The notes under the pieces were generated by a model. That model was not told the DNA's origin. It saw only the letters and a program-made list of their open reading frames with translations, and did no database searches. The translations under genes were made by a program, and so were the position numbers. Shown piece after piece: positions 1-64,000 of a DNA stretch of 64,000 bases (positions are counted from its first letter, which is position 1; the number at the start of each line of letters is the position of its first letter). This stretch comes from Maricaulaceae bacterium EIL42A08 (lineage in GTDB: Bacteria > Pseudomonadota > Alphaproteobacteria > Caulobacterales > Maricaulaceae), in NCBI GenBank assembly GCA_024178355.1, contig JAMZNZ010000001.1, positions 124,001 through 188,000 of the forward strand. The letters are read 5' to 3'.

Positions 1-565
1 GCGCTGCCAGGGTGCGCGGCCACAGCATGGCCCCGGTGGTCATCAACCGGTCGTGCAGCGTGCCCGCGGTATCCGTCTCGGCGATCGGGACCACCTCGCT
101 CATCAGGACAGGACCGGTATCAAGACCGGCCTCCATCTGCATGATCTGAACGCCGGTCACCTCATCACCGGCCATGATGGCGCGCTGAATCGGAGCCGCA
201 CCGCGCCAGCGTGGCAGCAGCGAGCCATGCAGGTTCAGGCAGCCCAGCTCCGGCGCATCAAGCGCGCGCTGGGGCAGGATCTGGCCGTAGGCGACCACGC
301 AGGCCAAATCCAGATCGAGTGCATCAAACTGCTCTAAAACCACCTCATCCTTGAACTTTTCCGGCGTCTCGACAGGGATGCCAAACTGTTCGGCGAGCTG
401 GTGGACCGGCGTCTTGGTTTCGGCCTGACCGCGCCCACGCCGGCGCGGCGGCTGGGTATAGACCACCACAACATCATGGCCCGCGCCAACAATCTCGGCC
501 AGCGAGGCGGCGGCAAAATCAGGCGTTCCCATAAAGGCAAGGCGCAGGCTCATGGCAGAACTCAT
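1..565 (-). CDS. fmt: Methionyl-tRNA formyltransferase, 5' part (runs off the left edge)
   Basis: Formylates the methionyl group of initiator tRNA-Met with 10-formyl-THF, in the cytosol. About 188 codons are visible, read leftward. The N-terminus has the nucleotide-fold start [15 protein letters not shown], followed by the typical THF-binding region [20 protein letters not shown], a strong family signature. The rest of the formyltransferase domain and the C-terminal tRNA-binding domain lie beyond base 1. I chose the ATG at 565 because GAGAG sits just upstream; the ATG at 553 would begin directly at MSLRLAF, where homologues usually start, and is an equally good protein start. The gene diverges from the Kazal lipoprotein gene. 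def is often its neighbour but would lie outside the window. Confidence 0.95.
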
Positions 566-634
566 TCATCTCTCATTCGGTTCAGGACGTGATAGAGTGC
601 ACAGCATCTCATTTCCACCACCGGAGCCAATTTC

Positions 635-1039
635 ATGCTGCGCCTTGTCCTGATCGCCCTGACCACCTTCATGATTGCGAGCTGTGCCGCGCCCAAGGAA
701 GGCTCCGAGACGCCAGACCTTTCAAATCCGCCAGAGACCTCCGGTCCGCCTGTGCGGCCCGTGGCAGGTCTGGGTGAGATGTGCGGCGGCATGATGGGCA
801 TCACCTGCGCCGGTGAAGATGGGGTCGGGGACCGCGCGGCCTTCTGCCAGTGGCAGGCGGGCACACAATGCGGGGCCGCTGACCAGATGGGCGTGTGCAC
901 CGCTGTGCCCCAGGCCTGCACGCGCGAATACCGCCCGGTCTGCGGCTGCGATGGTGAGACCTATCCCAATGCCTGTGTGGCCACAGCCAACCGGGCCAGC
1001 ATCCTGCATGAGGGCGCGTGCCGCACCGAGGCGGATTAA
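635..1039 (+). CDS. Kazal-type protease-inhibitor domain lipoprotein
   Basis: A 134-residue secreted lipoprotein. Residues 1-16 form a lipoprotein signal peptide with the lipobox I-A-S-C (Cys17 would be lipidated). The mature part holds ten further cysteines (50, 58, 71, 79, 88, 95, 103, 105, 114, 129). Residues about 88-129 match the Kazal pattern, with the hallmark RPVCGCDGETYPNAC. The usual PVCGSDG has Cys in place of Ser here, giving an extra cysteine, as seen in some bacterial members. Residues 48-80 form a second Cys-rich block without a name I can assign. GGAG precedes the ATG. It converges with the PhoD gene, sharing a 4-base stop overlap. A role in inhibiting serine proteases at the cell surface is inference from the fold. 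Confidence 0.85.
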   Translation: MLRLVLIALTTFMIASCAAPKEGSETPDLSNPPETSGPPVRPVAGLGEMCGGMMGITCAGEDGVGDRAAFCQWQAGTQCGAADQMGVCTAVPQACTREYRPVCGCDGETYPNACVATANRASILHEGACRTEAD

Positions 1040-2628
1040 GCCTCCACGGGGCGGCGTGCACCGGACTCCACCACAAAGACCTTTTGATCAGCCGGCGCGT
1101 AGCCGTTCTGGCGCTTCACTTCACCCACGGTGCGCAGATGCACCTCGGCGCGGTCCTGGGTCAAGTTGATCAGGCCATAGCCGCGCTCACGCGCATCAAA
1201 ATGCTTGATGTGGTCGAAATTGGCGGCCGCGACGGCGAAGCTGTCATGATTGGTGTGGTGGCTGGTCACCGCGGTTGTCACGAATTCTGCGGCCACTGAC
1301 GGGCTCGTCACATCGTCATAATCGGTCCTCACCTCGGTCACCCAGTAGCAGTGGGTGTCCCCGCCCAGCAGGATCGGGTTGATGTCCGGCTTCGACGCCA
1401 GCGCCTCAATCAGGCGGCGGCGGGCAGCCGGATAGCCATCCCAGCCATCGCTCCAGCTCGTCGGCTCACCGGTTTCCGGGTTGGTGCCGTAAAAGGGCGA
1501 AAACAGGGTTGGCTGAACGATAAAGCTCCAGCGCGCGCCCGATCCGCCAGCCACGCGATGCAGCCAGCGTTCCTGTGAAGCGCCCAGATAGGTGCGCGCC
1601 TCATCCAGACGCTCCGGGCAATCGCGCGCGATGATCTGACCGCCGCGATCCTCCTCGCTGGGGCAGGCCATCGGCGTCTTGAACTGGCGCCCGTCAGTCA
1701 TGTTGACCTCGGCCAGGTTGCCGAACACGGTCTGACCCCAGATGCGCATGCGCCCGGAGGCCCGCTCCAGCATGGAACGACGGCGCAGCGGCATGTTTTC
1801 CCAATAGGCCTGATAGGCCGCCAGGCGGCGCGCCCGGAAATCCTCAACGCTCACAAAGGGCTGCTCGGAGATGTCGCCAGCATAGTCGTTGTCCACCTCA
1901 TGATCGTCCCAGGTCACCAGCCAGGGCGCGATCGCTGCAGCGGCCTGAAGGTCGGGGTCGAGGCGGTAATTGGCGTGCACGCGGCGATAGTCGTCCAGCG
2001 TATAAGGTTCGGGCGTCACATGGCGGCGCACCTGCGGACCCCAGCTGGATTCGTAAATATAGTCGCCAGTGTGGATGACGAGATCGACACGCTCTTCGGC
2101 CATGTCGCGATAGGCATGGAAATAACCCTGCTCGTAATGGGCACAGCTGGCCCAGGCAATCTTCATCGCATCCAGGCTCGCGCCATAGCCAGGTGCCGTG
2201 AAGGCGCGGCCCACCGGGCTGGTCACCCCTGCCACATGGAAGCGATAGAAATATTCCCGCCCCGCATCCAGGCCGTGGATTTCTGCGTGAACCGAGTGGC
2301 CCTGGGATGGCAGGGCCCGCTCCACGCCCGCGCGCACGATCTGGGTAAAGACCTCGTCGTCGGCGATCTCCCAGGCGACATCCACAGCCTCCGGGGCCAT
2401 GCCGCCATCGGGGTCGAGCGGGTTGGGAGCCAGGCGGGTCCACGCCACAAAGCCGTCAGACGCCGGATCGCCGGAGGCGACACCCAGCGAGAACGGGTCA
2501 TTGCGAAAGACAGGGGCTGAGCCTGTCGATCCCGCTCTACACCCCGCCCCGAGCGCCAGCGCCGCACCGGCGGCAGCAGACCCCAGAACAAGGCGGCGGG
2601 ACGGCAGTGTCAGGCGTGGCGATGTCAT
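1036..2628 (-). CDS. phoD: Alkaline phosphatase D family (PhoD) phosphodiesterase/phosphatase, Tat-exported
   Basis: A 530-residue secreted metallophosphoesterase that hydrolyses phosphomonoesters or diesters in the periplasm or outside the cell. The N-terminus is a twin-arginine signal: SRRLVLGSAAAG, with Arg11-Arg12, then a small hydrophobic stretch. The PhoD N-terminal domain follows (DPFSLGVASGDP, VAWTRLAP). The catalytic domain carries VDLVIHTGDYIYE, WDDHEVDNDYAGD and LGGDTHCYWV, which hold the metal-binding Asp, His and Asn residues. The chosen ATG at 2628 has GGGGAG upstream; an open extension to 2862 lacks a signal peptide and was not used. No Pho box was recognised upstream. The 3' end overlaps the Kazal gene tail to tail by four bases. 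Confidence 0.93.
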   Translation of the reverse strand: MTSPRLTLPSRRLVLGSAAAGAALALGAGCRAGSTGSAPVFRNDPFSLGVASGDPASDGFVAWTRLAPNPLDPDGGMAPEAVDVAWEIADDEVFTQIVRAGVERALPSQGHSVHAEIHGLDAGREYFYRFHVAGVTSPVGRAFTAPGYGASLDAMKIAWASCAHYEQGYFHAYRDMAEERVDLVIHTGDYIYESSWGPQVRRHVTPEPYTLDDYRRVHANYRLDPDLQAAAAIAPWLVTWDDHEVDNDYAGDISEQPFVSVEDFRARRLAAYQAYWENMPLRRRSMLERASGRMRIWGQTVFGNLAEVNMTDGRQFKTPMACPSEEDRGGQIIARDCPERLDEARTYLGASQERWLHRVAGGSGARWSFIVQPTLFSPFYGTNPETGEPTSWSDGWDGYPAARRRLIEALASKPDINPILLGGDTHCYWVTEVRTDYDDVTSPSVAAEFVTTAVTSHHTNHDSFAVAAANFDHIKHFDARERGYGLINLTQDRAEVHLRTVGEVKRQNGYAPADQKVFVVESGARRPVEA

Positions 2629-2770
2629 GATTGAGCTCCCCAGATGCAATGACGCACTAGAACAGGAGATAGCCCAGCGCGCTGACAGTTTCATGAAAGT
2701 CTTTGGAGGTATTTGTCTGACCCATCTGCGTTGGGTCGCCGCTCCAGGATAAAACGCCAGCGTCAAAACC

Positions 2771-2910
2771 GCCTCTCCCCCTTGACCAAGGGGAAGAGGA
2801 TGAAGGTGAGGGGGGTGCATTTGAACTGGCTCACGGGGTGCAGGATGAAATGCTGCAAACACCCCTCACCTAACCTCTCCCCAGGCATGGGGAGAGGGAT
2901 TGGGTTTGCG
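2771..2910. repeat. Dispersed palindromic intergenic repeat, family A copy 1
   Basis: The element begins with a CTCTCCCC.../...GGGGAAGAG palindrome and a GGTGAGGGG box, and ends with the inverted counterpart CCCCTCACC and CTCTCCCC...GGGGAGAG. A clearly related copy lies at 15555-15698 in the same order of blocks. No coding potential is evident. It fills the space upstream of phoD. Confidence 0.8.
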
Positions 2911-2940
2911 TTCCAGGATTGAACGCAGGCGCAGCGAAGA

Positions 2941-3080
2941 GCCGACGGCATGGACATGCCGGAGGACAGGAAAAACCGAGCGCTTTAGCGCTGGCAAAGC
3001 GAACAGCCGCCCACAGCGAGCAAGGCTTGCCCTTGCGTTGCGAGGACCGACACCCCGGACGGGGTGGAGGTCAGGAAAAA
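2941..3080. repeat. Tandem hairpin units with different but fully paired stems
   Basis: Two units share the frame CCGA-stem-GA-stem'-GAGGnCAGGAAAAA, 105 bases apart. In the first (stem 2946-2961) the arms are CGGCATG and CATGCCG; in the second (3051-3066) they are CACCCCG and CGGGGTG. Flanks are nearly identical while stems differ yet remain perfectly complementary. Two smaller hairpins (around AGCGCTTTAGCGCT and GCAAGGCTTGC) lie between them. This completes the 2629-3150 gap, which holds no gene. Confidence 0.75.
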
Positions 3081-3085
3081 GAAAA

Positions 3086-3111
3086 GGGGCGGTGTCTTTC
3101 GACACCGCCCC
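3086..3111 (-). terminator. Rho-independent terminator of the Oar-like TonB receptor
   Basis: An 11-bp perfect stem (GGGGCGGTGTC / GACACCGCCCC) with a TTTC loop. Read leftward it follows the receptor stop codon by about 40 bases and is followed by a T-rich run (the complement of GGAAAAAGAAAA). Confidence 0.9.
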
Positions 3112-3150
3112 CAATCTTTGCACCGTCAGGTGCCTGCGATTTCAGAGTTC

Positions 3151-6100
3151 TTAGAACTCGTAACGCAGACCCATGCGGACGCGGTAGACCGAGTTGTTGA
3201 AGTCACGCGACTGAAGCTGAGTCGGGCTCGTGACGTCAGAGTAGACGTATCGGCAGTCGGTTGCCGCCTTACAAAACTCACCCGGCTCGTTGTCGCTCAG
3301 GAGTTCGCCACCGTTCAACTCGCGGATGTCGAGGTCGACAACGCTTGCACGACCGAAGCTACCACCACGGCGGTACTGGGTGCCCCACTCGTCATTAAGC
3401 AGGTTCGGGAAGTTCTCGATGTCGAGCACGAACTGGAAGCGGTTCTCGCCGACATACTGCTCAGCACCCGGAATACCCGGCAGGTCCTGAGTGAAGCGGA
3501 AGTCCCAACGCTGGGTCCACGGCGAGCTGCCGAAGTTACGCGGCACAAAGGTCCCGCGGAACTGCTCCAGGCCTTCCTGGCGGACGAAGTTGTCGAACGC
3601 AGCTTCATCAGCAGCGGACGCGAACTCGACAGCAGGATCACCACCGGCCAGCGGCACGTAGAGCAGGTCAGCACCGTCACGTGGGCTGCCACCAAGGGCA
3701 CGACCGAAGATCGGGTTGCTGCCGCCGACATTGTAGCCGTAGCTGAAGCCCGGGCCGGACTGCATGAAGCCGAACACGTTGAAGCGCGACGTCAGGTCGG
3801 CAACAAACTCGTTCTCATAGCCAAGAGTGACAGTGAACTTGTGTTCGATCTCATTGGACGAGGTTGCCACCACAGGATTATTACGGTCTGTGCCGACAAT
3901 GCCGCGCCATGCCGAAACGGCACGCGAAGAGGTGTACTCCAGCAGATCTTCTGCTTCGGTGTAGGTGTAGCCAAAGCGGAAGTTGAAGCCAGCGTCATAA
4001 CGCTTCGAAACGGTGATCGCGTAGGCCGTGGCCGAGCCACCTTCAGTGGTGTCGATGGCGAAGGCGTCCGGCAGTGAGTACTCAGAGCCGTTGGTGTTTT
4101 CGTCAGCGTCCAGGTTTGCAGGGTCGGACTGATCCGGGATGTCACCCAGATCCGGGTAGATCGGACGACCATCCGGTGCAACACCGCGAGCGAACTCCAG
4201 GTCCGGACGATCAAACGCCAGGTTCCGCCAGATCAGGGCTTCACGACGATCCGAGTGCAGGACCGAAGCCGACACGAAGTAACCGTCGCCGAGGCCGAAG
4301 CGCTCGAGGTTCAGCTCATAGTCAGCACGCAGCGAGGCGCGCAGAACGTTCGGCATTTCAAAGCCCGGTGCGAACACGTCGATGTTCTGAACCGCGCCAC
4401 CCAGGGACACGCCCTGCGCCACGTCATCGAGGATCGACTGCGGCACGGCAGAGCCGGTCACATTGGTGTCGAAGCCCAGAGCGAAGTAGGTCGCCGGGGT
4501 GAAGTTGTTGGATGCCCACACCTGCGGGTTACCGCCGGAGTACAGACCCATACCGCCCGAAACCGTCAGACGGTCAGTCGGGGTGTAGGTGAAGCCGAAG
4601 CGCGGCTGGATCAGGTCGACACCGTCGAGATTGTCCGTGCCGGAGAAGCCGTAAACGTCTTCAAAGGTCAACAACGCAGTGTTGGTAGCATTCGGAACGG
4701 GTTCCGGGGCCGGCGGGACGTCGTCCTGATAGATACGGTCATAGCGGATGCCGTAGGTGATGTTCAGGTCCGGACGGATCTGCCAGGCGTCCTGAGCGAA
4801 CAGGCTCAGCTGTTCATAGCCCCACTCAGCGGCCGTGTCATTGGAGTCGTTCGACTGGGCGTTGATGTAGGTGACAAAGGCGTCCTGGTTTTCCAGAGCT
4901 TCAAGGCTTGAGAACTCGAAGAAGCCGCGCGAACGCTGACCAAAAATGTTGAACAGGTCATACTGTTCCCACTGACCACCAAAGGTGATCACGTGGTCGT
5001 TCCAGATGTAGTTACCTTCACCGTAGAAGACGGTGCGTTCGTCTTCGAAGTAGTTCTGGTGGCGGAACTGGTCCGGGCCGAGGCGGAAGGTGCGATCGCG
5101 ACCGCCCAGCAGGGCATCACCATCCAGGCCGTTGGCGGCGAAGTATGGATCGTTGACGTCAACTTCGACTTCAAATTCACCGAAGGACACGCCAGCAGCG
5201 GAGTCTTCACCCAGCGAGTCCTGACCGCGGATGTATTCCTTGCGGGACAGGCGGAAGGTCGTGGAGAAGTTGTCGGTCCAGTCAGACACCAGCTCGCCGC
5301 GATATACGTCCTGCTGCGAAGACAGCACGTAGTAGTTGGTCGGGAATGAGAAGGTGCCGGTGTTGGTCAGCAGGCTGTCTTCAGACGCCTGCCAGGAGAC
5401 CGTTGCGCGGTGGTTGGCGGTGATGTCCCAGTCCAGCTTGATCAGCGAAGACTCAGACTCTTCGTCAACCGAGGTGTCAGCCTTGGAACCGGGATCGTAG
5501 TTGTACGTGGCCTGCGTGATGTCACGGATCACGTCGAAAATCGCGGGGTCAGCACCGTTGAAGTCGAAGTTCAGCGGGCGGGAGTTGGTGACGCTCTCAT
5601 AACCAGCAAAGAAGAACAGCTGGTCTTCGATGATCGGGCCACCAGCGTAGAAGCCGTATTCGTCTTCTTCGAAGTCGTCGTTGGACACTTCCTGATCGAA
5701 AGCGTTTTCACCCACGAAGCTCTGGTCGCGATAGTAGTAATATGCACCACCGTCGAACTCGTTCGTACCCGACTTGGTCACCAGGTTCACAATACCGCCG
5801 GTGAAGCCGCTGGACAGAACCGAGTAGTCAGAAGCCTGAACAGAAGCTTCTTCGACCCAGTCGATGGAGATCGGCTGACGCAGGGTCGGGAAGAGGCCCT
5901 GGTCGAGACCGAAGTCGTTACCCTGAGCCAGACCGTCAATGACGAAGCCGTTGAAGCGCGGAGCCTGACCAGCAACCGAGATCACACCATTCGAGCGGCC
6001 GCGGCCGGAGAAGGTGGTGGTGGTCACGAACGGGTCAGCGATCAGCGAGGAGATCACGTCACGCTGGATCGACGGCTGACCGGCAAGGTCTTCTGCGGAG

Positions 6101-6525
6101 AACACAGAACCCACACCGCCATTCAGGCCGAGCTGGGACTGGATCGCGGTGCCGACCACGGTGATGACGTCAGAGGTCGAAGCAGCGTCGAGCGTTGCGT
6201 TGAACGAGTTGACCTGACCGGTGGAGAGGCGGACGCCTTCAGCGCGCTGAGGCTCCTGACCGGCAGCGGTCACGGTGACGGTGTAAGGACCGCCCGGGCG
6301 CAGACCAGCTTCGAAGAACGAGCCGTTGGCAGACGTGGTGGTCACGGACACAGAACCGGTCGGAACGTGAAGGATGGTCACCGAAGCGCCGGACACCGGA
6401 GCACCGGATGCGTCGACGACGGTACCGCGCAGAGATGCGGTCGTGGACTGTGCGTGAACAGCGGCAACCGGAGCCAGCGCAGCAAGCGTGGCAATGGAAG
6501 CGCCGTAAGCGAGCTTCTTGAACAT
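3151..6525 (-). CDS. Oar-like TonB-dependent outer-membrane receptor with carboxypeptidase-regulatory-like N-domain
   Basis: A 1124-residue outer-membrane transporter, long for the family. It has a signal peptide ending near AAVHAQ (residue ~26), then a carboxypeptidase-regulatory-like (Ig-like) domain around residues 29-115 (TTASLRGTVVDASGAPVSGA), a plug domain with the VITVVGTAIQ segment and TGGIVNLVTKSGTNEFDG, and a long barrel rich in aromatic strands ending in LRYEF. This architecture is that of Oar/OmpA-related TonB receptors. The substrate is unknown; no enzyme next to it gives a clue. The ATG at 6525 has AGGGGG upstream and gives a proper signal peptide; an in-frame extension to 6627 does not. 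A perfect CtrA-type box lies 160 bases upstream. A strong hairpin terminator follows the gene. Confidence 0.92.
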   Translation of the reverse strand: MFKKLAYGASIATLAALAPVAAVHAQSTTASLRGTVVDASGAPVSGASVTILHVPTGSVSVTTTSANGSFFEAGLRPGGPYTVTVTAAGQEPQRAEGVRLSTGQVNSFNATLDAASTSDVITVVGTAIQSQLGLNGGVGSVFSAEDLAGQPSIQRDVISSLIADPFVTTTTFSGRGRSNGVISVAGQAPRFNGFVIDGLAQGNDFGLDQGLFPTLRQPISIDWVEEASVQASDYSVLSSGFTGGIVNLVTKSGTNEFDGGAYYYYRDQSFVGENAFDQEVSNDDFEEDEYGFYAGGPIIEDQLFFFAGYESVTNSRPLNFDFNGADPAIFDVIRDITQATYNYDPGSKADTSVDEESESSLIKLDWDITANHRATVSWQASEDSLLTNTGTFSFPTNYYVLSSQQDVYRGELVSDWTDNFSTTFRLSRKEYIRGQDSLGEDSAAGVSFGEFEVEVDVNDPYFAANGLDGDALLGGRDRTFRLGPDQFRHQNYFEDERTVFYGEGNYIWNDHVITFGGQWEQYDLFNIFGQRSRGFFEFSSLEALENQDAFVTYINAQSNDSNDTAAEWGYEQLSLFAQDAWQIRPDLNITYGIRYDRIYQDDVPPAPEPVPNATNTALLTFEDVYGFSGTDNLDGVDLIQPRFGFTYTPTDRLTVSGGMGLYSGGNPQVWASNNFTPATYFALGFDTNVTGSAVPQSILDDVAQGVSLGGAVQNIDVFAPGFEMPNVLRASLRADYELNLERFGLGDGYFVSASVLHSDRREALIWRNLAFDRPDLEFARGVAPDGRPIYPDLGDIPDQSDPANLDADENTNGSEYSLPDAFAIDTTEGGSATAYAITVSKRYDAGFNFRFGYTYTEAEDLLEYTSSRAVSAWRGIVGTDRNNPVVATSSNEIEHKFTVTLGYENEFVADLTSRFNVFGFMQSGPGFSYGYNVGGSNPIFGRALGGSPRDGADLLYVPLAGGDPAVEFASAADEAAFDNFVRQEGLEQFRGTFVPRNFGSSPWTQRWDFRFTQDLPGIPGAEQYVGENRFQFVLDIENFPNLLNDEWGTQYRRGGSFGRASVVDLDIRELNGGELLSDNEPGEFCKAATDCRYVYSDVTSPTQLQSRDFNNSVYRVRMGLRYEF

Positions 6526-6925
6526 TGAGGAGGTCCCCCTAATAGACCAACAGTGAACAGCGCAAACACTACGTCTACGCTTCGGAAGCGGGCGATAAAG
6601 CTCTCGGCTGACGGTTCGGTGACGCATTTATGAAGCTTTTGTTGCAATGCACCAGGCCGGTGCTCCGACTACGGAGAAATTCGGATTTAATCAAAAGTTA
6701 ATTTCCTCAATTATTCCTTCAAATGCCAGCGAAACAGCCCCCCCGCAGTCCAATCCGGACGGTTATAACTGCATTCTTGCGCCGCGCAGCCCAGGCGCGC
6801 CTGCGCGCTTGGCGTTGCATTTCAGCCACGATTTTGTGCACCAAAGGGGTGTGATAGCTGCCCAGAGGGCTGGCGATTCTGCGAAGGCTTTGACAAGCCG
6901 GACAAGCGCGCGCATCAAGCGCCCC
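6526..6925. other. 400-base divergent intergenic region (TonB receptor / GT39)
   Basis: No gene is evident. The region carries the promoters for two divergent genes and one perfect CtrA-type box at 6687-6701. The stretch 6680-6730 is markedly AT-rich compared with its surroundings. Confidence 0.6.
6687..6701. promoter_or_regulatory. Putative CtrA binding site
   Basis: TTAA-TCAAAAG-TTAA matches the CtrA full-site consensus TTAA-N7-TTAA exactly. It sits 162 bases upstream of the TonB receptor start and 225 bases upstream of the GT39 start, so either gene could be the target. Confidence 0.5.
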
Positions 6926-8479
6926 ATGACCCAGCCTGAGCCCCACCTGATCGCTTCACCACTGGACACGCCCCGTACGGCCTTCCTGGCTGCCGGCGTG
7001 GTGCTGGGAGTCTTGACCGTGCTGCGTATCGCCATGGCCGCGCTTGATCCCAACAGTCTCTACGCTGACGAGACCCAGTACTGGCTGTGGGCCCAATCGC
7101 TCGACTGGGGCTATTTTTCCAAGCCACCGATGATCGCGTGGGTCATTGCCACCACAACCGCCCTGTTCGGTGATGGCGACAATGCGGTCCGTCTCGGCGC
7201 ACCGCTGCTGCACCTTGTAACGGCAAGCTTTCTTGGACTGACCGCCGCGCGCCTGTTTGGTCCAAGGGCTGGCTTCTGGGCGGCAACCCTGTGGGCCGTG
7301 ATGCCGGCGGTGTGGCTGTCTTCGATCATCATCTCCACCGACGCGGTCATGATGGCGGGCTGGGCGGTCGGGCTTTATGCACTGGTCAGGCTGCGCGAAC
7401 AGCCAGACTGGACCTTTGCTCTGATCCTTGGCGCGGCGGTCGGGTGGGCCTTCCTGTCGAAATACGCGACGATCTATTTCCTCATCGGTCTGGCCATTGC
7501 CATTGTGATTGACGGTCCCAGCCGCCGGGCTTTGCTGACATTAAAGGGCGCAGCCGCCCTTGCTCTTTTCCTCGCATTGATCAGCGGCAATCTGCTTTGG
7601 AATGCGGCCAATGATTTTGCGACCGTATCCCACACCGCAGCCAACGCGAACTGGCAGGGTCAGCTCTTCAATGCCGAAGAGCTGTTGCAGTTCGTCGGCG
7701 ACCAGTTCGGGATTTTCGGACCGGTCACCTTCATCGCCTTCATTGCTGCAGTGGTGATCGCAGTCAGGCGGTTTTCGCCGGGCGAGGATGATCGCATCCT
7801 GCTTGTGCTGGCGGGCTTTGCCGTGCCAGCCCTGGTCATTGTCGCGGGCCAGGCCTTCATCAGTCGGGCGCACGCGAACTGGGCCGCATCCGCCTTCGCC
7901 GCCGCCACACTTCTTACCGCCTGGGTCCTGACCGAGGGGCCACGCTGGCGGCGCTATGTGATCTATGGATCAGTTGCCTTCCATGTGATCGCAGGTAGCG
8001 CCTTCATGGCGCTTGCCGCCTCACCGGCTTTGACCGATGCGCTGGGCCGGTCCAATGACTTCAAACGAATCCGCGAATGGCCCGCCACTGCCGAAGCGGT
8101 GGCGTTGCGCGCAGCTCGCCTTGGCGTCGATGCGATCGCCTTTGATAACCGCAACGATTTTCACCAGACCCAGCGCTATGGCCCGCAGATTGAGGCCGAG
8201 CTTTACATGTGGCTGCGCCGCGACGGACCGGAGAACTTCGCCGAAGCCACCTGGCCGCTGACCTCCGATGTGACGGGGCCAATCCTGATCGTCTCAGAAC
8301 GCCACTGGGAAATCCCGGTGATCGAAGCGGACTTTGCCCGCATCGAAGAAATCGAGCCGATCCGCATCGACCTGGGCGGTGGCATTGAACGCCACTACCG
8401 GCTGTTCATCGCTGAAGGCTATGCCCAAGCTGAGCGGACAGCGGAATTTGAGGCGACCGTCGCTCAGCCGCGGTTTTAG
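6926..8479 (+). CDS. GT39 (ArnT/PMT-like) membrane glycosyltransferase
   Basis: A 517-residue integral membrane protein that should transfer a sugar from a polyprenyl-phosphate donor to an acceptor on the periplasmic side. The first loop after TM1 carries the catalytic acidic motif YADETQYWLWAQSLDWGY followed by SKPP, diagnostic of the ArnT/PMT_2 family. About ten hydrophobic segments fill residues 15-400, and the last ~120 residues form a soluble periplasmic domain. The ATG at 6926 was chosen because TM1 follows it at the usual distance; the open frame continues back to 6647 through non-protein-like sequence. No lipid A or arn genes are nearby, so the acceptor is unknown. Confidence 0.88.
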   Translation: MTQPEPHLIASPLDTPRTAFLAAGVVLGVLTVLRIAMAALDPNSLYADETQYWLWAQSLDWGYFSKPPMIAWVIATTTALFGDGDNAVRLGAPLLHLVTASFLGLTAARLFGPRAGFWAATLWAVMPAVWLSSIIISTDAVMMAGWAVGLYALVRLREQPDWTFALILGAAVGWAFLSKYATIYFLIGLAIAIVIDGPSRRALLTLKGAAALALFLALISGNLLWNAANDFATVSHTAANANWQGQLFNAEELLQFVGDQFGIFGPVTFIAFIAAVVIAVRRFSPGEDDRILLVLAGFAVPALVIVAGQAFISRAHANWAASAFAAATLLTAWVLTEGPRWRRYVIYGSVAFHVIAGSAFMALAASPALTDALGRSNDFKRIREWPATAEAVALRAARLGVDAIAFDNRNDFHQTQRYGPQIEAELYMWLRRDGPENFAEATWPLTSDVTGPILIVSERHWEIPVIEADFARIEEIEPIRIDLGGGIERHYRLFIAEGYAQAERTAEFEATVAQPRF

Positions 8480-8589
8480 GACTGGCGTGTAACGCGTGGT
8501 CCTGATTTAGCTTGCATTGTCTGCCCGCGATTGCTGCTTTCTAGCCTGCACAGCGTTTACGGGTCGGCGCAGGCGAGGACATAGGCAGG

Positions 8590-9740
8590 ATGATCTCGAG
8601 GATCGCGATTTCAGGATACCGCTCGCTACGCGATGTCGTTATTCCGCTCAGTGATCTGACCATCATCACCGGTGCCAACGGTACGGGCAAATCCAGCGCG
8701 TATCGCGCATTGCGGCTTTACGCGATGTTGCCGACGACCGCGTCATCGCCTCGATTGCCGCCGAAGGTGGCTTCACGAACCTGCTTTGGGCGGGTCCACA
8801 AACGATTTCGAAATCCATGCGGTCAGGCGACGTCCCGGTCGAGCCGGTTGTCCGCAAGTCACCGGTCGCCCTGAAGCTGGGGATTGAGGAAGAAGACTTT
8901 TCCTATGTCATTGACCTCGGCATGCCGCCGCCAGACGGCAATTCCCTCTTCAACACCGATCCAGTCATTAAGCGCGAGCTGATGTGGGAGGGACCCAAGC
9001 CCACGCCGACCAAAATCATCGCAGACCGCCGGGGTCCGTCAGTCGTCGTTCGGCAGAACGACAGCACGACCCAGTTTGCGACAGACCTTGCAGGTTATGA
9101 CTCCATGATCCGCGCGGTGACTGGTCCCCAAGCGCCCTGGGCGGTTGAGGCTCTGCGCCGACGCCTGGGACAGTGGCGCTTCTACGATCAAATCCGCTCT
9201 GACATTCATGCCCCTTCCCGGCTGCCGCAGGTCGGGACCCGGACACTCGCACTCTCGCCAGACGGAGACGACCTCGCAGCTGCGATACAGACGATCTACG
9301 AGATCGGTGACCGCATCGCACTGGACCGCGCGATCGAGAACGCCTTTCCCGGTGCAAAGTTGAATGTTGTTGCAATCGGAGAGCATTTTCAGATCACGAT
9401 GCAACAACCAGGCATGTTGCGCCCCCTCAAAGCCAACGAGCTCTCCGACGGAACGCTACGGTTTATCCTGCTCGCGGCCGCATTGCTAAGTCCACGACCC
9501 GCGCCATTGCTTGTCCTGAACGAGCCGGAATCTAGCCTCCACCGTGCTGTGATCCCGGCGCTGGCCAATCTGATCCATGAAGCATCTCGCGACATGCAGG
9601 TCGTCGTTGTGTCCCACGACCGTTCCCTGATCACAGCGCTACGGGGCTTCGGCGGGGAGCTGGTTGAGCTCTACAAAGACACTGGCGAGACCTTCGCGGA
9701 AGGCTATGAGGATCTGCGCTGGGCCTGGCCCAAGCGCTAA
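8590..9740 (+). pseudogene. AAA family ATPase (COG4637-like), split by a single-base frameshift
   Basis: The N-terminal part (8590 to about 8719) reads MISRIAISGYRSLRDVVIPL with a Walker A GANGTGKS. The frame then shifts; the remainder (about 8720-9740) continues RDVADDRVIASIAAEGGFTN and ends with the ABC-type signature LSDGTLR, Walker B LLVLNEPESSLHR and H-loop VVVVSHDRS. Restoring one T in the TTT run at 8717-8719 joins both parts as ...ALRLLRDVADD..., giving one continuous ~383-residue ATPase. All motifs of an SMC/RecF-like head domain are intact apart from this lesion. It may be a recent pseudogene, a homopolymer contingency site or a sequencing error. The gene stands alone, with no partner nuclease, and converges with msrA. 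Its function is not known. Confidence 0.85.
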
Positions 9741-10384
9741 CCCCCCAACGCCTCGCTGCCCCAAATCTCGCGCAGGCGCTGGTCGCGGCGGCAGCCAAAG
9801 CGGTAGCGCTGATAGCGGATGGGGCTGGTTTCAGCGAAATTCTGGTGGTTGGCCTCAGCTGGCCAGAAGGTGGTGAGCAGTTCGATATCCACCACCACAT
9901 TACGCTCAAAGCGCACCTCAACGGCTTCAGCAGACGCAGCGGCCAGGGCGCGCTGCTCTTCGTTGGTCGGGAATATGTGCGGCGCGTAGGCTCCACCGCG
10001 ATCACAGAACTGACCTTCGCGATCAAACGGGTCCACATTGACCCAGTAGTGATCGAGCAGGTCCTGATAGCTCACCACCTCCGGGTCATAGATTACGCGG
10101 GCGGACTCAGAATGGCTGGTGCGCCCATACACCACGTCATAATAGCCCGGGTTTTCTTCCGTGCCGCCAGCAAACCCGGACACGACCTCAACCACACCGT
10201 CCAGCTTTTCAAAGTCGGCCTCGGTGCACCAGAAGCAGCCTGAGGCAAAGACCGCATGGGCGAGGCCGTCCGGCAGATCCGCGCCTTCGGCGGTCGCAGA
10301 ATTCACGTAGTCCCCCGGATCCTGGGCGCAGGCCGCAGCGGGAAGCATAAACAGGGCAGCAGCAAGAAGGATGGAATGGTGCAT
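9737..10384 (-). CDS. msrA: Exported peptide-methionine (S)-S-oxide reductase
   Basis: A 215-residue enzyme that reduces the S-epimer of methionine sulfoxide in proteins. The motif GCFWC (Cys50, Cys53) contains the catalytic cysteine; the family core GTEENPGYYDVVYGRTSHSE and the YWVNVDPFDREGQFCDRGG block follow. Another Cys near the C-terminus (RFGC) is a likely resolving residue. Residues 1-20 form a cleavable signal peptide (LLAAALFMLPAAACA), so this copy should act in the periplasm. Its reductant there is not visible in the window; no msrB or thioredoxin-like gene is adjacent. The ATG at 10384 has AGAGAG upstream and yields the signal peptide. It overlaps the AAA ATPase gene tail to tail. 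Confidence 0.95.
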   Translation of the reverse strand: MHHSILLAAALFMLPAAACAQDPGDYVNSATAEGADLPDGLAHAVFASGCFWCTEADFEKLDGVVEVVSGFAGGTEENPGYYDVVYGRTSHSESARVIYDPEVVSYQDLLDHYWVNVDPFDREGQFCDRGGAYAPHIFPTNEEQRALAAASAEAVEVRFERNVVVDIELLTTFWPAEANHQNFAETSPIRYQRYRFGCRRDQRLREIWGSEALGG

Positions 10385-10478
10385 GGCTCTCTCTGGGTTG
10401 GGCGTATGACCACATATGTGGCGCAGACAGCCCGAGAGCCAAGTCACAGCTGATCACGGTGGCGTTAGAAAGGTCGTG

Positions 10479-10588
10479 CGTCCTTCGAGACACTCGCCAA
10501 AGGCTCGCTCCTCAGGAAGAGGCAAATAGGAGCTTTATGAAAACCTCATCCTGAGGAGCGCGAAGCGCGTCTCGAGGAATCCTCAGGG
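10479..10588. repeat. Dispersed palindromic repeat, family C copy 1
   Basis: GTCCTTCGAG...CTCGCC, then CTCCTCAGGA, then CCTCATCCTGAGGAG and GTCTCGAGGA form a nested imperfect palindrome. The same layout occurs at 13959-14063 with better-preserved arms. This copy ends exactly at the argC stop codon and separates argC from msrA. Confidence 0.8.
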
Positions 10589-11530
10589 TCAAGCAATCCC
10601 CTTCAACTCCTCAAGCCCCAGCGCCAGCGCCAGGTTCTGGACGGCCTGAACCGCCGCTCCTTTGAGCAGATTATCGAGCGCAGCGACCACAACGGCACGG
10701 CGGCCATCGTCTGCGAGCATGAAGCCCCCCACGACCGCGCCGGGCTTGAAGGCCCCGTCGGCAATCTCCGGAATGGCGTCAGTCACTGTGATCAAAGGCT
10801 CATCGGCATAGGCCGTGTCATACGCGGCGCGCAGCTGATCAGCCGATACGGTACCGGTAAACTCCAGCTGCGCCGTCAGCGTGATGCCACGGAAGAAGGC
10901 CGCCACATGGGGGCTGAAGCGCACGTCTGTGCCGAGCTGGCGCGTCATTTCACGCTCATGCATGTGCCCCAGAAGGCCATACGGCATGAGATTGTCTTTC
11001 AGCGCCTCAGTATCGTTTTTTCGGCTCGGCGTCGTGCCGGCACCGGAATAGCCCGACACGCCAAACAGATGGGCCGGACCAGAGAGCCATGGACGCAACG
11101 GCGCGACGCACAGCTGGCCGGCTGTGGCGTAGCAGCCGGGATTGGCGATGCGCGTGGCACCCCGGATCGGGCCGCGGCCATAAATCTCCGGCAGACCATA
11201 GACCCAAGCATCGTCAAACCGATAATCCGCTGACAGGTCGACAATGACGGTCTCCGGCGCGTGGGCTTCAATGGCGGCGACATACTCCGCCGCCGCGCCA
11301 TTGGGCATCGCGAGGATGACCGCATCGGCACCGCGCGCCGCGATATCGTCGGCGCTCAAAGCCTCAAACACCAGCGACGGATCGGCCTCTTCTGCCATGT
11401 CCGTCACGGGCCGCCCCGCCGAGCTCCGCGAGACGGCAAACGCCAGCGCCAGGTCATCGCGCGCGCTCAGGATCCGGATCAGTTCGCGTCCGGTATGGCC
11501 CCTTGCCCCGACCAGCCCGATGCGTTTCAT
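10589..11530 (-). CDS. argC: N-acetyl-gamma-glutamyl-phosphate reductase
   Basis: A 313-residue NADPH-dependent enzyme that reduces N-acetylglutamyl-phosphate to N-acetylglutamate semialdehyde, step three of arginine synthesis. The Rossmann start RIGLVGARGHTGRELIRIL, the catalytic Cys in IANPGCYATA, and the conserved GVSGYSGAGTTPSRK and FSPHVAAFFRGI segments are visible. Length fits the shorter ArgC type. It is the last gene of the leftward argF'-NAGS/K-argC operon; its ATG overlaps the upstream stop by one base (TGATG), which indicates translational coupling. A GTG three bases earlier is a less likely start. Confidence 0.96.
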   Translation of the reverse strand: MKRIGLVGARGHTGRELIRILSARDDLALAFAVSRSSAGRPVTDMAEEADPSLVFEALSADDIAARGADAVILAMPNGAAAEYVAAIEAHAPETVIVDLSADYRFDDAWVYGLPEIYGRGPIRGATRIANPGCYATAGQLCVAPLRPWLSGPAHLFGVSGYSGAGTTPSRKNDTEALKDNLMPYGLLGHMHEREMTRQLGTDVRFSPHVAAFFRGITLTAQLEFTGTVSADQLRAAYDTAYADEPLITVTDAIPEIADGAFKPGAVVGGFMLADDGRRAVVVAALDNLLKGAAVQAVQNLALALGLEELKGIA

Positions 11531-12864
11531 CACGCATCCTCCAGGCTGGCGGGCAGCGCGGCGATCTGTTCGGCCAGCTGTGGCAGGCGGGACAGATCGG
11601 TTTCACCGCGCTGAAACACCGTCCACTCCCCGCGCTTGATGGCGCTGTCGCACGCGGCAAAGTAAAACTCGTTGATCGGGTTGTCCCGGCGTGAGCGCCA
11701 GTAGAGCTTCGGTGCGTAGGCCACGAGCCGCTTCCAGACCGCACCGCCCAGCCCCTCTCCGCGCGCCGCATCCATTACCGCGAATTTATCGAGATAGACC
11801 GTATCGTCCAGACGCGCGGTAATCGCGGCGGCGCGGTAATTCTCCGTCACGAAGGCCCGGTCGAAATCTAGCGTGTCGAAATAGCCGGTTTTCAGGGAGC
11901 GTCCAAAGCTTTCGGCCACTAAAGCCGCCGTCCGGTCAAGGTCGAGAGCAGCAAGCGTTGTCACCTCTTCAATCCGCTCACCGCGACGCACCAGTGTGCC
12001 GGCCCCGGCATGGGTGAACAGCTCTTTGGCGAGGTGATCGGGGCGGGTGATCGACACCGAGCTTGACAAGGGCAGGTTATCGAGCAGGCGCTTGATCTCC
12101 TGCAGCTTCAATCGCATGCCGCCATCGACCCAGTCCTTGCCCATCAACTCATCAAAGTCGGTCGCCAGGTTCACGGTGGAGATCGGCGCGCCAGCCTCAT
12201 CGAGCAGCGCACCGGTACCGGTGAGAAACACGATCTTGTAGGGCTGCAGCCGGCCCACCAGGGCGCGCACGGCGCTATCGGCATTGATATTGACCAGCCG
12301 CCCGTCCGACGTATCGCCAAGGCAGGTCAGGATCGGGGCCTGACCGGCCTGGGCCGCGGCGGCCACCAGATCGAGGCGCACGCCGGTCGGCTCCCCGACC
12401 CGGCCAAGCCCGGCCTCATCAACAAGCTCGGCCTCAAATACGCCGGAAGGAATGGACGCGGCGCGGCCGCCGCAATCGCGCACCGCCTGGACCAGCTTCA
12501 CATTGACCGCGGTGAGGGTATCGCGAACCGTACCCATCGCTTCAGACGGGGTGATACGCAGACCATCCTTGCGCTGTTCGGGAAAACCGGCGTCTTCCAG
12601 CGCGGTATTGAGCTGCGGTCCGCCGCCGTGGACCACGATGGGGGCCAGGCCCACCGACTGCAGGAAGGCGAGCGCCCGTGCGAGGTCATCCAGCTGCTCC
12701 TCGATGATCGCCCCGCCCACCTTGATGACGGCAAAACGCTCCTGATCAAGCTCGGAAAAACGATTGAGATACTCGCGGATCTCCTTGCCATCTCGCATAT
12801 GCGACAGGAGTTCCACAATCGCGGCCCGGACCGGTGGCCGGGCGAGCCTGGTCTCTTCACTCAT
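11530..12864 (-). CDS. argB: Bifunctional N-acetylglutamate kinase/N-acetylglutamate synthase (NAGS/K)
   Basis: A 444-residue fusion that makes N-acetylglutamate from glutamate and acetyl-CoA and then phosphorylates it, joining the first two steps of arginine synthesis. Residues ~40-290 are an amino-acid kinase domain (FAVIKVGGAIIEEQ, PIVVHGGGPQLN, LGDTSDGRLVNINAD, VFLTGTGALLDE). Residues ~300-444 are a GNAT-type domain with the acetyl-CoA loop ARGEGLGGAVW. This architecture is known from Maricaulis and Xanthomonas, where the protein is feedback-inhibited by arginine. A 4-base ATGA overlap with the upstream argF' and one base with downstream argC show a tight operon. A separate argA or argJ would not be needed. 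Confidence 0.93.
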   Translation of the reverse strand: MSEETRLARPPVRAAIVELLSHMRDGKEIREYLNRFSELDQERFAVIKVGGAIIEEQLDDLARALAFLQSVGLAPIVVHGGGPQLNTALEDAGFPEQRKDGLRITPSEAMGTVRDTLTAVNVKLVQAVRDCGGRAASIPSGVFEAELVDEAGLGRVGEPTGVRLDLVAAAAQAGQAPILTCLGDTSDGRLVNINADSAVRALVGRLQPYKIVFLTGTGALLDEAGAPISTVNLATDFDELMGKDWVDGGMRLKLQEIKRLLDNLPLSSSVSITRPDHLAKELFTHAGAGTLVRRGERIEEVTTLAALDLDRTAALVAESFGRSLKTGYFDTLDFDRAFVTENYRAAAITARLDDTVYLDKFAVMDAARGEGLGGAVWKRLVAYAPKLYWRSRRDNPINEFYFAACDSAIKRGEWTVFQRGETDLSRLPQLAEQIAALPASLEDA

Positions 12865-13868
12865 CCGTCTGCCTCTTTGATGAGCCGCTCCATCATCGCC
12901 TTCTGGACGTGGAGGCGGTTCTCAGCCTCTTCAATGCCGAGAAAATCAGGGCCATCCACCACCGCGTCGGCAATCTTCACATTGCGCCGCATGGGCAGGC
13001 AGTGGCTGACCACGCCGCCATCGGTCAGCGCCATTTTTGCTTCATCAATCATGAAGCCTGCGCCCTTGGCCCGGTAAGGCGCTTCTGCGTCCCAGTTGCC
13101 ATAGAAGGGCAGCGCACCCCAGCTTTTGCCATAGACCGCGTGGGCCCCGGCATAGGCTTCGGTGGGGTCGGTCGTCACGGTCAGCGAGGTGCCCGCGTCA
13201 GCACAGAAGCGCTCGGCCGCGCCCATATAGCGCTCATCAAGGCGGTAGACCTCATCGGGCACCAGAAGGCGCACATTCATGCCCATCTTTGACGCCATCA
13301 GCACAGCAGAATTGGCCACGGCGGTATTGAGCGGTTTGGGATGGGGCACCCAGGTCAAAAGGAAGTCCTTGCCACGGACATCGCCGATCCGGTCCTGCAG
13401 TGCCATCATGATCGCCAGCTCCTGACAGGGGTGGACGATCGTCTCCATATTGATGACCGGCACGGTCGCGTGTCTGGCATAGGCCGTGATCAGCGGGTCT
13501 TTGCGCTCTGCGCTCCAGTCCTGGAATTTCGGGAAGCAGCGGATCGCGATCAGATCGACATAGCGCGACAGGACGCGCGCAGCCTCCTTCACATGCTCCT
13601 CCGGACCACCATCCATGACAGCGCCCTCTTCAAACTCCACAGGCCAGGTCTGCCCCTGGGCGTCAAGCACAATGGCGTGGCCGCCCAGCTGATGCACCCC
13701 GATGTCAAAGCTGGAGCGAGTCCGCAGAGACGGGTTGAAGAACATGAGCGCGACCGACTTGCCCCTCAGGGCGTCGCCCTCAGGGCTCTCCCGAAAGGCG
13801 CGCGCGCGGTCGATCATCGCTTGCAGATCCTCGCGGGACCAGTCTTCGGTCGTCAGGAAATGTCGCAT
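12861..13868 (-). CDS. argF': N-acetylornithine carbamoyltransferase (AOTCase)
   Basis: A 335-residue transcarbamylase. The sequence is close to the Xanthomonas AOTCase type rather than classical ornithine transcarbamylase: FFNPSLRTRSSFDIGVHQLGG for carbamoyl-phosphate binding, EFEEGAVMDGGPEEHVKEAA, the HPCQE motif, YAKSW-like YGKSWGALPFYGNW, and HCLPMRRNVK. The Glu in GGPEEH aligns with the Glu (E92 in the Xanthomonas enzyme, from memory) that selects acetylornithine; succinylornithine enzymes have a different residue there. It should convert acetylornithine and carbamoyl phosphate to acetylcitrulline, in the cytosol. It is the first gene of the operon and has GAGG seven bases before its ATG. 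An acetylcitrulline deacetylase must be encoded elsewhere. Confidence 0.92.
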   Translation of the reverse strand: MRHFLTTEDWSREDLQAMIDRARAFRESPEGDALRGKSVALMFFNPSLRTRSSFDIGVHQLGGHAIVLDAQGQTWPVEFEEGAVMDGGPEEHVKEAARVLSRYVDLIAIRCFPKFQDWSAERKDPLITAYARHATVPVINMETIVHPCQELAIMMALQDRIGDVRGKDFLLTWVPHPKPLNTAVANSAVLMASKMGMNVRLLVPDEVYRLDERYMGAAERFCADAGTSLTVTTDPTEAYAGAHAVYGKSWGALPFYGNWDAEAPYRAKGAGFMIDEAKMALTDGGVVSHCLPMRRNVKIADAVVDGPDFLGIEEAENRLHVQKAMMERLIKEADG

Positions 13869-13958
13869 CGGTGCGCCTCACACATCTTGAAGCCCGCCGT
13901 TTTAGGCAAGTCACGCGATTTGGCAATTGGGACGCGGCGGTTGGCGCTTCTTTCTGAG

Positions 13959-14063
13959 GGTCCTTCGAGGCTCGCCAAGGGCTCGCACCTCAGGATGAGG
14001 GTAATGGAGGTCTCCGACTTCCCTCATCCTGAGGTGCTTTTCGCAAGAAAAGCCTCGAAGGAC
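13959..14063. repeat. Dispersed palindromic repeat, family C copy 2
   Basis: Outer arms of 13 bp (GTCCTTCGAGGCT at 13960-13972 and AGCCTCGAAGGAC at 14051-14063) are perfect, and inner arms of 16 bp (CACCTCAGGATGAGGG at 13986-14001, complement at 14021-14036) are also perfect. The whole element could fold as a cruciform. It is related to 10479-10588 and lies upstream of argF'. Confidence 0.9.
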
Positions 14064-14064
14064 G

Positions 14065-14236
14065 CACAAGCCCCTATCCGGCGTGGTTCTAACACCAGTG
14101 TGTCATGGCCCGATTTATTCGGGCCACCCATGCCGGTCGATTTGTGAAACGTGCCAGGCTCACAGCATGGGTCCCCCGGACAAGCCGGGGGATGACAGTT
14201 TTCATGGCAAGCGCCCACAAGCCCCTACTCGGCGTG
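14065..14236. repeat. Palindromic element enclosed by 21-base direct repeats
   Basis: Bases 14065-14085 and 14216-14236 match at 19 of 21 positions (CACAAGCCCCTAnnCGGCGTG). The second copy covers the 3' end of the ferritin-like gene. Between them are two hairpins: TGGCCCGA-ttta-TCGGGCCA at about 14105-14125 and CCCCCGG-acaag-CCGGGGG at about 14172-14191. It looks like a short repeat inserted with, or causing, a local duplication. Confidence 0.65.
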
Positions 14237-15343
14237 CCCAGCGCCCTCAGCGGCGACCGCGTGAATATAGTCGCGGCGTGCCTGGGCCGGGTCGACGCCT
14301 TCACGCGCAGCATCAATCTCGGCGGCGATGCGTTCGTCTTCATCCTGAAGCGCTTGCGGGTCGAGATCGGCATAATGCAGCACGCCCATATCTTCGTAGC
14401 ATTTCTGGATCTTGGGCCCCCACAGGCCGATATCTTTCACGATCGGCACAATGCGCTGGAACAGCATGGTCCGGTAAAGCTTCACGATTTCAGACTGCTC
14501 GGTGAAGTCCTCGCACTGCTTCACCGGCAGGCCGAGCTGGTCATAAACAACGCTGCCCTGGGTCATGCGATCACGCATCAGGTAGCAAGCCTCCACCAGG
14601 AACTCCTCACGCTCGTCGCGCTCTTTCTGGGTAAGTTCAGGATAGTAGTCGCGCAGCGACAAACGCCCGAAGGCCACGTGGCGTGCCTCATCTTCCATGA
14701 CATAGGCGTTGACCTGTTTGGCGAGCGGGTTCTGCGCCAGATCACGAATGGTTCCGAAGGCGGCGAGCGCGAGCCCTTCGATCACCACCTGCATTGCCAG
14801 GTAAGTCACGTCCCAGCGGCTGTCAGAGAGGGCATCATTGACCAGCTCCTGCAAAGGATCGGTCATGGGATAAGCCACGCCGAACTTGCCCAGAAGCTTC
14901 TTGTAGGCCTCCACATGGCGGGCTTCGTCCATCACCTGGGTCGCCGCGTAGAATTTCGCGTCGAGGTCGGGGACGGACTGGACGATCTTGGATGCCGCCA
15001 GAAGCGCCGCCTGCTCGCCTTGCAGGAATTGGGAGATATTCCAGGACTGGGAATGACGGCGAAGCTCCGCCTTTTCCTTATTGGTCATCCTGTCCCAGAC
15101 CGGCGAGCCGAAGATCGGGACCGCCTCGTCGGGCATCACCATCGGGTTCTCTGCATCCAGGTCAAGGTCCCAGTCGATGCGATTGAGCGCATCCCACTGC
15201 ATGTCCTTACCCTTTTGATACAGGTGCATCAGCGTGGTGCGGCCCTCGTCAAAGCGCCAGTCAAAGACCGCTTCAAATTCGTTGGGCACGTGCCAGTGCT
15301 TGTCGATGTCCGGCATAGGGTAAAGATCGCGCAGCGCCGTCAT
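14225..15343 (-). CDS. Ferritin-like diiron carboxylate protein of unknown substrate
   Basis: A 372-residue soluble protein with a complete pair of diiron half-sites: Glu110 (QFLQGEQAAL), DEARH at 139-143, Glu189 (VVIEGLALAAF) and EDEARH at 217-222. This is the E...ExxH...E...ExxH pattern of R2-like/ferritin-like oxidases and oxygenases. It is longer than ferritin and lacks the radical-enzyme context of NrdB (no nrdA nearby). An N-oxygenase, hydroxylase or desaturase-type role is possible. The ATG at 15343 has GGGAGG six to seven bases upstream, much better than any upstream start in the open frame. The neighbour on the same strand upstream is another iron-dependent hydroxylase family, but 540 bases away. 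Confidence 0.85.
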   Translation of the reverse strand: MTALRDLYPMPDIDKHWHVPNEFEAVFDWRFDEGRTTLMHLYQKGKDMQWDALNRIDWDLDLDAENPMVMPDEAVPIFGSPVWDRMTNKEKAELRRHSQSWNISQFLQGEQAALLAASKIVQSVPDLDAKFYAATQVMDEARHVEAYKKLLGKFGVAYPMTDPLQELVNDALSDSRWDVTYLAMQVVIEGLALAAFGTIRDLAQNPLAKQVNAYVMEDEARHVAFGRLSLRDYYPELTQKERDEREEFLVEACYLMRDRMTQGSVVYDQLGLPVKQCEDFTEQSEIVKLYRTMLFQRIVPIVKDIGLWGPKIQKCYEDMGVLHYADLDPQALQDEDERIAAEIDAAREGVDPAQARRDYIHAVAAEGAGHAE

Positions 15344-15886
15344 GGTGTCCTCCCGCTTCATCGCTGCCCACCTGTCTTCATCGCAGGGGTGAACAGCGTT
15401 CACTTTTTGCAGTGTGTGGGAGGAATGCCCCTTTGGCAAGGATGGATTTGGTCGCAGGGGCGTGTCTTTTGACACTCACGAAAAGACAGGGGTGCTGGCT
15501 CAGCATCAAGGTGTGAGGAAATCGGGTAGTTCAAAGCCAAGCGCGACGCGGACATCTTCTCTCCCCCCCTGGACAAGGGGGAGAGGATAAAGGTGAGGGG
15601 GCTGCGTTGAAGCTTGCTCAGGTCGTGCAGGTTGAGGCGCTGGAAAACCCCGCACCTATCCTCTCGCCTCGGGAAGGAGAAAGGGATGGTGTTGGCGCTC
15701 ACAAAAGCCCGTGCACTTGGACCTGCCCTCAAATCCACCTCGCGAACCTTCACGGGTCAGCTTTCACCTGTTTCCAGATCAGAAGCTGAAGATTCAGGTC
15801 GAAGCCGCTGTAAGCGCGTCGCAAATCGATCCATGCGTGCGGTGGCGGACAGGCTGCGCACTATCCCCGGAAGGCAAGCCAGCGCC
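15344..15886. other. Gene-free 543-base stretch
   Basis: Besides the promoter of the diiron protein it holds the family A repeat copy at 15555-15698. The remainder (15699-15886) shows no convincing reading frame; its open frames have no ribosome site and no recognisable protein features. Confidence 0.5.
15555..15698. repeat. Dispersed palindromic intergenic repeat, family A copy 2
   Basis: It starts with CTCTCCCC...GGGGGAGAG, continues with GGATAAAGGTGAGGGGG, TGCTCAGGT and GTGCAGG blocks and ends with CACCTATCCTCTC. All blocks occur in the same order at 2771-2910, with many substitutions between the two copies. Confidence 0.8.
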
Positions 15887-16810
15887 CTATTCCGCCGCAA
15901 CCTTGCCCGGATCGGCCTCAGCCTCCTGCTGGGCCTTCCAGCGCGCTTTGAGGATTTTGGAGCTGTCGCGAGTTCCATCCGGAGACCAGCCGGGCGGGCC
16001 GAGCCAATAGCCGAACGCCTCGCCCAGCGATTTGGACTGGCGCACGTCCTTGATGATGCCGACCCACTCATGAAGGCAAATCTTGATCGGATTATAGGTG
16101 CCCAGATTGCGCACGATGCCGTAGCGGCATGGCTCGCCATCGCGTTCAGGCTCGAACGTGCCGAACAGGCGATCCCAGATAATGAAGACGCCTGCGTAAT
16201 TGCGATCAAGATAGCGTGGATTGGTGGCGTGGTGGACGCGGTGGTGGCTCGGCGTATTCATGACCCACTCAACCGGGGCCCACATTTTCCCAATCGTCTC
16301 GGTATGAATCCAGAATTGGTAGATCAGGTTCAAAGCCGCAACGAAGGCAATCATCGCCGGCGGGAAGCCCAGAAGAACCAGCCATGAGCCAAAGAAAATG
16401 AACTTCAGCGTCAACGGACTCAGCCAGGGTTGGCGCAGCGCGGTGGACAGATTGTAGTGCTGGCTGGAGTGGTGAATGACATGATCAGCCCACCACCAGC
16501 GCACAGTGTGCGCAAAGCGGTGGCTCCAGTAGTAGACAAAATCGTCCAGCACGAAGGCGAGGACGAAGGCCCACCAGGCCCAGCCGATGTCAAATAGGCC
16601 ATAGGGCTCAATCAGGCTGAACCAAAAGACAAAAACCCCGCCTAGCACGACGCCCGAAACCGTATTGCCGAGACCCATGGCAAGACTTGCGGCCGTATCA
16701 TGCGGCTCATACTTCGCCCGGCCGGTCGCGCGGCCATAGACCATCTCGGCAATGATCAGGATCACAAAGGCAGGGATTGCCAGATAGATCGGGTCAGGCA
16801 GGTTCGGCAT
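15887..16810 (-). CDS. Sterol desaturase / fatty-acid hydroxylase family membrane enzyme
   Basis: A 307-residue membrane diiron enzyme. The histidine clusters of the family are complete: HRFAH (HX3H), HVIHHSSQHYN (HXXHH) and, after further membrane segments, HHRVHHATN. Hydrophobic segments lie near residues 7-23, 45-65, 72-90, 130-150 and 158-175. Members hydroxylate or desaturate sterols, carotenoids, fatty acids or alkylglycerols; the exact substrate cannot be read from the sequence. The start at 16810 overlaps the 3' end of the upstream small membrane-protein gene by 17 bases, suggesting coupled translation, although its own ribosome site is weak. Confidence 0.88.
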   Translation of the reverse strand: MPNLPDPIYLAIPAFVILIIAEMVYGRATGRAKYEPHDTAASLAMGLGNTVSGVVLGGVFVFWFSLIEPYGLFDIGWAWWAFVLAFVLDDFVYYWSHRFAHTVRWWWADHVIHHSSQHYNLSTALRQPWLSPLTLKFIFFGSWLVLLGFPPAMIAFVAALNLIYQFWIHTETIGKMWAPVEWVMNTPSHHRVHHATNPRYLDRNYAGVFIIWDRLFGTFEPERDGEPCRYGIVRNLGTYNPIKICLHEWVGIIKDVRQSKSLGEAFGYWLGPPGWSPDGTRDSSKILKARWKAQQEAEADPGKVAAE

Positions 16811-17258
16811 GGGACATCCCGGCCTGAGTGGCCGCTCCAAAGCGTTCAATGTCATTAGCCCAGCGCTTGGCAAGCTGAGCGTACTTCAGGCGCAAAGTCG
16901 CTTCAGGGAAAGTAAAATCCTCAAGAGCGAGCACCAAATCCGCCCCTGAAACACTCACGGCGCGAATGTCGGACGGCCGCAATGCCCGGACTGTTATCTT
17001 GTCTCCACGACAGACCGCAAGTCCCAGTCGCTCGCCACTCTGATCAAATACCAGACCAGCGCGCCTGTCAGAATCGAGCACCTGATGGGCACCCGGAGCA
17101 AATCCCAAAACATCAACGCTAATACGCGATCCGATTGAGGATTCGTCATCCAGCCTTGCAGGGGTCCACCCTCCCATGAACGCATTGAGCGCTACGATTA
17201 AAGTGATCGCAAGCGCCGACGCCCCCAAAACAGTCACGATGACAACAAGATCAGACAT
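16794..17258 (-). CDS. Small membrane-anchored protein of unknown function
   Basis: 154 residues. Residues 2-28 (DLVVIVTVLGASALAITLIV) form one transmembrane helix; the remaining ~120 residues are soluble, with alternating strands (GERLGLAVCRGDKITVRALR, VSGADLVLALEDFTFPEATL) that resemble a small beta-rich, PH-like domain. I do not recognise a family. The 17-base overlap with the downstream hydroxylase gene suggests the two are co-transcribed and may act together. The ATG at 17258 puts the helix at the very N-terminus; a GTG 15 bases upstream is the alternative. Confidence 0.65.
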   Translation of the reverse strand: MSDLVVIVTVLGASALAITLIVALNAFMGGWTPARLDDESSIGSRISVDVLGFAPGAHQVLDSDRRAGLVFDQSGERLGLAVCRGDKITVRALRPSDIRAVSVSGADLVLALEDFTFPEATLRLKYAQLAKRWANDIERFGAATQAGMSHAEPA

Positions 17259-17629
17259 GCGCTCGATATTCACTCAAGTGTCAGCCGATGCAAAGCCCTG
17301 GCACAGATCAGTCGCACGATCAGACCCGGGAGCTGGCCTCGCTCGGCACACCAGAACCTAAGCCATCCATCATAGTTAACTCCGGCTTTAGAGTGTTGCC
17401 TGTTTGCTGCACCTTCCATCAAGTCTCGGATTCTTTTGCAAAATGGCTTGATTATTGAACAGGGCGGGTTGCCGAATGACGACACAGGTGGATAGATGCT
17501 GTTATAGGCCGCGCGTGTGCGTCATTGTGACCGTTGCGTAAAAGCTCGTGAACGAGTGTGGTCAGAGGGAAAGAATGAGTCTCCTGCAGGGGACCACATC
17601 TAAAAACTTATTCGGGGAGGAATAAGACC
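17259..17629. other. 371-base divergent intergenic region upstream of a TonB receptor
   Basis: No gene is evident. A 10-bp perfect palindrome TTTTGCAAAA lies at 17434-17443, and TTAA-N7-TTTA at 17375-17389 is one base short of a CtrA box. The receptor's ribosome site GGGGAGG is at the right edge. Confidence 0.45.
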
Positions 17630-20272
17630 ATGAAAAAGAATTTGCTACTTGCGAGCAGCATGCTGGTCGCTGCGAGCTTTGGCGCTCCGGCAATGGCCCA
17701 GGAGGCCGAAGGCGCTGATCCGGTTCAGCGCGATACCATTATCGTGACGGCCACCAAGCGTGAGCAAACGCTTCAGGAAGTTCCCGTTGCGGTGTCGGTC
17801 GTTCAAGCAGAAACGCTGGAAACGGCTCAGATCGTTGACGCGATTGACCTTCAGTCCATCGTTCCTTCACTTCGCGTCAGCCAGCTTGAGCGCACCTCCA
17901 ACGCCACCTTCATCATTCGCGGCCAGGGCAATGGTGCGAACAACCCGGGCATCGAGCCATCGGTGGCTGTTTATATCGACGGTGTCTTCCGTCCGCGCGC
18001 CGGTTCGGCCCTGTCTGACCTGATCGGCCTTGAGCGCGTGGAAGTCCTGCGCGGCCCGCAGTCGACCTTGTTCGGCAAGAACGCCAGCGCTGGTGTGGTC
18101 AACATCGTCACCCAGCAGCCACAATTTGATTTCGGCGGTACCGCTGAAGTGACCGTGGGCAATTTCGGTGCCTCAATCTTCAAGGTCGGCGTAACGGGTC
18201 CGATCAGCGACAACCTCGCCTTCTCTCTGAGCGGCAGCGTGAACCAGCGCGACGGCTACTATGAGAATGTCGGCAATGGTGGCGACTTCAATGATCGCAA
18301 TCGCTGGGCCCTGCGCGGCCAGCTGCTCTATGTCGGCGAGAACTTCGAAGCCCGCCTGATCGTCGACGCTGACGAGATTGATGAACAGTGCTGCGGCACC
18401 GATCGTGTAATCGATGGTGCAGCAGGGGGTGCAATCCGCGGCCTTCTCGGCGGCCTGACCTCGGAAGGCAACTTCGCCTACACGATGGCCAGCGATTTTG
18501 CCAACGAGAACCAGGTGGAAAACACCGGCATCTCGCTGCAGCTGGATTGGGATCTTGGCGAAAACGCCACCTTCAGCTCGATCACCTCGCTTCGCCGCTA
18601 TGACGATTTTGTGGACTATGAAGGTGACTTCACCACGCTGTCCTTGCTGGGCGAGAACGTTCGCGCCCTCGACACCCAGACCTTTACCCAGGAATTCCGT
18701 CTGGCTGGCACGTGGAATGATCGCGTGGACTATCTGTTCGGCGCATATTTCTACGATGAGGACATGGTGGCCGATGACTCGCGCATTTACGGCACCGACA
18801 CGCGCGCCTATGTGGACATCCTGACCGGTGGTGGCGTGTCAGCGCTGGAAGCCCCGCTCGGCTTCGCTCCGGGAACCTTCTTTGCTCCTGGTGGTGGCAC
18901 TCGCTTTACCGCAGAGCAGAATGACAGCCAGTTCCAGCTGTTCTCACAGTTCGACTTTAATCTGACTGATCGTCTGGTTCTGACCGCGGGCATTGCCTAC
19001 TTTGAAGCGGAGAAGGAAGTGGACTTCACCAATGTGATCCGCACCAATCCCTTCTCCGACCTGAACTTTGTCGAAATCTATGTCGGCCAGGCTCTGGGCG
19101 GCTTTGGCGTTGATCCGACCGATCCGGCCCAGGTTGGGGCCTTTGCAACCAACCCGGCCACTGCACCGATCTTCGGCGCAATTATCGGGGCTTCCACGAC
19201 CTTCGTTGACCCGACCACCGGCATCGTCAATGACCCGGTTACGGGCCTGCCGGTCGCCAACCCGTTGCTGGATTTCTTCGCTCTGGGACTTCAGCCGCTG
19301 GGCGCGCTGACCCCATTCCCGAACTCGGTTGAGAACGGTCGCACCAATGACAGCGACACGCCGTACACGCTGCGTCTGGCTTATGACGCAACGGACCGCA
19401 CGAATGTCTATGCGTCCTACAGCCGTGGCTACAAGGCCTCGTCATGGAACCTGACGCCGGACACCCGTCCGAACACCGCTGACGTGGCGGCTCTGCGGGC
19501 TTCTGGGGAACTGGCAGCTGACAACGCTCTGGGCCTTCCGACCGTCGTCAACACGGCTGAAGCCCTTGGCGTCGCCGGTAACCAGCGCTTTGCGCGTCCT
19601 GAAATCACCACCACGCTGGAATTTGGTTTCAAGACCCGCTTCAGCTGGGGTTCGCTGGACCTGGCGGTCTTTGACCAGACGGTCGAAGACTTCCAGTCGT
19701 CGGTCTTTCAGGGTGCCGGCTTTGCCGTCATCAACGCCGGTGAGCAATCCTCGCTCGGCGTTGAGTTTGACTCCACCATCACACCGCCATCCATTCCGGG
19801 CCTGACCCTGACGCTGTCCGGCATCTGGATGGATGCTGAGTATGACGACTTCACCGGTGCACCGGTGGTGAGCGGCAGCGCAGTTGACGTGGCCGACGGC
19901 GTTGTCGACGGCACCGGTGACCTGTCGGGTCAGAAAGTTGCGGGCATCCCGGACTTTGCCGGTTCCTTCGCCATTGAGTACCGCCGTGACTTTGACTTCG
20001 GTGAAGGCTTTGTACGCGGTGACTACCAGTACGAATCCGACGTTCGCCTTCTGGAGAACCTGCCAGAATCGATCACCCGCGAGGTCAACACGATCAACGC
20101 ATCGGTCGGTGTGAACCTGAATAATGGCCTGGAAGCTCTGGTATGGGCTCGTAACCTCAATGAGGACGAGTACTACACCTCCGGCTTCCCGACCACGCTG
20201 CAGGCTGGCTCCTTCTCGGCCTATCCGAACCAGCCGCGGACCTATGGTCTGACCGTGCGCAGCCGCTTCTAG
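17630..20272 (+). CDS. TonB-dependent outer-membrane receptor
   Basis: An 880-residue receptor that imports an unknown ligand across the outer membrane using proton-motive force passed on by TonB. The signal peptide ends at APAMAQ (residue 24). The TonB box is DTIIVTATKR at about residues 35-44. The plug domain includes FIIRGQGNGANN, VAVYIDGVFRPR and VEVLRGPQSTLFGKNASAGV. The barrel ends in LTVRSRF with the terminal aromatic residue needed for BAM assembly. It belongs to the large iron/complex-carbohydrate class common in Caulobacterales and sphingomonads. A GGGGAGG ribosome site precedes the ATG and a strong terminator follows. The oxidoreductase group 700 bases downstream may use its cargo; that is inference. 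Confidence 0.94.
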   Translation: MKKNLLLASSMLVAASFGAPAMAQEAEGADPVQRDTIIVTATKREQTLQEVPVAVSVVQAETLETAQIVDAIDLQSIVPSLRVSQLERTSNATFIIRGQGNGANNPGIEPSVAVYIDGVFRPRAGSALSDLIGLERVEVLRGPQSTLFGKNASAGVVNIVTQQPQFDFGGTAEVTVGNFGASIFKVGVTGPISDNLAFSLSGSVNQRDGYYENVGNGGDFNDRNRWALRGQLLYVGENFEARLIVDADEIDEQCCGTDRVIDGAAGGAIRGLLGGLTSEGNFAYTMASDFANENQVENTGISLQLDWDLGENATFSSITSLRRYDDFVDYEGDFTTLSLLGENVRALDTQTFTQEFRLAGTWNDRVDYLFGAYFYDEDMVADDSRIYGTDTRAYVDILTGGGVSALEAPLGFAPGTFFAPGGGTRFTAEQNDSQFQLFSQFDFNLTDRLVLTAGIAYFEAEKEVDFTNVIRTNPFSDLNFVEIYVGQALGGFGVDPTDPAQVGAFATNPATAPIFGAIIGASTTFVDPTTGIVNDPVTGLPVANPLLDFFALGLQPLGALTPFPNSVENGRTNDSDTPYTLRLAYDATDRTNVYASYSRGYKASSWNLTPDTRPNTADVAALRASGELAADNALGLPTVVNTAEALGVAGNQRFARPEITTTLEFGFKTRFSWGSLDLAVFDQTVEDFQSSVFQGAGFAVINAGEQSSLGVEFDSTITPPSIPGLTLTLSGIWMDAEYDDFTGAPVVSGSAVDVADGVVDGTGDLSGQKVAGIPDFAGSFAIEYRRDFDFGEGFVRGDYQYESDVRLLENLPESITREVNTINASVGVNLNNGLEALVWARNLNEDEYYTSGFPTTLQAGSFSAYPNQPRTYGLTVRSRF

Positions 20273-20318
20273 GGGCTTAGCCGGTCATCGGGCTGCAAGG
20301 CCCGACCGCAAACAAAAG

Positions 20319-20352
20319 AAGCCGCCCGTGAGATGCTCGCGGGCGGCTTTTT
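20319..20352 (+). terminator. Rho-independent terminator of the TonB receptor
   Basis: Stem AAGCCGCCCG / CGGGCGGCTT with an 11-base loop, followed by TTTTTCTTGTTG. It sits 47 bases after the receptor stop. Confidence 0.9.
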
Positions 20353-20377
20353 CTTGTTGTGATTTAACGCTGAACCG

Positions 20378-20827
20378 TCAGGCCGCGCGGCGCGGAACCG
20401 GGGTTATCTGAGCGAACACCCAGCCGGCAATCACACCCGCCAGGATCTGACTGGCAAGACCGGGCAGCGTGCGGGCACCGGCCACCAGCTGCACTCCGAA
20501 GAAGACCTGCTCCATCGCCAGTAGCATCACCAGCATGCACACGCCCCCTGCACCGGCAAAGACCAGCGTGCGATGAAGCTTCGTCAGGCGGTGAAGCAGC
20601 GCGGCGACGGGAAAGGCCACCAGCAGGCCAATAGCGATCAGCGCTCCGTAAAGCGGCGCAAAACCGGTCAGGTCGTCAATCATCATGCGGGCAAAGGCCT
20701 CAGGTCCGATATCGGCCCCTACCTCCCCCAGCATCATCAAGACAAAGCCGGACTGGAGCACCACGGCTACGACGGCCAGAACCACCACCGCAACTGCATA
20801 ACCGCCCAGCGCACGTAAAAATCCCAT
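20378..20827 (-). CDS. Four-helix integral membrane protein of unknown function
   Basis: 149 residues with four hydrophobic segments (about 8-32, 55-75, 88-108, 120-142), small loops and an Arg-rich C-terminus (PVPRRAA). No catalytic motif is visible and I do not recognise the family. GGGGAGG lies at good distance before the ATG at 20827, so translation is well supported. The gene is transcribed alone, head to head with the PQQ-dehydrogenase gene, between two rightward transcription units. Confidence 0.75.
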   Translation of the reverse strand: MGFLRALGGYAVAVVVLAVVAVVLQSGFVLMMLGEVGADIGPEAFARMMIDDLTGFAPLYGALIAIGLLVAFPVAALLHRLTKLHRTLVFAGAGGVCMLVMLLAMEQVFFGVQLVAGARTLPGLASQILAGVIAGWVFAQITPVPRRAA

Positions 20828-20933
20828 GGCCCTTGCCTCCCCTTCTGGATGCGGGTTTCATCCCTGTCGCTAGAATGCCGATTCAGCGCCCGCGGGCAAA
20901 CCCGGCGCGTAACGTTTTAAAGGGATGACCGCC

Positions 20934-22091
20934 ATGGCCAAGCTGAAAACCGCCCTCGCACGCACTTCCGCTCTTGTAGCGCTTGGCATGGGCCTGGCCG
21001 CCTGCGACGGGGCCGCCGACCGGTCAGACGCCCCGGCGGTGGATCGCGCCAGTTTCACCGAAGAGCTTGTGGCAGAAGGCCTGTCTTATCCGTGGGATAT
21101 CAGCTTCCTGCCGGGTGGGGATATTCTGGTAACCGAGCGTGATGGCGCGTTGCGCATCATCCGTGACGGTGTACTTCAGCAGGACGGGATAACTGGCGTG
21201 CCGGAGAGCTATTTTGCCGGTCAGGGTGGGCTTCTGGAGGTTGAAATCACCCCGGACTTTCCGACCAGCAATGAGGTGATCCTGACCTATTCTTCAGGCA
21301 ATGCTGACCAGAACCACACGGCGGTGTTCAAAGCCCGGCTTGAAGGCGACGCGCTGGTCGATGGCGAGACGATTTTCCGATCTTCACCGGACCGCGATAC
21401 CGATGCCCATTATGGCGGCCGCCTGGCCTTCCTGCCCGACGGCACGATGCTGCTCACGCTGGGGGATGCCTTTGCCTATCGCGAGCAGGCTCAGCTCTAT
21501 ACCAACCATCTGGGCACCGTGGTGCGCATGACCACCGACGGAACCCCGCCCGCCGACAATCCCTTCTTTGACGAGGGCGGTAACGCGGCCTTCGTTTACT
21601 CCTACGGTCACCGCAATGTGCAGGGCATCGCCTTTGACACGCTGCGCGGGATCATCTGGGAGCATGAGCACGGGCCCCAGGGTGGCGATGAGCTGAACCA
21701 GCTTAGCCCGGGCGAAAACTATGGCTGGCCCATCGTGACGGCGGGGCGCGACTATAACGGCGCGCGCATCACCCCGTTTGAGGACCACGAGGAACAGGGC
21801 TTCACCGCCCCGATTTGGGGCTGGACGCCCTCCATCGCGCCAGCCGGCCTCGCGGTCTATGACGGCAATCTGTTTGCTGACTGGACCGGCGACCTCTTCG
21901 TCGCTGCACTGGCCGGCACCGCGATCCACCATCTTGATCTCGATGCCAGCGGAACCGTCACGGCCGAAAACCGCCTCTTCCTGGAAGGCCGCCCCCGCAT
22001 CCGGCAGGTCGCCGCTGGACCCGACGGCGCGCTATGGGTGCTGACCGATGGAGCCGAAGGCAAGCTTGTGAGGCTGGTGCCGGGGGAGTGA
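20934..22091 (+). CDS. PQQ-dependent sugar dehydrogenase (soluble GDH/YliI-like) lipoprotein
   Basis: A 385-residue protein of the glucose/sorbosone dehydrogenase family. A lipoprotein signal (ALGMGLAACDG) puts it in the periplasm, attached to a membrane. The six-bladed propeller shows the family blocks SYPWDISFLPGGDILVTER, YFAGQGGLLEVEITPDF, YGGRLAFLPDGTMLLTLGD, YSYGHRNVQGIAFD and HEHGPQGGDELNQL, which supply the catalytic His and the PQQ and calcium ligands. It would oxidise aldoses at the C1 position with PQQ. ATG 20934 has AAGGG nine bases upstream; ATG 20925 is an alternative. It leads a rightward group with the serine hydrolase and GMC genes. PQQ biosynthesis genes are not in the window. 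Confidence 0.9.
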   Translation: MAKLKTALARTSALVALGMGLAACDGAADRSDAPAVDRASFTEELVAEGLSYPWDISFLPGGDILVTERDGALRIIRDGVLQQDGITGVPESYFAGQGGLLEVEITPDFPTSNEVILTYSSGNADQNHTAVFKARLEGDALVDGETIFRSSPDRDTDAHYGGRLAFLPDGTMLLTLGDAFAYREQAQLYTNHLGTVVRMTTDGTPPADNPFFDEGGNAAFVYSYGHRNVQGIAFDTLRGIIWEHEHGPQGGDELNQLSPGENYGWPIVTAGRDYNGARITPFEDHEEQGFTAPIWGWTPSIAPAGLAVYDGNLFADWTGDLFVAALAGTAIHHLDLDASGTVTAENRLFLEGRPRIRQVAAGPDGALWVLTDGAEGKLVRLVPGE

Positions 22092-22221
22092 CCCTCACAC
22101 CGCGCTCAAACACCTCACCTCTGCCTCTGGTCAAGCTGACCTGAACAGTGTTCACTTCCTGGCGAAAGAGAGTCATCGCTGCGTCATGACGGCGAGGCTC
22201 TCCAGGGGGAGGACATGTGAG

Positions 22222-23502
22222 ATGAAGCGCATTGTGATCGCGCTCGTGGCTATCGTGGTGGCTGCGGCTTTGGCGTTTGGCGGCTGGTATTATCGGCCCT
22301 GGTCGGACTACTCACCGGCGAGCGTGTCGGCGCTGGATGATCCGGACGCCTACCCGCAAACTTTTCAAATGATGGATGAAATCCTGCCCTACTCGGTGGT
22401 GCGGGCGACAAACCCCACGCCCCTGCCCACCGGAGAGGCCGATCTGCCAACCAGCTTTGAGGTGGATGGCGAAACCTTGAGCGTGGCCGACTATATCGAG
22501 ATGGCCGAGATCACCGGCCTGACGGTCATGCGCGATGGCGAGATCGTCAATCAGGCCTTCTTCCAGGGCGCGGACGAGACCACCCAGTTTACCAGCTGGT
22601 CAGTGGCCAAATCCTTTGTTGCAACCCTGATCGCCAAGGCGCTCCACGAAGGCCTGATCGAAAACCTGGATGATCCAGCCGCAAGATACGCCCCACAGTT
22701 TGAGGGCACCGACTATGGCAATACCAGCCTGCGCTACCTTTTGATGATGTCGGCAGGCGTTGATTTCAATGAAGGGTACGACCCGGACCGCCCGAGCGAT
22801 ATCCGCCCCTTCTTCTTCAATGCCTTCATCATGGGCCGGAATGTGGACACCATGGCTGGCGAGGTTCAACGCAACCGAGCGCCGGGCGAAGATCTGCATT
22901 ACACCAGCCCGAACTCCCACGTGCTGGCTGCCGTGGCGCGCGGCATTTATGGCGGGCGACTGGTCGATGTGGTCACCGAACAGATCTGGGGGCCGCTGGG
23001 CATGACCGGCGACGCCACCTGGCTGCAGAACCGGGACGATGCCCAAGGCATTGCGGTCGGCTATTGCTGTCTTCAGGCGACCAGCGCCGACTTTGCGCGC
23101 ATGGGCGAGTTTTACCGCCTCGACGGCGTGTGGAATGGCGAGCGCCTTCTGCCCGAAGGCTGGAGCGAGATGGCTACAACGCCACGCGCTGAGTTTCAGG
23201 AGCCCGGCAATACCCGCTACCCGCTGCGCGGCTATGGCCTGCATTTCTGGGTGCCGGAGGGCTATGACGGTGAATTCTACATGGCGGGAGTCTTTGGCCA
23301 GTATGTGTGGGTCGACCGCCATCGCGGGGTCGTAATCGCCCAGAACGCTGGCGATGAAGACTGGTGGGCGCGCCAGGCCGAAGCTCACGCTTTCTTCCGC
23401 GCTATTTCGGAACATGTCAGCCCACTCAGCGCACGACCGCCCGATGCTCGTGACGTAACCGCCGGACTGCCAGAGGCTGAACTTGAGGGCGGAGAAGAAT
23501 GA
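22222..23502 (+). CDS. Class C beta-lactamase family serine hydrolase, membrane-anchored
   Basis: A 426-residue serine hydrolase with an N-terminal transmembrane anchor (residues 4-22, [19 protein letters not shown]), so the enzyme faces the periplasm. The SxxK nucleophile motif is S127-V-A-K130 in [10 protein letters not shown] Tyr-containing second motif lies in [11 protein letters not shown], and GYGLHFWV is near the usual third region. It resembles EstB/6-aminohexanoate-dimer-hydrolase type esterases and amidases more than true AmpC. GGGGGAGG precedes ATG 22222. Its stop overlaps the GMC oxidoreductase start by four bases (ATGA), so the hydrolase and the alcohol-oxidising enzyme are translationally coupled; it may release an alcohol for that enzyme (inference). 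Confidence 0.88.
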
Positions 23503-25097
23503 GCGACGTCTTTGACTATGTGATTGTTGGTGCCGGATCGGCAGGCTGCGTCCTGGCCGACCGCCTGTCAGCCGATGGCCGTTCTAGCGTGTGTGTGCTG
23601 GAAGCGGGCGGCAAGGACAACAAGACCAATATCCAGACGCCCATGCTGCTGCAGTTCACGATCACAGACAGCTCTATCAACTGGGACTACTGGACCGAGC
23701 CGCAGAAAAATCTGGATGGGCGCAAACTCTACTGGCCGCGCGGCAAGACGCTGGGCGGCTCCTCGTCGATCAACGCCATGCATTACATGCGCGGCAGCCT
23801 GAAGAATTACGATGCCTGGCGCGATGAGCATGGCTGTGACGGCTGGTCAGCGGAAAGCGCACTGGAAGCCTTTATCCGGGTTGAAAACAACGAAAACCAC
23901 GGCGCGCCCTGGCACGGCAAGGGCGGCCCGCTGAACGTCAAATCAATCGAGCCCTTAAATCCGCTGACCGAGCGCTATTACGAAGCCTGCCGCCAGCGCC
24001 AGATTCCCGAATGCCCCGACCATAACGGCGAGACCCAGGAAGGCTTTGGTGTTTATCAGGTGACGCAAAAGGGCGGGAAGCGCTGTTCGGCGGCCGATGC
24101 TTTCTTAAAGCCCGCGATGCAGCGCCCCAACCTGACCGTGGTGACCGAAGCCATGGTGCGCCGCGTCCTGATTGAGAACGGCGAGGCCCAGGGCGTCGAG
24201 ATCGAGGTACAGGGCGAGCGCAAGGAAGTCATCGCCGCAAAGGAAGTCATCCTGTCCGGCGGTGCCCTAAACTCGCCGCACACGCTGATGCTGTCAGGCG
24301 TTGGCCCGGCTGATCACCTGCGCGAACACGGTATCTCGGTGGAGCATGACCTGCCCGGCGTGGGTGAGAATCTTCAGGATCACCTGGACATCATGGCGCG
24401 CGCGCGCACCAAAAAGCCCACCAGTATTGGCTACAGCTTTGCCAAATTCCCGGCCACCGCGCGCGACGTGCTGCAATGGGCGACCACGGGTACCGGCAAC
24501 TTCACCATCAATCCGGTTCAGGGCTGCGGCTTTGTGAAATCGAGCCGGGCTGGCGATCTTCCCGATATCCAGCTGGTCTTTATTCCGGCGCTGGCCAGCC
24601 CTCACGGGCGGGACTCCCTGATGGGCCATGGCATGAGCCTTCACGCCTGCCACCTCTACCCGAAAAGCAGGGGACGCCTGACCCTGAAGAGCGCGGATCC
24701 GCACGATCATGTCGTCATCGATCCGAATTATCTTGATCACGAGGAAGACGTGGCGGTGATGACTGATTGTCTGGAGCTGTCGCGCGATATCCTGCTGTCA
24801 GACGCCTTTGATGGCGAGTTTAAGGAACTCGACCTTCCCTCTGATGTGAACGGCGATCGCGCCAGCCTTGAGGCCGAAGTGCGAGCGCGCGCCGAAACGC
24901 TTTACCACCCCACCTCCACCTGCGCGATGGGCACCGGCGACATGGCCGTCGTCGATCCGACCTGCAAAGTCTACGGTGTTTCAAACCTGCGCGTTGTGGA
25001 TGCCTCGGTGATGCCCAATGTGGTGGGCGGAAACACCAATGCCCCAACCATTATGGTCGCCACACGTGCGGCTGATATGATCCTGGCTGACGCCTAG
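23499..25097 (+). CDS. GMC family FAD-dependent alcohol/choline dehydrogenase
   Basis: A 532-residue flavoprotein that oxidises a primary alcohol to an aldehyde. The FAD dinucleotide motif is VGAGSAG (residues 10-16). GMC signature 1 ([20 protein letters not shown]) and signature 2 ([17 protein letters not shown]) are both present, as are the C-terminal active-site His in [10 protein letters not shown] and the Asn in NTNAP. Sequence style is that of BetA/AlkJ/PegA-type enzymes; which alcohol is used cannot be told. The next gene is an aldehyde dehydrogenase 13 bases downstream, so alcohol-to-acid oxidation in two steps is likely. The cytoplasmic or membrane-associated location follows the family; there is no signal peptide. 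Confidence 0.93.
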
Positions 25098-25110
25098 AAG
25101 GAGCCTTCCC

Positions 25111-26541
25111 ATGACCGCTGAACTGGCCACCCCTGAAAGCAGTGAAATGGATCGCCTCCACACGATCTTTGCCAACCAGAAGAAGGCGTTCGAGGCAGAG
25201 CGTCATCGCCCGATCGAGCAGCGCAAGGCGGATCTGAAAAAGATCGAGGACATGGTCAAGGCCCGCGCCGACGACTTCGCCGCTGCCATTGATGCCGACT
25301 TCTCACGCCGCAGTGCTGGTGAAACCGCCGTCGCCGAGACCGGCTTTACCATCGCGACCGCCAAGCATACGCGCCAACACCTGAGCCAATGGGCGTCGGC
25401 CAAGAAAAAGCCGGTCCCCATGACGCTGGCTCCCGGCAAGGCCTATGTGCGCCGCGAGCCTAAAGGTGTCGTTGGTATTATCGCGCCCTGGAACTATCCC
25501 ATGCAGCTGGCGCTGGCCCCGCTGGTGGCCGCTCTGGGCGCAGGCTGCCGGGTGATGATCAAGCCATCGGAGTTCACCCCTCGGACCTCAGAGCTTTTGC
25601 GCGAAGTGCTGGGTGAGCTATTCAGCGAAGACCATGTCGCGGTGATCGAAGGCGGCCCGGATGTGGCGGCGGCCTTCTCCTCGGTGCCTTTCGATCATCT
25701 TTTCTATACCGGCTCGACCCATGTGGGTCGCATCGTGGCCAAGGCGGCGGCGGAAAACCTGACCCCGGTGACGCTGGAGCTGGGCGGCAAGTCGCCAACC
25801 GTCATCGCGCCGGATTTCGATATCGCTGAAGCAGCCAAAACGATCGCCTGGGGCAAATTCCTCAACGCGGGCCAGACCTGTGTCGCGCCGGACTACGCCC
25901 TGGTGCCGCGCGGATCAGAGCAGGCCTTTGGCGAAGCGGTGATGAGCGAAGCCGACCGCATGTGGCCCAACGTGGCTGAGAATGACGATTACACAGCCAT
26001 TGTGTCTGAACGCCACCACACCCGCCTGACTGAAATGGTTGAAGAAGCCCGCAAGTCCGGAGCCACCGTGCTGCAAGCGGACTTTGAGGCGTCAAAGGCG
26101 GGCAATACCCGCCTCTTCCCGCCAACGGTGGTAATCAATCCGTCCCGCGACCTTCAGCTGATGCAGGAGGAAATCTTTGGGCCGGTTCTGCCGGTGCTTG
26201 GCCATGATGGCCTGACCGACGCGGCACGCACCATCAATGAAGGCGACCGCCCACTGGCGCTCTACATCTATTCCAAGTCACCGCGCACCGCGCGCGGCTT
26301 CCTGGCCAAGACGATGTCAGGCGGGGTCGGCGTGAATGTCCCGATGCTGCACCTGAGCGTGGAGGACCTGCCCTTCGGCGGCGTGGGACACTCCGGCCAG
26401 GGGGCCTATCACGGCGAATACGGCTTCCTGACCTTCACCCACGAGCGCGCCGTGTTTGAAGCGCCGGTCTGGCACCCCAGCCGGATGATCCAGCCGCCCT
26501 ACGGCAAGATGTTCGAGTTCTTTAAAAAGCTGCAGGCCTAG
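25111..26541 (+). CDS. Coniferyl-aldehyde-type aldehyde dehydrogenase
   Basis: A 476-residue NAD(P)-dependent aldehyde dehydrogenase. PKGVVGIIAPWNYPMQLALAP starts the cofactor-binding fold, TLELGGKSPTV holds the general base Glu and FLNAGQTCVAPDYALV the catalytic Cys. The sequence is closest in style to coniferyl aldehyde dehydrogenase (CalB-like) rather than betaine aldehyde dehydrogenase. A well-placed AAGGAG lies before the ATG. It follows the GMC gene directly and should oxidise the aldehyde made by it; family members accept aliphatic and aromatic aldehydes, so coniferyl aldehyde is only one possibility. Its end overlaps the EAL gene tail to tail by four bases. Confidence 0.92.
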   Translation: MTAELATPESSEMDRLHTIFANQKKAFEAERHRPIEQRKADLKKIEDMVKARADDFAAAIDADFSRRSAGETAVAETGFTIATAKHTRQHLSQWASAKKKPVPMTLAPGKAYVRREPKGVVGIIAPWNYPMQLALAPLVAALGAGCRVMIKPSEFTPRTSELLREVLGELFSEDHVAVIEGGPDVAAAFSSVPFDHLFYTGSTHVGRIVAKAAAENLTPVTLELGGKSPTVIAPDFDIAEAAKTIAWGKFLNAGQTCVAPDYALVPRGSEQAFGEAVMSEADRMWPNVAENDDYTAIVSERHHTRLTEMVEEARKSGATVLQADFEASKAGNTRLFPPTVVINPSRDLQLMQEEIFGPVLPVLGHDGLTDAARTINEGDRPLALYIYSKSPRTARGFLAKTMSGGVGVNVPMLHLSVEDLPFGGVGHSGQGAYHGEYGFLTFTHERAVFEAPVWHPSRMIQPPYGKMFEFFKKLQA

Positions 26542-27328
26542 CAGCGCACGCTGTCCCACGGGATGTTCGCTTCGCCAATGACCGCATCAAAGGCGGGTTT
26601 TGCGAAGTGGTAGCCCTGGAACAGGCTGATGCCGAGCTCCATCAAGGTGGTGACTTCCGCGCACTCTTCAACGCCTTCGGCGATGACGCGGATGTTCAGC
26701 TTGTCACACATCTCCACGATGTTGGAGACGACAACCTTCTGTACCCGGCTTTTATGAATACCGGCACACAGGCGCGCATCCAGCTTGACGATGTCGGGCA
26801 TGACAGAGGCAAACAGCGTCAGGCCCGAGGACCCGGCTCCAAAGTCATCAATCGCGGTGATGAAGCCCATCTCCTTGTAGGAGCTGACGATCTTGGTAAA
26901 GTGGTCGAGATCCTCGATCGCTTCATGCTCGGTCATTTCAAACATGATGCGGTTGATCGGGAAATCGACCGCTTCGGCTGCTGCGATGGTCGTCAGCAGG
27001 CAGGTCTGCGGATCATAGACCGAATTTGGCATGGTATTGAGCGACAACAGGCCCGTGTCCTCGCGGAACAGGCGTGACGCTGCCTTTACCGCGCCGATCC
27101 GGCACTTGCGGTCAAAGGCGTGCATATTATCGTCATTGATCTGGGACAGCACGCTTCCAGCGCCCTCACCGTTCAGCCCGCGCACAAGCGCTTCATGGCA
27201 AAGGTCTTGCCCGCCTTCACGTCGACGATGGGCTGAAACGCAAACTTGAAGTCCACATTCGGTGACTTTGAGCACGCACACCCTTGCGGATCGTGTGCGA
27301 CTACGGCGCATCCGGTATCAGCCATCAT
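26538..27328 (-). pseudogene. EAL-domain c-di-GMP phosphodiesterase with a single-base frameshift
   Basis: The frame from ATG 27328 (AGGAGTGG upstream) reads MMADTGCAVV... and FKFAFQPIVDVKAGKTFA, a typical EAL start. After base 27197 the frame must move by one base to continue EALVRGLNGEGAG. Insertion of a single T (minus strand) between 27197 and 27196 gives FAYEALVRG. The rest holds every catalytic block: NTMPNS, FEMTEHE, AIDDFGAGSSG, DIVKLDA, VIAEGVEE and FQGYHFAKP. The repaired protein of ~263 residues would be a stand-alone EAL enzyme with a short Cys-rich N-terminus (GCAC). As sequenced, translation would stop or start internally, so it is either a fresh lesion or a read error. Confidence 0.85.
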
Positions 27329-27474
27329 CCACTCCTGTATTATTGTTGGGCGGGCTTCTACCTGACTGATCTTAATACAAGGTTTGTGGAGCTGTGCGCT
27401 GTGCTGTCGCAGGTTTTCTAATCCGCGCTCATTGATAAGGTGTAGCCGTAAAAATCGCGAAGAGGGGCAAAGCG

Positions 27475-29793
27475 ATGACGAGCTGGGTGATCCGTATAGG
27501 CGCTGGGCTGCTGGCGCTTTTGGTTTTGGTCGTTATCGGCATTGCTGGCTGGCTGGTGGAGCGCTTCCACGCCTCCAAGCCGCGCGAGACCGGTGAGATT
27601 GTGCTGCCCGCCGCCCCTGGAATGGCGCAGGTCGTACGCGATGAAAACGGGGTCGCTCACATCTTCGGCGAGAGCGACGAAGCAGTCTTCTACGCGCTTG
27701 GCTATACCCACGCCTCGGAGCGCTTTTTCCAGATGGACCTGGTCCGGCGCTATGTGCGAGGGCGTTTGTCAGAGCTTTTCGGACCCGATTATGTGCGCGT
27801 GGATGCCCGCACCCGTACGCTTGGCTATGCGCAGCTTTCTCAGTCCCTGTTACAATCCATGTCGCCGGAAACCCGCGCGGTGGTTGAGGCCTATGTCTCC
27901 GGCGTTAATGCGCGCGTCGAGGAGGGCAGTGTTGCGCCGGAATACGCCATCCTGCGCACAGCTCCTGAGGCCTGGACGCTAACCGACTCTGCTGCGGTGA
28001 TGGTCAGCTTTGCCGACGATCTGGCCGCCGGTCGCGGTGCCGACGTGGAGCGGGCTCGCCTGCGCGATATCCTCAATGAAGCTCAGCTTGGACAGTTCCT
28101 CGCCGGATACCCGGACTGGGGGCCCACAACGCTCAAGGACGAGGACGTACGCGCCAATTTTGGCGACGTTCGCACCCGCAGTCTGGCACCGCTTCCGCTG
28201 GCTCAGCCTGATAACCTTCCCGGTTCAAATGCATGGATCGTTTCGGGTGAGCGGTCAGAGACCGGGGCGCCGCTACTTGCCAATGACCCTCACTTGGGGC
28301 TGTCGACACCGTCCATCTGGTATTATACACGCCTGAACCTGGCAGACGGTCCGGTCATCGGAACAACGGCACCCGGGGCACCCTTTGTTATCCTTGGACG
28401 CAATACATCCATAGCCTGGGGCTTTACCAATACCGGCTTTGACGTCATCGATCTGGTCGAGCGCGACCCGGACAGCCTTCAGGTCACAGAGCGGGTTGAA
28501 GTCATTCAGGTCGCCGGCCAGAGCGACCCGGTTGAAATCACGGTTAAGGACACCGCTGAGGGACCTGTTCTTGATCCTCAATGGTTCGACCTGTCGCCCT
28601 TCCATCCGGACCTGGCGGTCATCCAGCGCTCCACGTTGAACCAGCCGGGGAACCGCGGCGCGGACGCGACCTATGGCCTGATGAAAGCGCGTAGCTGGGA
28701 CGAATTTGTCGATGCCGCCCGAGGCTATACCGTGCCAATGCAGAATATGCATTTTGCCCATGTCGACGGGACGATCGGCTACACGACCGCCGGGCTCCTG
28801 CCTATTCGCGATCAAGATACCGGCGACTGGACGGGTTTTGTGCCCTTTGAAGAGCTGCCGCGTGTGGTCAATCCGGCCGGCGGGATGATCATTTCGGGCA
28901 ATAATCTGGTCGCTGGCGACGCCTTCCCCTACCCGCTTCTGGGCAGCTATGGAGTCTATCGCGCGCCACGCATAGAAGCGCTGCTGAATGCTCAGCCGCT
29001 GCACTCGCTTGACAGCTTTGCGGACCTTCAGATGGATGTGACCAGCGAGCAGATCGCTCGCCTGCGCCCCGCACTGATGGCCGCTGAGCCTGAAAGCCAG
29101 CTCGGTGTCGAGGCGCTTGCGCGGCTTGAAACCTGGGACGGAAGGCTGGACGCCGATGGCCCGGAAGCCCTGATCATGGCCGCCTGGCTACGGGTCCTGT
29201 CCGGTGCAATCTGGAATGACGAGCTGGGCCCGGAAGCTGCGCGCAGCTTCAACCAGCCCCGTCGCGCCTTCCTGGAAGACGTGCTGATGGGCGAGGCTTC
29301 AGCCTGGTGCGATGACGTGCGTTCCACCGAGATGGAGACGTGTGCCCTCACTGCCGGTCTCGCGCTGGACGCCGCCATGGCTGAAACCGCCGACGCGTTC
29401 GGGCGCAACATGGACAGCTGGCGTTGGGGCGATGTGCACCAGGGCGATTTTGATCACCCGCTCGGCGACGTGCCGCTGGTGGGCAGTATGTTTGAAAACC
29501 GGGTGGGTGTGCCCGGGGACGGCTCGACGGTGAACGTCGCCCATTTCAGCTATCGCTCTGGCACCTATGACGTGTTTCACGCCGCCTCCATGCGGGCGAT
29601 CTACGATCTGTCAGAGCTCAACAATTCGCTCTACATGCATGCTCCGGGACAAAGCGGTCACCCGCTGTCTGCCCACCATGGAGACCTCGCTGAACGCTGG
29701 GCCAATGGTGAATACTTCCAGATCCGCGATGACTGGGGCGTTCAGAACGCGCCTGAAGGCTCGCGGGTCCTCGTGCTGAGGCCGGGAGACTAG
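27475..29793 (+). CDS. Penicillin acylase family N-terminal-nucleophile hydrolase
   Basis: A 772-residue precursor. Residues 7-28 form a signal/anchor helix, so the enzyme is exported. The alpha chain starts at AQVVRDENGVAHIFGESDEA, and EAVFYALGYTHASERFFQMD is typical. Autocleavage would occur before Ser251 in LPGSNAWIVSG, which becomes the N-terminal nucleophile of the beta chain. Supporting beta-chain blocks include GAPLLANDPHLGLSTPSIWY and NTSIAWGFTNTGFDV. Relatives hydrolyse beta-lactam side chains, acyl-homoserine lactones or peptides; with no luxI/luxR gene in view the substrate is open. The gene lies alone, followed at once by repeat E. Confidence 0.92.
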   Translation: MTSWVIRIGAGLLALLVLVVIGIAGWLVERFHASKPRETGEIVLPAAPGMAQVVRDENGVAHIFGESDEAVFYALGYTHASERFFQMDLVRRYVRGRLSELFGPDYVRVDARTRTLGYAQLSQSLLQSMSPETRAVVEAYVSGVNARVEEGSVAPEYAILRTAPEAWTLTDSAAVMVSFADDLAAGRGADVERARLRDILNEAQLGQFLAGYPDWGPTTLKDEDVRANFGDVRTRSLAPLPLAQPDNLPGSNAWIVSGERSETGAPLLANDPHLGLSTPSIWYYTRLNLADGPVIGTTAPGAPFVILGRNTSIAWGFTNTGFDVIDLVERDPDSLQVTERVEVIQVAGQSDPVEITVKDTAEGPVLDPQWFDLSPFHPDLAVIQRSTLNQPGNRGADATYGLMKARSWDEFVDAARGYTVPMQNMHFAHVDGTIGYTTAGLLPIRDQDTGDWTGFVPFEELPRVVNPAGGMIISGNNLVAGDAFPYPLLGSYGVYRAPRIEALLNAQPLHSLDSFADLQMDVTSEQIARLRPALMAAEPESQLGVEALARLETWDGRLDADGPEALIMAAWLRVLSGAIWNDELGPEAARSFNQPRRAFLEDVLMGEASAWCDDVRSTEMETCALTAGLALDAAMAETADAFGRNMDSWRWGDVHQGDFDHPLGDVPLVGSMFENRVGVPGDGSTVNVAHFSYRSGTYDVFHAASMRAIYDLSELNNSLYMHAPGQSGHPLSAHHGDLAERWANGEYFQIRDDWGVQNAPEGSRVLVLRPGD

Positions 29794-29794
29794 C

Positions 29795-29905
29795 TGAAAC
29801 CCCGGCCAAGCCCCGCTGCTTCCGGGGCGCAGAGCCGGGGCCTCAGGCAAGATCGTCCGCAATATACTGAACAAGGTCCCGGATCGCTTCACGTCCGGGA
29901 TTTCA
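29795..29905. repeat. Short repeat family E, copy 1
   Basis: Begins TGAAACCCCGGCCAAG and ends GTCCGGGATTTCA, so the ends are inverted (TGAAAyCCCG). Internal GAGCCGGGGCCT and CAAGGTCCCGGATCGCTT blocks recur in copy 2 at 30781-30884 in the same orientation. It starts one base after the acylase stop and ends 17 bases before the SDR start. Confidence 0.85.
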
Positions 29906-29922
29906 AACCACGGGAGATATAA

Positions 29923-30681
29923 ATGAAGCCCCTGAACCAGCAGACCATCTTCGTCACCGGGGCGTCTCGCGGGGCGGGGCGCGGCATTGCGTCTGAGCTG
30001 ATGGCCCAGGGCACCAAGGTCGCGATTGGCTATGCGAAAAACCGCGAGGCCGCCGAAAGCCTGGCAGCGCAATACCCTGATCAGGTCGCTGGTCTGGTGG
30101 GTGCCGACTTTGCCACGCCGGCTGCTGCTGAAACCGCTTGGGCTGAAGCAAAGACCGCTGCGGGCGGACGCATTGACGGGCTGGTGCTCAATCACGGCAT
30201 TTTTGAAGCGGCCAGCGTTCACGATGATGCCGGTCCCTGGATCGCCAACTGGTCACGTACCCTCCAGGTCAATCTGCAAAGCGCGGCGGATCTGGCTCGC
30301 CTGGCCATTCGCGACTGGGTCGATGGGGATGAGCCCGGTTCCCTGATCGCCATTGCCAGCCGCGCCGCCCACCGCGGCGATGACCTCGATCATCCCGCCT
30401 ATGCCGCGGCCAAGGCCGGCATGATTGCGATGATCAAGACCTTTTCCCGCGCCTATTCCGGTCGCGGCGTGCTCGCCTACGCGATCTCTCCAGGCTGGAT
30501 CGACACCGAAATGGCCCCGCAGGAGCCCTCCGCCCGCAAGGCCGCCCTCGCCGAAGTGCCCTATGGCGACATGGCGAAACCTGAAGAGCTGGGACGATTG
30601 TGTGCCTTCCTGCTCGGCGGCGGAGCCCCCAGTGCGACCGGCGCGACGTTTGACATGAATGGTGCGAGCTATGTGCGGTAG
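29923..30681 (+). CDS. SDR family oxidoreductase
   Basis: A 252-residue classical short-chain dehydrogenase. The cofactor motif TGASRGAGRG is at residues 12-21, LVLNHG is the NAG-like segment, IAIASRAA carries the catalytic Ser and YAAAK the Tyr-Lys pair. AISPGWIDTEM and the C-terminal GATFDMNGASYVR fit the family. The absence of an acidic residue after the second strand (GYAKNREAAE) suggests NADPH preference, a weak inference. GGGAG precedes the ATG. The gene stands alone between two direct copies of repeat E, so its surroundings give no pathway. Confidence 0.9.
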   Translation: MKPLNQQTIFVTGASRGAGRGIASELMAQGTKVAIGYAKNREAAESLAAQYPDQVAGLVGADFATPAAAETAWAEAKTAAGGRIDGLVLNHGIFEAASVHDDAGPWIANWSRTLQVNLQSAADLARLAIRDWVDGDEPGSLIAIASRAAHRGDDLDHPAYAAAKAGMIAMIKTFSRAYSGRGVLAYAISPGWIDTEMAPQEPSARKAALAEVPYGDMAKPEELGRLCAFLLGGGAPSATGATFDMNGASYVR

Positions 30682-30699
30682 GGGTACGCCCTCGCGACT

Positions 30700-30771
30700 G
30701 TCATCCTGGACTTGTTTCAGGACCCAGTTTCGGTGCAGAGCCACTGGGTCCCAAATCAAGTTTGGGATGAC
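30700..30771. repeat. Short palindromic repeat family D, copy 1
   Basis: Ends are GTCATCC and GGGATGAC; inner arms GGACCCAG and CTGGGTCC pair. The element can fold into one long imperfect hairpin. The second copy is at 35569-35641. Both copies lie about 20 bases after a rightward stop codon. Confidence 0.85.
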
Positions 30772-30780
30772 GCGTGAGTT

Positions 30781-30884
30781 TGAAACCCCGTCCAAGGACG
30801 CAACCCGCATGAGCCGGGGCCTCTATCCGATGAATGCGCTTGATCCTGAGCAAGGTCCCGGATCGCTTTGCGTCCGGGATTTCA
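30781..30884. repeat. Short repeat family E, copy 2
   Basis: Starts TGAAACCCCGTCCAAG and ends GTCCGGGATTTCA, as copy 1 does, in direct orientation. With copy 1 it encloses the SDR gene. It directly follows repeat D copy 1. Confidence 0.85.
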
Positions 30885-30898
30885 TGTGCGCATCTCCC

Positions 30899-32683
30899 CT
30901 ACTCCGCCGCAATGGCCATGGTCTGCCCGGAGCGGACCAGCCGCCCGGGCCTTGCGTCTGTCACCTGATCATCGCGCACCACCACCTCGCCTGCCACGAT
31001 GGTCGCGCGGTAGCCTTCGGCGTCCTGGAGCAGGCGCTGGCCGCCGGCGGGCAGGTCCTGGACCAGGCGCGGTGGATGCACGCGCAGGCGCTCCATGTCG
31101 ATGATGTTGAGGTCGGCTTTCAAGCCCGGCTTGATGCGGCCACGATCAGCAAACCCCAGATAGTCGGCAATGTCGGCGGTGAGCATCTGCACGGCGCGGG
31201 GTAGCGCGATTTTATCGCCGCGGGTGCGATCGCGCGTCCAGTAGCTTAAAAGATAGGTGGGGAAGCTGGCGTCACAGACCGTGCCCACATGGGCACCCCC
31301 ATCTGACAGGCCCATCATGGCCAGCGGGTGATCCATCATGGCTTTGACATTGTCATAGCTCAGCTCGGTATAGTTATAGATCGGCAGGTAGATCAGCTCC
31401 CGGCCATCGCGCGCGATCACCGTATCGTAGAGCTGCTCCCACACCGATACGCCGCGCGCCCGGGCCTTGGCCGCGATGGAGCTTTCCGGCGGCTGCTCGT
31501 AGTCGGGGTTTTCCGACAGGGTGAACAGCTTTTCAGCGGCAAACTCCATGTTTTCAATCAACAGATCGGCAATGGGCGGAATGGAGCTGCCCGGTCCAGC
31601 AAGCTTGTCAGACTTTTGCGCCAGCATCTTCGCCTTGAAGTCTGGCGTCTGCATCAGGGCCACGCGCTCATCGAGCGGCAGGTGCGCGATTTCCTTGTAG
31701 GCCGGATAGCCCATGAAAGGATGGAAGGTGCATTGTAGCCCCAGGAAGACGCCAATGGCGCGCGGGGCGACCTGCGCCCTGACGGTAAAGCCTTCGGCGT
31801 CGAGCGCTTCTAGCCCTGAGAGGATTTTCTTCCACTGGTCCGGCGCAAAATCGCGCTGCATGACCGAGATGGAGAAGGGTCGCCCACCGGCGGCCTTCAC
31901 ATACTCTTCGATCACCGCCCACTCGGCCGGGAATTTGTCCTGATCTCGCTCCAGATCAAAATCGCTGACCGCCTGGATGACGCCGTGGTCGCGGCCCTTG
32001 AAAGCGCTTGCAATCCCGGCGAGCTCCTTGGCTGTGGCTTCAGACGCCGGCGTCCATTCGCCATCAGCTGTGCGGTGAAGGTCAGAGCGCCCCGTGGCAA
32101 AGCCCACTGCGCCCGCATCCAGCGCTTCAGCGACCAGGTCTCGCATGCGTGCGATCTCTTCATCACTGGCCTGGGCATCAAAGCTGGCGCGTTCATCCAT
32201 CACAAAGACCCGCAGCGGATCGTGGCCGACCATGGCCGCTACATCCATGGTGCGCGGCGTGCGGTCCAGCGCGTTCATGTAATCGGGAAAGCTCTCCCAG
32301 TCCCAAGTGAGGCCTTCGGCCAGCGCGGTTCCAGGGATATCTTCAACCCCCTCCATCAGCTTGATCAGGCGCTCGTGGTCACTCTTGCGCACCGGCGCAA
32401 ATCCAACACCGCAATTGCCCATCACCGCGGTAGTCACGCCATGTTTGATCGATGGCTCCAGCCGGTCATCCCAGGTCGCCTGACCGTCATAGTGGGTGTG
32501 GGCGTCCAGAAAGCCGGGCGTGACGATGCAGCCGCTGGCGTCAATCGTTTCAGCTGCCTCGCCCAGTGCCTCGCCCACGGCCACGATGCGGCCCGCCTTG
32601 ATAGCAATGTCACCTGTAAAGGGTGCGTCGCCGTCACCATCATAAATGCTGCCGCCGGTGATCTTCAGATCATAGTCCGCCAT
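30899..32683 (-). CDS. N-acyl-D-amino-acid deacylase family amidohydrolase
   Basis: A 594-residue zinc amidohydrolase of the D-aminoacylase/dihydroorotase-like group. The small beta-domain start [14 protein letters not shown] is followed by the metal motif [15 protein letters not shown], then [16 protein letters not shown] with the Cys ligand region, and late [11 protein letters not shown] with the catalytic Asp. The C-terminal part ([16 protein letters not shown]) completes the fold. It should cleave an N-acyl group or a related amide; substrates in this family vary widely. GGGAGG lies seven bases upstream of ATG 32683. A BASS transporter gene precedes it on the same strand with a 75-base gap, so the pair may handle one organic-acid substrate (inference). 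Confidence 0.9.
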
Positions 32684-32758
32684 GGCGGGCCTCCCTCGTC
32701 TTGTCGTTGGAGGCAAGTGTTTCTCATGCGGTTGATTGGCTCAAGGGGGGTGCGTCCT

Positions 32759-33664
32759 TCAGGACAACGCTCGCCCCCTGAATACCGCCGCGAGCACAGC
32801 ACCAGCACACAAATGCCATACGCTCCATAGCCCTACGAGTGCCGCCGCTCCGCCCAGGCCATCAAACTGGGACAGGAGAATGATCAACGCCAGGCTGGTA
32901 TTCTGGATACCCACCTCCACGGTCACTGAGCGGCGCTGCTTGGCCTCCATGCCCATGGCCCGTGCGCCTGCGGCACCAAGGCCAAAAGCCAGTGCATTAT
33001 GAAGGACGGCGATGCCAAGCACCATGACAGCGGTGCCAGTGAAAATCTCCCAGTTGGACGCAAGGCCGCCAACCACCAGGAAAACCAGGGCGAGGATTGA
33101 CGCCACCATCAATCCGGGCCGAACACGCGCCGCCGTCTTGGGAAAGCGATGAGCCATGACCATGCCCAGTGCAAGCGGCACCGCAAGCAGGATTGTCGTT
33201 TGCACCACGAAGGATATTGCATCAACCTCAATCGCACTCACCAATTCATCGGACGGGCCATAAAGGCTGGTCCAGAACAGGATCGAAATCGGCGTCATTA
33301 GCGCGGCAAAAAGGCTGGATGTCGCGGTCAATGCAACGGAAAGCGCGGTATCACCGCGTGCCAGATGGGTGAAGAAATTCGACATATTCCCACCCGGGCA
33401 GCAGGCCACCACAATCATGCCCAGCGCAATCGATGGGATCGGGTTGAGAATGTGGACCAGGCCGAGCGTCAGGAGTGGCAAGCCAAGCAATTGCAAAGCC
33501 GCCGCACCGAGAAACCGTCGTGGCTGGCGCTTGATGATCGCGAAGTCGGACAGGTGCAGATTCAGCGCCACAGCCAGCATGACCAGGCTTAACAGCGCGG
33601 GCATGATCAGCGATGCACCCGGCGCTAGATCGATCCTGATGGCGTCCAGCGCCGCTGCGTCCAT
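32759..33664 (-). CDS. Bile acid:sodium symporter (BASS) family transporter
   Basis: A 301-residue membrane protein with about nine to ten helices. It carries the BASS features CCPGGNMSNFFTHLARGD in the first half and VEVGIQNTSLALIIL in the second, the two broken helices that bind substrate and sodium. Bacterial members carry out sodium-coupled uptake of organic anions such as pantoate or keto acids; nothing here fixes the ligand. AGGGG lies before the ATG at 33664. It diverges from the M28 peptidase gene and is followed by the amidohydrolase on the same strand. Confidence 0.9.
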   Translation of the reverse strand: MDAAALDAIRIDLAPGASLIMPALLSLVMLAVALNLHLSDFAIIKRQPRRFLGAAALQLLGLPLLTLGLVHILNPIPSIALGMIVVACCPGGNMSNFFTHLARGDTALSVALTATSSLFAALMTPISILFWTSLYGPSDELVSAIEVDAISFVVQTTILLAVPLALGMVMAHRFPKTAARVRPGLMVASILALVFLVVGGLASNWEIFTGTAVMVLGIAVLHNALAFGLGAAGARAMGMEAKQRRSVTVEVGIQNTSLALIILLSQFDGLGGAAALVGLWSVWHLCAGAVLAAVFRGRALS

Positions 33665-33817
33665 AACTCAAGCCCCTGTGTCAGGGGCGAGAAGATGGGT
33701 GGCGTTGCGGTGAATGTCGAGTGCGAACAGACTCTCTGGTGCACCTGCGCACCCTTGCCAGCGCTGTCAGCAAATGCACGATACGCCGCATAATTTTGAG
33801 ACCTTATGGGGAGCATC

Positions 33818-35548
33818 ATGATCCGCACTTTATCCATCCTGAGTGTGTCCACCCTAGCGCTGGCCGCCTGTGGCCCGGCTAACGAGCCTGCTGAGGACAC
33901 CAACACAGACGCTGTATCGACCGACACAGCCGCCGCTGAAACGATGAGCGAGTGGCCGGTCCACAGCGACACCAGCTCCGGGATCACCGAAGCTGACTTT
34001 GCCTATCGCATCTCCACGCTGGCCGATGACCGCTTTGGCGGGCGCGGGCCAGCGAGCGAGAAAGGCGAACCAGCAGCCCAGTGGATCGCCACCGAAATGG
34101 AAAATGCCGGTCTTCAACCTGCGGGCGTCGACGGAAGCTGGTTCCAGCCCGTGGCATTGATCGAAAGCACGCTCGATGAAGCCACCTCCAGCTTCGAGAT
34201 CACCCTGAACGGTGAGCCTATGGGTCTGACCTCGCTAGAGGACGTCACCTACTGGAGCCAGAATCCGCAAGAGTCAGTGAGCCTGGAAGCGTCTGATCTG
34301 GTGTGGGTTGGCTATGGCACCGTGGCCCCTGAGTACGGTTGGGATGATTATCAGGGCGTGGATGTTGAGGGCAAAACCGTTGTTATGCTCATCAACGACC
34401 CGGGCTTCATCAATCAAGGCGAGGACTTCAACGGTTCGGCGATGACCTATTACGGGCGCTGGACCTACAAGTTTGAAGAAGCCGCCCGCCAAGGCGCGGA
34501 AGGCGCGATCATCATCCACCAGACCGAGCCTGCCAGCTATCCCTGGGGCACCGTGCGCGCCAGTTGGTCCGGGCCGCAATTCATCCTGGCTGCCGGGGCC
34601 AATAACGACTTTGTGGACGTTCAGTCCTGGATCACTGAAGAGACCGCGGTGACCCTGTTTGAGGCCATTGGGCTCGACTTTGAAGCCGAGGCGGCACGGG
34701 CGGCGTCTGGCGAATTTACGCCCGTCACGATGGAGGGGGCGCAGCTGTCCGCGAGCCTTAACAACTCGCTTCGGGAGCTAAGCTCAAACAATGTAGCCGG
34801 CATGATCGAGGGCGCAGAGCGTCCCGATGAATACGTGCTCTTCATGGCCCACTGGGACCATATCGGTGAGCGCCTGAACTTTGCCGGCGACGACCAGATC
34901 TATAACGGCGCGGTCGATAACGCGACCGGCACTGCGGCGATCCTTGAGATTGCTGAACGTTTCGCGGGCAATGCCGGCGCTCCGGCGCGGTCCTTGATCT
35001 TCGTTGCGGTGACGGCCGAGGAGCAGGGCCTGCTGGGCAGTGAGTATTATGCGATCGACCCGCTGGTGCCCCATAACCAGACCGTCGCTGGGTTCAACTT
35101 TGATGGCATGCTGCCCATTGGCCCAACCGAGGATATCGTGGTGATCGGCTATGGCTCGTCTGAGCTTGAGGACATCCTGCGCGTTCAGGCTGAAGAGCGC
35201 GGCATGTATCTGACCCCCGATCCCAATCCGGAGGCTGGGTACTACTACCGCTCCGACCACGTGACACTGGCGCGCCGCGGTGTACCGATGCTCTACGCGG
35301 ACTCAGGCTCCATCCACGCTGAGCTTGGTGCCGAGTATGGCGCTCAGATCGAGGCGGGCTATCGCCTGGAGCGCTATCACAAGCCATCAGACGAATATAA
35401 CGAGGATTGGGACCTGGCCGGCTTCGTTCAGTCCACCAACCTGATGTATGACGTGGCCGCTCAGCTGGCGAATTCGGAAGACTGGCCCACCTGGTATGAA
35501 GGCAACGAATTCCGCTCGATCCGCGAAGCATCGATGGCGGGGGAGTAG
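33818..35548 (+). CDS. M28 family zinc aminopeptidase, lipoprotein
   Basis: A 576-residue exported peptidase. The lipoprotein signal STLALAACG ends at a lipidated Cys; an acidic Thr/Asp/Glu-rich linker follows. A PA-like insert domain spans roughly residues 100-330. The catalytic domain binds two zincs through AHWDH, YNGAVDNATG, TAEEQG (general base Glu and Glu ligand), FDGM and YHKPSDE. Members remove N-terminal residues from peptides in the periplasm. ATG 33818 has GGGGAG five bases upstream; the ATG at 33806 is too close to any ribosome site. A shared bidirectional terminator follows after repeat D copy 2. Confidence 0.93.
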   Translation: MIRTLSILSVSTLALAACGPANEPAEDTNTDAVSTDTAAAETMSEWPVHSDTSSGITEADFAYRISTLADDRFGGRGPASEKGEPAAQWIATEMENAGLQPAGVDGSWFQPVALIESTLDEATSSFEITLNGEPMGLTSLEDVTYWSQNPQESVSLEASDLVWVGYGTVAPEYGWDDYQGVDVEGKTVVMLINDPGFINQGEDFNGSAMTYYGRWTYKFEEAARQGAEGAIIIHQTEPASYPWGTVRASWSGPQFILAAGANNDFVDVQSWITEETAVTLFEAIGLDFEAEAARAASGEFTPVTMEGAQLSASLNNSLRELSSNNVAGMIEGAERPDEYVLFMAHWDHIGERLNFAGDDQIYNGAVDNATGTAAILEIAERFAGNAGAPARSLIFVAVTAEEQGLLGSEYYAIDPLVPHNQTVAGFNFDGMLPIGPTEDIVVIGYGSSELEDILRVQAEERGMYLTPDPNPEAGYYYRSDHVTLARRGVPMLYADSGSIHAELGAEYGAQIEAGYRLERYHKPSDEYNEDWDLAGFVQSTNLMYDVAAQLANSEDWPTWYEGNEFRSIREASMAGE

Positions 35549-35568
35549 AACGTCCATCGCCCTATGCC

Positions 35569-35641
35569 GTCATCCTGAATTTAATTCAGGACCCAGTGGC
35601 ACTGACAGAGCCTCTAGGTCCCAAATCCAGTTTGGGATGAC
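35569..35641. repeat. Short palindromic repeat family D, copy 2
   Basis: GTCATCCTGAATT...GGACCCAG...AGGTCCCAAATC...TTTGGGATGAC, matching copy 1 in block order. It lies 20 bases after the M28 stop. Confidence 0.85.
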
Positions 35642-35671
35642 GGTGAGGGTTGGTGGAGAGTTCGAGCCCCC

Positions 35672-35706
35672 AAAAAAAAGCCCCGGCATCACTGCCGGGG
35701 CTTTTG
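35672..35706. terminator. Bidirectional terminator between M28 and BCCT genes
   Basis: Stem AGCCCCGGCA / TGCCGGGGCT with TCAC loop, flanked by an A8 run on the left and TTTT on the right. It serves the rightward M28 gene and the leftward BCCT gene. Confidence 0.92.
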
Positions 35707-35707
35707 C

Positions 35708-37654
35708 TTAGTTCACGTGGGCCATGTGGTGGAGCCACTGGCGGTGGCGTTCATAGTGGCGGATGAGGTCGCGGATCACCTGCTCTGTGGTGTAGCCATA
35801 AATGCAGTAATGCTGGCCCCCTTCAGCGAGGAAAACCTCGCCGCGTGAGTAGAGTCCCGAATTGCGGCCAGCTTCGCCCGGAGCCTCTTCGTCGTCATAG
35901 TTCTTCAGCATTATGCCATAGACGAAGTCCGGCTGGTCGCCATGGTCCACGGTGATCGACACCTCGTCCTCGGCTGTATCAATCCTTGAGCTCAAACCCT
36001 GACGTTCAAGTTCCGGGATGACAGCCTCAAAGGCCGGAACAACCTCTTCCTTCATCCATTTGCGGATATCTGCCTGGGTTGGCGTAGTGAACATCAGGCC
36101 GATGCGCGTCTTCCAGGAGACGCCCGTGCCCTCTACAGGCAGCTGGGCTGCGGTCTTGATGCCGGCTCGCCTGGCGGTCTCTTTCGACCAGGCGCGGATG
36201 AGCCCGATGAAGGCCAGGAAGATCACGATGGTGAAGGGCAGCGCGGCAGCAATTGTTGCTGCCTGCAGCGCGGCAAGTCCGCCCGCCAGCAACAGCGCTG
36301 AGGCGACCAAGCCTTCAGTCACCGCCCAGAAGAAGCGCTGCCAGACCGGCGGGGTCAGCGTGCCGCCAGAGGCCAGCGTGGATTTGACGAGAGATCCAGA
36401 GTCAGAGCTGGTCACAAAGAAGGTTGTCACCAGAATGATCGCCAGCACCGACGTGATGCCACTGAGTGGAAGCGTATCGAGGAAGGCAAACAGGGCCGCC
36501 GACATATTGCCGCCCGCAACCGCCGCCAGCGCGGGAGACGCCGCATCGGCGAGCGCCTGTTGCAACGCTGAATTCCCGAACACCGTCATCCACAGGAAGG
36601 TGAACAGGGTCGGGCCAAATATCACGCCGAAGACAAATTCGCGGATGGTTCGGCCCCGCGAGACACGCGCGATAAACATGCCGACAAACGGGCTCCAGGA
36701 GATCCACCAGCCCCAGTAGAAGAGCGTCCAGCTATTGATCCATTCGGTCTCGCCATAGGCTCCGACCCGGAAGGTCAGATCGGCGAGCTGGCTGACATAT
36801 TCACCAATATTCTGGACATAGGCGCTAATCAGGAAGAGCGTCGGCCCGGCGATCAGGGCAAAGGCCAGAAGCGCAATGGCGAGATAGAGATTCCACTCGC
36901 TCAAACGTTTGATGCCCGCATCGAGGCCAGCCAGCACCGAGGTGGTGGCAATGATCGTGATGATGATCACGAGAATGACCTGGATGTTGGTGCTCACTCC
37001 GATGCCGAACAGGGTATCGAGCCCGGAGTTGATCTGCGCGACACCAAAGCCCAGAGAGGTCGCGACGCCAAACAGCGTCCCCACAATCGCCACCACGTCG
37101 GCGGCATGGCCAATCGGTCCGTAAATGCGATCACCAATCAGCGGATAAAGCGCGGAGCGAATGGTCAGTGGCAAGCCGTGACGGAAGGAGAAATACGCCA
37201 GGCTCAAGCCAACAACCGCGTAGGTTGCCCAAGCGTGGATACCCCAGTGGAAGAAGGTGAGGACGATCGCTTCCTGGGCCTTTTCCGGCGTTCCTGGCTC
37301 GCCATAGGGCGCGTTCAGGAAATGCTCCAGCGGTTCGGCAACACCGAAGAACATCAGGCCAATGCCCATGCCGGCTGAGAACAGCATCGCAAACCAGGCC
37401 ATGAAGGAGAAATCGGGCTCGCTATCATCAGGCCCCAGCTTCAACCGCCCCCAGTCGGAAAACGCGACGATGATGGATCCCACAAGGAAAACGCCCACCC
37501 CTACAGAGTAGAACCAGCCCACATTGGTGGTGATCGTGTCGCGCAGCCAGGCAAACAGCTCCTCAGCCTGATCCCCGGCGATGATCGCGTAGGCCACACC
37601 GCCAAAGGCGATAACGGCAGCGGGGATAAAAACGGCGGGTTCAAACTTCTTCAT
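35708..37654 (-). CDS. BCCT family betaine/choline/carnitine transporter
   Basis: A 648-residue inner-membrane symporter. Twelve hydrophobic helices fill residues ~8-520. Family blocks are clear: AMLFSAGMGIGLMFFGVAEP, HWGIHAWATYAVVGL, and the substrate-site region FYWGWWISWSPFVGMFIARV followed by SRGRTIREF. The GMGIGLMFFG form is found in proton- and sodium-coupled members. A ~130-residue soluble C-terminal domain with charged helices could sense osmolarity, as in BetT-type proteins. Substrate may be glycine betaine, choline, DMSP or a relative. It lies 21 bases downstream of the sulfotransferase gene, so the two are probably co-transcribed. Confidence 0.93.
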   Translation of the reverse strand: MKKFEPAVFIPAAVIAFGGVAYAIIAGDQAEELFAWLRDTITTNVGWFYSVGVGVFLVGSIIVAFSDWGRLKLGPDDSEPDFSFMAWFAMLFSAGMGIGLMFFGVAEPLEHFLNAPYGEPGTPEKAQEAIVLTFFHWGIHAWATYAVVGLSLAYFSFRHGLPLTIRSALYPLIGDRIYGPIGHAADVVAIVGTLFGVATSLGFGVAQINSGLDTLFGIGVSTNIQVILVIIITIIATTSVLAGLDAGIKRLSEWNLYLAIALLAFALIAGPTLFLISAYVQNIGEYVSQLADLTFRVGAYGETEWINSWTLFYWGWWISWSPFVGMFIARVSRGRTIREFVFGVIFGPTLFTFLWMTVFGNSALQQALADAASPALAAVAGGNMSAALFAFLDTLPLSGITSVLAIILVTTFFVTSSDSGSLVKSTLASGGTLTPPVWQRFFWAVTEGLVASALLLAGGLAALQAATIAAALPFTIVIFLAFIGLIRAWSKETARRAGIKTAAQLPVEGTGVSWKTRIGLMFTTPTQADIRKWMKEEVVPAFEAVIPELERQGLSSRIDTAEDEVSITVDHGDQPDFVYGIMLKNYDDEEAPGEAGRNSGLYSRGEVFLAEGGQHYCIYGYTTEQVIRDLIRHYERHRQWLHHMAHVN

Positions 37655-37675
37655 TGGATGTCCTTTAGGGAGTCC

Positions 37676-39676
37676 CTATTGGTCGCGTCGCCAGTCGGTG
37701 AGCGTGGGGCCGAGCGCGTCTTTCAACGGGTCGAGCCAGGCCTCATACGGCCTCCAGGCCTCAAGGCCCTTGGTATTGATTGGCTGGCGCACCTGCTCGG
37801 AGCTGGCGGTGCGCACCTCTCGCTTTGTCTCATGGAAGTTGATGCAGGCCTCTTCAAAGTCCAGCCCGCAATAGTCGAGGATGCGGCGAACCTGGGCTTC
37901 TGTGTCGCTGACAACATCTTCGTAGATCACGCGCAGCACGGCACCGGGCATAACCGCATCCCAGTGGTCCATGAGATCCACATAACCGCGGTAGTAATGG
38001 CCAATTTCTTCAAGCCCGTAGGTGAATTCCTGACCCTCTGCAAACAGCTGCTTGAAGCCGGAAAAACAACAGCCGAGCGGGTCGCGGCGCGCATCAATAA
38101 TCTTCGCATTGGGAAGGATGAGCTTGATCATCCCGATATGCCGGAAATTATTCGGCATCTTGTCGGTGAAGAAGGGCGCATCCTTGCGGTGCACCGCTGT
38201 TTCATCAAGATAGCGCTGGCCAAGTTCCTGAAGCTTTTCAGGCTCAAGGTCATTGAGAATGCGCGGATATTTGGTGCGGTCAGAGAGTTTATCACGGCCA
38301 CGCAGATGCTGACTCAGCGCGATGATATTGGGCAGCTCCAGCGTGCCGTCCACCTGACTGTGGCTGGCCAGGATCTGCTCCAGCAGGGTGGAGCCTGCGC
38401 GCGGCAAACCGACGATGAAAATGGGATCTGATGCCGAATTGCCCTTACCAGCCTGCTTTTCAAACATAGCTGGCGTACAGAATTCTTTCTGCGCGGCAAA
38501 CTCAGCTTCCATCTGGTCGGTTGTGTACCGGGTTTGCAGCTTTTTCAGGCTGTTGCCACGCTGATAATACTCAAATGCGGCCTGATAGGCTTTGCGATCT
38601 TCAGCCGCCTTGCCCAGGGCAAAGCACAGATTGATACGGTTCGGCAGGGTCTGGCCCGGCGCAGCCTCAGCGGTGCGCATCGCCTCAAATTCATCATCGG
38701 AAAAGTTATAGGTTTTCAGATTGGCAAGGGCATACCAGGCGTCCCCGTGACTGGGCGCAGCCTTTGTGGCCTGCTTGTAGGACGCAACCGCATCGTCTGA
38801 CTTGCCCCAGGTTTTCAGCGCGTGACCGCGCGAGGTCAGGGTTGCCGGGTCTTCCGGCACGCGCTCCAACACGGCATTAAACAGCGCAACCGCGCCATCA
38901 TAATTGCCGGTCTGCATCCGCTCGATCGCGAGCTGGGAGGTGAAAACCGGGTTATCCGGATCGCGCCTGTGCAGGATTTCAGCCTGCGCGAGCGCTTTTT
39001 CGAATTTCTGGCGTTTACGCAGGATGCGCATGTAGTCGATGCGAGCCTCGACATTGTCCGGCTCGAACTCCACTGCGCTTTCCAGCAGAAATTCAGCATC
39101 CTCCAGAACGCCGAGTCGGTTACCCACCTCCGCCAGAAGGCGCATGGCCTCTACGTCACGCGGATGGCCCTGTAGCAAGTGACGACACAGCCCTTCAGCC
39201 TTCAACAGGCGGTTTTCATACAGGTGATGGGTCGCGGCCTGCAGCTCTCGCGGCATCTTGCGGACTCGCTCCGCCTGGGCGTAAGCGGTATTAGCGTCCG
39301 CAACGCGGCCCTTTTTATGAAGAATATCAGCCTGAGCGGCCCACGCGGCATGGAGCCCTGGATTGGCGCGCACCGCAGCCTGATAACAGGCAAGCGCCTG
39401 ATCCAGATCACCGCTATCACGATAAAGATGAGCTTCTTCCTGGAGGCCACGGCCGAAGTCTGGTGCAACCTGGCTCAACTGCCGGAGCGTCTTGGAAGCC
39501 TCGTCAAGGCGCTTGAGATACCGATAGCAGACCGCCTTCATGTAAAGGCCATCGGCGTGGTCAGCCTGAACCGCCAGTACGCCATCCAGCGCTCCAAGCG
39601 CGCGGGTAAAATCACCCGCCTGCATGGCGCTTTGCGCGGCTTTCAGGCCATCTGCCATTTCTGGCGTCTCGTTCAA
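37676..39676 (-). CDS. TPR-repeat sulfotransferase
   Basis: A 666-residue two-domain protein. Residues ~1-400 contain around ten tetratricopeptide repeats (for example ALACYQAAVRANPGLHAAWA and AVASYKQATKAAPSHGDAWY). The C-terminal third is a PAPS-dependent sulfotransferase: the 5'-phosphosulfate loop PIFIVGLPRAGSTLLEQIL near residue 420, and the 3'-phosphate region KIIDARRDPLGCCFSGFK. It should transfer sulfate to a substrate presented by the TPR part. The start is a TTG at 39676 with AGGGGAC six bases upstream; ATG 39658 is a weaker choice. It sits between a TonB receptor and a BCCT transporter on the same strand, a recurring receptor-TPR-sulfotransferase pairing in marine alphaproteobacteria as far as I recall. 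Confidence 0.9.
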   Translation of the reverse strand: MNETPEMADGLKAAQSAMQAGDFTRALGALDGVLAVQADHADGLYMKAVCYRYLKRLDEASKTLRQLSQVAPDFGRGLQEEAHLYRDSGDLDQALACYQAAVRANPGLHAAWAAQADILHKKGRVADANTAYAQAERVRKMPRELQAATHHLYENRLLKAEGLCRHLLQGHPRDVEAMRLLAEVGNRLGVLEDAEFLLESAVEFEPDNVEARIDYMRILRKRQKFEKALAQAEILHRRDPDNPVFTSQLAIERMQTGNYDGAVALFNAVLERVPEDPATLTSRGHALKTWGKSDDAVASYKQATKAAPSHGDAWYALANLKTYNFSDDEFEAMRTAEAAPGQTLPNRINLCFALGKAAEDRKAYQAAFEYYQRGNSLKKLQTRYTTDQMEAEFAAQKEFCTPAMFEKQAGKGNSASDPIFIVGLPRAGSTLLEQILASHSQVDGTLELPNIIALSQHLRGRDKLSDRTKYPRILNDLEPEKLQELGQRYLDETAVHRKDAPFFTDKMPNNFRHIGMIKLILPNAKIIDARRDPLGCCFSGFKQLFAEGQEFTYGLEEIGHYYRGYVDLMDHWDAVMPGAVLRVIYEDVVSDTEAQVRRILDYCGLDFEEACINFHETKREVRTASSEQVRQPINTKGLEAWRPYEAWLDPLKDALGPTLTDWRRDQ

Positions 39677-39727
39677 GTATGTCCCCTGCGCGTCTGGCGC
39701 GTCTTTTGGTCCAGTCTGCGGACAGGA

Positions 39728-39755
39728 AAGCGCCCCGCCGATTGGCGAGGCGCTT
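39728..39755 (-). promoter_or_regulatory. Intercistronic hairpin between TonB receptor and sulfotransferase
   Basis: Read leftward: AAGCGCCTCGCC-AATC-GGCGGGGCGCTT, a 12-bp stem with one G-T pair. No U-run follows, so it may be a partial terminator, processing or stability element that sets receptor expression above that of the downstream genes. Confidence 0.7.
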
Positions 39756-39806
39756 GTTACCCTGCCCGTTTACACGGTCGCGAACAACCGCAGGCGGTGT
39801 TGAGCC

Positions 39807-42422
39807 TTAGTAGCTCACACCGAGGCGGATGCCATAGGTGCGCGGACGGATGACCGTCTGGCGCTGGACATCGTTGATGAAGTTGTTGGCAATCACACCA
39901 TTCTCATTGGTGACGTTGTCAACAAATACCTCAACCGACCACTGAGAAGCGGTCACCCCCGTGCGAAGACCAAGCGTGGTGTAGCTCGGGTTCGGTGCGG
40001 CGTTGATCTCGATGATATCCGAACGGCTTTCGCCGGAGTAGATCGCCTGAGCCTGAACATGGGCCATGCGGGCATTGCCCAGATCCCACTCATAACGAGC
40101 ACGGGCATTCAGCTGCAAGCCTGGGGCAAAGGCCAGTTCCTCGCCAGCGACCACATCGTTGGTCGGGGTCAGAACTTCGGTGATCTCTGAGTCCAACATT
40201 GAGAACGAGCCGGTCAGCGTCAGGCCAGGAATGTCCATCGGCGCATAGGTCACGTCACCTTCAATACCCATCAGCTCTGCATTCGCCGCATTGTCGGAGA
40301 AGAAGAGGTTGGTGATGGACGGGTCGAAAATCGTCGTCTGAAGATTTTTGATGTCCACGAAGAAGGCATTACCGTTGAAGCGAACCTGATCGTCAGCAAG
40401 GTCCAGCTTCCAGCCGAGCTCATAGTTGGTCACTTCGTCGGTATCCAGAACAAACGGAACCACAAAGCCATTGGCACCTGGAGCACCACCAGGACGGTTC
40501 AACAGACCCGGACGGAAGCCTTCTGAATAGGTCGCGTAGAACATCATGCCGCTGCGCGGAGTCCAGTTACCGGTGAGCTTGAAGATTGCACCGTCGGTCG
40601 CGGCCACATCTGGCGCGCGAGCGGCGTTGAATATCTGCTCAGCCTGAGACTGGGACAGAAGCGGGTCAATCGCCAGAATATCAGCCACCGACTGGGTGTC
40701 GTTGTAGGTGATGTGGCGGCTGGTGTCACAGGTCCCGATGAAGGTGTACTGGCCATCGCCGTTATAAAGGTCGGAAATATCCGTACCAAAGGCGTTCGCG
40801 TCGGTTCCGCCAGAGTTACAGAACGACCCGTTCGCAGACCCTTCCAGGTCCACTTCGATGTCGTAATAGCGTGCGCCGGCCACGATAGAGAAGGTCGGGG
40901 TCAGATCGTAAGCCACCTCACCGAAGAGACCAAACTGATCGTCAGTACGACGGATGTCGTTACGGAAGATCACACCGGCCGGGAACGGACCTGGATCAGA
41001 AATATAACCCGTCATCTGCGGGAAGTTCGGCGCAAACGGACCAAACGGATCGGCAAAGGCCGAGCTGAAATAGGTAAAGTCGTTACGCTCTTTCACCTCG
41101 GTGGAGGAGTAGAACACACCTGCGGTCAGGCGCAGGTCGCGGTCCTGAGGTGTGTTGAAGCGGAATTCATGGCTTTCAACCGCGGTCTCGGTGAACGAGT
41201 CCACGACGGAACCTGGATCATAACAGGTGCCCGACGGAGCAGCAGCACCAGGATAGGTCACCGAGCCGTCACAGGTGTAGTACGGGAAGTACTGACCCAC
41301 GAACATATACTCGGTGTAATCCACAACCTGGTCGCTCTCGCGGTCGGTGTAGGCACCCGTGTAAACCACATCCAGCATCGCCAGACGGCCTTCAAGCGTC
41401 CACGAGAAGTTCGTGAACTCGTCTTCCAGGCTATCCTCCTCATAACGCTGGATTTCCCAGTCGTTGAGGTCAGGGTCCTGGAAGAAGACACCATCGGCTT
41501 CCAGCTCTTGCTGCATCACCGATGCAGTCAGACGCCAGTCTGCATTAAATTCATAGCGGCCAGACACGCGAAAACCGGTGTACGTAGCGTCGTTGAAATC
41601 TTCCTCAACGATGCCAGCGTTGTTGGCATCAATGAAGGTTACGCCAGACAGGTCTGCGCCAGCCTGGAAACCTGCACGAACACTAGAAACCGGCACACCG
41701 TTGTCGCGGACCGTACCGGCCGGACGGAAGCGCGCGGAGCGCGAGGTGTTTACCGTGCCTGGAACATTGTCGATGAAGCCCCCCTGGCGATCCCAGAAGG
41801 CGACGCCACGAACGGCAAACTGCTCACCGATCGGCAGGTTGACGACAGCTTCAAGGCTTTGGCTGTCTTCAGCGTCCTCAGTGAACTCGTAGCCGAAGTT
41901 TGCAGAGGCTGAATACTCGCCCAGCACCGGCTTGTTGGTGATCATGCGAACCGTACCGGCCTGCGATGACGCACCGAACAGGGTGCCCTGCGGTCCAGGC
42001 AGAACCTCGACACGCTCCAGGTCAACCGCATAGACGTCCAGGTTACGACCCGGCTGCGCCAGCGGCTGCTCATCGAGATAGAAAGCAACGTTTGGAGCCA
42101 GACCAGCCACACCAGCGGTGGTCAGGTTCGGCGTGGTGGATGCCAGACCGCGGATATAGATGGTGTTTTGGCCAGGACCGCCGCCACCAGCGGTCACGCC
42201 AGAAAGCTGCACCAGATAGTCTGTGAAGACGTCCACGTCATTTTCTTCAAGCGCGCGTGAGTCCAGCGCAGATACGGCCACGGGAATGGTCTGGGAGTCA
42301 GACTCCACTTTGGTCGCCGTCACCGTGATGCGTTCCACCTGAGCACTGGCTGCGCCACCAGCGGCGAATGCCACGGCTGCTGAAAGCATCGTCGTCGCAA
42401 GAGCGTGTTGCTTGAAGGTCAT
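39807..42422 (-). CDS. TonB-dependent outer-membrane receptor
   Basis: An 871-residue receptor. The signal peptide ends at AASAQ (residue ~28) and the TonB box ERITVTATKV follows directly. The plug shows NTIYIRGLASTTPN, VAFYLDEQPLAQPGRNLDVY and VEVLPGPQGTLFGASSQAG. The long barrel ends in YGIRLGVSY. The plug has PGPQGTLFG where RGPQGTLFG is usual. Four Cys occur in two extracellular loop regions (TCDGS...GTCYD and SFCNSGG...GTCD), unusual for barrels and possibly disulphide-linked. The downstream TPR-sulfotransferase and BCCT genes share its strand. Ligand unknown; sequence type resembles receptors for glycans or modified small molecules. Confidence 0.93.
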   Translation of the reverse strand: MTFKQHALATTMLSAAVAFAAGGAASAQVERITVTATKVESDSQTIPVAVSALDSRALEENDVDVFTDYLVQLSGVTAGGGGPGQNTIYIRGLASTTPNLTTAGVAGLAPNVAFYLDEQPLAQPGRNLDVYAVDLERVEVLPGPQGTLFGASSQAGTVRMITNKPVLGEYSASANFGYEFTEDAEDSQSLEAVVNLPIGEQFAVRGVAFWDRQGGFIDNVPGTVNTSRSARFRPAGTVRDNGVPVSSVRAGFQAGADLSGVTFIDANNAGIVEEDFNDATYTGFRVSGRYEFNADWRLTASVMQQELEADGVFFQDPDLNDWEIQRYEEDSLEDEFTNFSWTLEGRLAMLDVVYTGAYTDRESDQVVDYTEYMFVGQYFPYYTCDGSVTYPGAAAPSGTCYDPGSVVDSFTETAVESHEFRFNTPQDRDLRLTAGVFYSSTEVKERNDFTYFSSAFADPFGPFAPNFPQMTGYISDPGPFPAGVIFRNDIRRTDDQFGLFGEVAYDLTPTFSIVAGARYYDIEVDLEGSANGSFCNSGGTDANAFGTDISDLYNGDGQYTFIGTCDTSRHITYNDTQSVADILAIDPLLSQSQAEQIFNAARAPDVAATDGAIFKLTGNWTPRSGMMFYATYSEGFRPGLLNRPGGAPGANGFVVPFVLDTDEVTNYELGWKLDLADDQVRFNGNAFFVDIKNLQTTIFDPSITNLFFSDNAANAELMGIEGDVTYAPMDIPGLTLTGSFSMLDSEITEVLTPTNDVVAGEELAFAPGLQLNARARYEWDLGNARMAHVQAQAIYSGESRSDIIEINAAPNPSYTTLGLRTGVTASQWSVEVFVDNVTNENGVIANNFINDVQRQTVIRPRTYGIRLGVSY

Positions 42423-42735
42423 GGGATCTCCGTTGGAAATTTACGTTGCTCCGTACCTATGCGACCGGCGGTCGCAAGGCCACCATTCCTTCGTGTTGAA
42501 AACAGTGAGAAATCGAAATCTGCAACAGCCCGCCGCAAACAAGGGAACCAAGTTACTGAATTATTTATATTTTAACCACATGTTGCTCTGTCGCAACACC
42601 TCACAGAGCTATGAGCTCTAAGCAATTTCGAGGGAGACGTTTGGGTATATTTTCTTGAACTCAACGGAATCAATGGATTGCGGTTATCAAAGCCTGACAA
42701 GGTGACTAATATCAGGCCATGAGAGTGCTGTTTCG
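42423..42735. other. 313-base AT-rich divergent regulatory region
   Basis: Shared upstream region of the TonB receptor and marR. It holds an AT-rich block with TTAT-N7-TTAAC at 42561-42576 (one base from a CtrA site) and an inverted repeat at 42581-42598. No gene seen. Confidence 0.5.
42581..42598. promoter_or_regulatory. Inverted repeat, possible operator
   Basis: TGTTGC-TCTGTC-GCAACA, perfect 6-bp arms, 160 bases upstream of the TonB receptor start and 140 upstream of marR. No matching regulator is proven. Confidence 0.4.
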
Positions 42736-43245
42736 ATGATAGATCACGACGCCATACTGATCGCCCTGCGACGAATTACGCGCGCCATTGATCTGCAATC
42801 CAAGCGTCTAATGAAGACGACCGGGCTGACGGCACCACAGCTCGTCATCCTTCAACTCTTAAAGCGCGAAGGCGTGCTGTCTTCCGGAGCGATTGCCCGC
42901 GCGGTTCTACTCAGCCAGGCGACCGTCACATCAATTGTCGAGCGCCTGGAACGGGGAGGCCTCGTCAAGCGCCGACGCGGCGAAACCGACCGACGGCAGG
43001 TCTTCGTGGAACTGACTGAAGAAGGCCTTGCCAAGATGGAGGCCGCGCCTGAGCTTTTGCAAGCCGGGTTTGTGAAAGCCTTCGACAAGCTGGAAAGCTG
43101 GGAGCAGCACATGCTGATCGCCTCGGTCGAGCGTATCGCAGAGCTAATGGATGCCGAAGACCTTTCAGCCTCTCCCATTCTGGACGTTGGCGAATTTGAA
43201 ATGCGCGATGGCGCAGCCCTGTCCCCAGCTTCAGAGACAGAATAA
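42736..43245 (+). CDS. MarR family transcriptional regulator
   Basis: 169 residues with the winged-helix fold of MarR: LTAPQLVILQLLKREG, the recognition helix region SSGAIARAVLLSQATVTSIV, ERLERGGLVKRR and the wing GETDRRQVFVELTEEG. It acts as a dimer on inverted-repeat operators and is usually released by a small ligand. The acidic C-terminal tail (after residue 145) is extra. The stop overlaps the start of the CorA-type gene (TAATG), so the pair is coupled. It may control its own operon and the divergent TonB receptor; that is inference from position. Confidence 0.92.
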   Translation: MIDHDAILIALRRITRAIDLQSKRLMKTTGLTAPQLVILQLLKREGVLSSGAIARAVLLSQATVTSIVERLERGGLVKRRRGETDRRQVFVELTEEGLAKMEAAPELLQAGFVKAFDKLESWEQHMLIASVERIAELMDAEDLSASPILDVGEFEMRDGAALSPASETE

Positions 43246-44204
43246 TGAACCGGCCTGCCCCTCTCTATGCCTACGATATTCGAACCGATGGCAGTGCAAT
43301 AGCGCTGGACGACATCCAGTCCGCACTGCATTCCAGCGCGCGCTATCGCTGGCTTCACTTTGACCTGCATGAGGCAGGTGTGCGCGACTGGATCGAGGCT
43401 GAAACTGATCCGCTGGTCGCCGAAGCGCTGACCCGGGAGGACACGCGTCCACGCTGCACGCCTCATGGCAACGGCATGATCATCATTCTGCGCGGCGTGA
43501 ACCTCAATCCGAACAGCGAGCCAGAGGACATGGTTTCGATCCGCCTGTTCGTGACGCTCGAGCGCATCATCTCAACGCGGATCAGAAAGCTGATGGCGGT
43601 GACACGCCTGAAAGAAAGCATCGAGGCGGGCCAGGCTCCAGCGGACCCCAGCCGCTTTATAGCCCTTCTCGGTAAAGGCCTGACAGAGCGTATGGATCCG
43701 ATCGTGAGTGGCCTCTCCGAGCGGATTGACGAGCTTGAGGAAAAAAGCCTGGACCGCACGAGTGGTCTTCGCACCGAGCTTGCGGATATCCGCCGCATCA
43801 CAATTGCCCTTCGCCGTTATGTCTCGCCACAAAAAGAGGCGCTTTGGAAGCTGGCACAAGGACATGGCGATGTGATCGCTGGCCCCGCTTTGGCCGCGCT
43901 GCGTGAAACCGGTGACCAGGTGACCCGGCTTGTCGAAGAGCTGGATGCAGTGCGCGAGCGCAGCGCGATCCTGAACGACCAGCTGACCGACAAGCGCGCC
44001 GAGGAAATGAACGCCACCATGTTGCTCCTGTCAGTGGTGGCCGCAATTTTCCTGCCCCTGGGATTCCTGACGGGTCTGCTCGGCATCAATGTCGGAGGAA
44101 TGCCGGGCGCAGACTACACGATCGCCTTCTGGCTGGTCTGCGGGCTTTGTTTGGGGATCGCAGCGATTCTGATGTGGCTGTTCAAGCGACGTGGGTGGAT
44201 CTGA
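43245..44204 (+). CDS. zntB: CorA/ZntB-type divalent cation transporter
   Basis: A 319-residue membrane protein. The large N-terminal cytoplasmic funnel domain ends in long helices (residues ~130-255, rich in Glu and Arg), followed by two transmembrane helices, TM1 (MLLLSVVAAIFLPLGFLTGLL) and TM2 (IAFWLVCGLCLGIAAILMWLF). The pore motif is GIN (GINVGGMPG) rather than the GMN of magnesium channels, which is the ZntB type; family members move zinc or other divalent ions. Its start overlaps the marR stop by one base. The symbol is by family, not proven orthology. Confidence 0.85.
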   Translation: MNRPAPLYAYDIRTDGSAIALDDIQSALHSSARYRWLHFDLHEAGVRDWIEAETDPLVAEALTREDTRPRCTPHGNGMIIILRGVNLNPNSEPEDMVSIRLFVTLERIISTRIRKLMAVTRLKESIEAGQAPADPSRFIALLGKGLTERMDPIVSGLSERIDELEEKSLDRTSGLRTELADIRRITIALRRYVSPQKEALWKLAQGHGDVIAGPALAALRETGDQVTRLVEELDAVRERSAILNDQLTDKRAEEMNATMLLLSVVAAIFLPLGFLTGLLGINVGGMPGADYTIAFWLVCGLCLGIAAILMWLFKRRGWI

Positions 44205-44270
44205 CTGCGTCTGATTTGGCTTAGAAGACCAGCGCCCTAGCTCATTCGTCTTCATCAGGACGAAAGAGCC

Positions 44271-45545
44271 ATGCAAAAGCTTCTGAACCGCCTGGTCGGA
44301 GAACCGGTCAGCGCCGAAGCCTCCGACCTAACTGACGCAGCCCGCGCGCAGGAGCCGCGCAGCGCCCTCATCCACATGATTGCACTATCGGCCAGCAAGT
44401 CGGCCGACGGCCTGTTTGATCCCAAACTGATCCTCGCTGCACTGATGGGTAGCCTCGGCGCTTCGACCGGACTTGTTGGTCTGCTTGTGCCAGTCCGCGA
44501 AGCCGGGGCGCTATTGCCTCAGCTCCTGCTGGCAAGCCCTGTGGATAAAGCAGAGCGTACCAAAATATTCTGGATCGCGGGCGCAGTCGGTCAGGCCATC
44601 AGCGCGCTTGCTGTGGCCGCTTTGGCCGTCTTCACAAGCGGACAGCTGGCTGGACTTGCAATCCTTGCAGCAGTCGGGCTGCTGGCCCTCGCCCGAAGCG
44701 CCTGCTCAGTCAGTTACAAGACCGTCCTTGGCAAAACCGTCGACCAGAGCCATCGCGGACGGGTGACCGGCCTTGCCACCTCTGTCGGAGCGGCGGCCAC
44801 TCTGATCAGTGCAAGTGCGCTGATCCTTGAAGTTCTGCCTCGCTCGAGCCTGCTCGTTGCTTTCGTGGTCTGCGCAGGCGTGTTCTGGGTACTCGCGGCC
44901 CTGACAATGCTGAGCCTGCCAGAAGACACCCGTGGCCTGGGCAAGACCAAACCTGATCTTGAAGACCAGCTCGACGCTCTCGAACCGGCCTTGAGACGCA
45001 CCTGGTTTCGCCAGTTCATTGCGACGCGGGCACTCCTCAGCGCGACGGCATTCGCCCCGCCATATTTCCTTTTAGGGATCGAGGGTAGCGCCCAGCTGGC
45101 GTCTGTTGGATGGCTGGTTCTGGCAAGCGCGCTGGCGAGCCTGATCAGTGGATATATCTGGGGACGTGTCGCCGATTATTCCAGCCGCCTGACCCTTATG
45201 ATTGCCGCAGTCAGCGCGGCGATCGTGCTTGGGGTCAGTGCTGCCCTTGCAATTGCCGGCTTCTTCGACACCCTTACCGCAAGCGTGGGCCTGTTCGGTT
45301 TGATGTTGAGCTATCAAGGCGTGCGCAGCGGCCGCTCGACCTATCTGGTAGACAAAACCGAAGCCGATCGTCGGGCACGTTACAGTGCACTCGCCAACAC
45401 GATTATGGGCGTTCTTCTTCTGCTCGGCGGAGCGGCGGCAGCGTTGGCGCAAAGCTTTGGCCCTGCAATCGCGCTGGCCAGCCTCGCGGTCTCATGCCTG
45501 TTCGCCTTCGGATATGCCCGCGCCCTTCCCGAAGCTCGAGCCTGA
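44271..45545 (+). CDS. Major facilitator superfamily transporter
   Basis: 424 residues with about eleven to twelve hydrophobic helices, in two halves separated by a charged loop (LPEDTRGLGKTKPDLEDQLD, around residue 220). A conserved cytoplasmic loop segment DQSHRGRVTGLATSVG follows TM4. It has a soluble N-terminal stretch of ~35 residues before TM1. No motif fixes the substrate. It lies 66 bases after the CorA-type gene and 15 bases before gdhA, so the four genes may form one transcript. Glutamate-related transport is possible but unsupported by sequence. Confidence 0.82.
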   Translation: MQKLLNRLVGEPVSAEASDLTDAARAQEPRSALIHMIALSASKSADGLFDPKLILAALMGSLGASTGLVGLLVPVREAGALLPQLLLASPVDKAERTKIFWIAGAVGQAISALAVAALAVFTSGQLAGLAILAAVGLLALARSACSVSYKTVLGKTVDQSHRGRVTGLATSVGAAATLISASALILEVLPRSSLLVAFVVCAGVFWVLAALTMLSLPEDTRGLGKTKPDLEDQLDALEPALRRTWFRQFIATRALLSATAFAPPYFLLGIEGSAQLASVGWLVLASALASLISGYIWGRVADYSSRLTLMIAAVSAAIVLGVSAALAIAGFFDTLTASVGLFGLMLSYQGVRSGRSTYLVDKTEADRRARYSALANTIMGVLLLLGGAAAALAQSFGPAIALASLAVSCLFAFGYARALPEARA

Positions 45546-45560
45546 CAAGGACAAAGTGTT

Positions 45561-46886
45561 TTGAATTCCAGTGAGATTGAAGCCTATCTTGAAGCCCACG
45601 CGCCCGGTGAGACCGAGTTTCACCAGGCAGTGTTGGAGGCAGCCCCCGATATCGAGCGCGTGATCAAAGACCTCGATCCTGATGGAGAGCACGGGCTGGG
45701 CGCGCGACTACTAGTCCCTGAGCGCTTGATCACCTTTCGGGTCGCCTGGCGCAACGACGATGGCGAAGTCGAGGTCAATCGCGGGTACCGGGTTCAGTTC
45801 AATGGTGCGGTCGGCCCCTACAAGGGCGGGCTGAGATTTGCGCCTTCGGTCAATGTCTCGGTGCTTAAATTTCTGGCCTTTGAGCAGGCGATGAAGAACG
45901 CGTTGACAGGATTACCGCTGGGGGCAGCCAAGGGCGGTGCCGACTTTGACCCCAAGGGCCGCTCGGAGCGGGAGATTGAGCGCTTTTGCATCGCCTTCAT
46001 GACGGAGCTGCACCGGCATATTGGCCCGGATCTGGATGTTCCAGCCGGTGACCAGGGTGTCGGCGCGCAGGAAATTGGCTGGCTGTTTGGCGCATACCGC
46101 CGGATCACTGGGCAGCACGTCGGCGTGCTCACCGGCAAGGGCACTGATTTTGGCGGTAGCCCCTTGAGACCAGAGGCCACCGGCTATGGCCTCGTCTACT
46201 TCGTTGAGGAATTCCTGAAGCACCGCGACGACGCGCTTGACGGTAAATCGGTGCTCATCTCCGGAGCAGGTAATGTTGCCACCTTCGCAGCGCACAAAGC
46301 GATTGAGAAGGGAGCCAAGGTCCTCACCCTGTCTAACAGCACGGGCTGTCTGGTTTGCATGAACGGCCTTACGGCCAATGCGCTGGACGCGCTAACCGTC
46401 GATCACGGCGATGCCGATAACCCGCTCAAGGCGCTCGCTGACAATATCGGGGCTGAGTTTCAAGACGACGCGACGCCGTGGGACGTCAAGGCCGACATTG
46501 CTTTGCCCTGCGCAACCCAGAACGAGCTCGACGAAGACGACGCGAAAACGCTCATTAAGAACGGCATCTGCCTGGTCGCCGAGGGCGCGAACATGCCCTG
46601 CACCGCCAAGGCCCAGGCCACTCTGATCGATGCTGGGATACCCCTTGCACCCGGCAAGGCAGCCAACGCCGGCGGGGTGGCCGTCTCCGGTCTTGAAATG
46701 ATCCAGAATGCCAGTCGTGAGCCGCGCACAGCCGAGGATATCGACACCAAGCTGAAAGCGATCATGGGGCGGATCCACCAGACCTGTGTGGACCAGGGTG
46801 GTGATGGCGCGGACCAATATATCCGTGGCGCCAACACGGCAGGCCTTCGCAAGGTGCTATCCGCGATGAAAGCACAAGGTGTGTAG
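45561..46886 (+). CDS. gdhA: NADP-specific glutamate dehydrogenase
   Basis: 441 residues, the usual length of the hexameric bacterial enzyme, which makes glutamate from 2-oxoglutarate and ammonium. Substrate-site blocks GYRVQFNGAVGPYKGGLRF and LPLGAAKGGADFDPKGRS (catalytic Lys residues), DVPAGDQGVGAQEIGWLFG with the catalytic Asp, and the Rossmann motif LISGAGNVATFAA are present; ANAGGVAVSGLEM is the conserved late block. Start is TTG at 45561 with AAGGA nine bases upstream; no in-frame ATG exists near the expected N-terminus. A weak hairpin at 46888-46915 with TTTT follows. The rare start codon may keep translation low. Confidence 0.93.
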   Translation: MNSSEIEAYLEAHAPGETEFHQAVLEAAPDIERVIKDLDPDGEHGLGARLLVPERLITFRVAWRNDDGEVEVNRGYRVQFNGAVGPYKGGLRFAPSVNVSVLKFLAFEQAMKNALTGLPLGAAKGGADFDPKGRSEREIERFCIAFMTELHRHIGPDLDVPAGDQGVGAQEIGWLFGAYRRITGQHVGVLTGKGTDFGGSPLRPEATGYGLVYFVEEFLKHRDDALDGKSVLISGAGNVATFAAHKAIEKGAKVLTLSNSTGCLVCMNGLTANALDALTVDHGDADNPLKALADNIGAEFQDDATPWDVKADIALPCATQNELDEDDAKTLIKNGICLVAEGANMPCTAKAQATLIDAGIPLAPGKAANAGGVAVSGLEMIQNASREPRTAEDIDTKLKAIMGRIHQTCVDQGGDGADQYIRGANTAGLRKVLSAMKAQGV

Positions 46887-46887
46887 T

Positions 46888-46915
46888 CTGGTTATGTGAG
46901 TGAATAACCGGTTTT
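46888..46915 (+). terminator. Weak terminator after gdhA
   Basis: CTGGTTAT-8-base loop-ATAACCGG (one G-T pair), followed by TTTTGG. It abuts the 3' end of the leftward tRNA gene. Confidence 0.45.
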
Positions 46916-46991
46916 GGTGGCGGGGGGGAGACTTGAACTCCCGACCTCACGATTATGAGTCGTGCGCTCTAACCAGCTGAGCTACCCAGCC
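46915..46991 (-). tRNA. tRNA-Met (CAT), elongator type
   Basis: 77 bases including encoded CCA. Read leftward the gene shows GGCTGGG as 5' acceptor strand, D-arm AGCTCAGCTGGTTAGAGC, anticodon stem CACGA-CTCATAA-TCGTG, T-arm GGGAG-TTCAAGT-CTCCC, and 3' acceptor strand CCCCGCC-ACCA. The elongator-type anticodon arm rules out initiator tRNA; lysidine-type tRNA-Ile is unlikely from the overall sequence. Position 4 (T) faces C69, a mismatch inside the acceptor stem; a G there would restore the usual GGCGGGG. Confidence 0.93.
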
Positions 46992-47099
46992 ATCCAAAAC
47001 CCGGTTCAGGGACGTTCATGCCTGAACGGGTGACGGGCTATACCCGCGCAGGCGCGCCAATTCAAGCGTCCCGCGCGGGCAATTCTCAGTCGTTAAGGC

Positions 47100-49139
47100 T
47101 TAGGCTGCGCGCACACCCTTGAGGAATTCGGACACTGCCTTCTCAAGGCCGTCCGACTCCGTATTCAGGGCGCTGGACGCAGCACTGACCTGCGCGGCAC
47201 ACTGGCCGGTCTCAGAGGCGGCGGCATCGACGCTCGCGATGGACTGGCTGACCTCGCGAGAGCCAGAAGCCGCGTCCTGCGCTGCCCGCGTAATCTCGCT
47301 GGCTGCCGCACGTTGCTCTTCCATGGCCGCAGCAATGGCCGCGGAGATATTGTTCATCTCGCTGATCACCTCGCCGATATTGGCGATAGCGTCGACAGCT
47401 TTGCCGGTTGCGCCCTGGATTCCATTGATCTGATCAGAGATGGAACTCGTGGCCTTGCCGGTCTGCTCAGCGAGTGTCTTCACTTCGCTGGCCACCACCG
47501 CAAAGCCCTTGCCCGCTTCACCGGCACGCGCCGCCTCGATCGTGGCGTTCAGGGCCAGCAGGTTGGTCTGCTCGGCGATGTCGTTGATCAGGCTGACAAT
47601 GTCGCCAATCTTTGTGGCCGCCTCATTTAGCGCAGCCACATCGGTATTGGTCTGGTCCACGCGGTTTGCCGCGTCCTGCGCGATCTCGGTCGAGCGCGAG
47701 ATTTGCTGAGCAATCTCAGCGATCGAACCGGTCATTTCCTCGGCAGCCGCAGCCACTGTGTCCACGTTTTCAGCCGCACGGCCCGAGGAGGCGTTCACCT
47801 GAGCCGTTGTCTGGGACGCACTACGAGACGATTGATCAAGCGCCGTCGCAGCAGATTCCATTTCCGCAGCGGCATCGCTGACCGCACCCAGGGCGCGCTT
47901 CGACACGTCTTCGAAGTTCGCGATCAGCTCCTCAATGGCACGGGTGCGAGCCGCGCGAGCCGCTTCACCTTCGCTGCGCTCAGCTTCCAGGCGCTGACGC
48001 TCGATGGCGTTGTCGCGGAACACGTTGACCGAGCGGGCCATGCCGGTGATCTCGTCCTTGCCGTCGGTTTCAAGGGCGTCACCAATTTCACCGCCAGCCA
48101 GGATTTCCATGGCTGTCGAGATATGGGTCAGGCGCGCCAGCAGCGACCGGCTGATATAAAGCCAGGTGATGGCTGCACCGGCCACAACAGCAGCAATGGC
48201 GAACACGATCATGATGCTTTGACCGAAGCCGATAGCCGAGACGCCTGCATTGCTCGCCTCTTCCTGTTCGGCGAGCGCTTCGTCGCGTGTGGTTTCCACC
48301 AGCTCGCTCAGGGCAGCATCGGCAAAGCGGGCCTCTTCAACCATCATCGTGGCTTCTTCAGCCATCGCCAGCTCTCGCTGGCGCAGAGCAAACACGTCAC
48401 CCGAGCCTTCAGACCGGGCGAGAAGCGCATTGACAGGGGTCCGGATCTCGTCAGTGACAATGTCACCCAGCAGCATCAGATTAATATCAAGGTCATCAGC
48501 GGCAAACTGGAACTCATCGCGGATATCAGCCACGTCGCCGGCCGAAGCAGCAGCAGACAGCTCAGCAATACGGGCGACAGCCAGATTGAGGGCCATATTG
48601 GCGCGCAGCAGCGATTCAATCGCAACCTCGTCCTCAGTCTCATCGAGCGTAGCTTCAAGGGCAGCTGAAGCTTCAATGCGCGACTGGAAGACGTCACGCA
48701 TGGCAGCATCGCGAGCTTCGCGCGCGTTCAGCTTTTCCGTCACCGGACCGGAAGCAGCCTCAACGGCGGCCGAAAGCTCGTTCAGCGCCGTGGTTAGCGC
48801 ATCGACCCGCGATGCCGCTACACCGGCCTCGCGCAGCCCCGTCACCGCTGCCGCTGCTTCTTCAAGCAGCGTGCTGAGGCGAGAGGCAGAAACCTGTTGG
48901 TCAATAGAGTTGCCAGAACGGGCCAGAGCCGCAAGCTCGCCGGTGATTGCACCAGACGCAGCTTCAAGACGCTGAGCGGCGGCCGCACGCGGCGCGCTTT
49001 CTTCTACCACCTGATCAAGGGCGCCTCGCGCTCCGGAAAACGCAAAAATCCCCGCCGTAATTCCGACGAGGGCAAGCAAAATGACCGATGCAAAGGCCGC
49101 GATTAATCGCGTCTGGACCGAGTGGATAGAGAACGTCAT
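47100..49139 (-). CDS. Methyl-accepting chemotaxis protein
   Basis: A 679-residue chemoreceptor. TM1 is at residues ~12-34, a helical periplasmic sensor region of about 260 residues follows, TM2 ([21 protein letters not shown]) is near 309-329, then a HAMP domain ([20 protein letters not shown]...) and the signalling domain with the highly conserved hairpin tip [20 protein letters not shown] and EVKTLAEQT. The sensor is rich in Ala/Glu/Asp with no Cache or PAS hallmark, so a four-helix-bundle type is likely. The C-terminus ([10 protein letters not shown]) has no CheR-tethering pentapeptide. It lies near, not inside, the flagellar genes. Confidence 0.94.
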
Positions 49140-49173
49140 GTTTAAGCCCCGGTAAGGTTAATCCCCGATGTCG

Positions 49174-49208
49174 TAAAAAAACGGCGCGGGGTCGAGCCCG
49201 CGCCGTTT
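49174..49208 (-). terminator. Terminator of the TonB-domain gene
   Basis: 12-bp perfect stem AAACGGCGCGGG / CCCGCGCCGTTT with GTCGAG loop (49179-49208). Read leftward it is followed by a T6 run (the A-run at 49175-49181). It begins 12 bases after the stop of the small TonB-domain gene. Confidence 0.92.
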
Positions 49209-49219
49209 CTTCACAGTCT

Positions 49220-49552
49220 TTAGCCGCCGAAGTTAAAGTCGAAGCGACGCTCGACACCTTCAGTCGTCTCAGCAGCAGCTGCATAGCGCCACTGTTCAAG
49301 TGCACGCATCACTGCGCGGTCAAAAATACCGGACGGTGCGGACTCAACGACTTCAACGCCGTCGACAACACCATCCGGAGTCACATTGTAACGAACCACC
49401 ACGTGGCCCTCGATTTCACGGCGCTCAGCGGCGCGCGGATAAGCCGGCGGCTCAACCTCGACCAGCTCGCGCTCCTGCATGGCAAATGCCGGCGCACCGA
49501 ACATGCCTGCAGCAACAGCAACAACAGCGAAAACACCCGAAAACTTCTTCAT
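49220..49552 (-). CDS. Small exported TonB C-terminal-domain protein
   Basis: 110 residues. A cleavable signal peptide (VFAVVAVAAGMFGAPAFAMQ) precedes an ~80-residue TonB C-terminal domain: EPPAYPRAAERREIEGHVVV, YNVTPDGVVDGVEVVESAP and FDRAVMRALEQWRYA are diagnostic. It lacks the Pro-rich periplasmic spacer and a retained membrane anchor typical of TonB, so it may be a free periplasmic domain rather than an energy transducer. No exbB or exbD gene adjoins it. The ATG at 49552 gives the signal peptide; the open frame extends to 49711 without support. A strong terminator follows. It may assist or compete at TonB boxes of the three receptors in this window (inference). Confidence 0.88.
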   Translation of the reverse strand: MKKFSGVFAVVAVAAGMFGAPAFAMQERELVEVEPPAYPRAAERREIEGHVVVRYNVTPDGVVDGVEVVESAPSGIFDRAVMRALEQWRYAAAAETTEGVERRFDFNFGG

Positions 49553-49713
49553 GGTCACACCCAACCCTAATCGTCGCAGCCACCCTGTGTGGTCTGCTTC
49601 AACAAAGACACAAGACAGCTGGACTGTTTTCGCCCTTATGTCTGTCCTGTGATGTCTAGGGTTACGAACGAAGAAAATTGATGTTCGCTTAACGCGAGAC
49701 AATAAATGCAATT

Positions 49714-49774
49714 AACTGAAACCAAAGCAGTTTCAGTTCCGTATGACCCAGGTCATAATGAATGAATTCATTCA
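49714..49774. repeat. Three consecutive perfect inverted repeats
   Basis: AACTGAAAC / GTTTCAGTT (9-bp arms, 7-base loop, 49714-49738), TATGACC-CA-GGTCATA (49742-49757) and the 16-bp palindrome TGAATGAATTCATTCA (49759-49774). They lie just after the lpd stop (leftward) and about 160-220 bases upstream of the TonB-domain gene. The first could terminate lpd; the others look like regulator sites. Confidence 0.7.
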
Positions 49775-49786
49775 GTATAGGCGAAA

Positions 49787-51208
49787 TCAAGCCGAAATAT
49801 GGATCGGATGCCCCAGCGCCGCCAGCGCACTTTCGGCAAAGCCTTCGGTCAGGGTCGGGTGCACATGGATGGCCCCGGCAATGTCCTCAAGGCGCGCGCC
49901 CATCTCGACAGCAAGCGCAAACTCGCCCGACAGCTCGGAGACGTGCTTGCCGACCGCATGGATGCCAAGAACCACGTGATCGCTCTCTCGAGCCGTAACC
50001 CGCACAAAGCCACCGTCAGCCCCACCTTCCATGGTCAGGGCGCGACCTGAAGCGGCAAGCGGGAACTTGCCGGTAATGACGCTCTCGCCCTTGGCCTTGG
50101 CTTCATCCGGGGTCAGGCCAACGCCGACCAGTTCCGGCTCGGTAAAGCACACAGCGGCAATGGAGACAGGATCAAATCGCCGACGATGGCCAGCAATGAT
50201 TTCGGCCACCAGCTCACCCTGCTTGGTGGCTTTGTGAGCCAGCAGCGGCTCACCAACCAGATCGCCAATCGCGTAGACACCGCGCATGCCCGTACGGCAC
50301 TGGTCGTCGATCCTGATAAAACGGCCATCCATATCAAGGCCCATGTTTTCAAGACCCCAGCCTTGAGTAACCGGAGCGCGCCCGACCGCGACGAGGACCT
50401 TGTCGGCCTTCAAACGGTGAGTCTCACCATTGGCGTCTTCATACTCAAGGAAGGACTGACCGCCCTCCTCCACAACCGATTGGGCCTTGCAGTTCAGGTG
50501 CACATCCACCTTGTTCTTCTTTAGCCACATCTGGACCGGGCGGATCAGCTCCTTGTCATAGCTGGGCAGGATGGAACCCATCGCTTCAACAACGGCGACG
50601 TTCGAGCCCATCTTGCGGAAGGCAATACCCAGCTCCAGGCCGATATAGCCGCCTCCAACAACCACGAGGTCTTCCGGCAGGTCCGTCAGGTCCAAGGCTT
50701 CGGTCGAGCCGACAATCGTGTCGCCAAACGGCAGGGATGGAATTTCAACTTCCCGCGAGCCCGTGGCGAGAATGACGTTCTCGGCTTCGATGCGAACCGT
50801 GTCACCGTCATTGGTTTTAACCACACAGGTCTTGGCATTCTCGAAAGAAGCCCAGCCAGCGATCGCGTCGACCTTGGCGGCCTTGAGCAGCTGGCCAACG
50901 CCCTTGGTCAGCTTGCCAACGACACCATCTTTCCATTCGGTCAGGCCACCCATGTCAAAAGTCGGTTCTGCGCTAAGCGAGATACCCATTTCCGACTTGG
51001 TTGCGCTGTGGCGCATGTCTTCAAACTTGGAAGCGGCGTGAATAAAAGCCTTGGAGGGGATGCAGCCGCGATTGAGGCAAGTGCCGCCGAGCCCATCCTT
51101 GTCCACGATGATCGTATCAAGGCCCAGCTGACCTGCACGAATGGCTGCCGGATAGCCGCCCGGGCCACCACCAACAACGAGAACCTGGCATTTGCGGACG
51201 TCAGACAT
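49787..51208 (-). CDS. lpd: Dihydrolipoyl dehydrogenase (E3)
   Basis: A 473-residue flavoprotein that reoxidises dihydrolipoamide in 2-oxoacid dehydrogenase complexes. FAD motif VVGGGPGGYPAAIRAGQLG, the redox disulphide GGTCLNRGCIPSKA, NAD motif VVGGGYIGLELG, YAIGDLVGEPLLAHKA and the C-terminal catalytic HPTLTE are all in place. There is no lipoyl domain and no E1/E2 gene beside it, so which complex it serves is unknown; sequence style (GYPAAIRA) resembles branched-chain (BkdD/LpdV) E3 forms. GGAGG precedes the ATG. Three inverted repeats follow the stop. Confidence 0.94.
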   Translation of the reverse strand: MSDVRKCQVLVVGGGPGGYPAAIRAGQLGLDTIIVDKDGLGGTCLNRGCIPSKAFIHAASKFEDMRHSATKSEMGISLSAEPTFDMGGLTEWKDGVVGKLTKGVGQLLKAAKVDAIAGWASFENAKTCVVKTNDGDTVRIEAENVILATGSREVEIPSLPFGDTIVGSTEALDLTDLPEDLVVVGGGYIGLELGIAFRKMGSNVAVVEAMGSILPSYDKELIRPVQMWLKKNKVDVHLNCKAQSVVEEGGQSFLEYEDANGETHRLKADKVLVAVGRAPVTQGWGLENMGLDMDGRFIRIDDQCRTGMRGVYAIGDLVGEPLLAHKATKQGELVAEIIAGHRRRFDPVSIAAVCFTEPELVGVGLTPDEAKAKGESVITGKFPLAASGRALTMEGGADGGFVRVTARESDHVVLGIHAVGKHVSELSGEFALAVEMGARLEDIAGAIHVHPTLTEGFAESALAALGHPIHISA

Positions 51209-51301
51209 GGTGAGCCTCCAAAAATCGGCGCGACATAAATTCGACGCGGGTTTAACCGCTCACCGATGTTTGGAAAAGACCTGGACTGCCCGCGGCGCGC
51301 T

Positions 51302-52216
51302 TTAGCGCAGGAAGGGCAGCAAACTGACCTGGCTCAAGGATGCGAATGTCCTCGCCGAGACTTCCAAAGCCGTTTGGGCCTGGTTTAAGCGCGTGGCCGC
51401 TTCAGCCATATCGGCCTCTTCAATATCAGCGATCCAGCCTTGAAGATAATCGCTGCGGTCCTGGTGGCTTCTCAGGCTGGCTTCAATGCGGGCCTGTTTG
51501 GACCCGTTTTCGCCCATCGCGTCATTAATCGTCTCGAACGCAGCAATCACATTCGCGATCTCGCTTTGCAGGAAGGCCTGCTGGTTCGCTGTCACGGGCC
51601 CATCAAACGGGCCATCCGGGCCTGCGTTGAAATCAGCAATGCGCTCAAACGAGGCCATCAGGTCGCCGATGACTTCAGACGCCGTGCGGTTCACGTCAAT
51701 CGTCGTGTTCTCGTCAATGCGTGCGGTCTGGCGGCTTTGCGCATTTTCAAACACCGCACTGGTGTCCGGGACGGCAGCCTGGAGCTCGGCCAACGTTGTG
51801 GCGTTTAAAGGTGAGGCGTCAGTGCGCAAGCCAGAGAAGACAAAGGAATCGCCAAACTTGGTGTTGACCGCCGCTACCGTTCGATCAAAAGCCTCTCGCA
51901 CCTGATTCATCAGCGCCGTGCCGTCCGCTGTCGTCAGCGCGACACGCAGCTCTGTGGCCGCATCAGACATCTCGCGATAGGCCAGATCCTGAACCTCAAG
52001 GCGCGAAGACAGACGTTCATTCGTGGTAATGAAGGTCTCGGTCCGCACTTTTGCACCCCGCGCCGTCATCAAAGTCTCGGCCTGGTTGGCAAAGCCTTTG
52101 AGGTCGGACGCCTTCTTGCCGGTGGCGAGCTGATCGCGCGCATCAAAGGCGTCACGTTGGGCGCGCATCAGGTCCATCAGAGCAGATTGGGAGGCGGCTT
52201 GTGTTGAAATACGCAT
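51302..52216 (-). CDS. flgL: Flagellar hook-filament junction protein FlgL (HAP3)
   Basis: A 304-residue structural protein joining hook and filament, secreted by the flagellar type III system. The N-terminal flagellin-like helix MRISTQAASQSALMDLMRAQ and the C-terminal helix DMAEAATRLNQAQTALEVSA with LSLLPFLR-like ending (QVSLLPFLR) are the two coiled-coil halves that pair in the D0/D1 domains; the middle is the variable domain (FGDSFVFSGLRTDASPL). It follows flgK by 18 bases and should be on the same sigma-54-dependent late transcript. No signal peptide, as expected. Confidence 0.94.
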   Translation of the reverse strand: MRISTQAASQSALMDLMRAQRDAFDARDQLATGKKASDLKGFANQAETLMTARGAKVRTETFITTNERLSSRLEVQDLAYREMSDAATELRVALTTADGTALMNQVREAFDRTVAAVNTKFGDSFVFSGLRTDASPLNATTLAELQAAVPDTSAVFENAQSRQTARIDENTTIDVNRTASEVIGDLMASFERIADFNAGPDGPFDGPVTANQQAFLQSEIANVIAAFETINDAMGENGSKQARIEASLRSHQDRSDYLQGWIADIEEADMAEAATRLNQAQTALEVSARTFASLSQVSLLPFLR

Positions 52217-52234
52217 GTCTTAAACCCCTCTCGC

Positions 52235-54361
52235 CTAAACAATACTCAGCAAGGTATCAGTCATTTCCTTAGACGCCTGAAGCAGTCGCGCCGAGGCGTT
52301 GTAGGCCTGCTGATAAAGCGTCATGCGGGCCAGCTCTTCATCGAGGTTGACCCCTTCCACATCGCTACGCTTCTGATCGGCCGCAGCCTTCACAGACTGA
52401 GAGGCCAATTCGGCGCGCTCTGCACGGGCTGCACGGGAACCCACATCGCCAGCAAGCCGGGCACCGAATTCTTCCAGACCCGCCATACCCCCAGCAAGGC
52501 TGCCTGCGCCTTCAAAACGGCGCTTGGTCGTCAGGGATGCCGCCAGGTCCTGGCCGCCGCGATTATCGCCTTCAAACAGGATCAGATCGCCAGGGACCGA
52601 GGCCCCCGTCAGGTCAAGGCGCGCCATGGCAAGTCGGCCTGAGTCCGACCGAATGGCGGGATCAACTTGCAGCGCCTCGGACCGGTTCATGCGGGCGGCA
52701 TCGCCCAAACCGAAGAGCTGGGAGAAGGACTGGCCACTCGCGGCTCGCAGAGTGGAGTCGCTGGCCAGATTAACGTCATACTGTTCATAGCCAGCCGCTG
52801 GCGTGAAGCGCAGATGGCCATTGGCATCGAGCGCAAAGCTGCCGTACTGGCCAATGCCGGTGGTCGGGCTGTTCAGCGCCGCAATCTGGTCAGCGAGGGT
52901 GGACCCCGTCACTGGCACCGCCACCTCCAGCGCACGCCTCCCGTCCGGCGTAAAGACATTAAACCCAAGCTCGCCACCGGCTGTCAGCTGATGGAAGCTG
53001 CCCGGCTCAAGACCTGTGTCAAAGAAGCCAGGGCGCGCCGCGTCGACGATGTCATTGAGGCCAAAGAAGTGGGCAAAGCCGCGTCCGCCAATGGACGAAG
53101 GATCAGCTTCGTCCTGAACCGTGGCGATGCCGTTTGCGCCATTGGTTGCGGTAATGGTGAGCTGACCATTGGTGAAGGTCGCCGTCGCGTCGCCTGCAAA
53201 CGCGGTGTTCAGCTGCGTCACTAGGTCGGCGATGAGCGGGGCTGCGTTGCCGTCGACAGTAAAGCCAGCGGCACCAACCTGAACTTCCACCGAGCGCACC
53301 AGCGAACCATCGGCGCCGACAACTGCAAGGCGGGCAGCACCCGAACCGGTAAGAATATCGCTGCTGACAAGGCCGGTCTGGCGCCCCTCGAGAGAGTTCG
53401 GCGCAGGATAGGACGAGCTATTGTTGTGCGCGGCATTAAGGCCATCGGCAACACCGGCAGCAAACTCAGCCAGTCCAGCAGCGATCGCCGGCAACTCCTG
53501 ATCCCGTAGCTCCATCAGGCCACGGATCTGGCCCGACTGGATTGCCGGCGTCAGGTCAACTTGCGCGCCGGAGGCTGAAACAACGGCAGTAATGGAACCA
53601 TAATCGATGCCATAAGCCCCGGTGCCAGCCGGAGTGTAATCAAGCTCTAGGCGTGAATTGTCGAGAAGCGTGGTACCGTTTCCGGTGCGCACAAAAATGC
53701 GGCCGTCAGCCTGATAGTCAGCCCGCACATCCATATAGGTGGAGAGCTCATCCATCAGCTCCGCCTGACGGTTGGCCGTGCCGGAGGTGTCCGTCACGCT
53801 GGCGCTCAGCGCTTGAGCCTCGGAGTTGAGCGCCTGCATCTCCGCCAGGATTTCGTTGACCCGTTCAACACCGGCCGCGATGCGCTGATCAGCTTCGTCC
53901 CGCATGCCGCGAATTTCCACTGACAGGCGTTGTGCCTCATCAAAGAAAGTCTGGATATCGCTGGCTGCGGACAGGCGCGCCACGCGCTCAGCGCTGTCGG
54001 TCGCCGCTGAACCCAGCGACGAAAACGCCTGGTTTAAACGCCCGAACAGGGCACCCTCGTCGTCCGGCGCACCGAACTGGGCTTGCAAGCGGTCGAGCGT
54101 TGAGGCCAGCACTTCCGCAGCCGATGCATCAGATCCGGCTCGCAACGACGCGGCCTGAAGATAGCGGTCAGTGACGCGCTCGATCCCGACGATCTCAACG
54201 CCCATACCCTGACCGGCAGCGTTACGGGCGGTCTGATTGATTTCGGTGCGGGCGTAACCGGCGGTATTGACGTTGGCCACATTGTTGGACGCAGTGCGCA
54301 TGCCAAGCTGTGCAGCCTGCAGTCCAGACAGGGCATTGCCGATAATTCCGTTCAAGGACAT
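52235..54361 (-). CDS. flgK: Flagellar hook-associated protein FlgK (HAP1)
   Basis: 708 residues. It forms the ring directly on the hook tip, below FlgL. The rod/hook N-terminal motif SGLQAAQLGMRTASNNVANV with NTAGYARTE is unmistakable, and the C-terminal VNLDEELARMTLYQQAYNAS with SKEMTDTLLSIV pairs with it. The middle is a long Ala/Gly-rich region. ATG 54361 has AAAGGAG eight bases upstream; a GTG six bases earlier is too close. A sigma-54-type promoter lies about 180 bases upstream, leaving a long leader. Divergent from fliK. Confidence 0.96.
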   Translation of the reverse strand: MSLNGIIGNALSGLQAAQLGMRTASNNVANVNTAGYARTEINQTARNAAGQGMGVEIVGIERVTDRYLQAASLRAGSDASAAEVLASTLDRLQAQFGAPDDEGALFGRLNQAFSSLGSAATDSAERVARLSAASDIQTFFDEAQRLSVEIRGMRDEADQRIAAGVERVNEILAEMQALNSEAQALSASVTDTSGTANRQAELMDELSTYMDVRADYQADGRIFVRTGNGTTLLDNSRLELDYTPAGTGAYGIDYGSITAVVSASGAQVDLTPAIQSGQIRGLMELRDQELPAIAAGLAEFAAGVADGLNAAHNNSSSYPAPNSLEGRQTGLVSSDILTGSGAARLAVVGADGSLVRSVEVQVGAAGFTVDGNAAPLIADLVTQLNTAFAGDATATFTNGQLTITATNGANGIATVQDEADPSSIGGRGFAHFFGLNDIVDAARPGFFDTGLEPGSFHQLTAGGELGFNVFTPDGRRALEVAVPVTGSTLADQIAALNSPTTGIGQYGSFALDANGHLRFTPAAGYEQYDVNLASDSTLRAASGQSFSQLFGLGDAARMNRSEALQVDPAIRSDSGRLAMARLDLTGASVPGDLILFEGDNRGGQDLAASLTTKRRFEGAGSLAGGMAGLEEFGARLAGDVGSRAARAERAELASQSVKAAADQKRSDVEGVNLDEELARMTLYQQAYNASARLLQASKEMTDTLLSIV

Positions 54362-54551
54362 GCCCACTCTCCTTTAACCGTATAAAGGCGCTTTGTGCCG
54401 GGTAACGGGCAAAGTCTGCCGACCTCAAGCCATGGCGAACGCTGGACATCAAAGCCCACCGCACCACCGTATATCCCTGAAATCGATATCACTTTTGTCA
54501 TTACTCCAGTTTGCACGCGCACTCCGAACAGAAGTCTTCGTGAAGAAGAAG

Positions 54552-54568
54552 CGCAAAGGTTGGGCCAA
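54552..54568 (-). promoter_or_regulatory. Sigma-54-type promoter for flgK-flgL
   Basis: Read leftward: TTGGCCC-AACC-TTTGC. GG (-24) and GC (-12) are exactly 12 bases apart and match the TGGC...TTGC consensus. Predicted start lies near 54541, 180 bases before the flgK ATG. Confidence 0.7.
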
Positions 54569-54708
54569 GTTCTCAAACCCGATCCCAAGGCCGCAACGAC
54601 GGTAAAAACAGCCGAGTGGAGGCGGCAGACTCTGCCGGTTCCGGCGCGTTAAGCTCAGTAAATAGAATTTTACCCACTGATTTATATAATGTTTTCGGCA
54701 CATCGTAC

Positions 54709-54726
54709 TTGGCGCGCCATTTGCAG
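54709..54726 (+). promoter_or_regulatory. Sigma-54-type promoter for fliK-flgD-flgE
   Basis: TTGGCGCG-CCAT-TTGCA. GG at 54711-54712 and GC at 54723-54724 are 12 bases apart, an excellent -24/-12 match. Predicted start is near 54736, about 90 bases before the fliK ATG. Confidence 0.8.
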
Positions 54727-54826
54727 ACCCGTGAGATGACCGCGCCGGCAAAAGGCCAGCGCTGATTTGAAAGCGGCAAAATGCGCACCCTGGTAGTTTT
54801 GATCCGACGTGAAGGACACAGCGCGC

Positions 54827-56440
54827 ATGCCGTCACCGGCCACGCCACCCTCAATCTTCCCTGCCGCCGCTCCGGCCGGCAGCCAGCGTGAGCCTCAGGG
54901 TAAGGCCGCTGAAGACTCGAGCGCAGCTGAAGCATTCGCGGCGGCTTTGGGCAATGCTGTAAACGCTGCTGCTGGCAAGCACTCGGCGACGGCTAAGACG
55001 GATACCGGCGCCAAGGCACAAGCCGAAGCCACGAATGCCATCTCTGCTGCTACAGACATTGAAACGACTGATGCAGTGCCAACGGCTAGTCCTGGGATCC
55101 GGGGTGAAGGACAGGACCAACGCCCCGACCAGAGTGCCCTGTTTGCGGCTCTTCCTGCCTCTTCGCAGGCTGAACCGGCCGACGCGCCTGTAACCATGCC
55201 GGACCCGAGCCCGGCAGCCGGGAAAGCTGATCCGGCGCAAGCCGAACGTCCGACCTCCGGCCAGGTCCGCGCTGATGAGGTGAAGGCGGACCCGCTGACC
55301 GCTAGAGAGACGCGCGCGAGTGAGGTTCTGACCCGCCTGATGACGGAAGGTCAGCGCACCGAGGGGGCGAAAGCGACCGCACCTGAGGGTAATGAAGCGC
55401 GCCTTGCTGGTCTTACCAAAGCCCTGGACGCGGCAACCGGCAAATCGACCGAGAAAGCGGCGACGCCGAAGGCGGCTGAAGCGCAGACTGCGTCACCAGC
55501 GAATAATCAGACCCAGGCGCAAGGTGAGGCCCAGCTTGCGAGGACCGAAGATAATGAAGCCCAGCAAGCTGGCGTGGAACGTCTTAAGGGCGCCAAGCCC
55601 GCGAGCGAACGCACGCCGGGCGAATTGCTGCGCAGTGATATTCGCCATGCGCGCGCTGAAGCTGGGCGCAGCGTTGAAACATCGGCTGCCAAAGCTTCTG
55701 ATGCCAAGTCAGCTATTTCCGGCTCAAGCGCCTCTGAAATAAAGTCGGACGTCTCTGCAAGTGCTACAGCACGTGCTGCCAACCCGTCCGCAAGTATTCC
55801 GCCCGCCATTCAGGCCATGCCCGCCTTTGAGTTCATGCTGGCTGGCCTGCCCCAGGGTGGTGAGCTGATGCTGGATGAAGTGGCGTTAGACCAAGCTCTG
55901 TCAAAATCTGACACCGTCTTTGATCCTGCCGCAGCAAAAGTGGACGCGCGCGCCGAGATCCGCACCGCGTCAACCTTGCAATTTGCTCAAGGCCCGCGCC
56001 TGACACCACAGAGCGCTCAAACCATGGCCGCTCAGATCGCCCAGCGCTTCAATGAAGGCAGCCGGGTGTTTGATATCCGCATGGATCCGCCAGAGCTGGG
56101 CCGTGTCGAAGTGCGCCTTGAAGTCGGCAAGGACAACTCCGTTCGCGCTGTTCTGACAGCCGAACGCACCGAAACGCTGGCTGAACTTCAGCGCTCGGCC
56201 CGAGAGCTGGAGCGCGCCCTCACCGAAGCGGGTCTGGATGTGGGCGAGGACGCCCTCTCCTTCTCGCTGAGTGATGAGGGCAGCAGCCTGTTTGACGATA
56301 ATCGCTCAGAGACCGGACCAAACACGCCGGTCTTTGTTGATGGCGAAAGCGGCCCTGAAAGCCTTCAAGGCCCGCTCGCCTCTGTATCCACCTACGGATT
56401 TTTACTGGCCCGGGCTGAAGGCCTGGATGTGAGCGTCTGA
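54827..56440 (+). CDS. fliK: Flagellar hook-length control protein FliK
   Basis: 537 residues. It acts as a secreted molecular ruler and switches export specificity at FlhB when the hook is complete. Residues ~1-340 are low-complexity, rich in Ala, Glu, Lys, Thr and Ser with few hydrophobics, as expected of the ruler part. Residues ~395-475 match the conserved C-terminal hook-length domain: FDIRMDPPELGRVEVRLEV followed by GKDNSVRAVLTAERTETLAE and LRRSAREL-like LQRSARELERAL. ATG 54827 has AAGGA ten bases upstream; a GTG at 54809 has none. It is followed by flgD after one base. Confidence 0.9.
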   Translation: MPSPATPPSIFPAAAPAGSQREPQGKAAEDSSAAEAFAAALGNAVNAAAGKHSATAKTDTGAKAQAEATNAISAATDIETTDAVPTASPGIRGEGQDQRPDQSALFAALPASSQAEPADAPVTMPDPSPAAGKADPAQAERPTSGQVRADEVKADPLTARETRASEVLTRLMTEGQRTEGAKATAPEGNEARLAGLTKALDAATGKSTEKAATPKAAEAQTASPANNQTQAQGEAQLARTEDNEAQQAGVERLKGAKPASERTPGELLRSDIRHARAEAGRSVETSAAKASDAKSAISGSSASEIKSDVSASATARAANPSASIPPAIQAMPAFEFMLAGLPQGGELMLDEVALDQALSKSDTVFDPAAAKVDARAEIRTASTLQFAQGPRLTPQSAQTMAAQIAQRFNEGSRVFDIRMDPPELGRVEVRLEVGKDNSVRAVLTAERTETLAELQRSARELERALTEAGLDVGEDALSFSLSDEGSSLFDDNRSETGPNTPVFVDGESGPESLQGPLASVSTYGFLLARAEGLDVSV

Positions 56441-56441
56441 C

Positions 56442-57119
56442 ATGTTTGAACTCAACCCGATTGGCTCTGCCCTGCCGAATGCCACAGCCTCCAACGATAC
56501 GGTTGGCGCTGCGGCTGATCTGGCAGACAATTTCGACACCTTCCTGACGCTGCTGACCGAGCAGCTTCAGAACCAGGACCCGCTCAATCCGATGGATTCA
56601 CAGCAGTTCGTCAGCCAGCTGGTGGAGTTTTCCAGCGTTGAGCAGCAGATCGCGTCCAACCAGTCGCTTGAAGGCCTCCTTGAGCTACAGGCTGCCGGTG
56701 CCCGCATGTCGGCAGTTGAATTTGTCGGTCGCCAGGTGACCGTGTCGACGCCAAACGCGGCGCTGCAGAACGGCGCGGCGAAGTGGGATTACGCCCTGCC
56801 GCGCGGGGCCCAGACAAGCGAGCTGATGATCACCAACCAGCAGGGCACGGTCGTTGCCACACTGCCAGGTGAGACCGGCGCCGGACAGCATTCGATCAGC
56901 TGGGATGGCCGAACCAATTCAGGGACCACCGCACCAGACGGGGTCTACACGCTGAATGTTGTCGCCAGAGACAGTAACGACGCCGCGATCGAAGCGAGCG
57001 TGCGCATCACCGACCGGGCCACCGGTGTGGAGATGATTGGTGACGACGTCATGGTCGAGATCGGCGCTCTGCGCGTTCCGGCCGGGAATGTAATTGCTGT
57101 GCGCGAAGGCGTCAGCTGA
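56442..57119 (+). CDS. flgD: Flagellar hook capping protein FlgD
   Basis: 225 residues. It caps the growing hook and guides FlgE subunits into place. The N-terminal export/capping motif FLTLLTEQLQNQDPLNPMDS and QFVSQLVEFSSVEQ is the family hallmark; the C-terminal two-thirds forms the Tudor-like and Ig-like domains, with QHSISWDGRTNSGTTAPDGV. It sits one base after fliK, and 100 bases before flgE, in the same rightward transcription unit. A GC-rich hairpin at 57130-57155 separates it from flgE. Confidence 0.95.
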   Translation: MFELNPIGSALPNATASNDTVGAAADLADNFDTFLTLLTEQLQNQDPLNPMDSQQFVSQLVEFSSVEQQIASNQSLEGLLELQAAGARMSAVEFVGRQVTVSTPNAALQNGAAKWDYALPRGAQTSELMITNQQGTVVATLPGETGAGQHSISWDGRTNSGTTAPDGVYTLNVVARDSNDAAIEASVRITDRATGVEMIGDDVMVEIGALRVPAGNVIAVREGVS

Positions 57120-57129
57120 TAAAACTGAG

Positions 57130-57155
57130 CGCTCGCGGACAAAGCCGCGGGCGCA
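57130..57155 (+). promoter_or_regulatory. Intercistronic hairpin between flgD and flgE
   Basis: GCGCTCGCGG / CCGCGGGCGC, a 10-bp stem with one G-T pair and a six-base loop, without a U-run. It could protect the flgE message or limit read-through. Confidence 0.5.
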
Positions 57156-57219
57156 CATAGGAGGATCGGGCGCGCAGGACGCGAAGCTCCGTGACAAGAG
57201 ATAACAACGGGAGACTGGG

Positions 57220-58611
57220 ATGAGCATCAATTCTGCCCTCGCCGCCGGGGCCTCTGGCCTTCTGGCCAATTCAAGCGCATTGGCCGCGATTTCCGACAAT
57301 ATTGCGAACGTGAATACGGTCGGTTTTAAGCGTATTAATACAACCTTCTCGCCCAACTACAAGATTGATGGCGGCGGAGAGGCGCGTTACGCCGCAGGCG
57401 GTGTTAGTTCCAACTCACGTGTGGAGTTGAACACCCCAGGCCTTCTGAATCCCGGATCAAGCCCAACAGATATGGCTATCGATGGGAATGGATTTTTCGT
57501 GGTGCGGCCAAGTCCTGACAATTCTTCCGGATCCGATGCCGTGCTCTTTACCCGTTCGGGCTCATTCCAGACGGACGAGTCTGGTTTTCTGCGCAACGAC
57601 TCCGGCCAGTACCTTTTCGCCTGGCCAGTCGAGCCGGATGGGACTGTGGTCCAGAACCCCTCGAACCTGAACGAGCTGGAGGCAGTCAATTTCTCCAATA
57701 TTGGCGGCACCGCTGATCCAACTAGCTCGGTGCGTATCAACGCTAATTTGCGCGCTAGTGAACAGGTCTCGCCTACGGCGGCAACATATGACGCAACGAT
57801 TGCTGCAAGCAACATGGCTTCGGGCTCGGTGACCCCGAATTTCCAGCGCACTATCCAGATTTACGATACACAAGGGGGCGTGCGATCCGTAACGCTGTCG
57901 CTGCTCAAGTCGACCGTCGCGAACCAGTGGCACGCCGAACTGCATGTGGACCCGGCGAGCGATGTCACGACTGGTGCCGGGCTCAATAACGGCCAAATCG
58001 CTACAGGCATTATCGCCTTCGACACTAATGGCCAGATTGATCCTGGAACCACGACGCTACCGACCACCCTTACCTTCTTGGGCTCTGACAACGCCGCGCC
58101 TCTGGGCATGACGGACGCGCAATGGGCTGCTAGCACTGGCGTGGGCGGACAGACAGTCACTCTTGATCTCGGCGCGGCGGGCAGCCCGGGCGGCGTGACC
58201 CAGTTCGAAAGTCCTTCAGTGCTGAACTCCACAGTCGTGGATGGCGCGCTATTTGGAGAGTTCGCTGGCGTGCAAGTCAGCCCGGACGGCTTCATTTCCG
58301 CGCGCTTTACCAACGGCGTGGTTCGTGAGGTCTACCAGGTACCCGTTGCAACGGTCCTAAATCCAAACGGAATGGCCTCTGTGGGCGGTGCCAGTTTCCA
58401 GATCACCGACGATTCTGGTGCCTTTACGCTCAATGCACCTGGCGCAGGTGCCTCGGGGAAGATTGCAGGCTCAACGCTGGAGAACTCCAATGTCGACATC
58501 GCCACGGAGTTCGCCAGCTTGATCATTACCCAGCGCGCTTATTCGGCGTCATCGCGGATCATTACAACCGCTGATGAAATGCTGAACGAAGCCATCCAGA
58601 TGAAGCGATAA
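57220..58611 (+). CDS. flgE: Flagellar hook protein FlgE
   Basis: 463 residues, the building unit of the hook. The N-terminal rod/hook motif SGLLANSSALAAISDNIANV-NTVGFKR and the C-terminal VDIATEFASLIITQRAYSAS with ADEMLNEAIQMKR form the D0/D1 coiled coil; the intervening surface domains include DMAIDGNGFFVVR and LFTRSGSFQTDESG. GGGAG lies before the ATG. A strong terminator at 58647-58683 ends the fliK-flgD-flgE unit, and sciP follows under its own control. Confidence 0.96.
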   Translation: MSINSALAAGASGLLANSSALAAISDNIANVNTVGFKRINTTFSPNYKIDGGGEARYAAGGVSSNSRVELNTPGLLNPGSSPTDMAIDGNGFFVVRPSPDNSSGSDAVLFTRSGSFQTDESGFLRNDSGQYLFAWPVEPDGTVVQNPSNLNELEAVNFSNIGGTADPTSSVRINANLRASEQVSPTAATYDATIAASNMASGSVTPNFQRTIQIYDTQGGVRSVTLSLLKSTVANQWHAELHVDPASDVTTGAGLNNGQIATGIIAFDTNGQIDPGTTTLPTTLTFLGSDNAAPLGMTDAQWAASTGVGGQTVTLDLGAAGSPGGVTQFESPSVLNSTVVDGALFGEFAGVQVSPDGFISARFTNGVVREVYQVPVATVLNPNGMASVGGASFQITDDSGAFTLNAPGAGASGKIAGSTLENSNVDIATEFASLIITQRAYSASSRIITTADEMLNEAIQMKR

Positions 58612-58646
58612 ACCCTTTACCACCCGCCGTCCCACGGCCCACCTTG

Positions 58647-58683
58647 ACCCCGGCTCGCACCGCGCGCCGGGGTTAATTTTTTC
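58647..58683 (+). terminator. Terminator after flgE
   Basis: ACCCCGGC / GCCGGGGT stem with an 11-base GC-rich loop, followed by TAATTTTTTC. Confidence 0.88.
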
Positions 58684-58695
58684 TAAACATCTGAT

Positions 58696-58710
58696 TTAAC
58701 AAAATTTTAC
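58696..58710 (+). promoter_or_regulatory. Putative CtrA site upstream of sciP
   Basis: TTAA-CAAAATT-TTAC, one base from the consensus TTAA-N7-TTAA, followed by CC. It lies 94 bases before the sciP start. In Caulobacter sciP is a CtrA target, which raises the likelihood. Confidence 0.55.
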
Positions 58711-58803
58711 CCTGCGCTTTAGAGGTTCTTCAACCCGGCTGGCGTATAACCATTCTCATCAAGGGGCCACACAAGATGGCGTCGGATACAAAGGATGGGT
58801 CGG

Positions 58804-59076
58804 ATGGATCGTCGAGCGAAGAAAGAAAACTACGTAATTGGACCGGACGGCAGTCCGCTTACCATCGCGGATTTGCCAAACCCGGAAACCAAGCGCTGGG
58901 TCATCCGGCGCAAGGCTGAGGTCGTCGCCGCAGTTCGCGGTGGCCTGCTCAGCCTGGACGAGGCGTGTGATCGTTATCGCCTCACTGTGGAAGAATTTCT
59001 TTCATGGCAGCGGTCGATTGATCGCCACGGTCTTGCGGGCCTGCGCACCACGCGCATTCAACAATATCGCCAGTAA
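58804..59076 (+). CDS. sciP: SciP/DUF1153 family CtrA-inhibitory regulator
   Basis: A 90-residue helix-turn-helix protein that in Caulobacter binds CtrA-dependent promoters and blocks CtrA-mediated transcription in new swarmer cells. The family core is fully conserved: YVIGPDGSPLTIADLPNP, TKRWVIRRKAEVVAAVRGGL, LTVEEFLSWQRSIDRHGLAG. Its place between flgE and fliF is the same as in Caulobacter. ATG 58804 has AAAGGA eight bases upstream; the ATG nine bases earlier directly abuts the purine run. A hairpin follows at 59128-59156. Confidence 0.94.
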   Translation: MDRRAKKENYVIGPDGSPLTIADLPNPETKRWVIRRKAEVVAAVRGGLLSLDEACDRYRLTVEEFLSWQRSIDRHGLAGLRTTRIQQYRQ

Positions 59077-59127
59077 TCTGGCGGCCCCGCGTAAGGCAGA
59101 GCTAAAGATCAGTCCCCTTCTGATCGC

Positions 59128-59156
59128 GGGCGCGCACGGGATTTCTGTGCGCGCCC
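59128..59156 (+). terminator. Hairpin after sciP
   Basis: GGGCGCGCAC / GTGCGCGCCC, a perfect 10-bp stem with a nine-base loop, followed by CCCAGTGCGTTTT. Terminator-like, but the T-run is short and displaced. Confidence 0.6.
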
Positions 59157-59179
59157 CCAGTGCGTTTTGATTCAAGCTG

Positions 59180-59195
59180 TTAAGACCTCGTTTAC
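59180..59195 (+). promoter_or_regulatory. Possible CtrA site upstream of fliF
   Basis: TTAA-GACCTCG-TTTAC, one base from TTAA-N7-TTAA(C), about 85-100 bases before the likely fliF start. fliF promoters are CtrA-dependent in Caulobacter. Confidence 0.45.
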
Positions 59196-59278
59196 GCGGC
59201 TGGTGGGAAAAACTTGCCTACCGGGTGCTTCGCGCGCCCGATTTGCAAGTGAACACCACTGCCGGAGTAAGCGTCGCT

Positions 59279-60916
59279 GTGAACGCCTTTGTAGAGCAAC
59301 TTGCCCGCTTTGGCTGGGGCCGCCTCGCCGCCATTCTTGGCCTGACCGCTGGCGCAGCGGCCGCCCTGGTGATGTTTACCCTCACCATGAACGGGGCAAA
59401 TCAGTCGCTGCTATATGCGGGTCTGGCACCGGCCGACGCCGCTTCTGTGACCGAGCGCCTCGATCAGGCTGGCATCTCCTACGAGCTGCGCGATGGCGGC
59501 TCAGCTGTTTATGTGGCGTCCAGCGATGTGGACGACGCGCGGGTCCGCATCGCGTCAGGCGGCGCCCTGGGCTTTGGCTCGGTTGGCTACGAAATCTTTG
59601 ATGAAAGCGATGCGCTGGGCACCACCAGCTTTGTGCAGAATGTAAACGCTCGCCGCGCTCTGGAAGGCGAGCTCGCCCGCTCCATCAACACGCTGACAAA
59701 CATCTCTGGCGCTAGGGTGCACCTGGTGCTGCCCGAACGACGCCTGTTTTCCCGTGACCAACAGGAACCGTCGGCCTCCGTCGTGATCTCCGTCAATGGC
59801 CAGATGTCTTCTGGCCAGGTCGCAACTATCCGCAATCTGGTCGCCACGGCCGTGCCCGGCCTGTCGGCTAATCGCATTACGCTGGCTGATGACACGGGCC
59901 GCCTGCTAGCAAGCCCGTCTGATGGCGATATGGCCAGCACTGCAGCTTTGGAGGATCGCCGCGCGGATGTGGAAGAGCGCCTGCGCACCCGTATCCTGGA
60001 TCTGGTTGAAGGCGTGGTCGGCCCCGGTGCTGCGCGCGTTGCAGTGACTGCGGAACTTGATCGCGCCAGCAGCACCTCAACCCAGCTTCAATTTGATCCA
60101 GAGGGTCAGGTCGAGGTCAGTCGCCGTCAGACCACTGAGGAGAGCGAAGAACCGCTCAATGACGGTGCCGTCTCGGTTTCGGAGAACCAGCCTGACGGTG
60201 CTGGCGGTGAACCATCGGCTGCGCAGCTGGCCCGTTCCTCCGCGGCAACAACCGAGCGCAACTACCAAAACTCTCAAACAACGACGACCACCGTGCGCGA
60301 AGCCGGTCAGTTGACTCGCCTGGCGGTCTCGGTGGTTGTCGATCAGATCACTACTCGAAACGAGGATGGCAGCTTCAGTTTTGAGCCGCGCCAGGACATG
60401 GACCAAATCCGCTCCCTCGTCGCAGCAGCCGCAGGCATGTCACTTGATCCGGAAGTTCGGGCTGAAAACAACCAGATCCTGGAAGTCAGCCAGATGCAGT
60501 TTTCGCGTCCGGACCTGACGCTGGGCACCCCTGCTCCGTCTGGTTTCCAGGTCTCCCAGCTCGATTTCATGCGCATCGCGGAGATCGCAGTTCTGTTCAT
60601 CACCGCCGTTCTGATCATCTTCCTGGTCGCGCGCCCGCTGATTAAAGGGGCGATTGCAGGCGGCGATGGCGGACAGCGAGCCATCGGTTCAAACGTCAGC
60701 GCGAATGCAGCGGCTTTGACCAACTCAACCGCCATGCTGCCTGAGGACGGCTCGGCTCCGGCCATGCTGGAAGGCGCTGGCGAAGACAATATCGACATCG
60801 CCCAGATCGACGGCAGCGTGAAGAAATCCTCTCTGCGAAAGGTCGCAGAGCTGGTCGACAATCACCCCGATGAAACCATCGGCATACTGCGCACCTGGAT
60901 GCATGAGAACGCATAA
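59279..60916 (+). CDS. fliF: Flagellar MS-ring protein FliF
   Basis: 545 residues. It builds the membrane-embedded MS ring that anchors rotor and export apparatus. TM1 is near residues 16-35; the YscJ-like ring-building domain follows ([58 protein letters not shown]); TM2 ([19 protein letters not shown]) is near 442; the C-terminal cytosolic tail ([20 protein letters not shown]) binds FliG. The start is uncertain: GTG 59279 has GGAG 11 bases upstream and gives an N-terminus of the usual length; GTG 59249 or 59225 would add 10-18 residues. One-base overlap with fliG. Confidence 0.94.
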
Positions 60917-61941
60917 TGGCTACGACCGGTCGCAAAATTGATGATCCCAGCGAGCTGGCGGGCCCTGAAAAGGCAGCCGTAATCCTGCTTGCGCTTGGGG
61001 ATGAACAAAGATCCGTCTGGGAGCAGATGGACGATGAGGAAATCCGCGTCGTCTCTCAAGCGATGGTGGGCCTCGGCAACGTCACCGCCAATGCGGTTGA
61101 AAAACTCATTACTGAATTTGTTGGCTCGATGTCCTCGACCGGCTCCATTGTGGGTTCGGTTGATCAGGCCCAGCGCCTGCTGTCGTCCTTCCTGCCGGAG
61201 GACAAGGTCGACCAGATCATGGAAGAGCTGCGCGGTCCGGCTGGCCGGACCATGTGGGACAAGCTGGCCAATGTGAACGAGACGGTTCTGGCGAACTATC
61301 TGAAGAATGAATACCCGCAGACGGTATCGGTGGTGCTTTCCAAGGTGCGCCCTGACCACGCCGCGAGCGTGCTGGCCGCGCTGCCGGAGGACTTCGCTCT
61401 GGAAGTCGTGATGCGGATGCTGCGGATGGAGCCGGTACAGCGCGAAATCATCGAGAAGATCGAGGAGACGCTGCGCACCGAGTTCATGAGCAATCTGGCG
61501 CGCACCTCCAAGCAGGACAGCCACGAGCTGATGGCTGACATCTTCAACAATTTCGATCGCCAGACCGAGAACCGCTTCCTGGCGAGCCTGGAAGAACGCA
61601 ATCGCGACAGCGCAGAGAAAATCCGCTCGCTGATGTTCGTCTTTGAAGACCTCGGCAAGCTTGATCCGCAGGGCGTTCAGACCCTGCTGCGTCAGGTGCC
61701 GAAGGATCAGCTGGGTCTGGCCCTCAAAGGAACCTCCGACACGCTGCGTGACATGTTCTTTTCCAACATGTCTGAACGGGCCGCGAAAATCCTGCGTGAA
61801 GACATGGCCGCCTTGGGTCCGGTGCGTCTGAAAGACGTCGATGGTGCCCAGCAGGCCATGGTGAACCTGGCTAAAGACCTCGCCGCCAAGGGCGAAATCC
61901 TCATCGCCGACGGCGGCGGTGAAGACGAGCTGATTTACTAG
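60916..61941 (+). CDS. fliG: Flagellar motor switch protein FliG
   Basis: 341 residues in the three ARM-like domains of FliG. Residues ~15-100 bind FliF ([16 protein letters not shown]), the middle domain carries [20 protein letters not shown] (EYPQ in place of the enteric EHPQ), and the C-terminal domain has the charged torque helix [20 protein letters not shown]. It couples MS ring to C ring and interacts with stator MotA. Its ATG overlaps the fliF stop (TAATG), so translation is coupled. Confidence 0.97.
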
Positions 61942-61951
61942 GGAGGCGGAT

Positions 61952-62617
61952 GTGACGAGCAAAGCAAGACCTTTCGCCTTTGACCGCGAGTTCGCCGCGG
62001 ACGGAACCGTTCTGCGCGAAGGCGAGAAAATCCGCCGGGTTCTGACCGAGGATGAGGCTCAGGCCATGGCGGCCAGCGCTGCAGAAGAGGCCAAAGCATC
62101 CGAAGAAGCTGAAGCAGCGCGCGCGTCAGCCGATGCCCTGCGGCAAGTGAGCGGCAAGCTTCAGGTTCTGCTCGCCCAGCTTCACACTGAGAGCGAAGCC
62201 CTACGAGAAGATGCTGCCCGGCTGGCACTTGCCGCTGCTGGAGCGATCGCAGGTAAAGCCCTTGAACAATACGGCACAGAGACGATGGAGGCCTGCATTA
62301 AGGAGGCGCTAGGCGACTTGCGCACAGAGCCGCGCATTGCTGTGCGCGTAGCCCCTCAGCTGGCCGATGCCATTGGTGAGCGCCTTTATGAATGGGCGGA
62401 AGCGGAAGGCTTTGACGGCGCGGTTGTGGTGCGCGCCGATGATGAAGTTTCCGGCGGTGATTGCGTGCTTGAATGGCGCAGCGGCTCGGTTGAGCGCACC
62501 GCGAGCGACATTCAGGCCCATATCAGCGACGTCGTTGAGAGCTGGCTGGCCAATCCGGGTCAGTCCGAATCTCCCGAAACGCCTGACCAGACAAATGACA
62601 AAACCCATGCTGCCTAA
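61952..62617 (+). CDS. fliH: Flagellar assembly protein FliH (FlbE)
   Basis: 221 residues. In the flagellar export apparatus FliH regulates the ATPase FliI and links it to FliN. The sequence has an N-terminal tail ending in KIRRVLTEDEAQ, a long Ala/Glu coiled coil (about residues 35-95), and a C-terminal domain with EDAARLALAAAGAIAGKALE, VAPQLADAIGERLYEWAEAE and GGDCVLEWRSGSVERTASDI, the last block typical of FliH/YscL. In Caulobacter the gene at this place is called flbE. Start is a GTG with GGGAGG upstream. Confidence 0.88.
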   Translation: MTSKARPFAFDREFAADGTVLREGEKIRRVLTEDEAQAMAASAAEEAKASEEAEAARASADALRQVSGKLQVLLAQLHTESEALREDAARLALAAAGAIAGKALEQYGTETMEACIKEALGDLRTEPRIAVRVAPQLADAIGERLYEWAEAEGFDGAVVVRADDEVSGGDCVLEWRSGSVERTASDIQAHISDVVESWLANPGQSESPETPDQTNDKTHAA

Positions 62618-62632
62618 GCAAAGGACCGAGCC

Positions 62633-63007
62633 ATGAGCGAAGATGATCTGAGCCTGCCGGACCTGGGCCAGGACTCGACCCAGATGACCGAAACCGGGAT
62701 GCCGTCCGATTCCACCTCCGAAGTGGGACAGCCGCTGATCGATGAGGAGATCCGCACCGCCGTTGATCTTGCACCGGTCTTTGATGTGCCGGTCAACATT
62801 TCAGCGGTGCTAGGCAAAGCGCACGTGGATGTGAATTCGCTTTTGCGCCTGACCTCCGGCTCGGTGCTGGAACTCGACCGTAAGATCGGTGAAGCCATTG
62901 ATATTTATGTGAACAACCGCCTGGTCGCTCGCGGCGAGGTGGTTGTTGTGGAAGACCGCCTTGGTGTCACCATGACGGAAATCATCAAGGACGGGGATAC
63001 GGGTTAA
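62633..63007 (+). CDS. fliN: Flagellar motor switch protein FliN
   Basis: 124 residues with an acidic N-terminal ~45 residues and a C-terminal SpoA domain: FDVPVNISAVLGKAHVDVNS, LRLTSGSVLELDRKIGEAID, YVNNRLVARGEVVVVEDRLG. It forms the lower part of the C ring and docks FliH. It lies 15 bases after fliH with AAAGGA before its ATG and precedes flbD by 32 bases. Confidence 0.96.
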   Translation: MSEDDLSLPDLGQDSTQMTETGMPSDSTSEVGQPLIDEEIRTAVDLAPVFDVPVNISAVLGKAHVDVNSLLRLTSGSVLELDRKIGEAIDIYVNNRLVARGEVVVVEDRLGVTMTEIIKDGDTG

Positions 63008-63039
63008 TCCCCGCCTCGATGAAGCAAAGGACCTGAACG

Positions 63040-64000
63040 ATGCGCGTTCTGATCGTTGGAAGCCTGGGCGGGCAATTGTCCGCCGCCACAAAAATCGCCA
63101 TGGACCGCGGGGCGAAAGTCGCCCACGTGGACACGGTGGAACAAGCGACCGCCTATCTGCGAGCAGGGCGCGGTGCTGATCTGCTCATGGTCGATGTCAG
63201 CCTGGATGTTGGCGCGCTCATTGCCGCGAACGAGCAGGAGCGCATCACCGCTCCAGTTGTCGCCTGCGGTGTAAATGTCCAGCCCCAGGCTGCGGCTGGT
63301 GCCATCAAGGCTGGCGCAAAGGAATTCATCCACCTGCCGCCCGAGCCGGAGCTGATTGCTGCCGTCCTGGCTGCGGTGTCAGACGATGAGCGCCCGCTTG
63401 TGGCTCGTGACCCGGCGATGCTTGAGGTGGTTCAGCTGGCGGAGCGCATCGCCCCAGCTGAAGCCAGCGTCCTCATCACTGGCGAAAGCGGTGTCGGTAA
63501 AGAGGTCATGGCGCGCTTTGTCCACAAAAAGTCCAAGCGAGCAGCGAAGCCCTTTGTGTCGGTCAACTGTGCCGCCATTCCTGAAAATCTCCTGGAATCA
63601 GAGCTCTTCGGTCACGAGAAGGGTGCCTTCACCGGTGCCGTAGCGCGCCGTGTGGGTAAGTTTGAAGAAGCCGATGGCGGCACGCTTCTGCTTGATGAAA
63701 TCAGCGAAATGGATGTGCGCCTGCAGGCCAAGCTGCTGCGCGCGCTACAGGAACGCGAGATTGACCGGGTTGGTGGCACCAAGCCAGTAAAGGTGAATAT
63801 CCGCGTCATCGCCACCTCCAACCGCGATCTGCGCAAGGCGGTCACTGACGGCGTGTTCCGCGAAGACCTGCTCTTCCGCCTGAACGTGGTGAACCTGGCC
63901 GTGCCTGCCCTGCGTGAGCGGCCAGAGGACGCCTTGGCGCTGGCTGATCACTTCCTGAAGAAGTATGCCAAGGCCAATGGCGTTGAATATCGACCGCTGT
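63040..64000 (+). CDS. flbD: Sigma-54-dependent flagellar activator FlbD, 5' part (runs off the right edge)
   Basis: 320 codons are visible. Residues ~1-115 form a degenerate receiver: the N-terminal acidic pair is missing ([11 protein letters not shown]), but a phosphoacceptor-like Asp remains in [10 protein letters not shown]. The AAA+ domain follows: Walker A GESGVGKE, sigma-54 contact loop GAFTGA, Walker B region [10 protein letters not shown], and arginine-finger segment [13 protein letters not shown]. The C-terminal HTH lies beyond the window. In Caulobacter FlbD, with partner FliX, activates late sigma-54 promoters and represses fliF; the two sigma-54-type promoters upstream of flgK and fliK are natural targets. 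AAAGGA precedes the ATG. Confidence 0.95.

What the first reader, a model, noticed from the sequence alone, without database searches (positions are those of the whole stretch)
35708..42422. TonB receptor - hairpin - TPR-sulfotransferase - BCCT transporter unit
Three leftward genes with gaps of 130 and 21 bases, a 12-bp hairpin without U-run after the receptor gene, and barrel loops with paired cysteines. Known: BCCT proteins carry quaternary ammonium or sulfonium solutes; sulfotransferases use PAPS. Inference: import of a ligand that is sulfated or whose receptor-side glycan is sulfated, or production of a sulfated osmolyte. I know of no described pathway with this set.
Basis: inference. Interest (0 to 1): 0.52.

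Follow-up and report, generated by a model that had tools for sequence, protein, structure and literature searches.

The report
Outer-membrane receptor with linked sulfotransferase
A marine bacterium carries a conserved gene unit that pairs an outer-membrane uptake receptor with an enzyme shaped like the human enzyme that adds sulfate to protein tyrosines and with an inner-membrane betaine-type transporter, which suggests, but does not prove, that bacteria decorate some surface receptors with sulfate.

Summary
The trio is real and conserved. In 80 related loci a TonB-dependent receptor (TBDR) gene lies directly upstream of the TPR-sulfotransferase gene in 76 (64 of 66 with complete flanks); a BCCT gene is in 55 of those 66, in six arrangements, MarR in 45. 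In the genus, TBDR and sulfotransferase are both present in 11 of 15 genomes and both absent in the other 4. The sulfotransferase clade has 20 of 21 genes within 600 bp of TBDR genes of at least four unlike lineages, so it goes with receptors, not with BCCT. Its catalytic domain matches animal tyrosylprotein sulfotransferases best (Z 21-22) and keeps their catalytic residues. The receptor has an invariant Asp/Tyr-rich, Cys-flanked, predicted extracellular loop; an untargeted scan ranks it as the top Tyr difference from unlinked receptors, and an unrelated linked lineage shows a similar peak, but two other lineages do not. Best reading: TBDR and BCCT import a betaine-like solute; the sulfotransferase modifies the receptor, possibly on tyrosine. 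No chemistry was tested.

The parts
39807..42422 (-). TonB-dependent receptor (871 aa), plug and barrel
   Evidence: PF07715 and PF00593; model m44e6257f4d59 pLDDT 82.2, nearest solved folds are siderophore TBDRs
41223..41321 (-). Receptor residues 368-400: Asp/Tyr-rich, Cys-flanked loop DYTEYMFVGQYFPYYTCDGSVTYPG...C, predicted extracellular
   Evidence: D368, Y369, Y372, Y382, C384, Y390, C400 invariant in 31 of 31; long loop between strands 350-368 and 405-423 whose neighbouring turns are short
39728..39755 (-). Hairpin in the gap between receptor and sulfotransferase, 12-bp stem, no long U-run
   Evidence: a stem of 11-18 bp in 20 of 20 relatives examined
37676..39676 (-). TPR-sulfotransferase (666 aa, TTG start)
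   Evidence: TPR models and PF13469; model m056f6480650d pLDDT 89.8, pTM 0.86
37685..38443 (-). Sulfotransferase domain, residues 412-664, TPST-like fold; R426, E447, K506, S625 invariant
35708..37654 (-). BCCT transporter (648 aa) with a C-terminal extension as in the BetT model PRK09928
   Evidence: PF02028 630.8 bits; PRK09928 aligned over 3-643 but below its cut-off; closest solved chain 8ybq, E 2.9e-161
35672..35705 (-). Terminator-like hairpin plus T-run after BCCT
   Evidence: read; folded; not listed by the simple scan
42736..43245 (+). MarR-family regulator, divergent from the receptor; in the neighbourhood of the unit in many relatives
   Evidence: PF01047; in 45 of 66 loci with complete flanks

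Best explanation
The unit is a TonB-dependent uptake operon with its own receptor-modifying enzyme. The receptor brings a quaternary-ammonium-type solute (glycine betaine or a relative) across the outer membrane, the BCCT symporter takes it across the inner membrane, and MarR probably regulates the unit in many members. The TPR-sulfotransferase acts in the cytoplasm with PAPS on the unfolded receptor precursor before export: the OGT-like TPR superhelix holds the precursor and the TPST-like domain sulfates it, most likely on tyrosines of the Asp/Tyr-rich extracellular loop. Sulfotyrosines there would give an anionic aromatic surface for cationic or zwitterionic ligand capture. The gap hairpin probably keeps receptor mRNA more abundant or more stable than that of the enzyme. 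Shown: conserved unit, receptor linkage of the enzyme, TPST-like predicted fold and residues, the loop, the hairpin. Inferred: co-transcription, substrate class, sulfation of the receptor, its site and effect. Separate estimates: conserved functional unit 0.9; betaine-type solute 0.7; enzyme acts on the receptor 0.45; on that loop's tyrosines 0.3.
For: Linkage: TBDR directly upstream in 76 of 80 loci; BCCT in 55 of 66 and MarR in 45 of 66 loci with complete flanks. STFs above 650 bits (own profile): 20 of 21 within 600 bp of a TBDR, against 7 of 21 at 300-650 and 1 of 25 at 100-300; the 21 form one clade (support 99/100) whose partners are at least four unlike TBDR lineages. Of 21 TBDR genes of this family in 41 genomes of the order, 19 are next to an STF, 1 is cut by a contig end, 1 has its STF 2.7 kb off; of 20 lower-scoring TBDRs that I picked, 0 have one in the 11-12.5 kb fetched. 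Genus: both present in 11 of 15, both absent in the same 4. BCCT follows the receptor subtype: 52 of 56 for core TBDRs, 2 of 7 for divergent ones. Enzyme: the first 7 rows of the structure comparison are TPST1, TPST2 and tick TPST, Z 21.3-22.0, rmsd 2.6-3.2, 234-243 aligned. R426, E447 (+21) and K506 (+80) have the spacing of R79, E100, K159 of TPST1 (residues from PMC5562738, passages) and are invariant in 34 of 34, as is S625. APS kinase present. Loop: top Tyr excess over unlinked TBDRs (+5.9 per 30 residues) and, in an unrelated lineage, +5.1 at a Cys-flanked Asp/Tyr segment; Asp at -1, which human TPSTs prefer, is invariant before Y369 in 31 of 31. BCCT: GxGxG in 61 of 61; aromatic box kept in 57 of 61, one Phe for Trp or Tyr in the other 4. 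Sarcosine-oxidase genes beside the unit in 5 loci of 4 genomes.
Against: Two of four receptor lineages linked to this STF clade (L104, L095; one linked member each) show no special Tyr cluster, and an 82% identical unlinked paralog of L095 has nearly the same Tyr content. In the score range of the 20 controls, six TBDRs that I did not pick are beside shorter STFs (L096, L101, L103, L108, L110, L114) and lack the Tyr-rich loop. Linked receptors of the main lineage are one family, so the Tyr loop may be inherited and may be a plain aromatic cage; L093 lacks the Asp before Y369, and L098 and L107 lack the cysteine. Foldseek itself ranks TPR proteins first and shows no TPST in its first 50 rows; by sequence a polyketide-synthase sulfotransferase is nearly as close as TPST. 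TPST-like residues may be general to PF13469; unlinked members were not checked. No sulfated receptor is shown. The enzyme would have to act before Sec export. The window's genome has no soxA match. NCBIfam scores are below the cut-offs of both the choline and the betaine BCCT models.
Confidence: 0.4

Rival explanations
1. The sulfotransferase acts on a small molecule: it sulfates the imported solute or makes a sulfated osmolyte such as choline-O-sulfate.
For: The gene ends 21 bases before a BCCT gene in the window, and BCCT is in 55 of 66 complete loci.
Against: Members of the same STF clade are next to TBDRs with no BCCT in the stretch fetched (for example L098, L102, L105, L107, L109), and 11 of 66 complete loci have no BCCT. 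The domain is TPST-like. The BCCT has the Gly motif that I recall for betaine carriers rather than the Asp that I recall for choline carriers.
Confidence: 0.17
2. The enzyme serves the receptor but in another way: as a TPR holdase or export chaperone, or by sulfating another envelope partner (glycan, lipoprotein, TonB/ExbD variant) that works with receptors of several kinds.
For: Strong general link to receptors of unlike lineages; the Tyr-loop signal is missing in two of four lineages.
Against: R426, E447, K506 and S625 are invariant in 34 of 34 orthologs, so catalysis seems kept; apart from STF, TBDR, BCCT and MarR, no gene cluster was found in more than 15 of the 146 loci then held.
Confidence: 0.3
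3. The Tyr-rich loop is only an aromatic cage for the quaternary ammonium ligand and has nothing to do with the sulfotransferase (compatible with the previous rival).
For: Aromatic cages bind such ligands (general knowledge); the BCCT shares an aromatic box.
Against: The Tyr loop is also in linked TBDRs with no BCCT in the stretch held (L102, L105), and a second, unrelated STF-linked lineage (4 receptors) has a Tyr/Asp cluster that 12 unlinked paralogs lack.
Confidence: 0.3
4. Neighbourhood by descent only: the genes are side by side without functional link.
For: Most of the loci come from related families.
Against: Six BCCT placement/length classes, several BCCT sequence types, records labelled Alpha- and Gammaproteobacteria, joint absence in the genus.
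Confidence: 0.04

Closest known systems
Animal tyrosylprotein sulfotransferases TPST1/TPST2 and tick TPST (5wrj, 3ap1, 8w5z)
   Same: Predicted fold over about 240 residues, R/E/K/S catalytic set with the same spacing for the first three, SxxQV..PxN segment
   Different: About 20% identity; fused to about ten TPRs (helix pairs of the model); bacterial; protein substrate not shown
RaxST of Xanthomonas, the known bacterial TPST (PMC9372746 passages; PMC6637879 one passage)
   Same: Bacterial, cytoplasmic, described as most similar to metazoan TPST, acts before substrate secretion
   Different: RaxST modifies the peptide RaxX in a raxX-raxSTAB cluster; here TPR fusion and a TBDR neighbour. I did not compare the sequences
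O-GlcNAc transferase (OGT), TPR part
   Same: TPR superhelix in front of a group-transfer domain that modifies proteins
   Different: Sulfotransferase in place of the glycosyltransferase domain; the match is of a common repeat fold
TonB-dependent receptors with siderophore-receptor fold (FyuA 4epa, FptA 1xkw)
   Same: Plug and barrel fold
   Different: 14-16% identity in the structural alignment; siderophore subfamily cut-off not met; ligand inferred from BCCT
BCCT carriers: 8ybq (BCCT family transporter), 8zw8 (trimethylamine transporter), BetP
   Same: Family match, GMGIG segment and aromatic box as aligned
   Different: Below NCBIfam cut-offs for choline BetT and glycine-betaine carriers
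TBDR loci with other modifying enzymes (halogenase/SapC/hydroxylase clusters; recalled, no call)
   Same: A receptor gene kept beside a modifying enzyme of unclear target
   Different: Other enzyme class; not tested here

Membership tests
Tyrosylprotein sulfotransferase (TPST) | TPST fold of the sulfotransferase domain | tested here: met
   Z 21.3-22.0, rmsd 2.6-3.2, 234-243 residues aligned for seven TPST entries; next sulfotransferase 4gox Z 17.8, rmsd 4.3 (a second look at Foldseek's 1000 best chains, on a predicted model)
Tyrosylprotein sulfotransferase (TPST) | Catalytic Arg, Glu, Lys, Ser (R79, E100, K159, S286 of TPST1) | tested here: met
   R426, E447, K506, S625 invariant in 34 of 34; R, K and S aligned, E by equal spacing (+21) only, since HMMER puts a gap there; residue names
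Tyrosylprotein sulfotransferase (TPST) | Transfers sulfate from PAPS to protein tyrosine | not testable with these tools
   needs an assay; APS kinase for PAPS is present in the genome
RaxST / raxX-raxSTAB system | Neighbouring RaxX-type peptide and type I export genes | not tested
   no short-peptide or export-gene search was made; the recurrent neighbours are TBDR, BCCT, MarR
TonB-dependent receptor | Plug and beta-barrel domains | tested here: met
   PF07715 51.3 bits, PF00593 105.6 bits; barrel model
TonB-dependent siderophore receptor subfamily | NCBIfam TIGR01783 cut-off 223.5 bits | tested here: not met
   106.5 bits
BCCT family | PF02028 and TIGR00842 cut-offs | tested here: met
   630.8 bits against 27; 532.9 against 407.55
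Choline carrier BetT (NF007399) | Cut-off 695 bits | tested here: not met
   639.5 bits
Glycine betaine BCCT (NF047988) | Cut-off 650 bits | tested here: not met
   576.1 bits
Betaine-type BCCT mechanism | Aromatic box and GxGxG in TM3 (positions recalled from BetP) | tested here: met
   window and 60 locus BCCTs aligned; GxGxG in 61 of 61; of the box residues 2 of 61 have Phe for a Trp and 2 others Phe for the Tyr

The most novel reading that the evidence does not exclude
Bacteria of several orders carry dedicated TPR-fused tyrosylprotein sulfotransferases that sulfate an extracellular, cysteine-flanked tyrosine cluster of their partner TonB-dependent receptors before export. This would be a post-translational modification of outer-membrane transporters that I know of nowhere else, reused on unlike receptor lineages, with the betaine/BCCT unit of this window as one specialised case.
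Probability: 0.3. Interest if true: 0.87.

Novelty: new variant of a known kind. Interest (0 to 1): 0.6.

Why it matters
A review says that most bacteria do not encode TPST, with some Xanthomonas (RaxST) as the known case (PMC9372746, passages). If the receptor-linked clade described here sulfates proteins, tyrosine sulfation would be a wider bacterial modification with a defined target class, outer-membrane receptors, and would bear on ligand capture, phage and bacteriocin binding. The BCCT linkage also suggests a ligand class for a TBDR family, and makes uptake of betaine-type osmolytes through the outer membrane directly testable.

Tried and rejected
Rejected or left open: a siderophore role (siderophore subfamily cut-off not met; no dedicated search for siderophore genes was made). 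Choline as BCCT substrate: below the BetT cut-off, and the Gly motif speaks against it; not excluded. Betaine catabolism as the general role: sarcosine-oxidase-type genes are beside the unit in L036, L040, L050, L061 and L088 (L061 and L088 share contig length and gene order, so I count 4 genomes); models were run only on soxA of L040 and L058 and on soxB and soxG of L061 (over cut-off: L040 soxA and L061 soxB), the rest rests on sequence clusters. soxA is in 1 of 10 genomes checked and not in the window's genome. A TauD-family gene follows BCCT in L010, L020, L070 and L090 (L070 and L090 have equal contig lengths); only L020's was scanned: over the Pfam cut-off, below the taurine dioxygenase cut-off. 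Left open.

Led nowhere: the count of [DE]Y pairs hardly separates linked from unlinked TBDRs (medians 5 and 4). The maximum Tyr count in 30 residues separates the main lineage (median 7, n 93) from controls (median 4, n 20, range 2-7), while five linked receptors of other lineages have 5-6 and six of the far pairs 4-7 (its group 'other' also held L124 and L139, which are over 1 kb from an STF). Lineages L104 and L095 show no convincing Tyr peak. The promoter scan was uninformative. The structure search of the TBDR gave only generic receptors among the 50 rows shown.

Dropped rows: 14 of 80 loci without complete flanks were left out of the BCCT and MarR counts. L079 was left out of alignment A1 because its stretch holds a stop. 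In one search two antisense ORFs were dropped from the unlinked set; L113 and the far pairs were left out of the main-lineage comparison; L046's second TBDR (no STF visible, the stretch ends) was counted as linked. L029 and L080 are one contig. The 20 control TBDRs were picked by me from rows of 107-167 bits, not all of them; six TBDRs of that range that I did not pick are beside shorter STFs. In one search distances are between stop-to-stop frames. For G006 and G011 adjacency is read from coordinates only.

Literature: ten searches over open-licence PMC papers only, with capped listings (12 of 33, 12 of 1,003). In what I saw no paper links TPR-sulfotransferases with TBDRs; the two papers each were seen as listings only. 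One halotolerance paper lists TBDR, BCCT and sulfotransferase clusters in separate table rows (PMC10040529, passages). A 2024 TBDT review has no occurrence of six terms such as sulfotransferase, betaine, post-translational (PMC11658791, term search).
Full report
What is there. The window is G000:C3:124001-188000 of a 2.99-Mb genome. The best ortholog of its sulfotransferase is in an Oceanicaulis MAG (L007, 77%), so the host is probably a member of the Maricaulaceae (inference). Three minus-strand genes, TBDR 39807-42422, TPR-sulfotransferase (STF) 37676-39676 and BCCT 35708-37654, are separated by 130 and 21 bases. A 12-bp hairpin without a long U-run lies in the first gap and a hairpin with a T-run follows BCCT. 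A MarR gene lies 313 bases upstream of the receptor on the other strand.

Conservation of the unit. One scan of GTDB species genomes with the STF gave 80 loci, most from records named after Maricaulales/Hyphomonadales genera, some from Sphingomonadales, Iodidimonas, Kordiimonas, Emcibacter, Rhodothalassium, Rhodobiaceae, Cellvibrionales and Wenzhouxiangella records, several of them MAGs. In 76 of 80 a TBDR gene is directly upstream on the same strand (64 of 66 loci with complete flanks). BCCT is somewhere in the locus in 55 of the 66 and MarR in 45. BCCT lies upstream divergent (31), downstream same strand (13 long, 7 short), downstream opposite (2) or upstream same strand (2), and several BCCT sequence types are involved. 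So the set is kept together while the arrangement changes. In the genus, the STF ortholog and the TBDR family are both present in 11 of 15 genomes and both absent in the same 4; 7 of 7 genus loci whose flanks I read, and the window, show TBDR-STF-BCCT in this order. The gap hairpin has an 11-18-bp stem in 20 of 20 relatives examined, with 0-14 of 500 shuffles as good.

The enzyme goes with receptors, not with BCCT. I fetched 60 regions around PF13469 genes picked from the best rows for 41 genomes of the order. By STF-profile score: above 1000 bits 9 of 9 and 650-1000 bits 11 of 12 lie within 600 bp of a TBDR gene; 300-650 bits 7 of 21; 100-300 bits 1 of 25. In a maximum-likelihood tree of 67 STF C-terminal stretches (last 330 residues) the 21 high scorers form one clade (support 99/100), 20 of them TBDR-linked; the exception L113 has its TBDR 2.7 kb away. 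Over the whole tree the label needs 7 changes against 21.6 in shuffles, so linkage also occurs outside this clade. Partners include the A2 receptor family, the roughly 1050-aa receptors of L109/L111/L112, and those of L104 and L095; the STFs of L095 and L098 are close in the tree while their TBDRs score 26 and 811 bits with the same profile. The window's genome has 22 Plug matches and two high-scoring STFs (window 1087 bits, L109/L202 702 bits), each directly downstream of a TBDR; a third, weak one (L146, 129 bits) has no TBDR in its stretch. In a class-wide sample of 190 genomes, own included, 7 have a match at E <= 1e-120; five further loci above 800 bits (L194-L197, L199) all have a TBDR next to them, the two lower ones (L198, L201) show none in the stretch held. 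From the receptor's side: of 21 TBDR genes of the A2 family in 41 genomes, 19 are next to an STF, one is cut by a contig end and one has it 2.7 kb off. Of 20 lower-scoring TBDRs that I picked none has an STF in the 11-12.5 kb held, but six others of that score range, not picked, are beside shorter STFs. BCCT instead follows the receptor subtype: present with 52 of 56 core TBDRs, 2 of 7 divergent ones, 1 of 1 broken one and 0 of 2 loci without an adjacent TBDR.

What the enzyme is. The AlphaFold2 model (34-sequence alignment; pLDDT 89.8, pTM 0.86) has a TPR superhelix (about 1-400) and a sulfotransferase domain. In the VIA comparison the first seven rows are human TPST1, TPST2 and tick TPST for residues 412-664 (Z 21.3-22.0, rmsd 2.6-3.2 A, 234-243 aligned, 19-20% identity); the next sulfotransferase, an olefin-synthase domain, has Z 17.8 and rmsd 4.3; the TPR part matches OGT. 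Foldseek's own ranking of the whole model shows no TPST in its first 50 rows, which are TPR and other repeat proteins. By sequence the domain's best solved hit is tick TPST (E 4.7e-8), with the olefin-synthase domain close behind (9.2e-8), so sequence alone does not separate them. TPST1's catalytic residues are R79, E100, K159, S286 (PMC5562738, passages); R426, E447 (+21), K506 (+80) here have the same spacing and S625 sits in the aligned SSEQV..PIN segment; all four are invariant in 34 of 34 orthologs. APS kinase is in the genome, so PAPS can be made. A bacterial TPST (RaxST) is described as cytoplasmic, acting before export (PMC9372746, passages), so cytoplasmic modification of a secreted protein has a precedent.

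A candidate target site. Residues 368-400 of the receptor read DYTEYMFVGQYFPYYTCDGSVTYPG...C. D368, Y369, Y372, Y382, C384, Y390 and C400 are invariant in 31 of 31 receptors; position 371 is D or E in 27 of 31. In the model (pLDDT 82.2) this is a long loop between strands 350-368 and 405-423, with short turns on the far side of both strands, hence extracellular (inference from topology). A scan along the alignment for Tyr excess in linked over unlinked TBDRs (38 against 20) peaks here: 6.55 against 0.65 Tyr per 30 residues, a difference of 5.9; the next window (2.7) overlaps it and the next beyond is 1.6. In the unrelated receptor lineage of the window genome's second pair (4 linked against 12 unlinked paralogs) the same scan peaks at YNIDYFTAGNGFADGDYFSNRYY, 5.5 against 0.42, again between two cysteines; next 2.2, then 1.7. 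Against this, L104 and L095, each the only linked member of its lineage that I had, show weak peaks (3.1 and 1.75), and L095's 82% identical unlinked paralog is nearly the same. Linked receptors with no BCCT in the stretch (L102, L105) keep DYxEYAEY...DYYTC; L098 and L107 keep DYxDY without the cysteine; L093 has AY in place of DY; L113, whose STF is 2.7 kb off, has DNTAY; the far pairs lack the cluster. So the loop follows the enzyme better than it follows the transporter, but the data are two lineages for and two against.

The solute. The BCCT matches the family over its full length; NCBIfam choline and betaine models score below their cut-offs. 61 of 61 BCCTs aligned have GxGxG where I recall BetP's Na+/betaine motif (choline BetT has Asp there, recalled), and 57 of 61 keep all aromatic box residues. 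Sarcosine-oxidase-type genes are beside the unit in 5 loci of 4 genomes; soxA of L040 (1441.5 bits) and soxB of L061 (707.1 bits) are over their cut-offs, soxG of L061 is below. Further out in that genome (L147) come an FAD-oxidoreductase/GcvT-type fusion, which I read as dimethylglycine-dehydrogenase-like though no model reached its cut-off, and a regulator whose best model is BetI, below cut-off. soxA is absent from the window's genome. A betaine-type solute used for osmoprotection or as nutrient is the best inference.

How it probably works. Receptor and BCCT form the two steps of uptake; the enzyme, presumably made from the same transcript at a lower level past the hairpin, most likely modifies the receptor precursor. 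The shown parts are linkage, predicted fold, residues, loop and hairpin. Co-transcription, sulfation of the receptor, its site and its effect on binding are inference. I put 0.45 on the enzyme acting on the receptor and 0.3 on the loop's tyrosines.

Novelty. The parts are known families; their combination as a conserved unit, and the clade of receptor-linked TPST-like enzymes, did not turn up in the searches (open-licence PMC only, listings capped). If receptor sulfation is shown it would be categorically new; on present evidence it is a new variant of a TonB-dependent uptake locus.

Noticed in passing
G000:C1:1096872-1101900 (L109 1773-6810): Second pair in the same genome: a 1052-aa TBDR of an unrelated lineage with a TPR-sulfotransferase (36% identical to the window's) directly downstream and an Asp/Tyr-rich Cys-flanked segment.
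   Followed up: yes
L010, L020, L070, L090: TauD/TfdA-type gene after BCCT on the same strand; only L020's was scanned (205 bits against the taurine dioxygenase cut-off 313), the others share its sequence cluster.
   Followed up: partly
L036, L040, L050, L061/L088, L147: Sarcosine-oxidase-type genes beside the unit; in L147 also an FAD-oxidoreductase/GcvT fusion and a BetI-like TetR regulator.
   Followed up: partly
L096, L101, L103, L108, L110, L114: A second type of link: lower-scoring TPR-sulfotransferases beside TBDRs, divergent in orientation except in L114, without the Tyr-rich loop.
   Followed up: partly
L023 4088-6750 and L067: TBDR split in two frames in L023; about 4.7 kb of other genes between TBDR and STF in L067.
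   Followed up: no
window 27475-29793: Gene with only a weak match to the acylase PvdQ model (38.5 bits, cut-off 950); not identified further.
   Followed up: no
window 17630-20272: Another TBDR in the window (880 aa); no STF-like gene was matched near it in the own-genome search.
   Followed up: no
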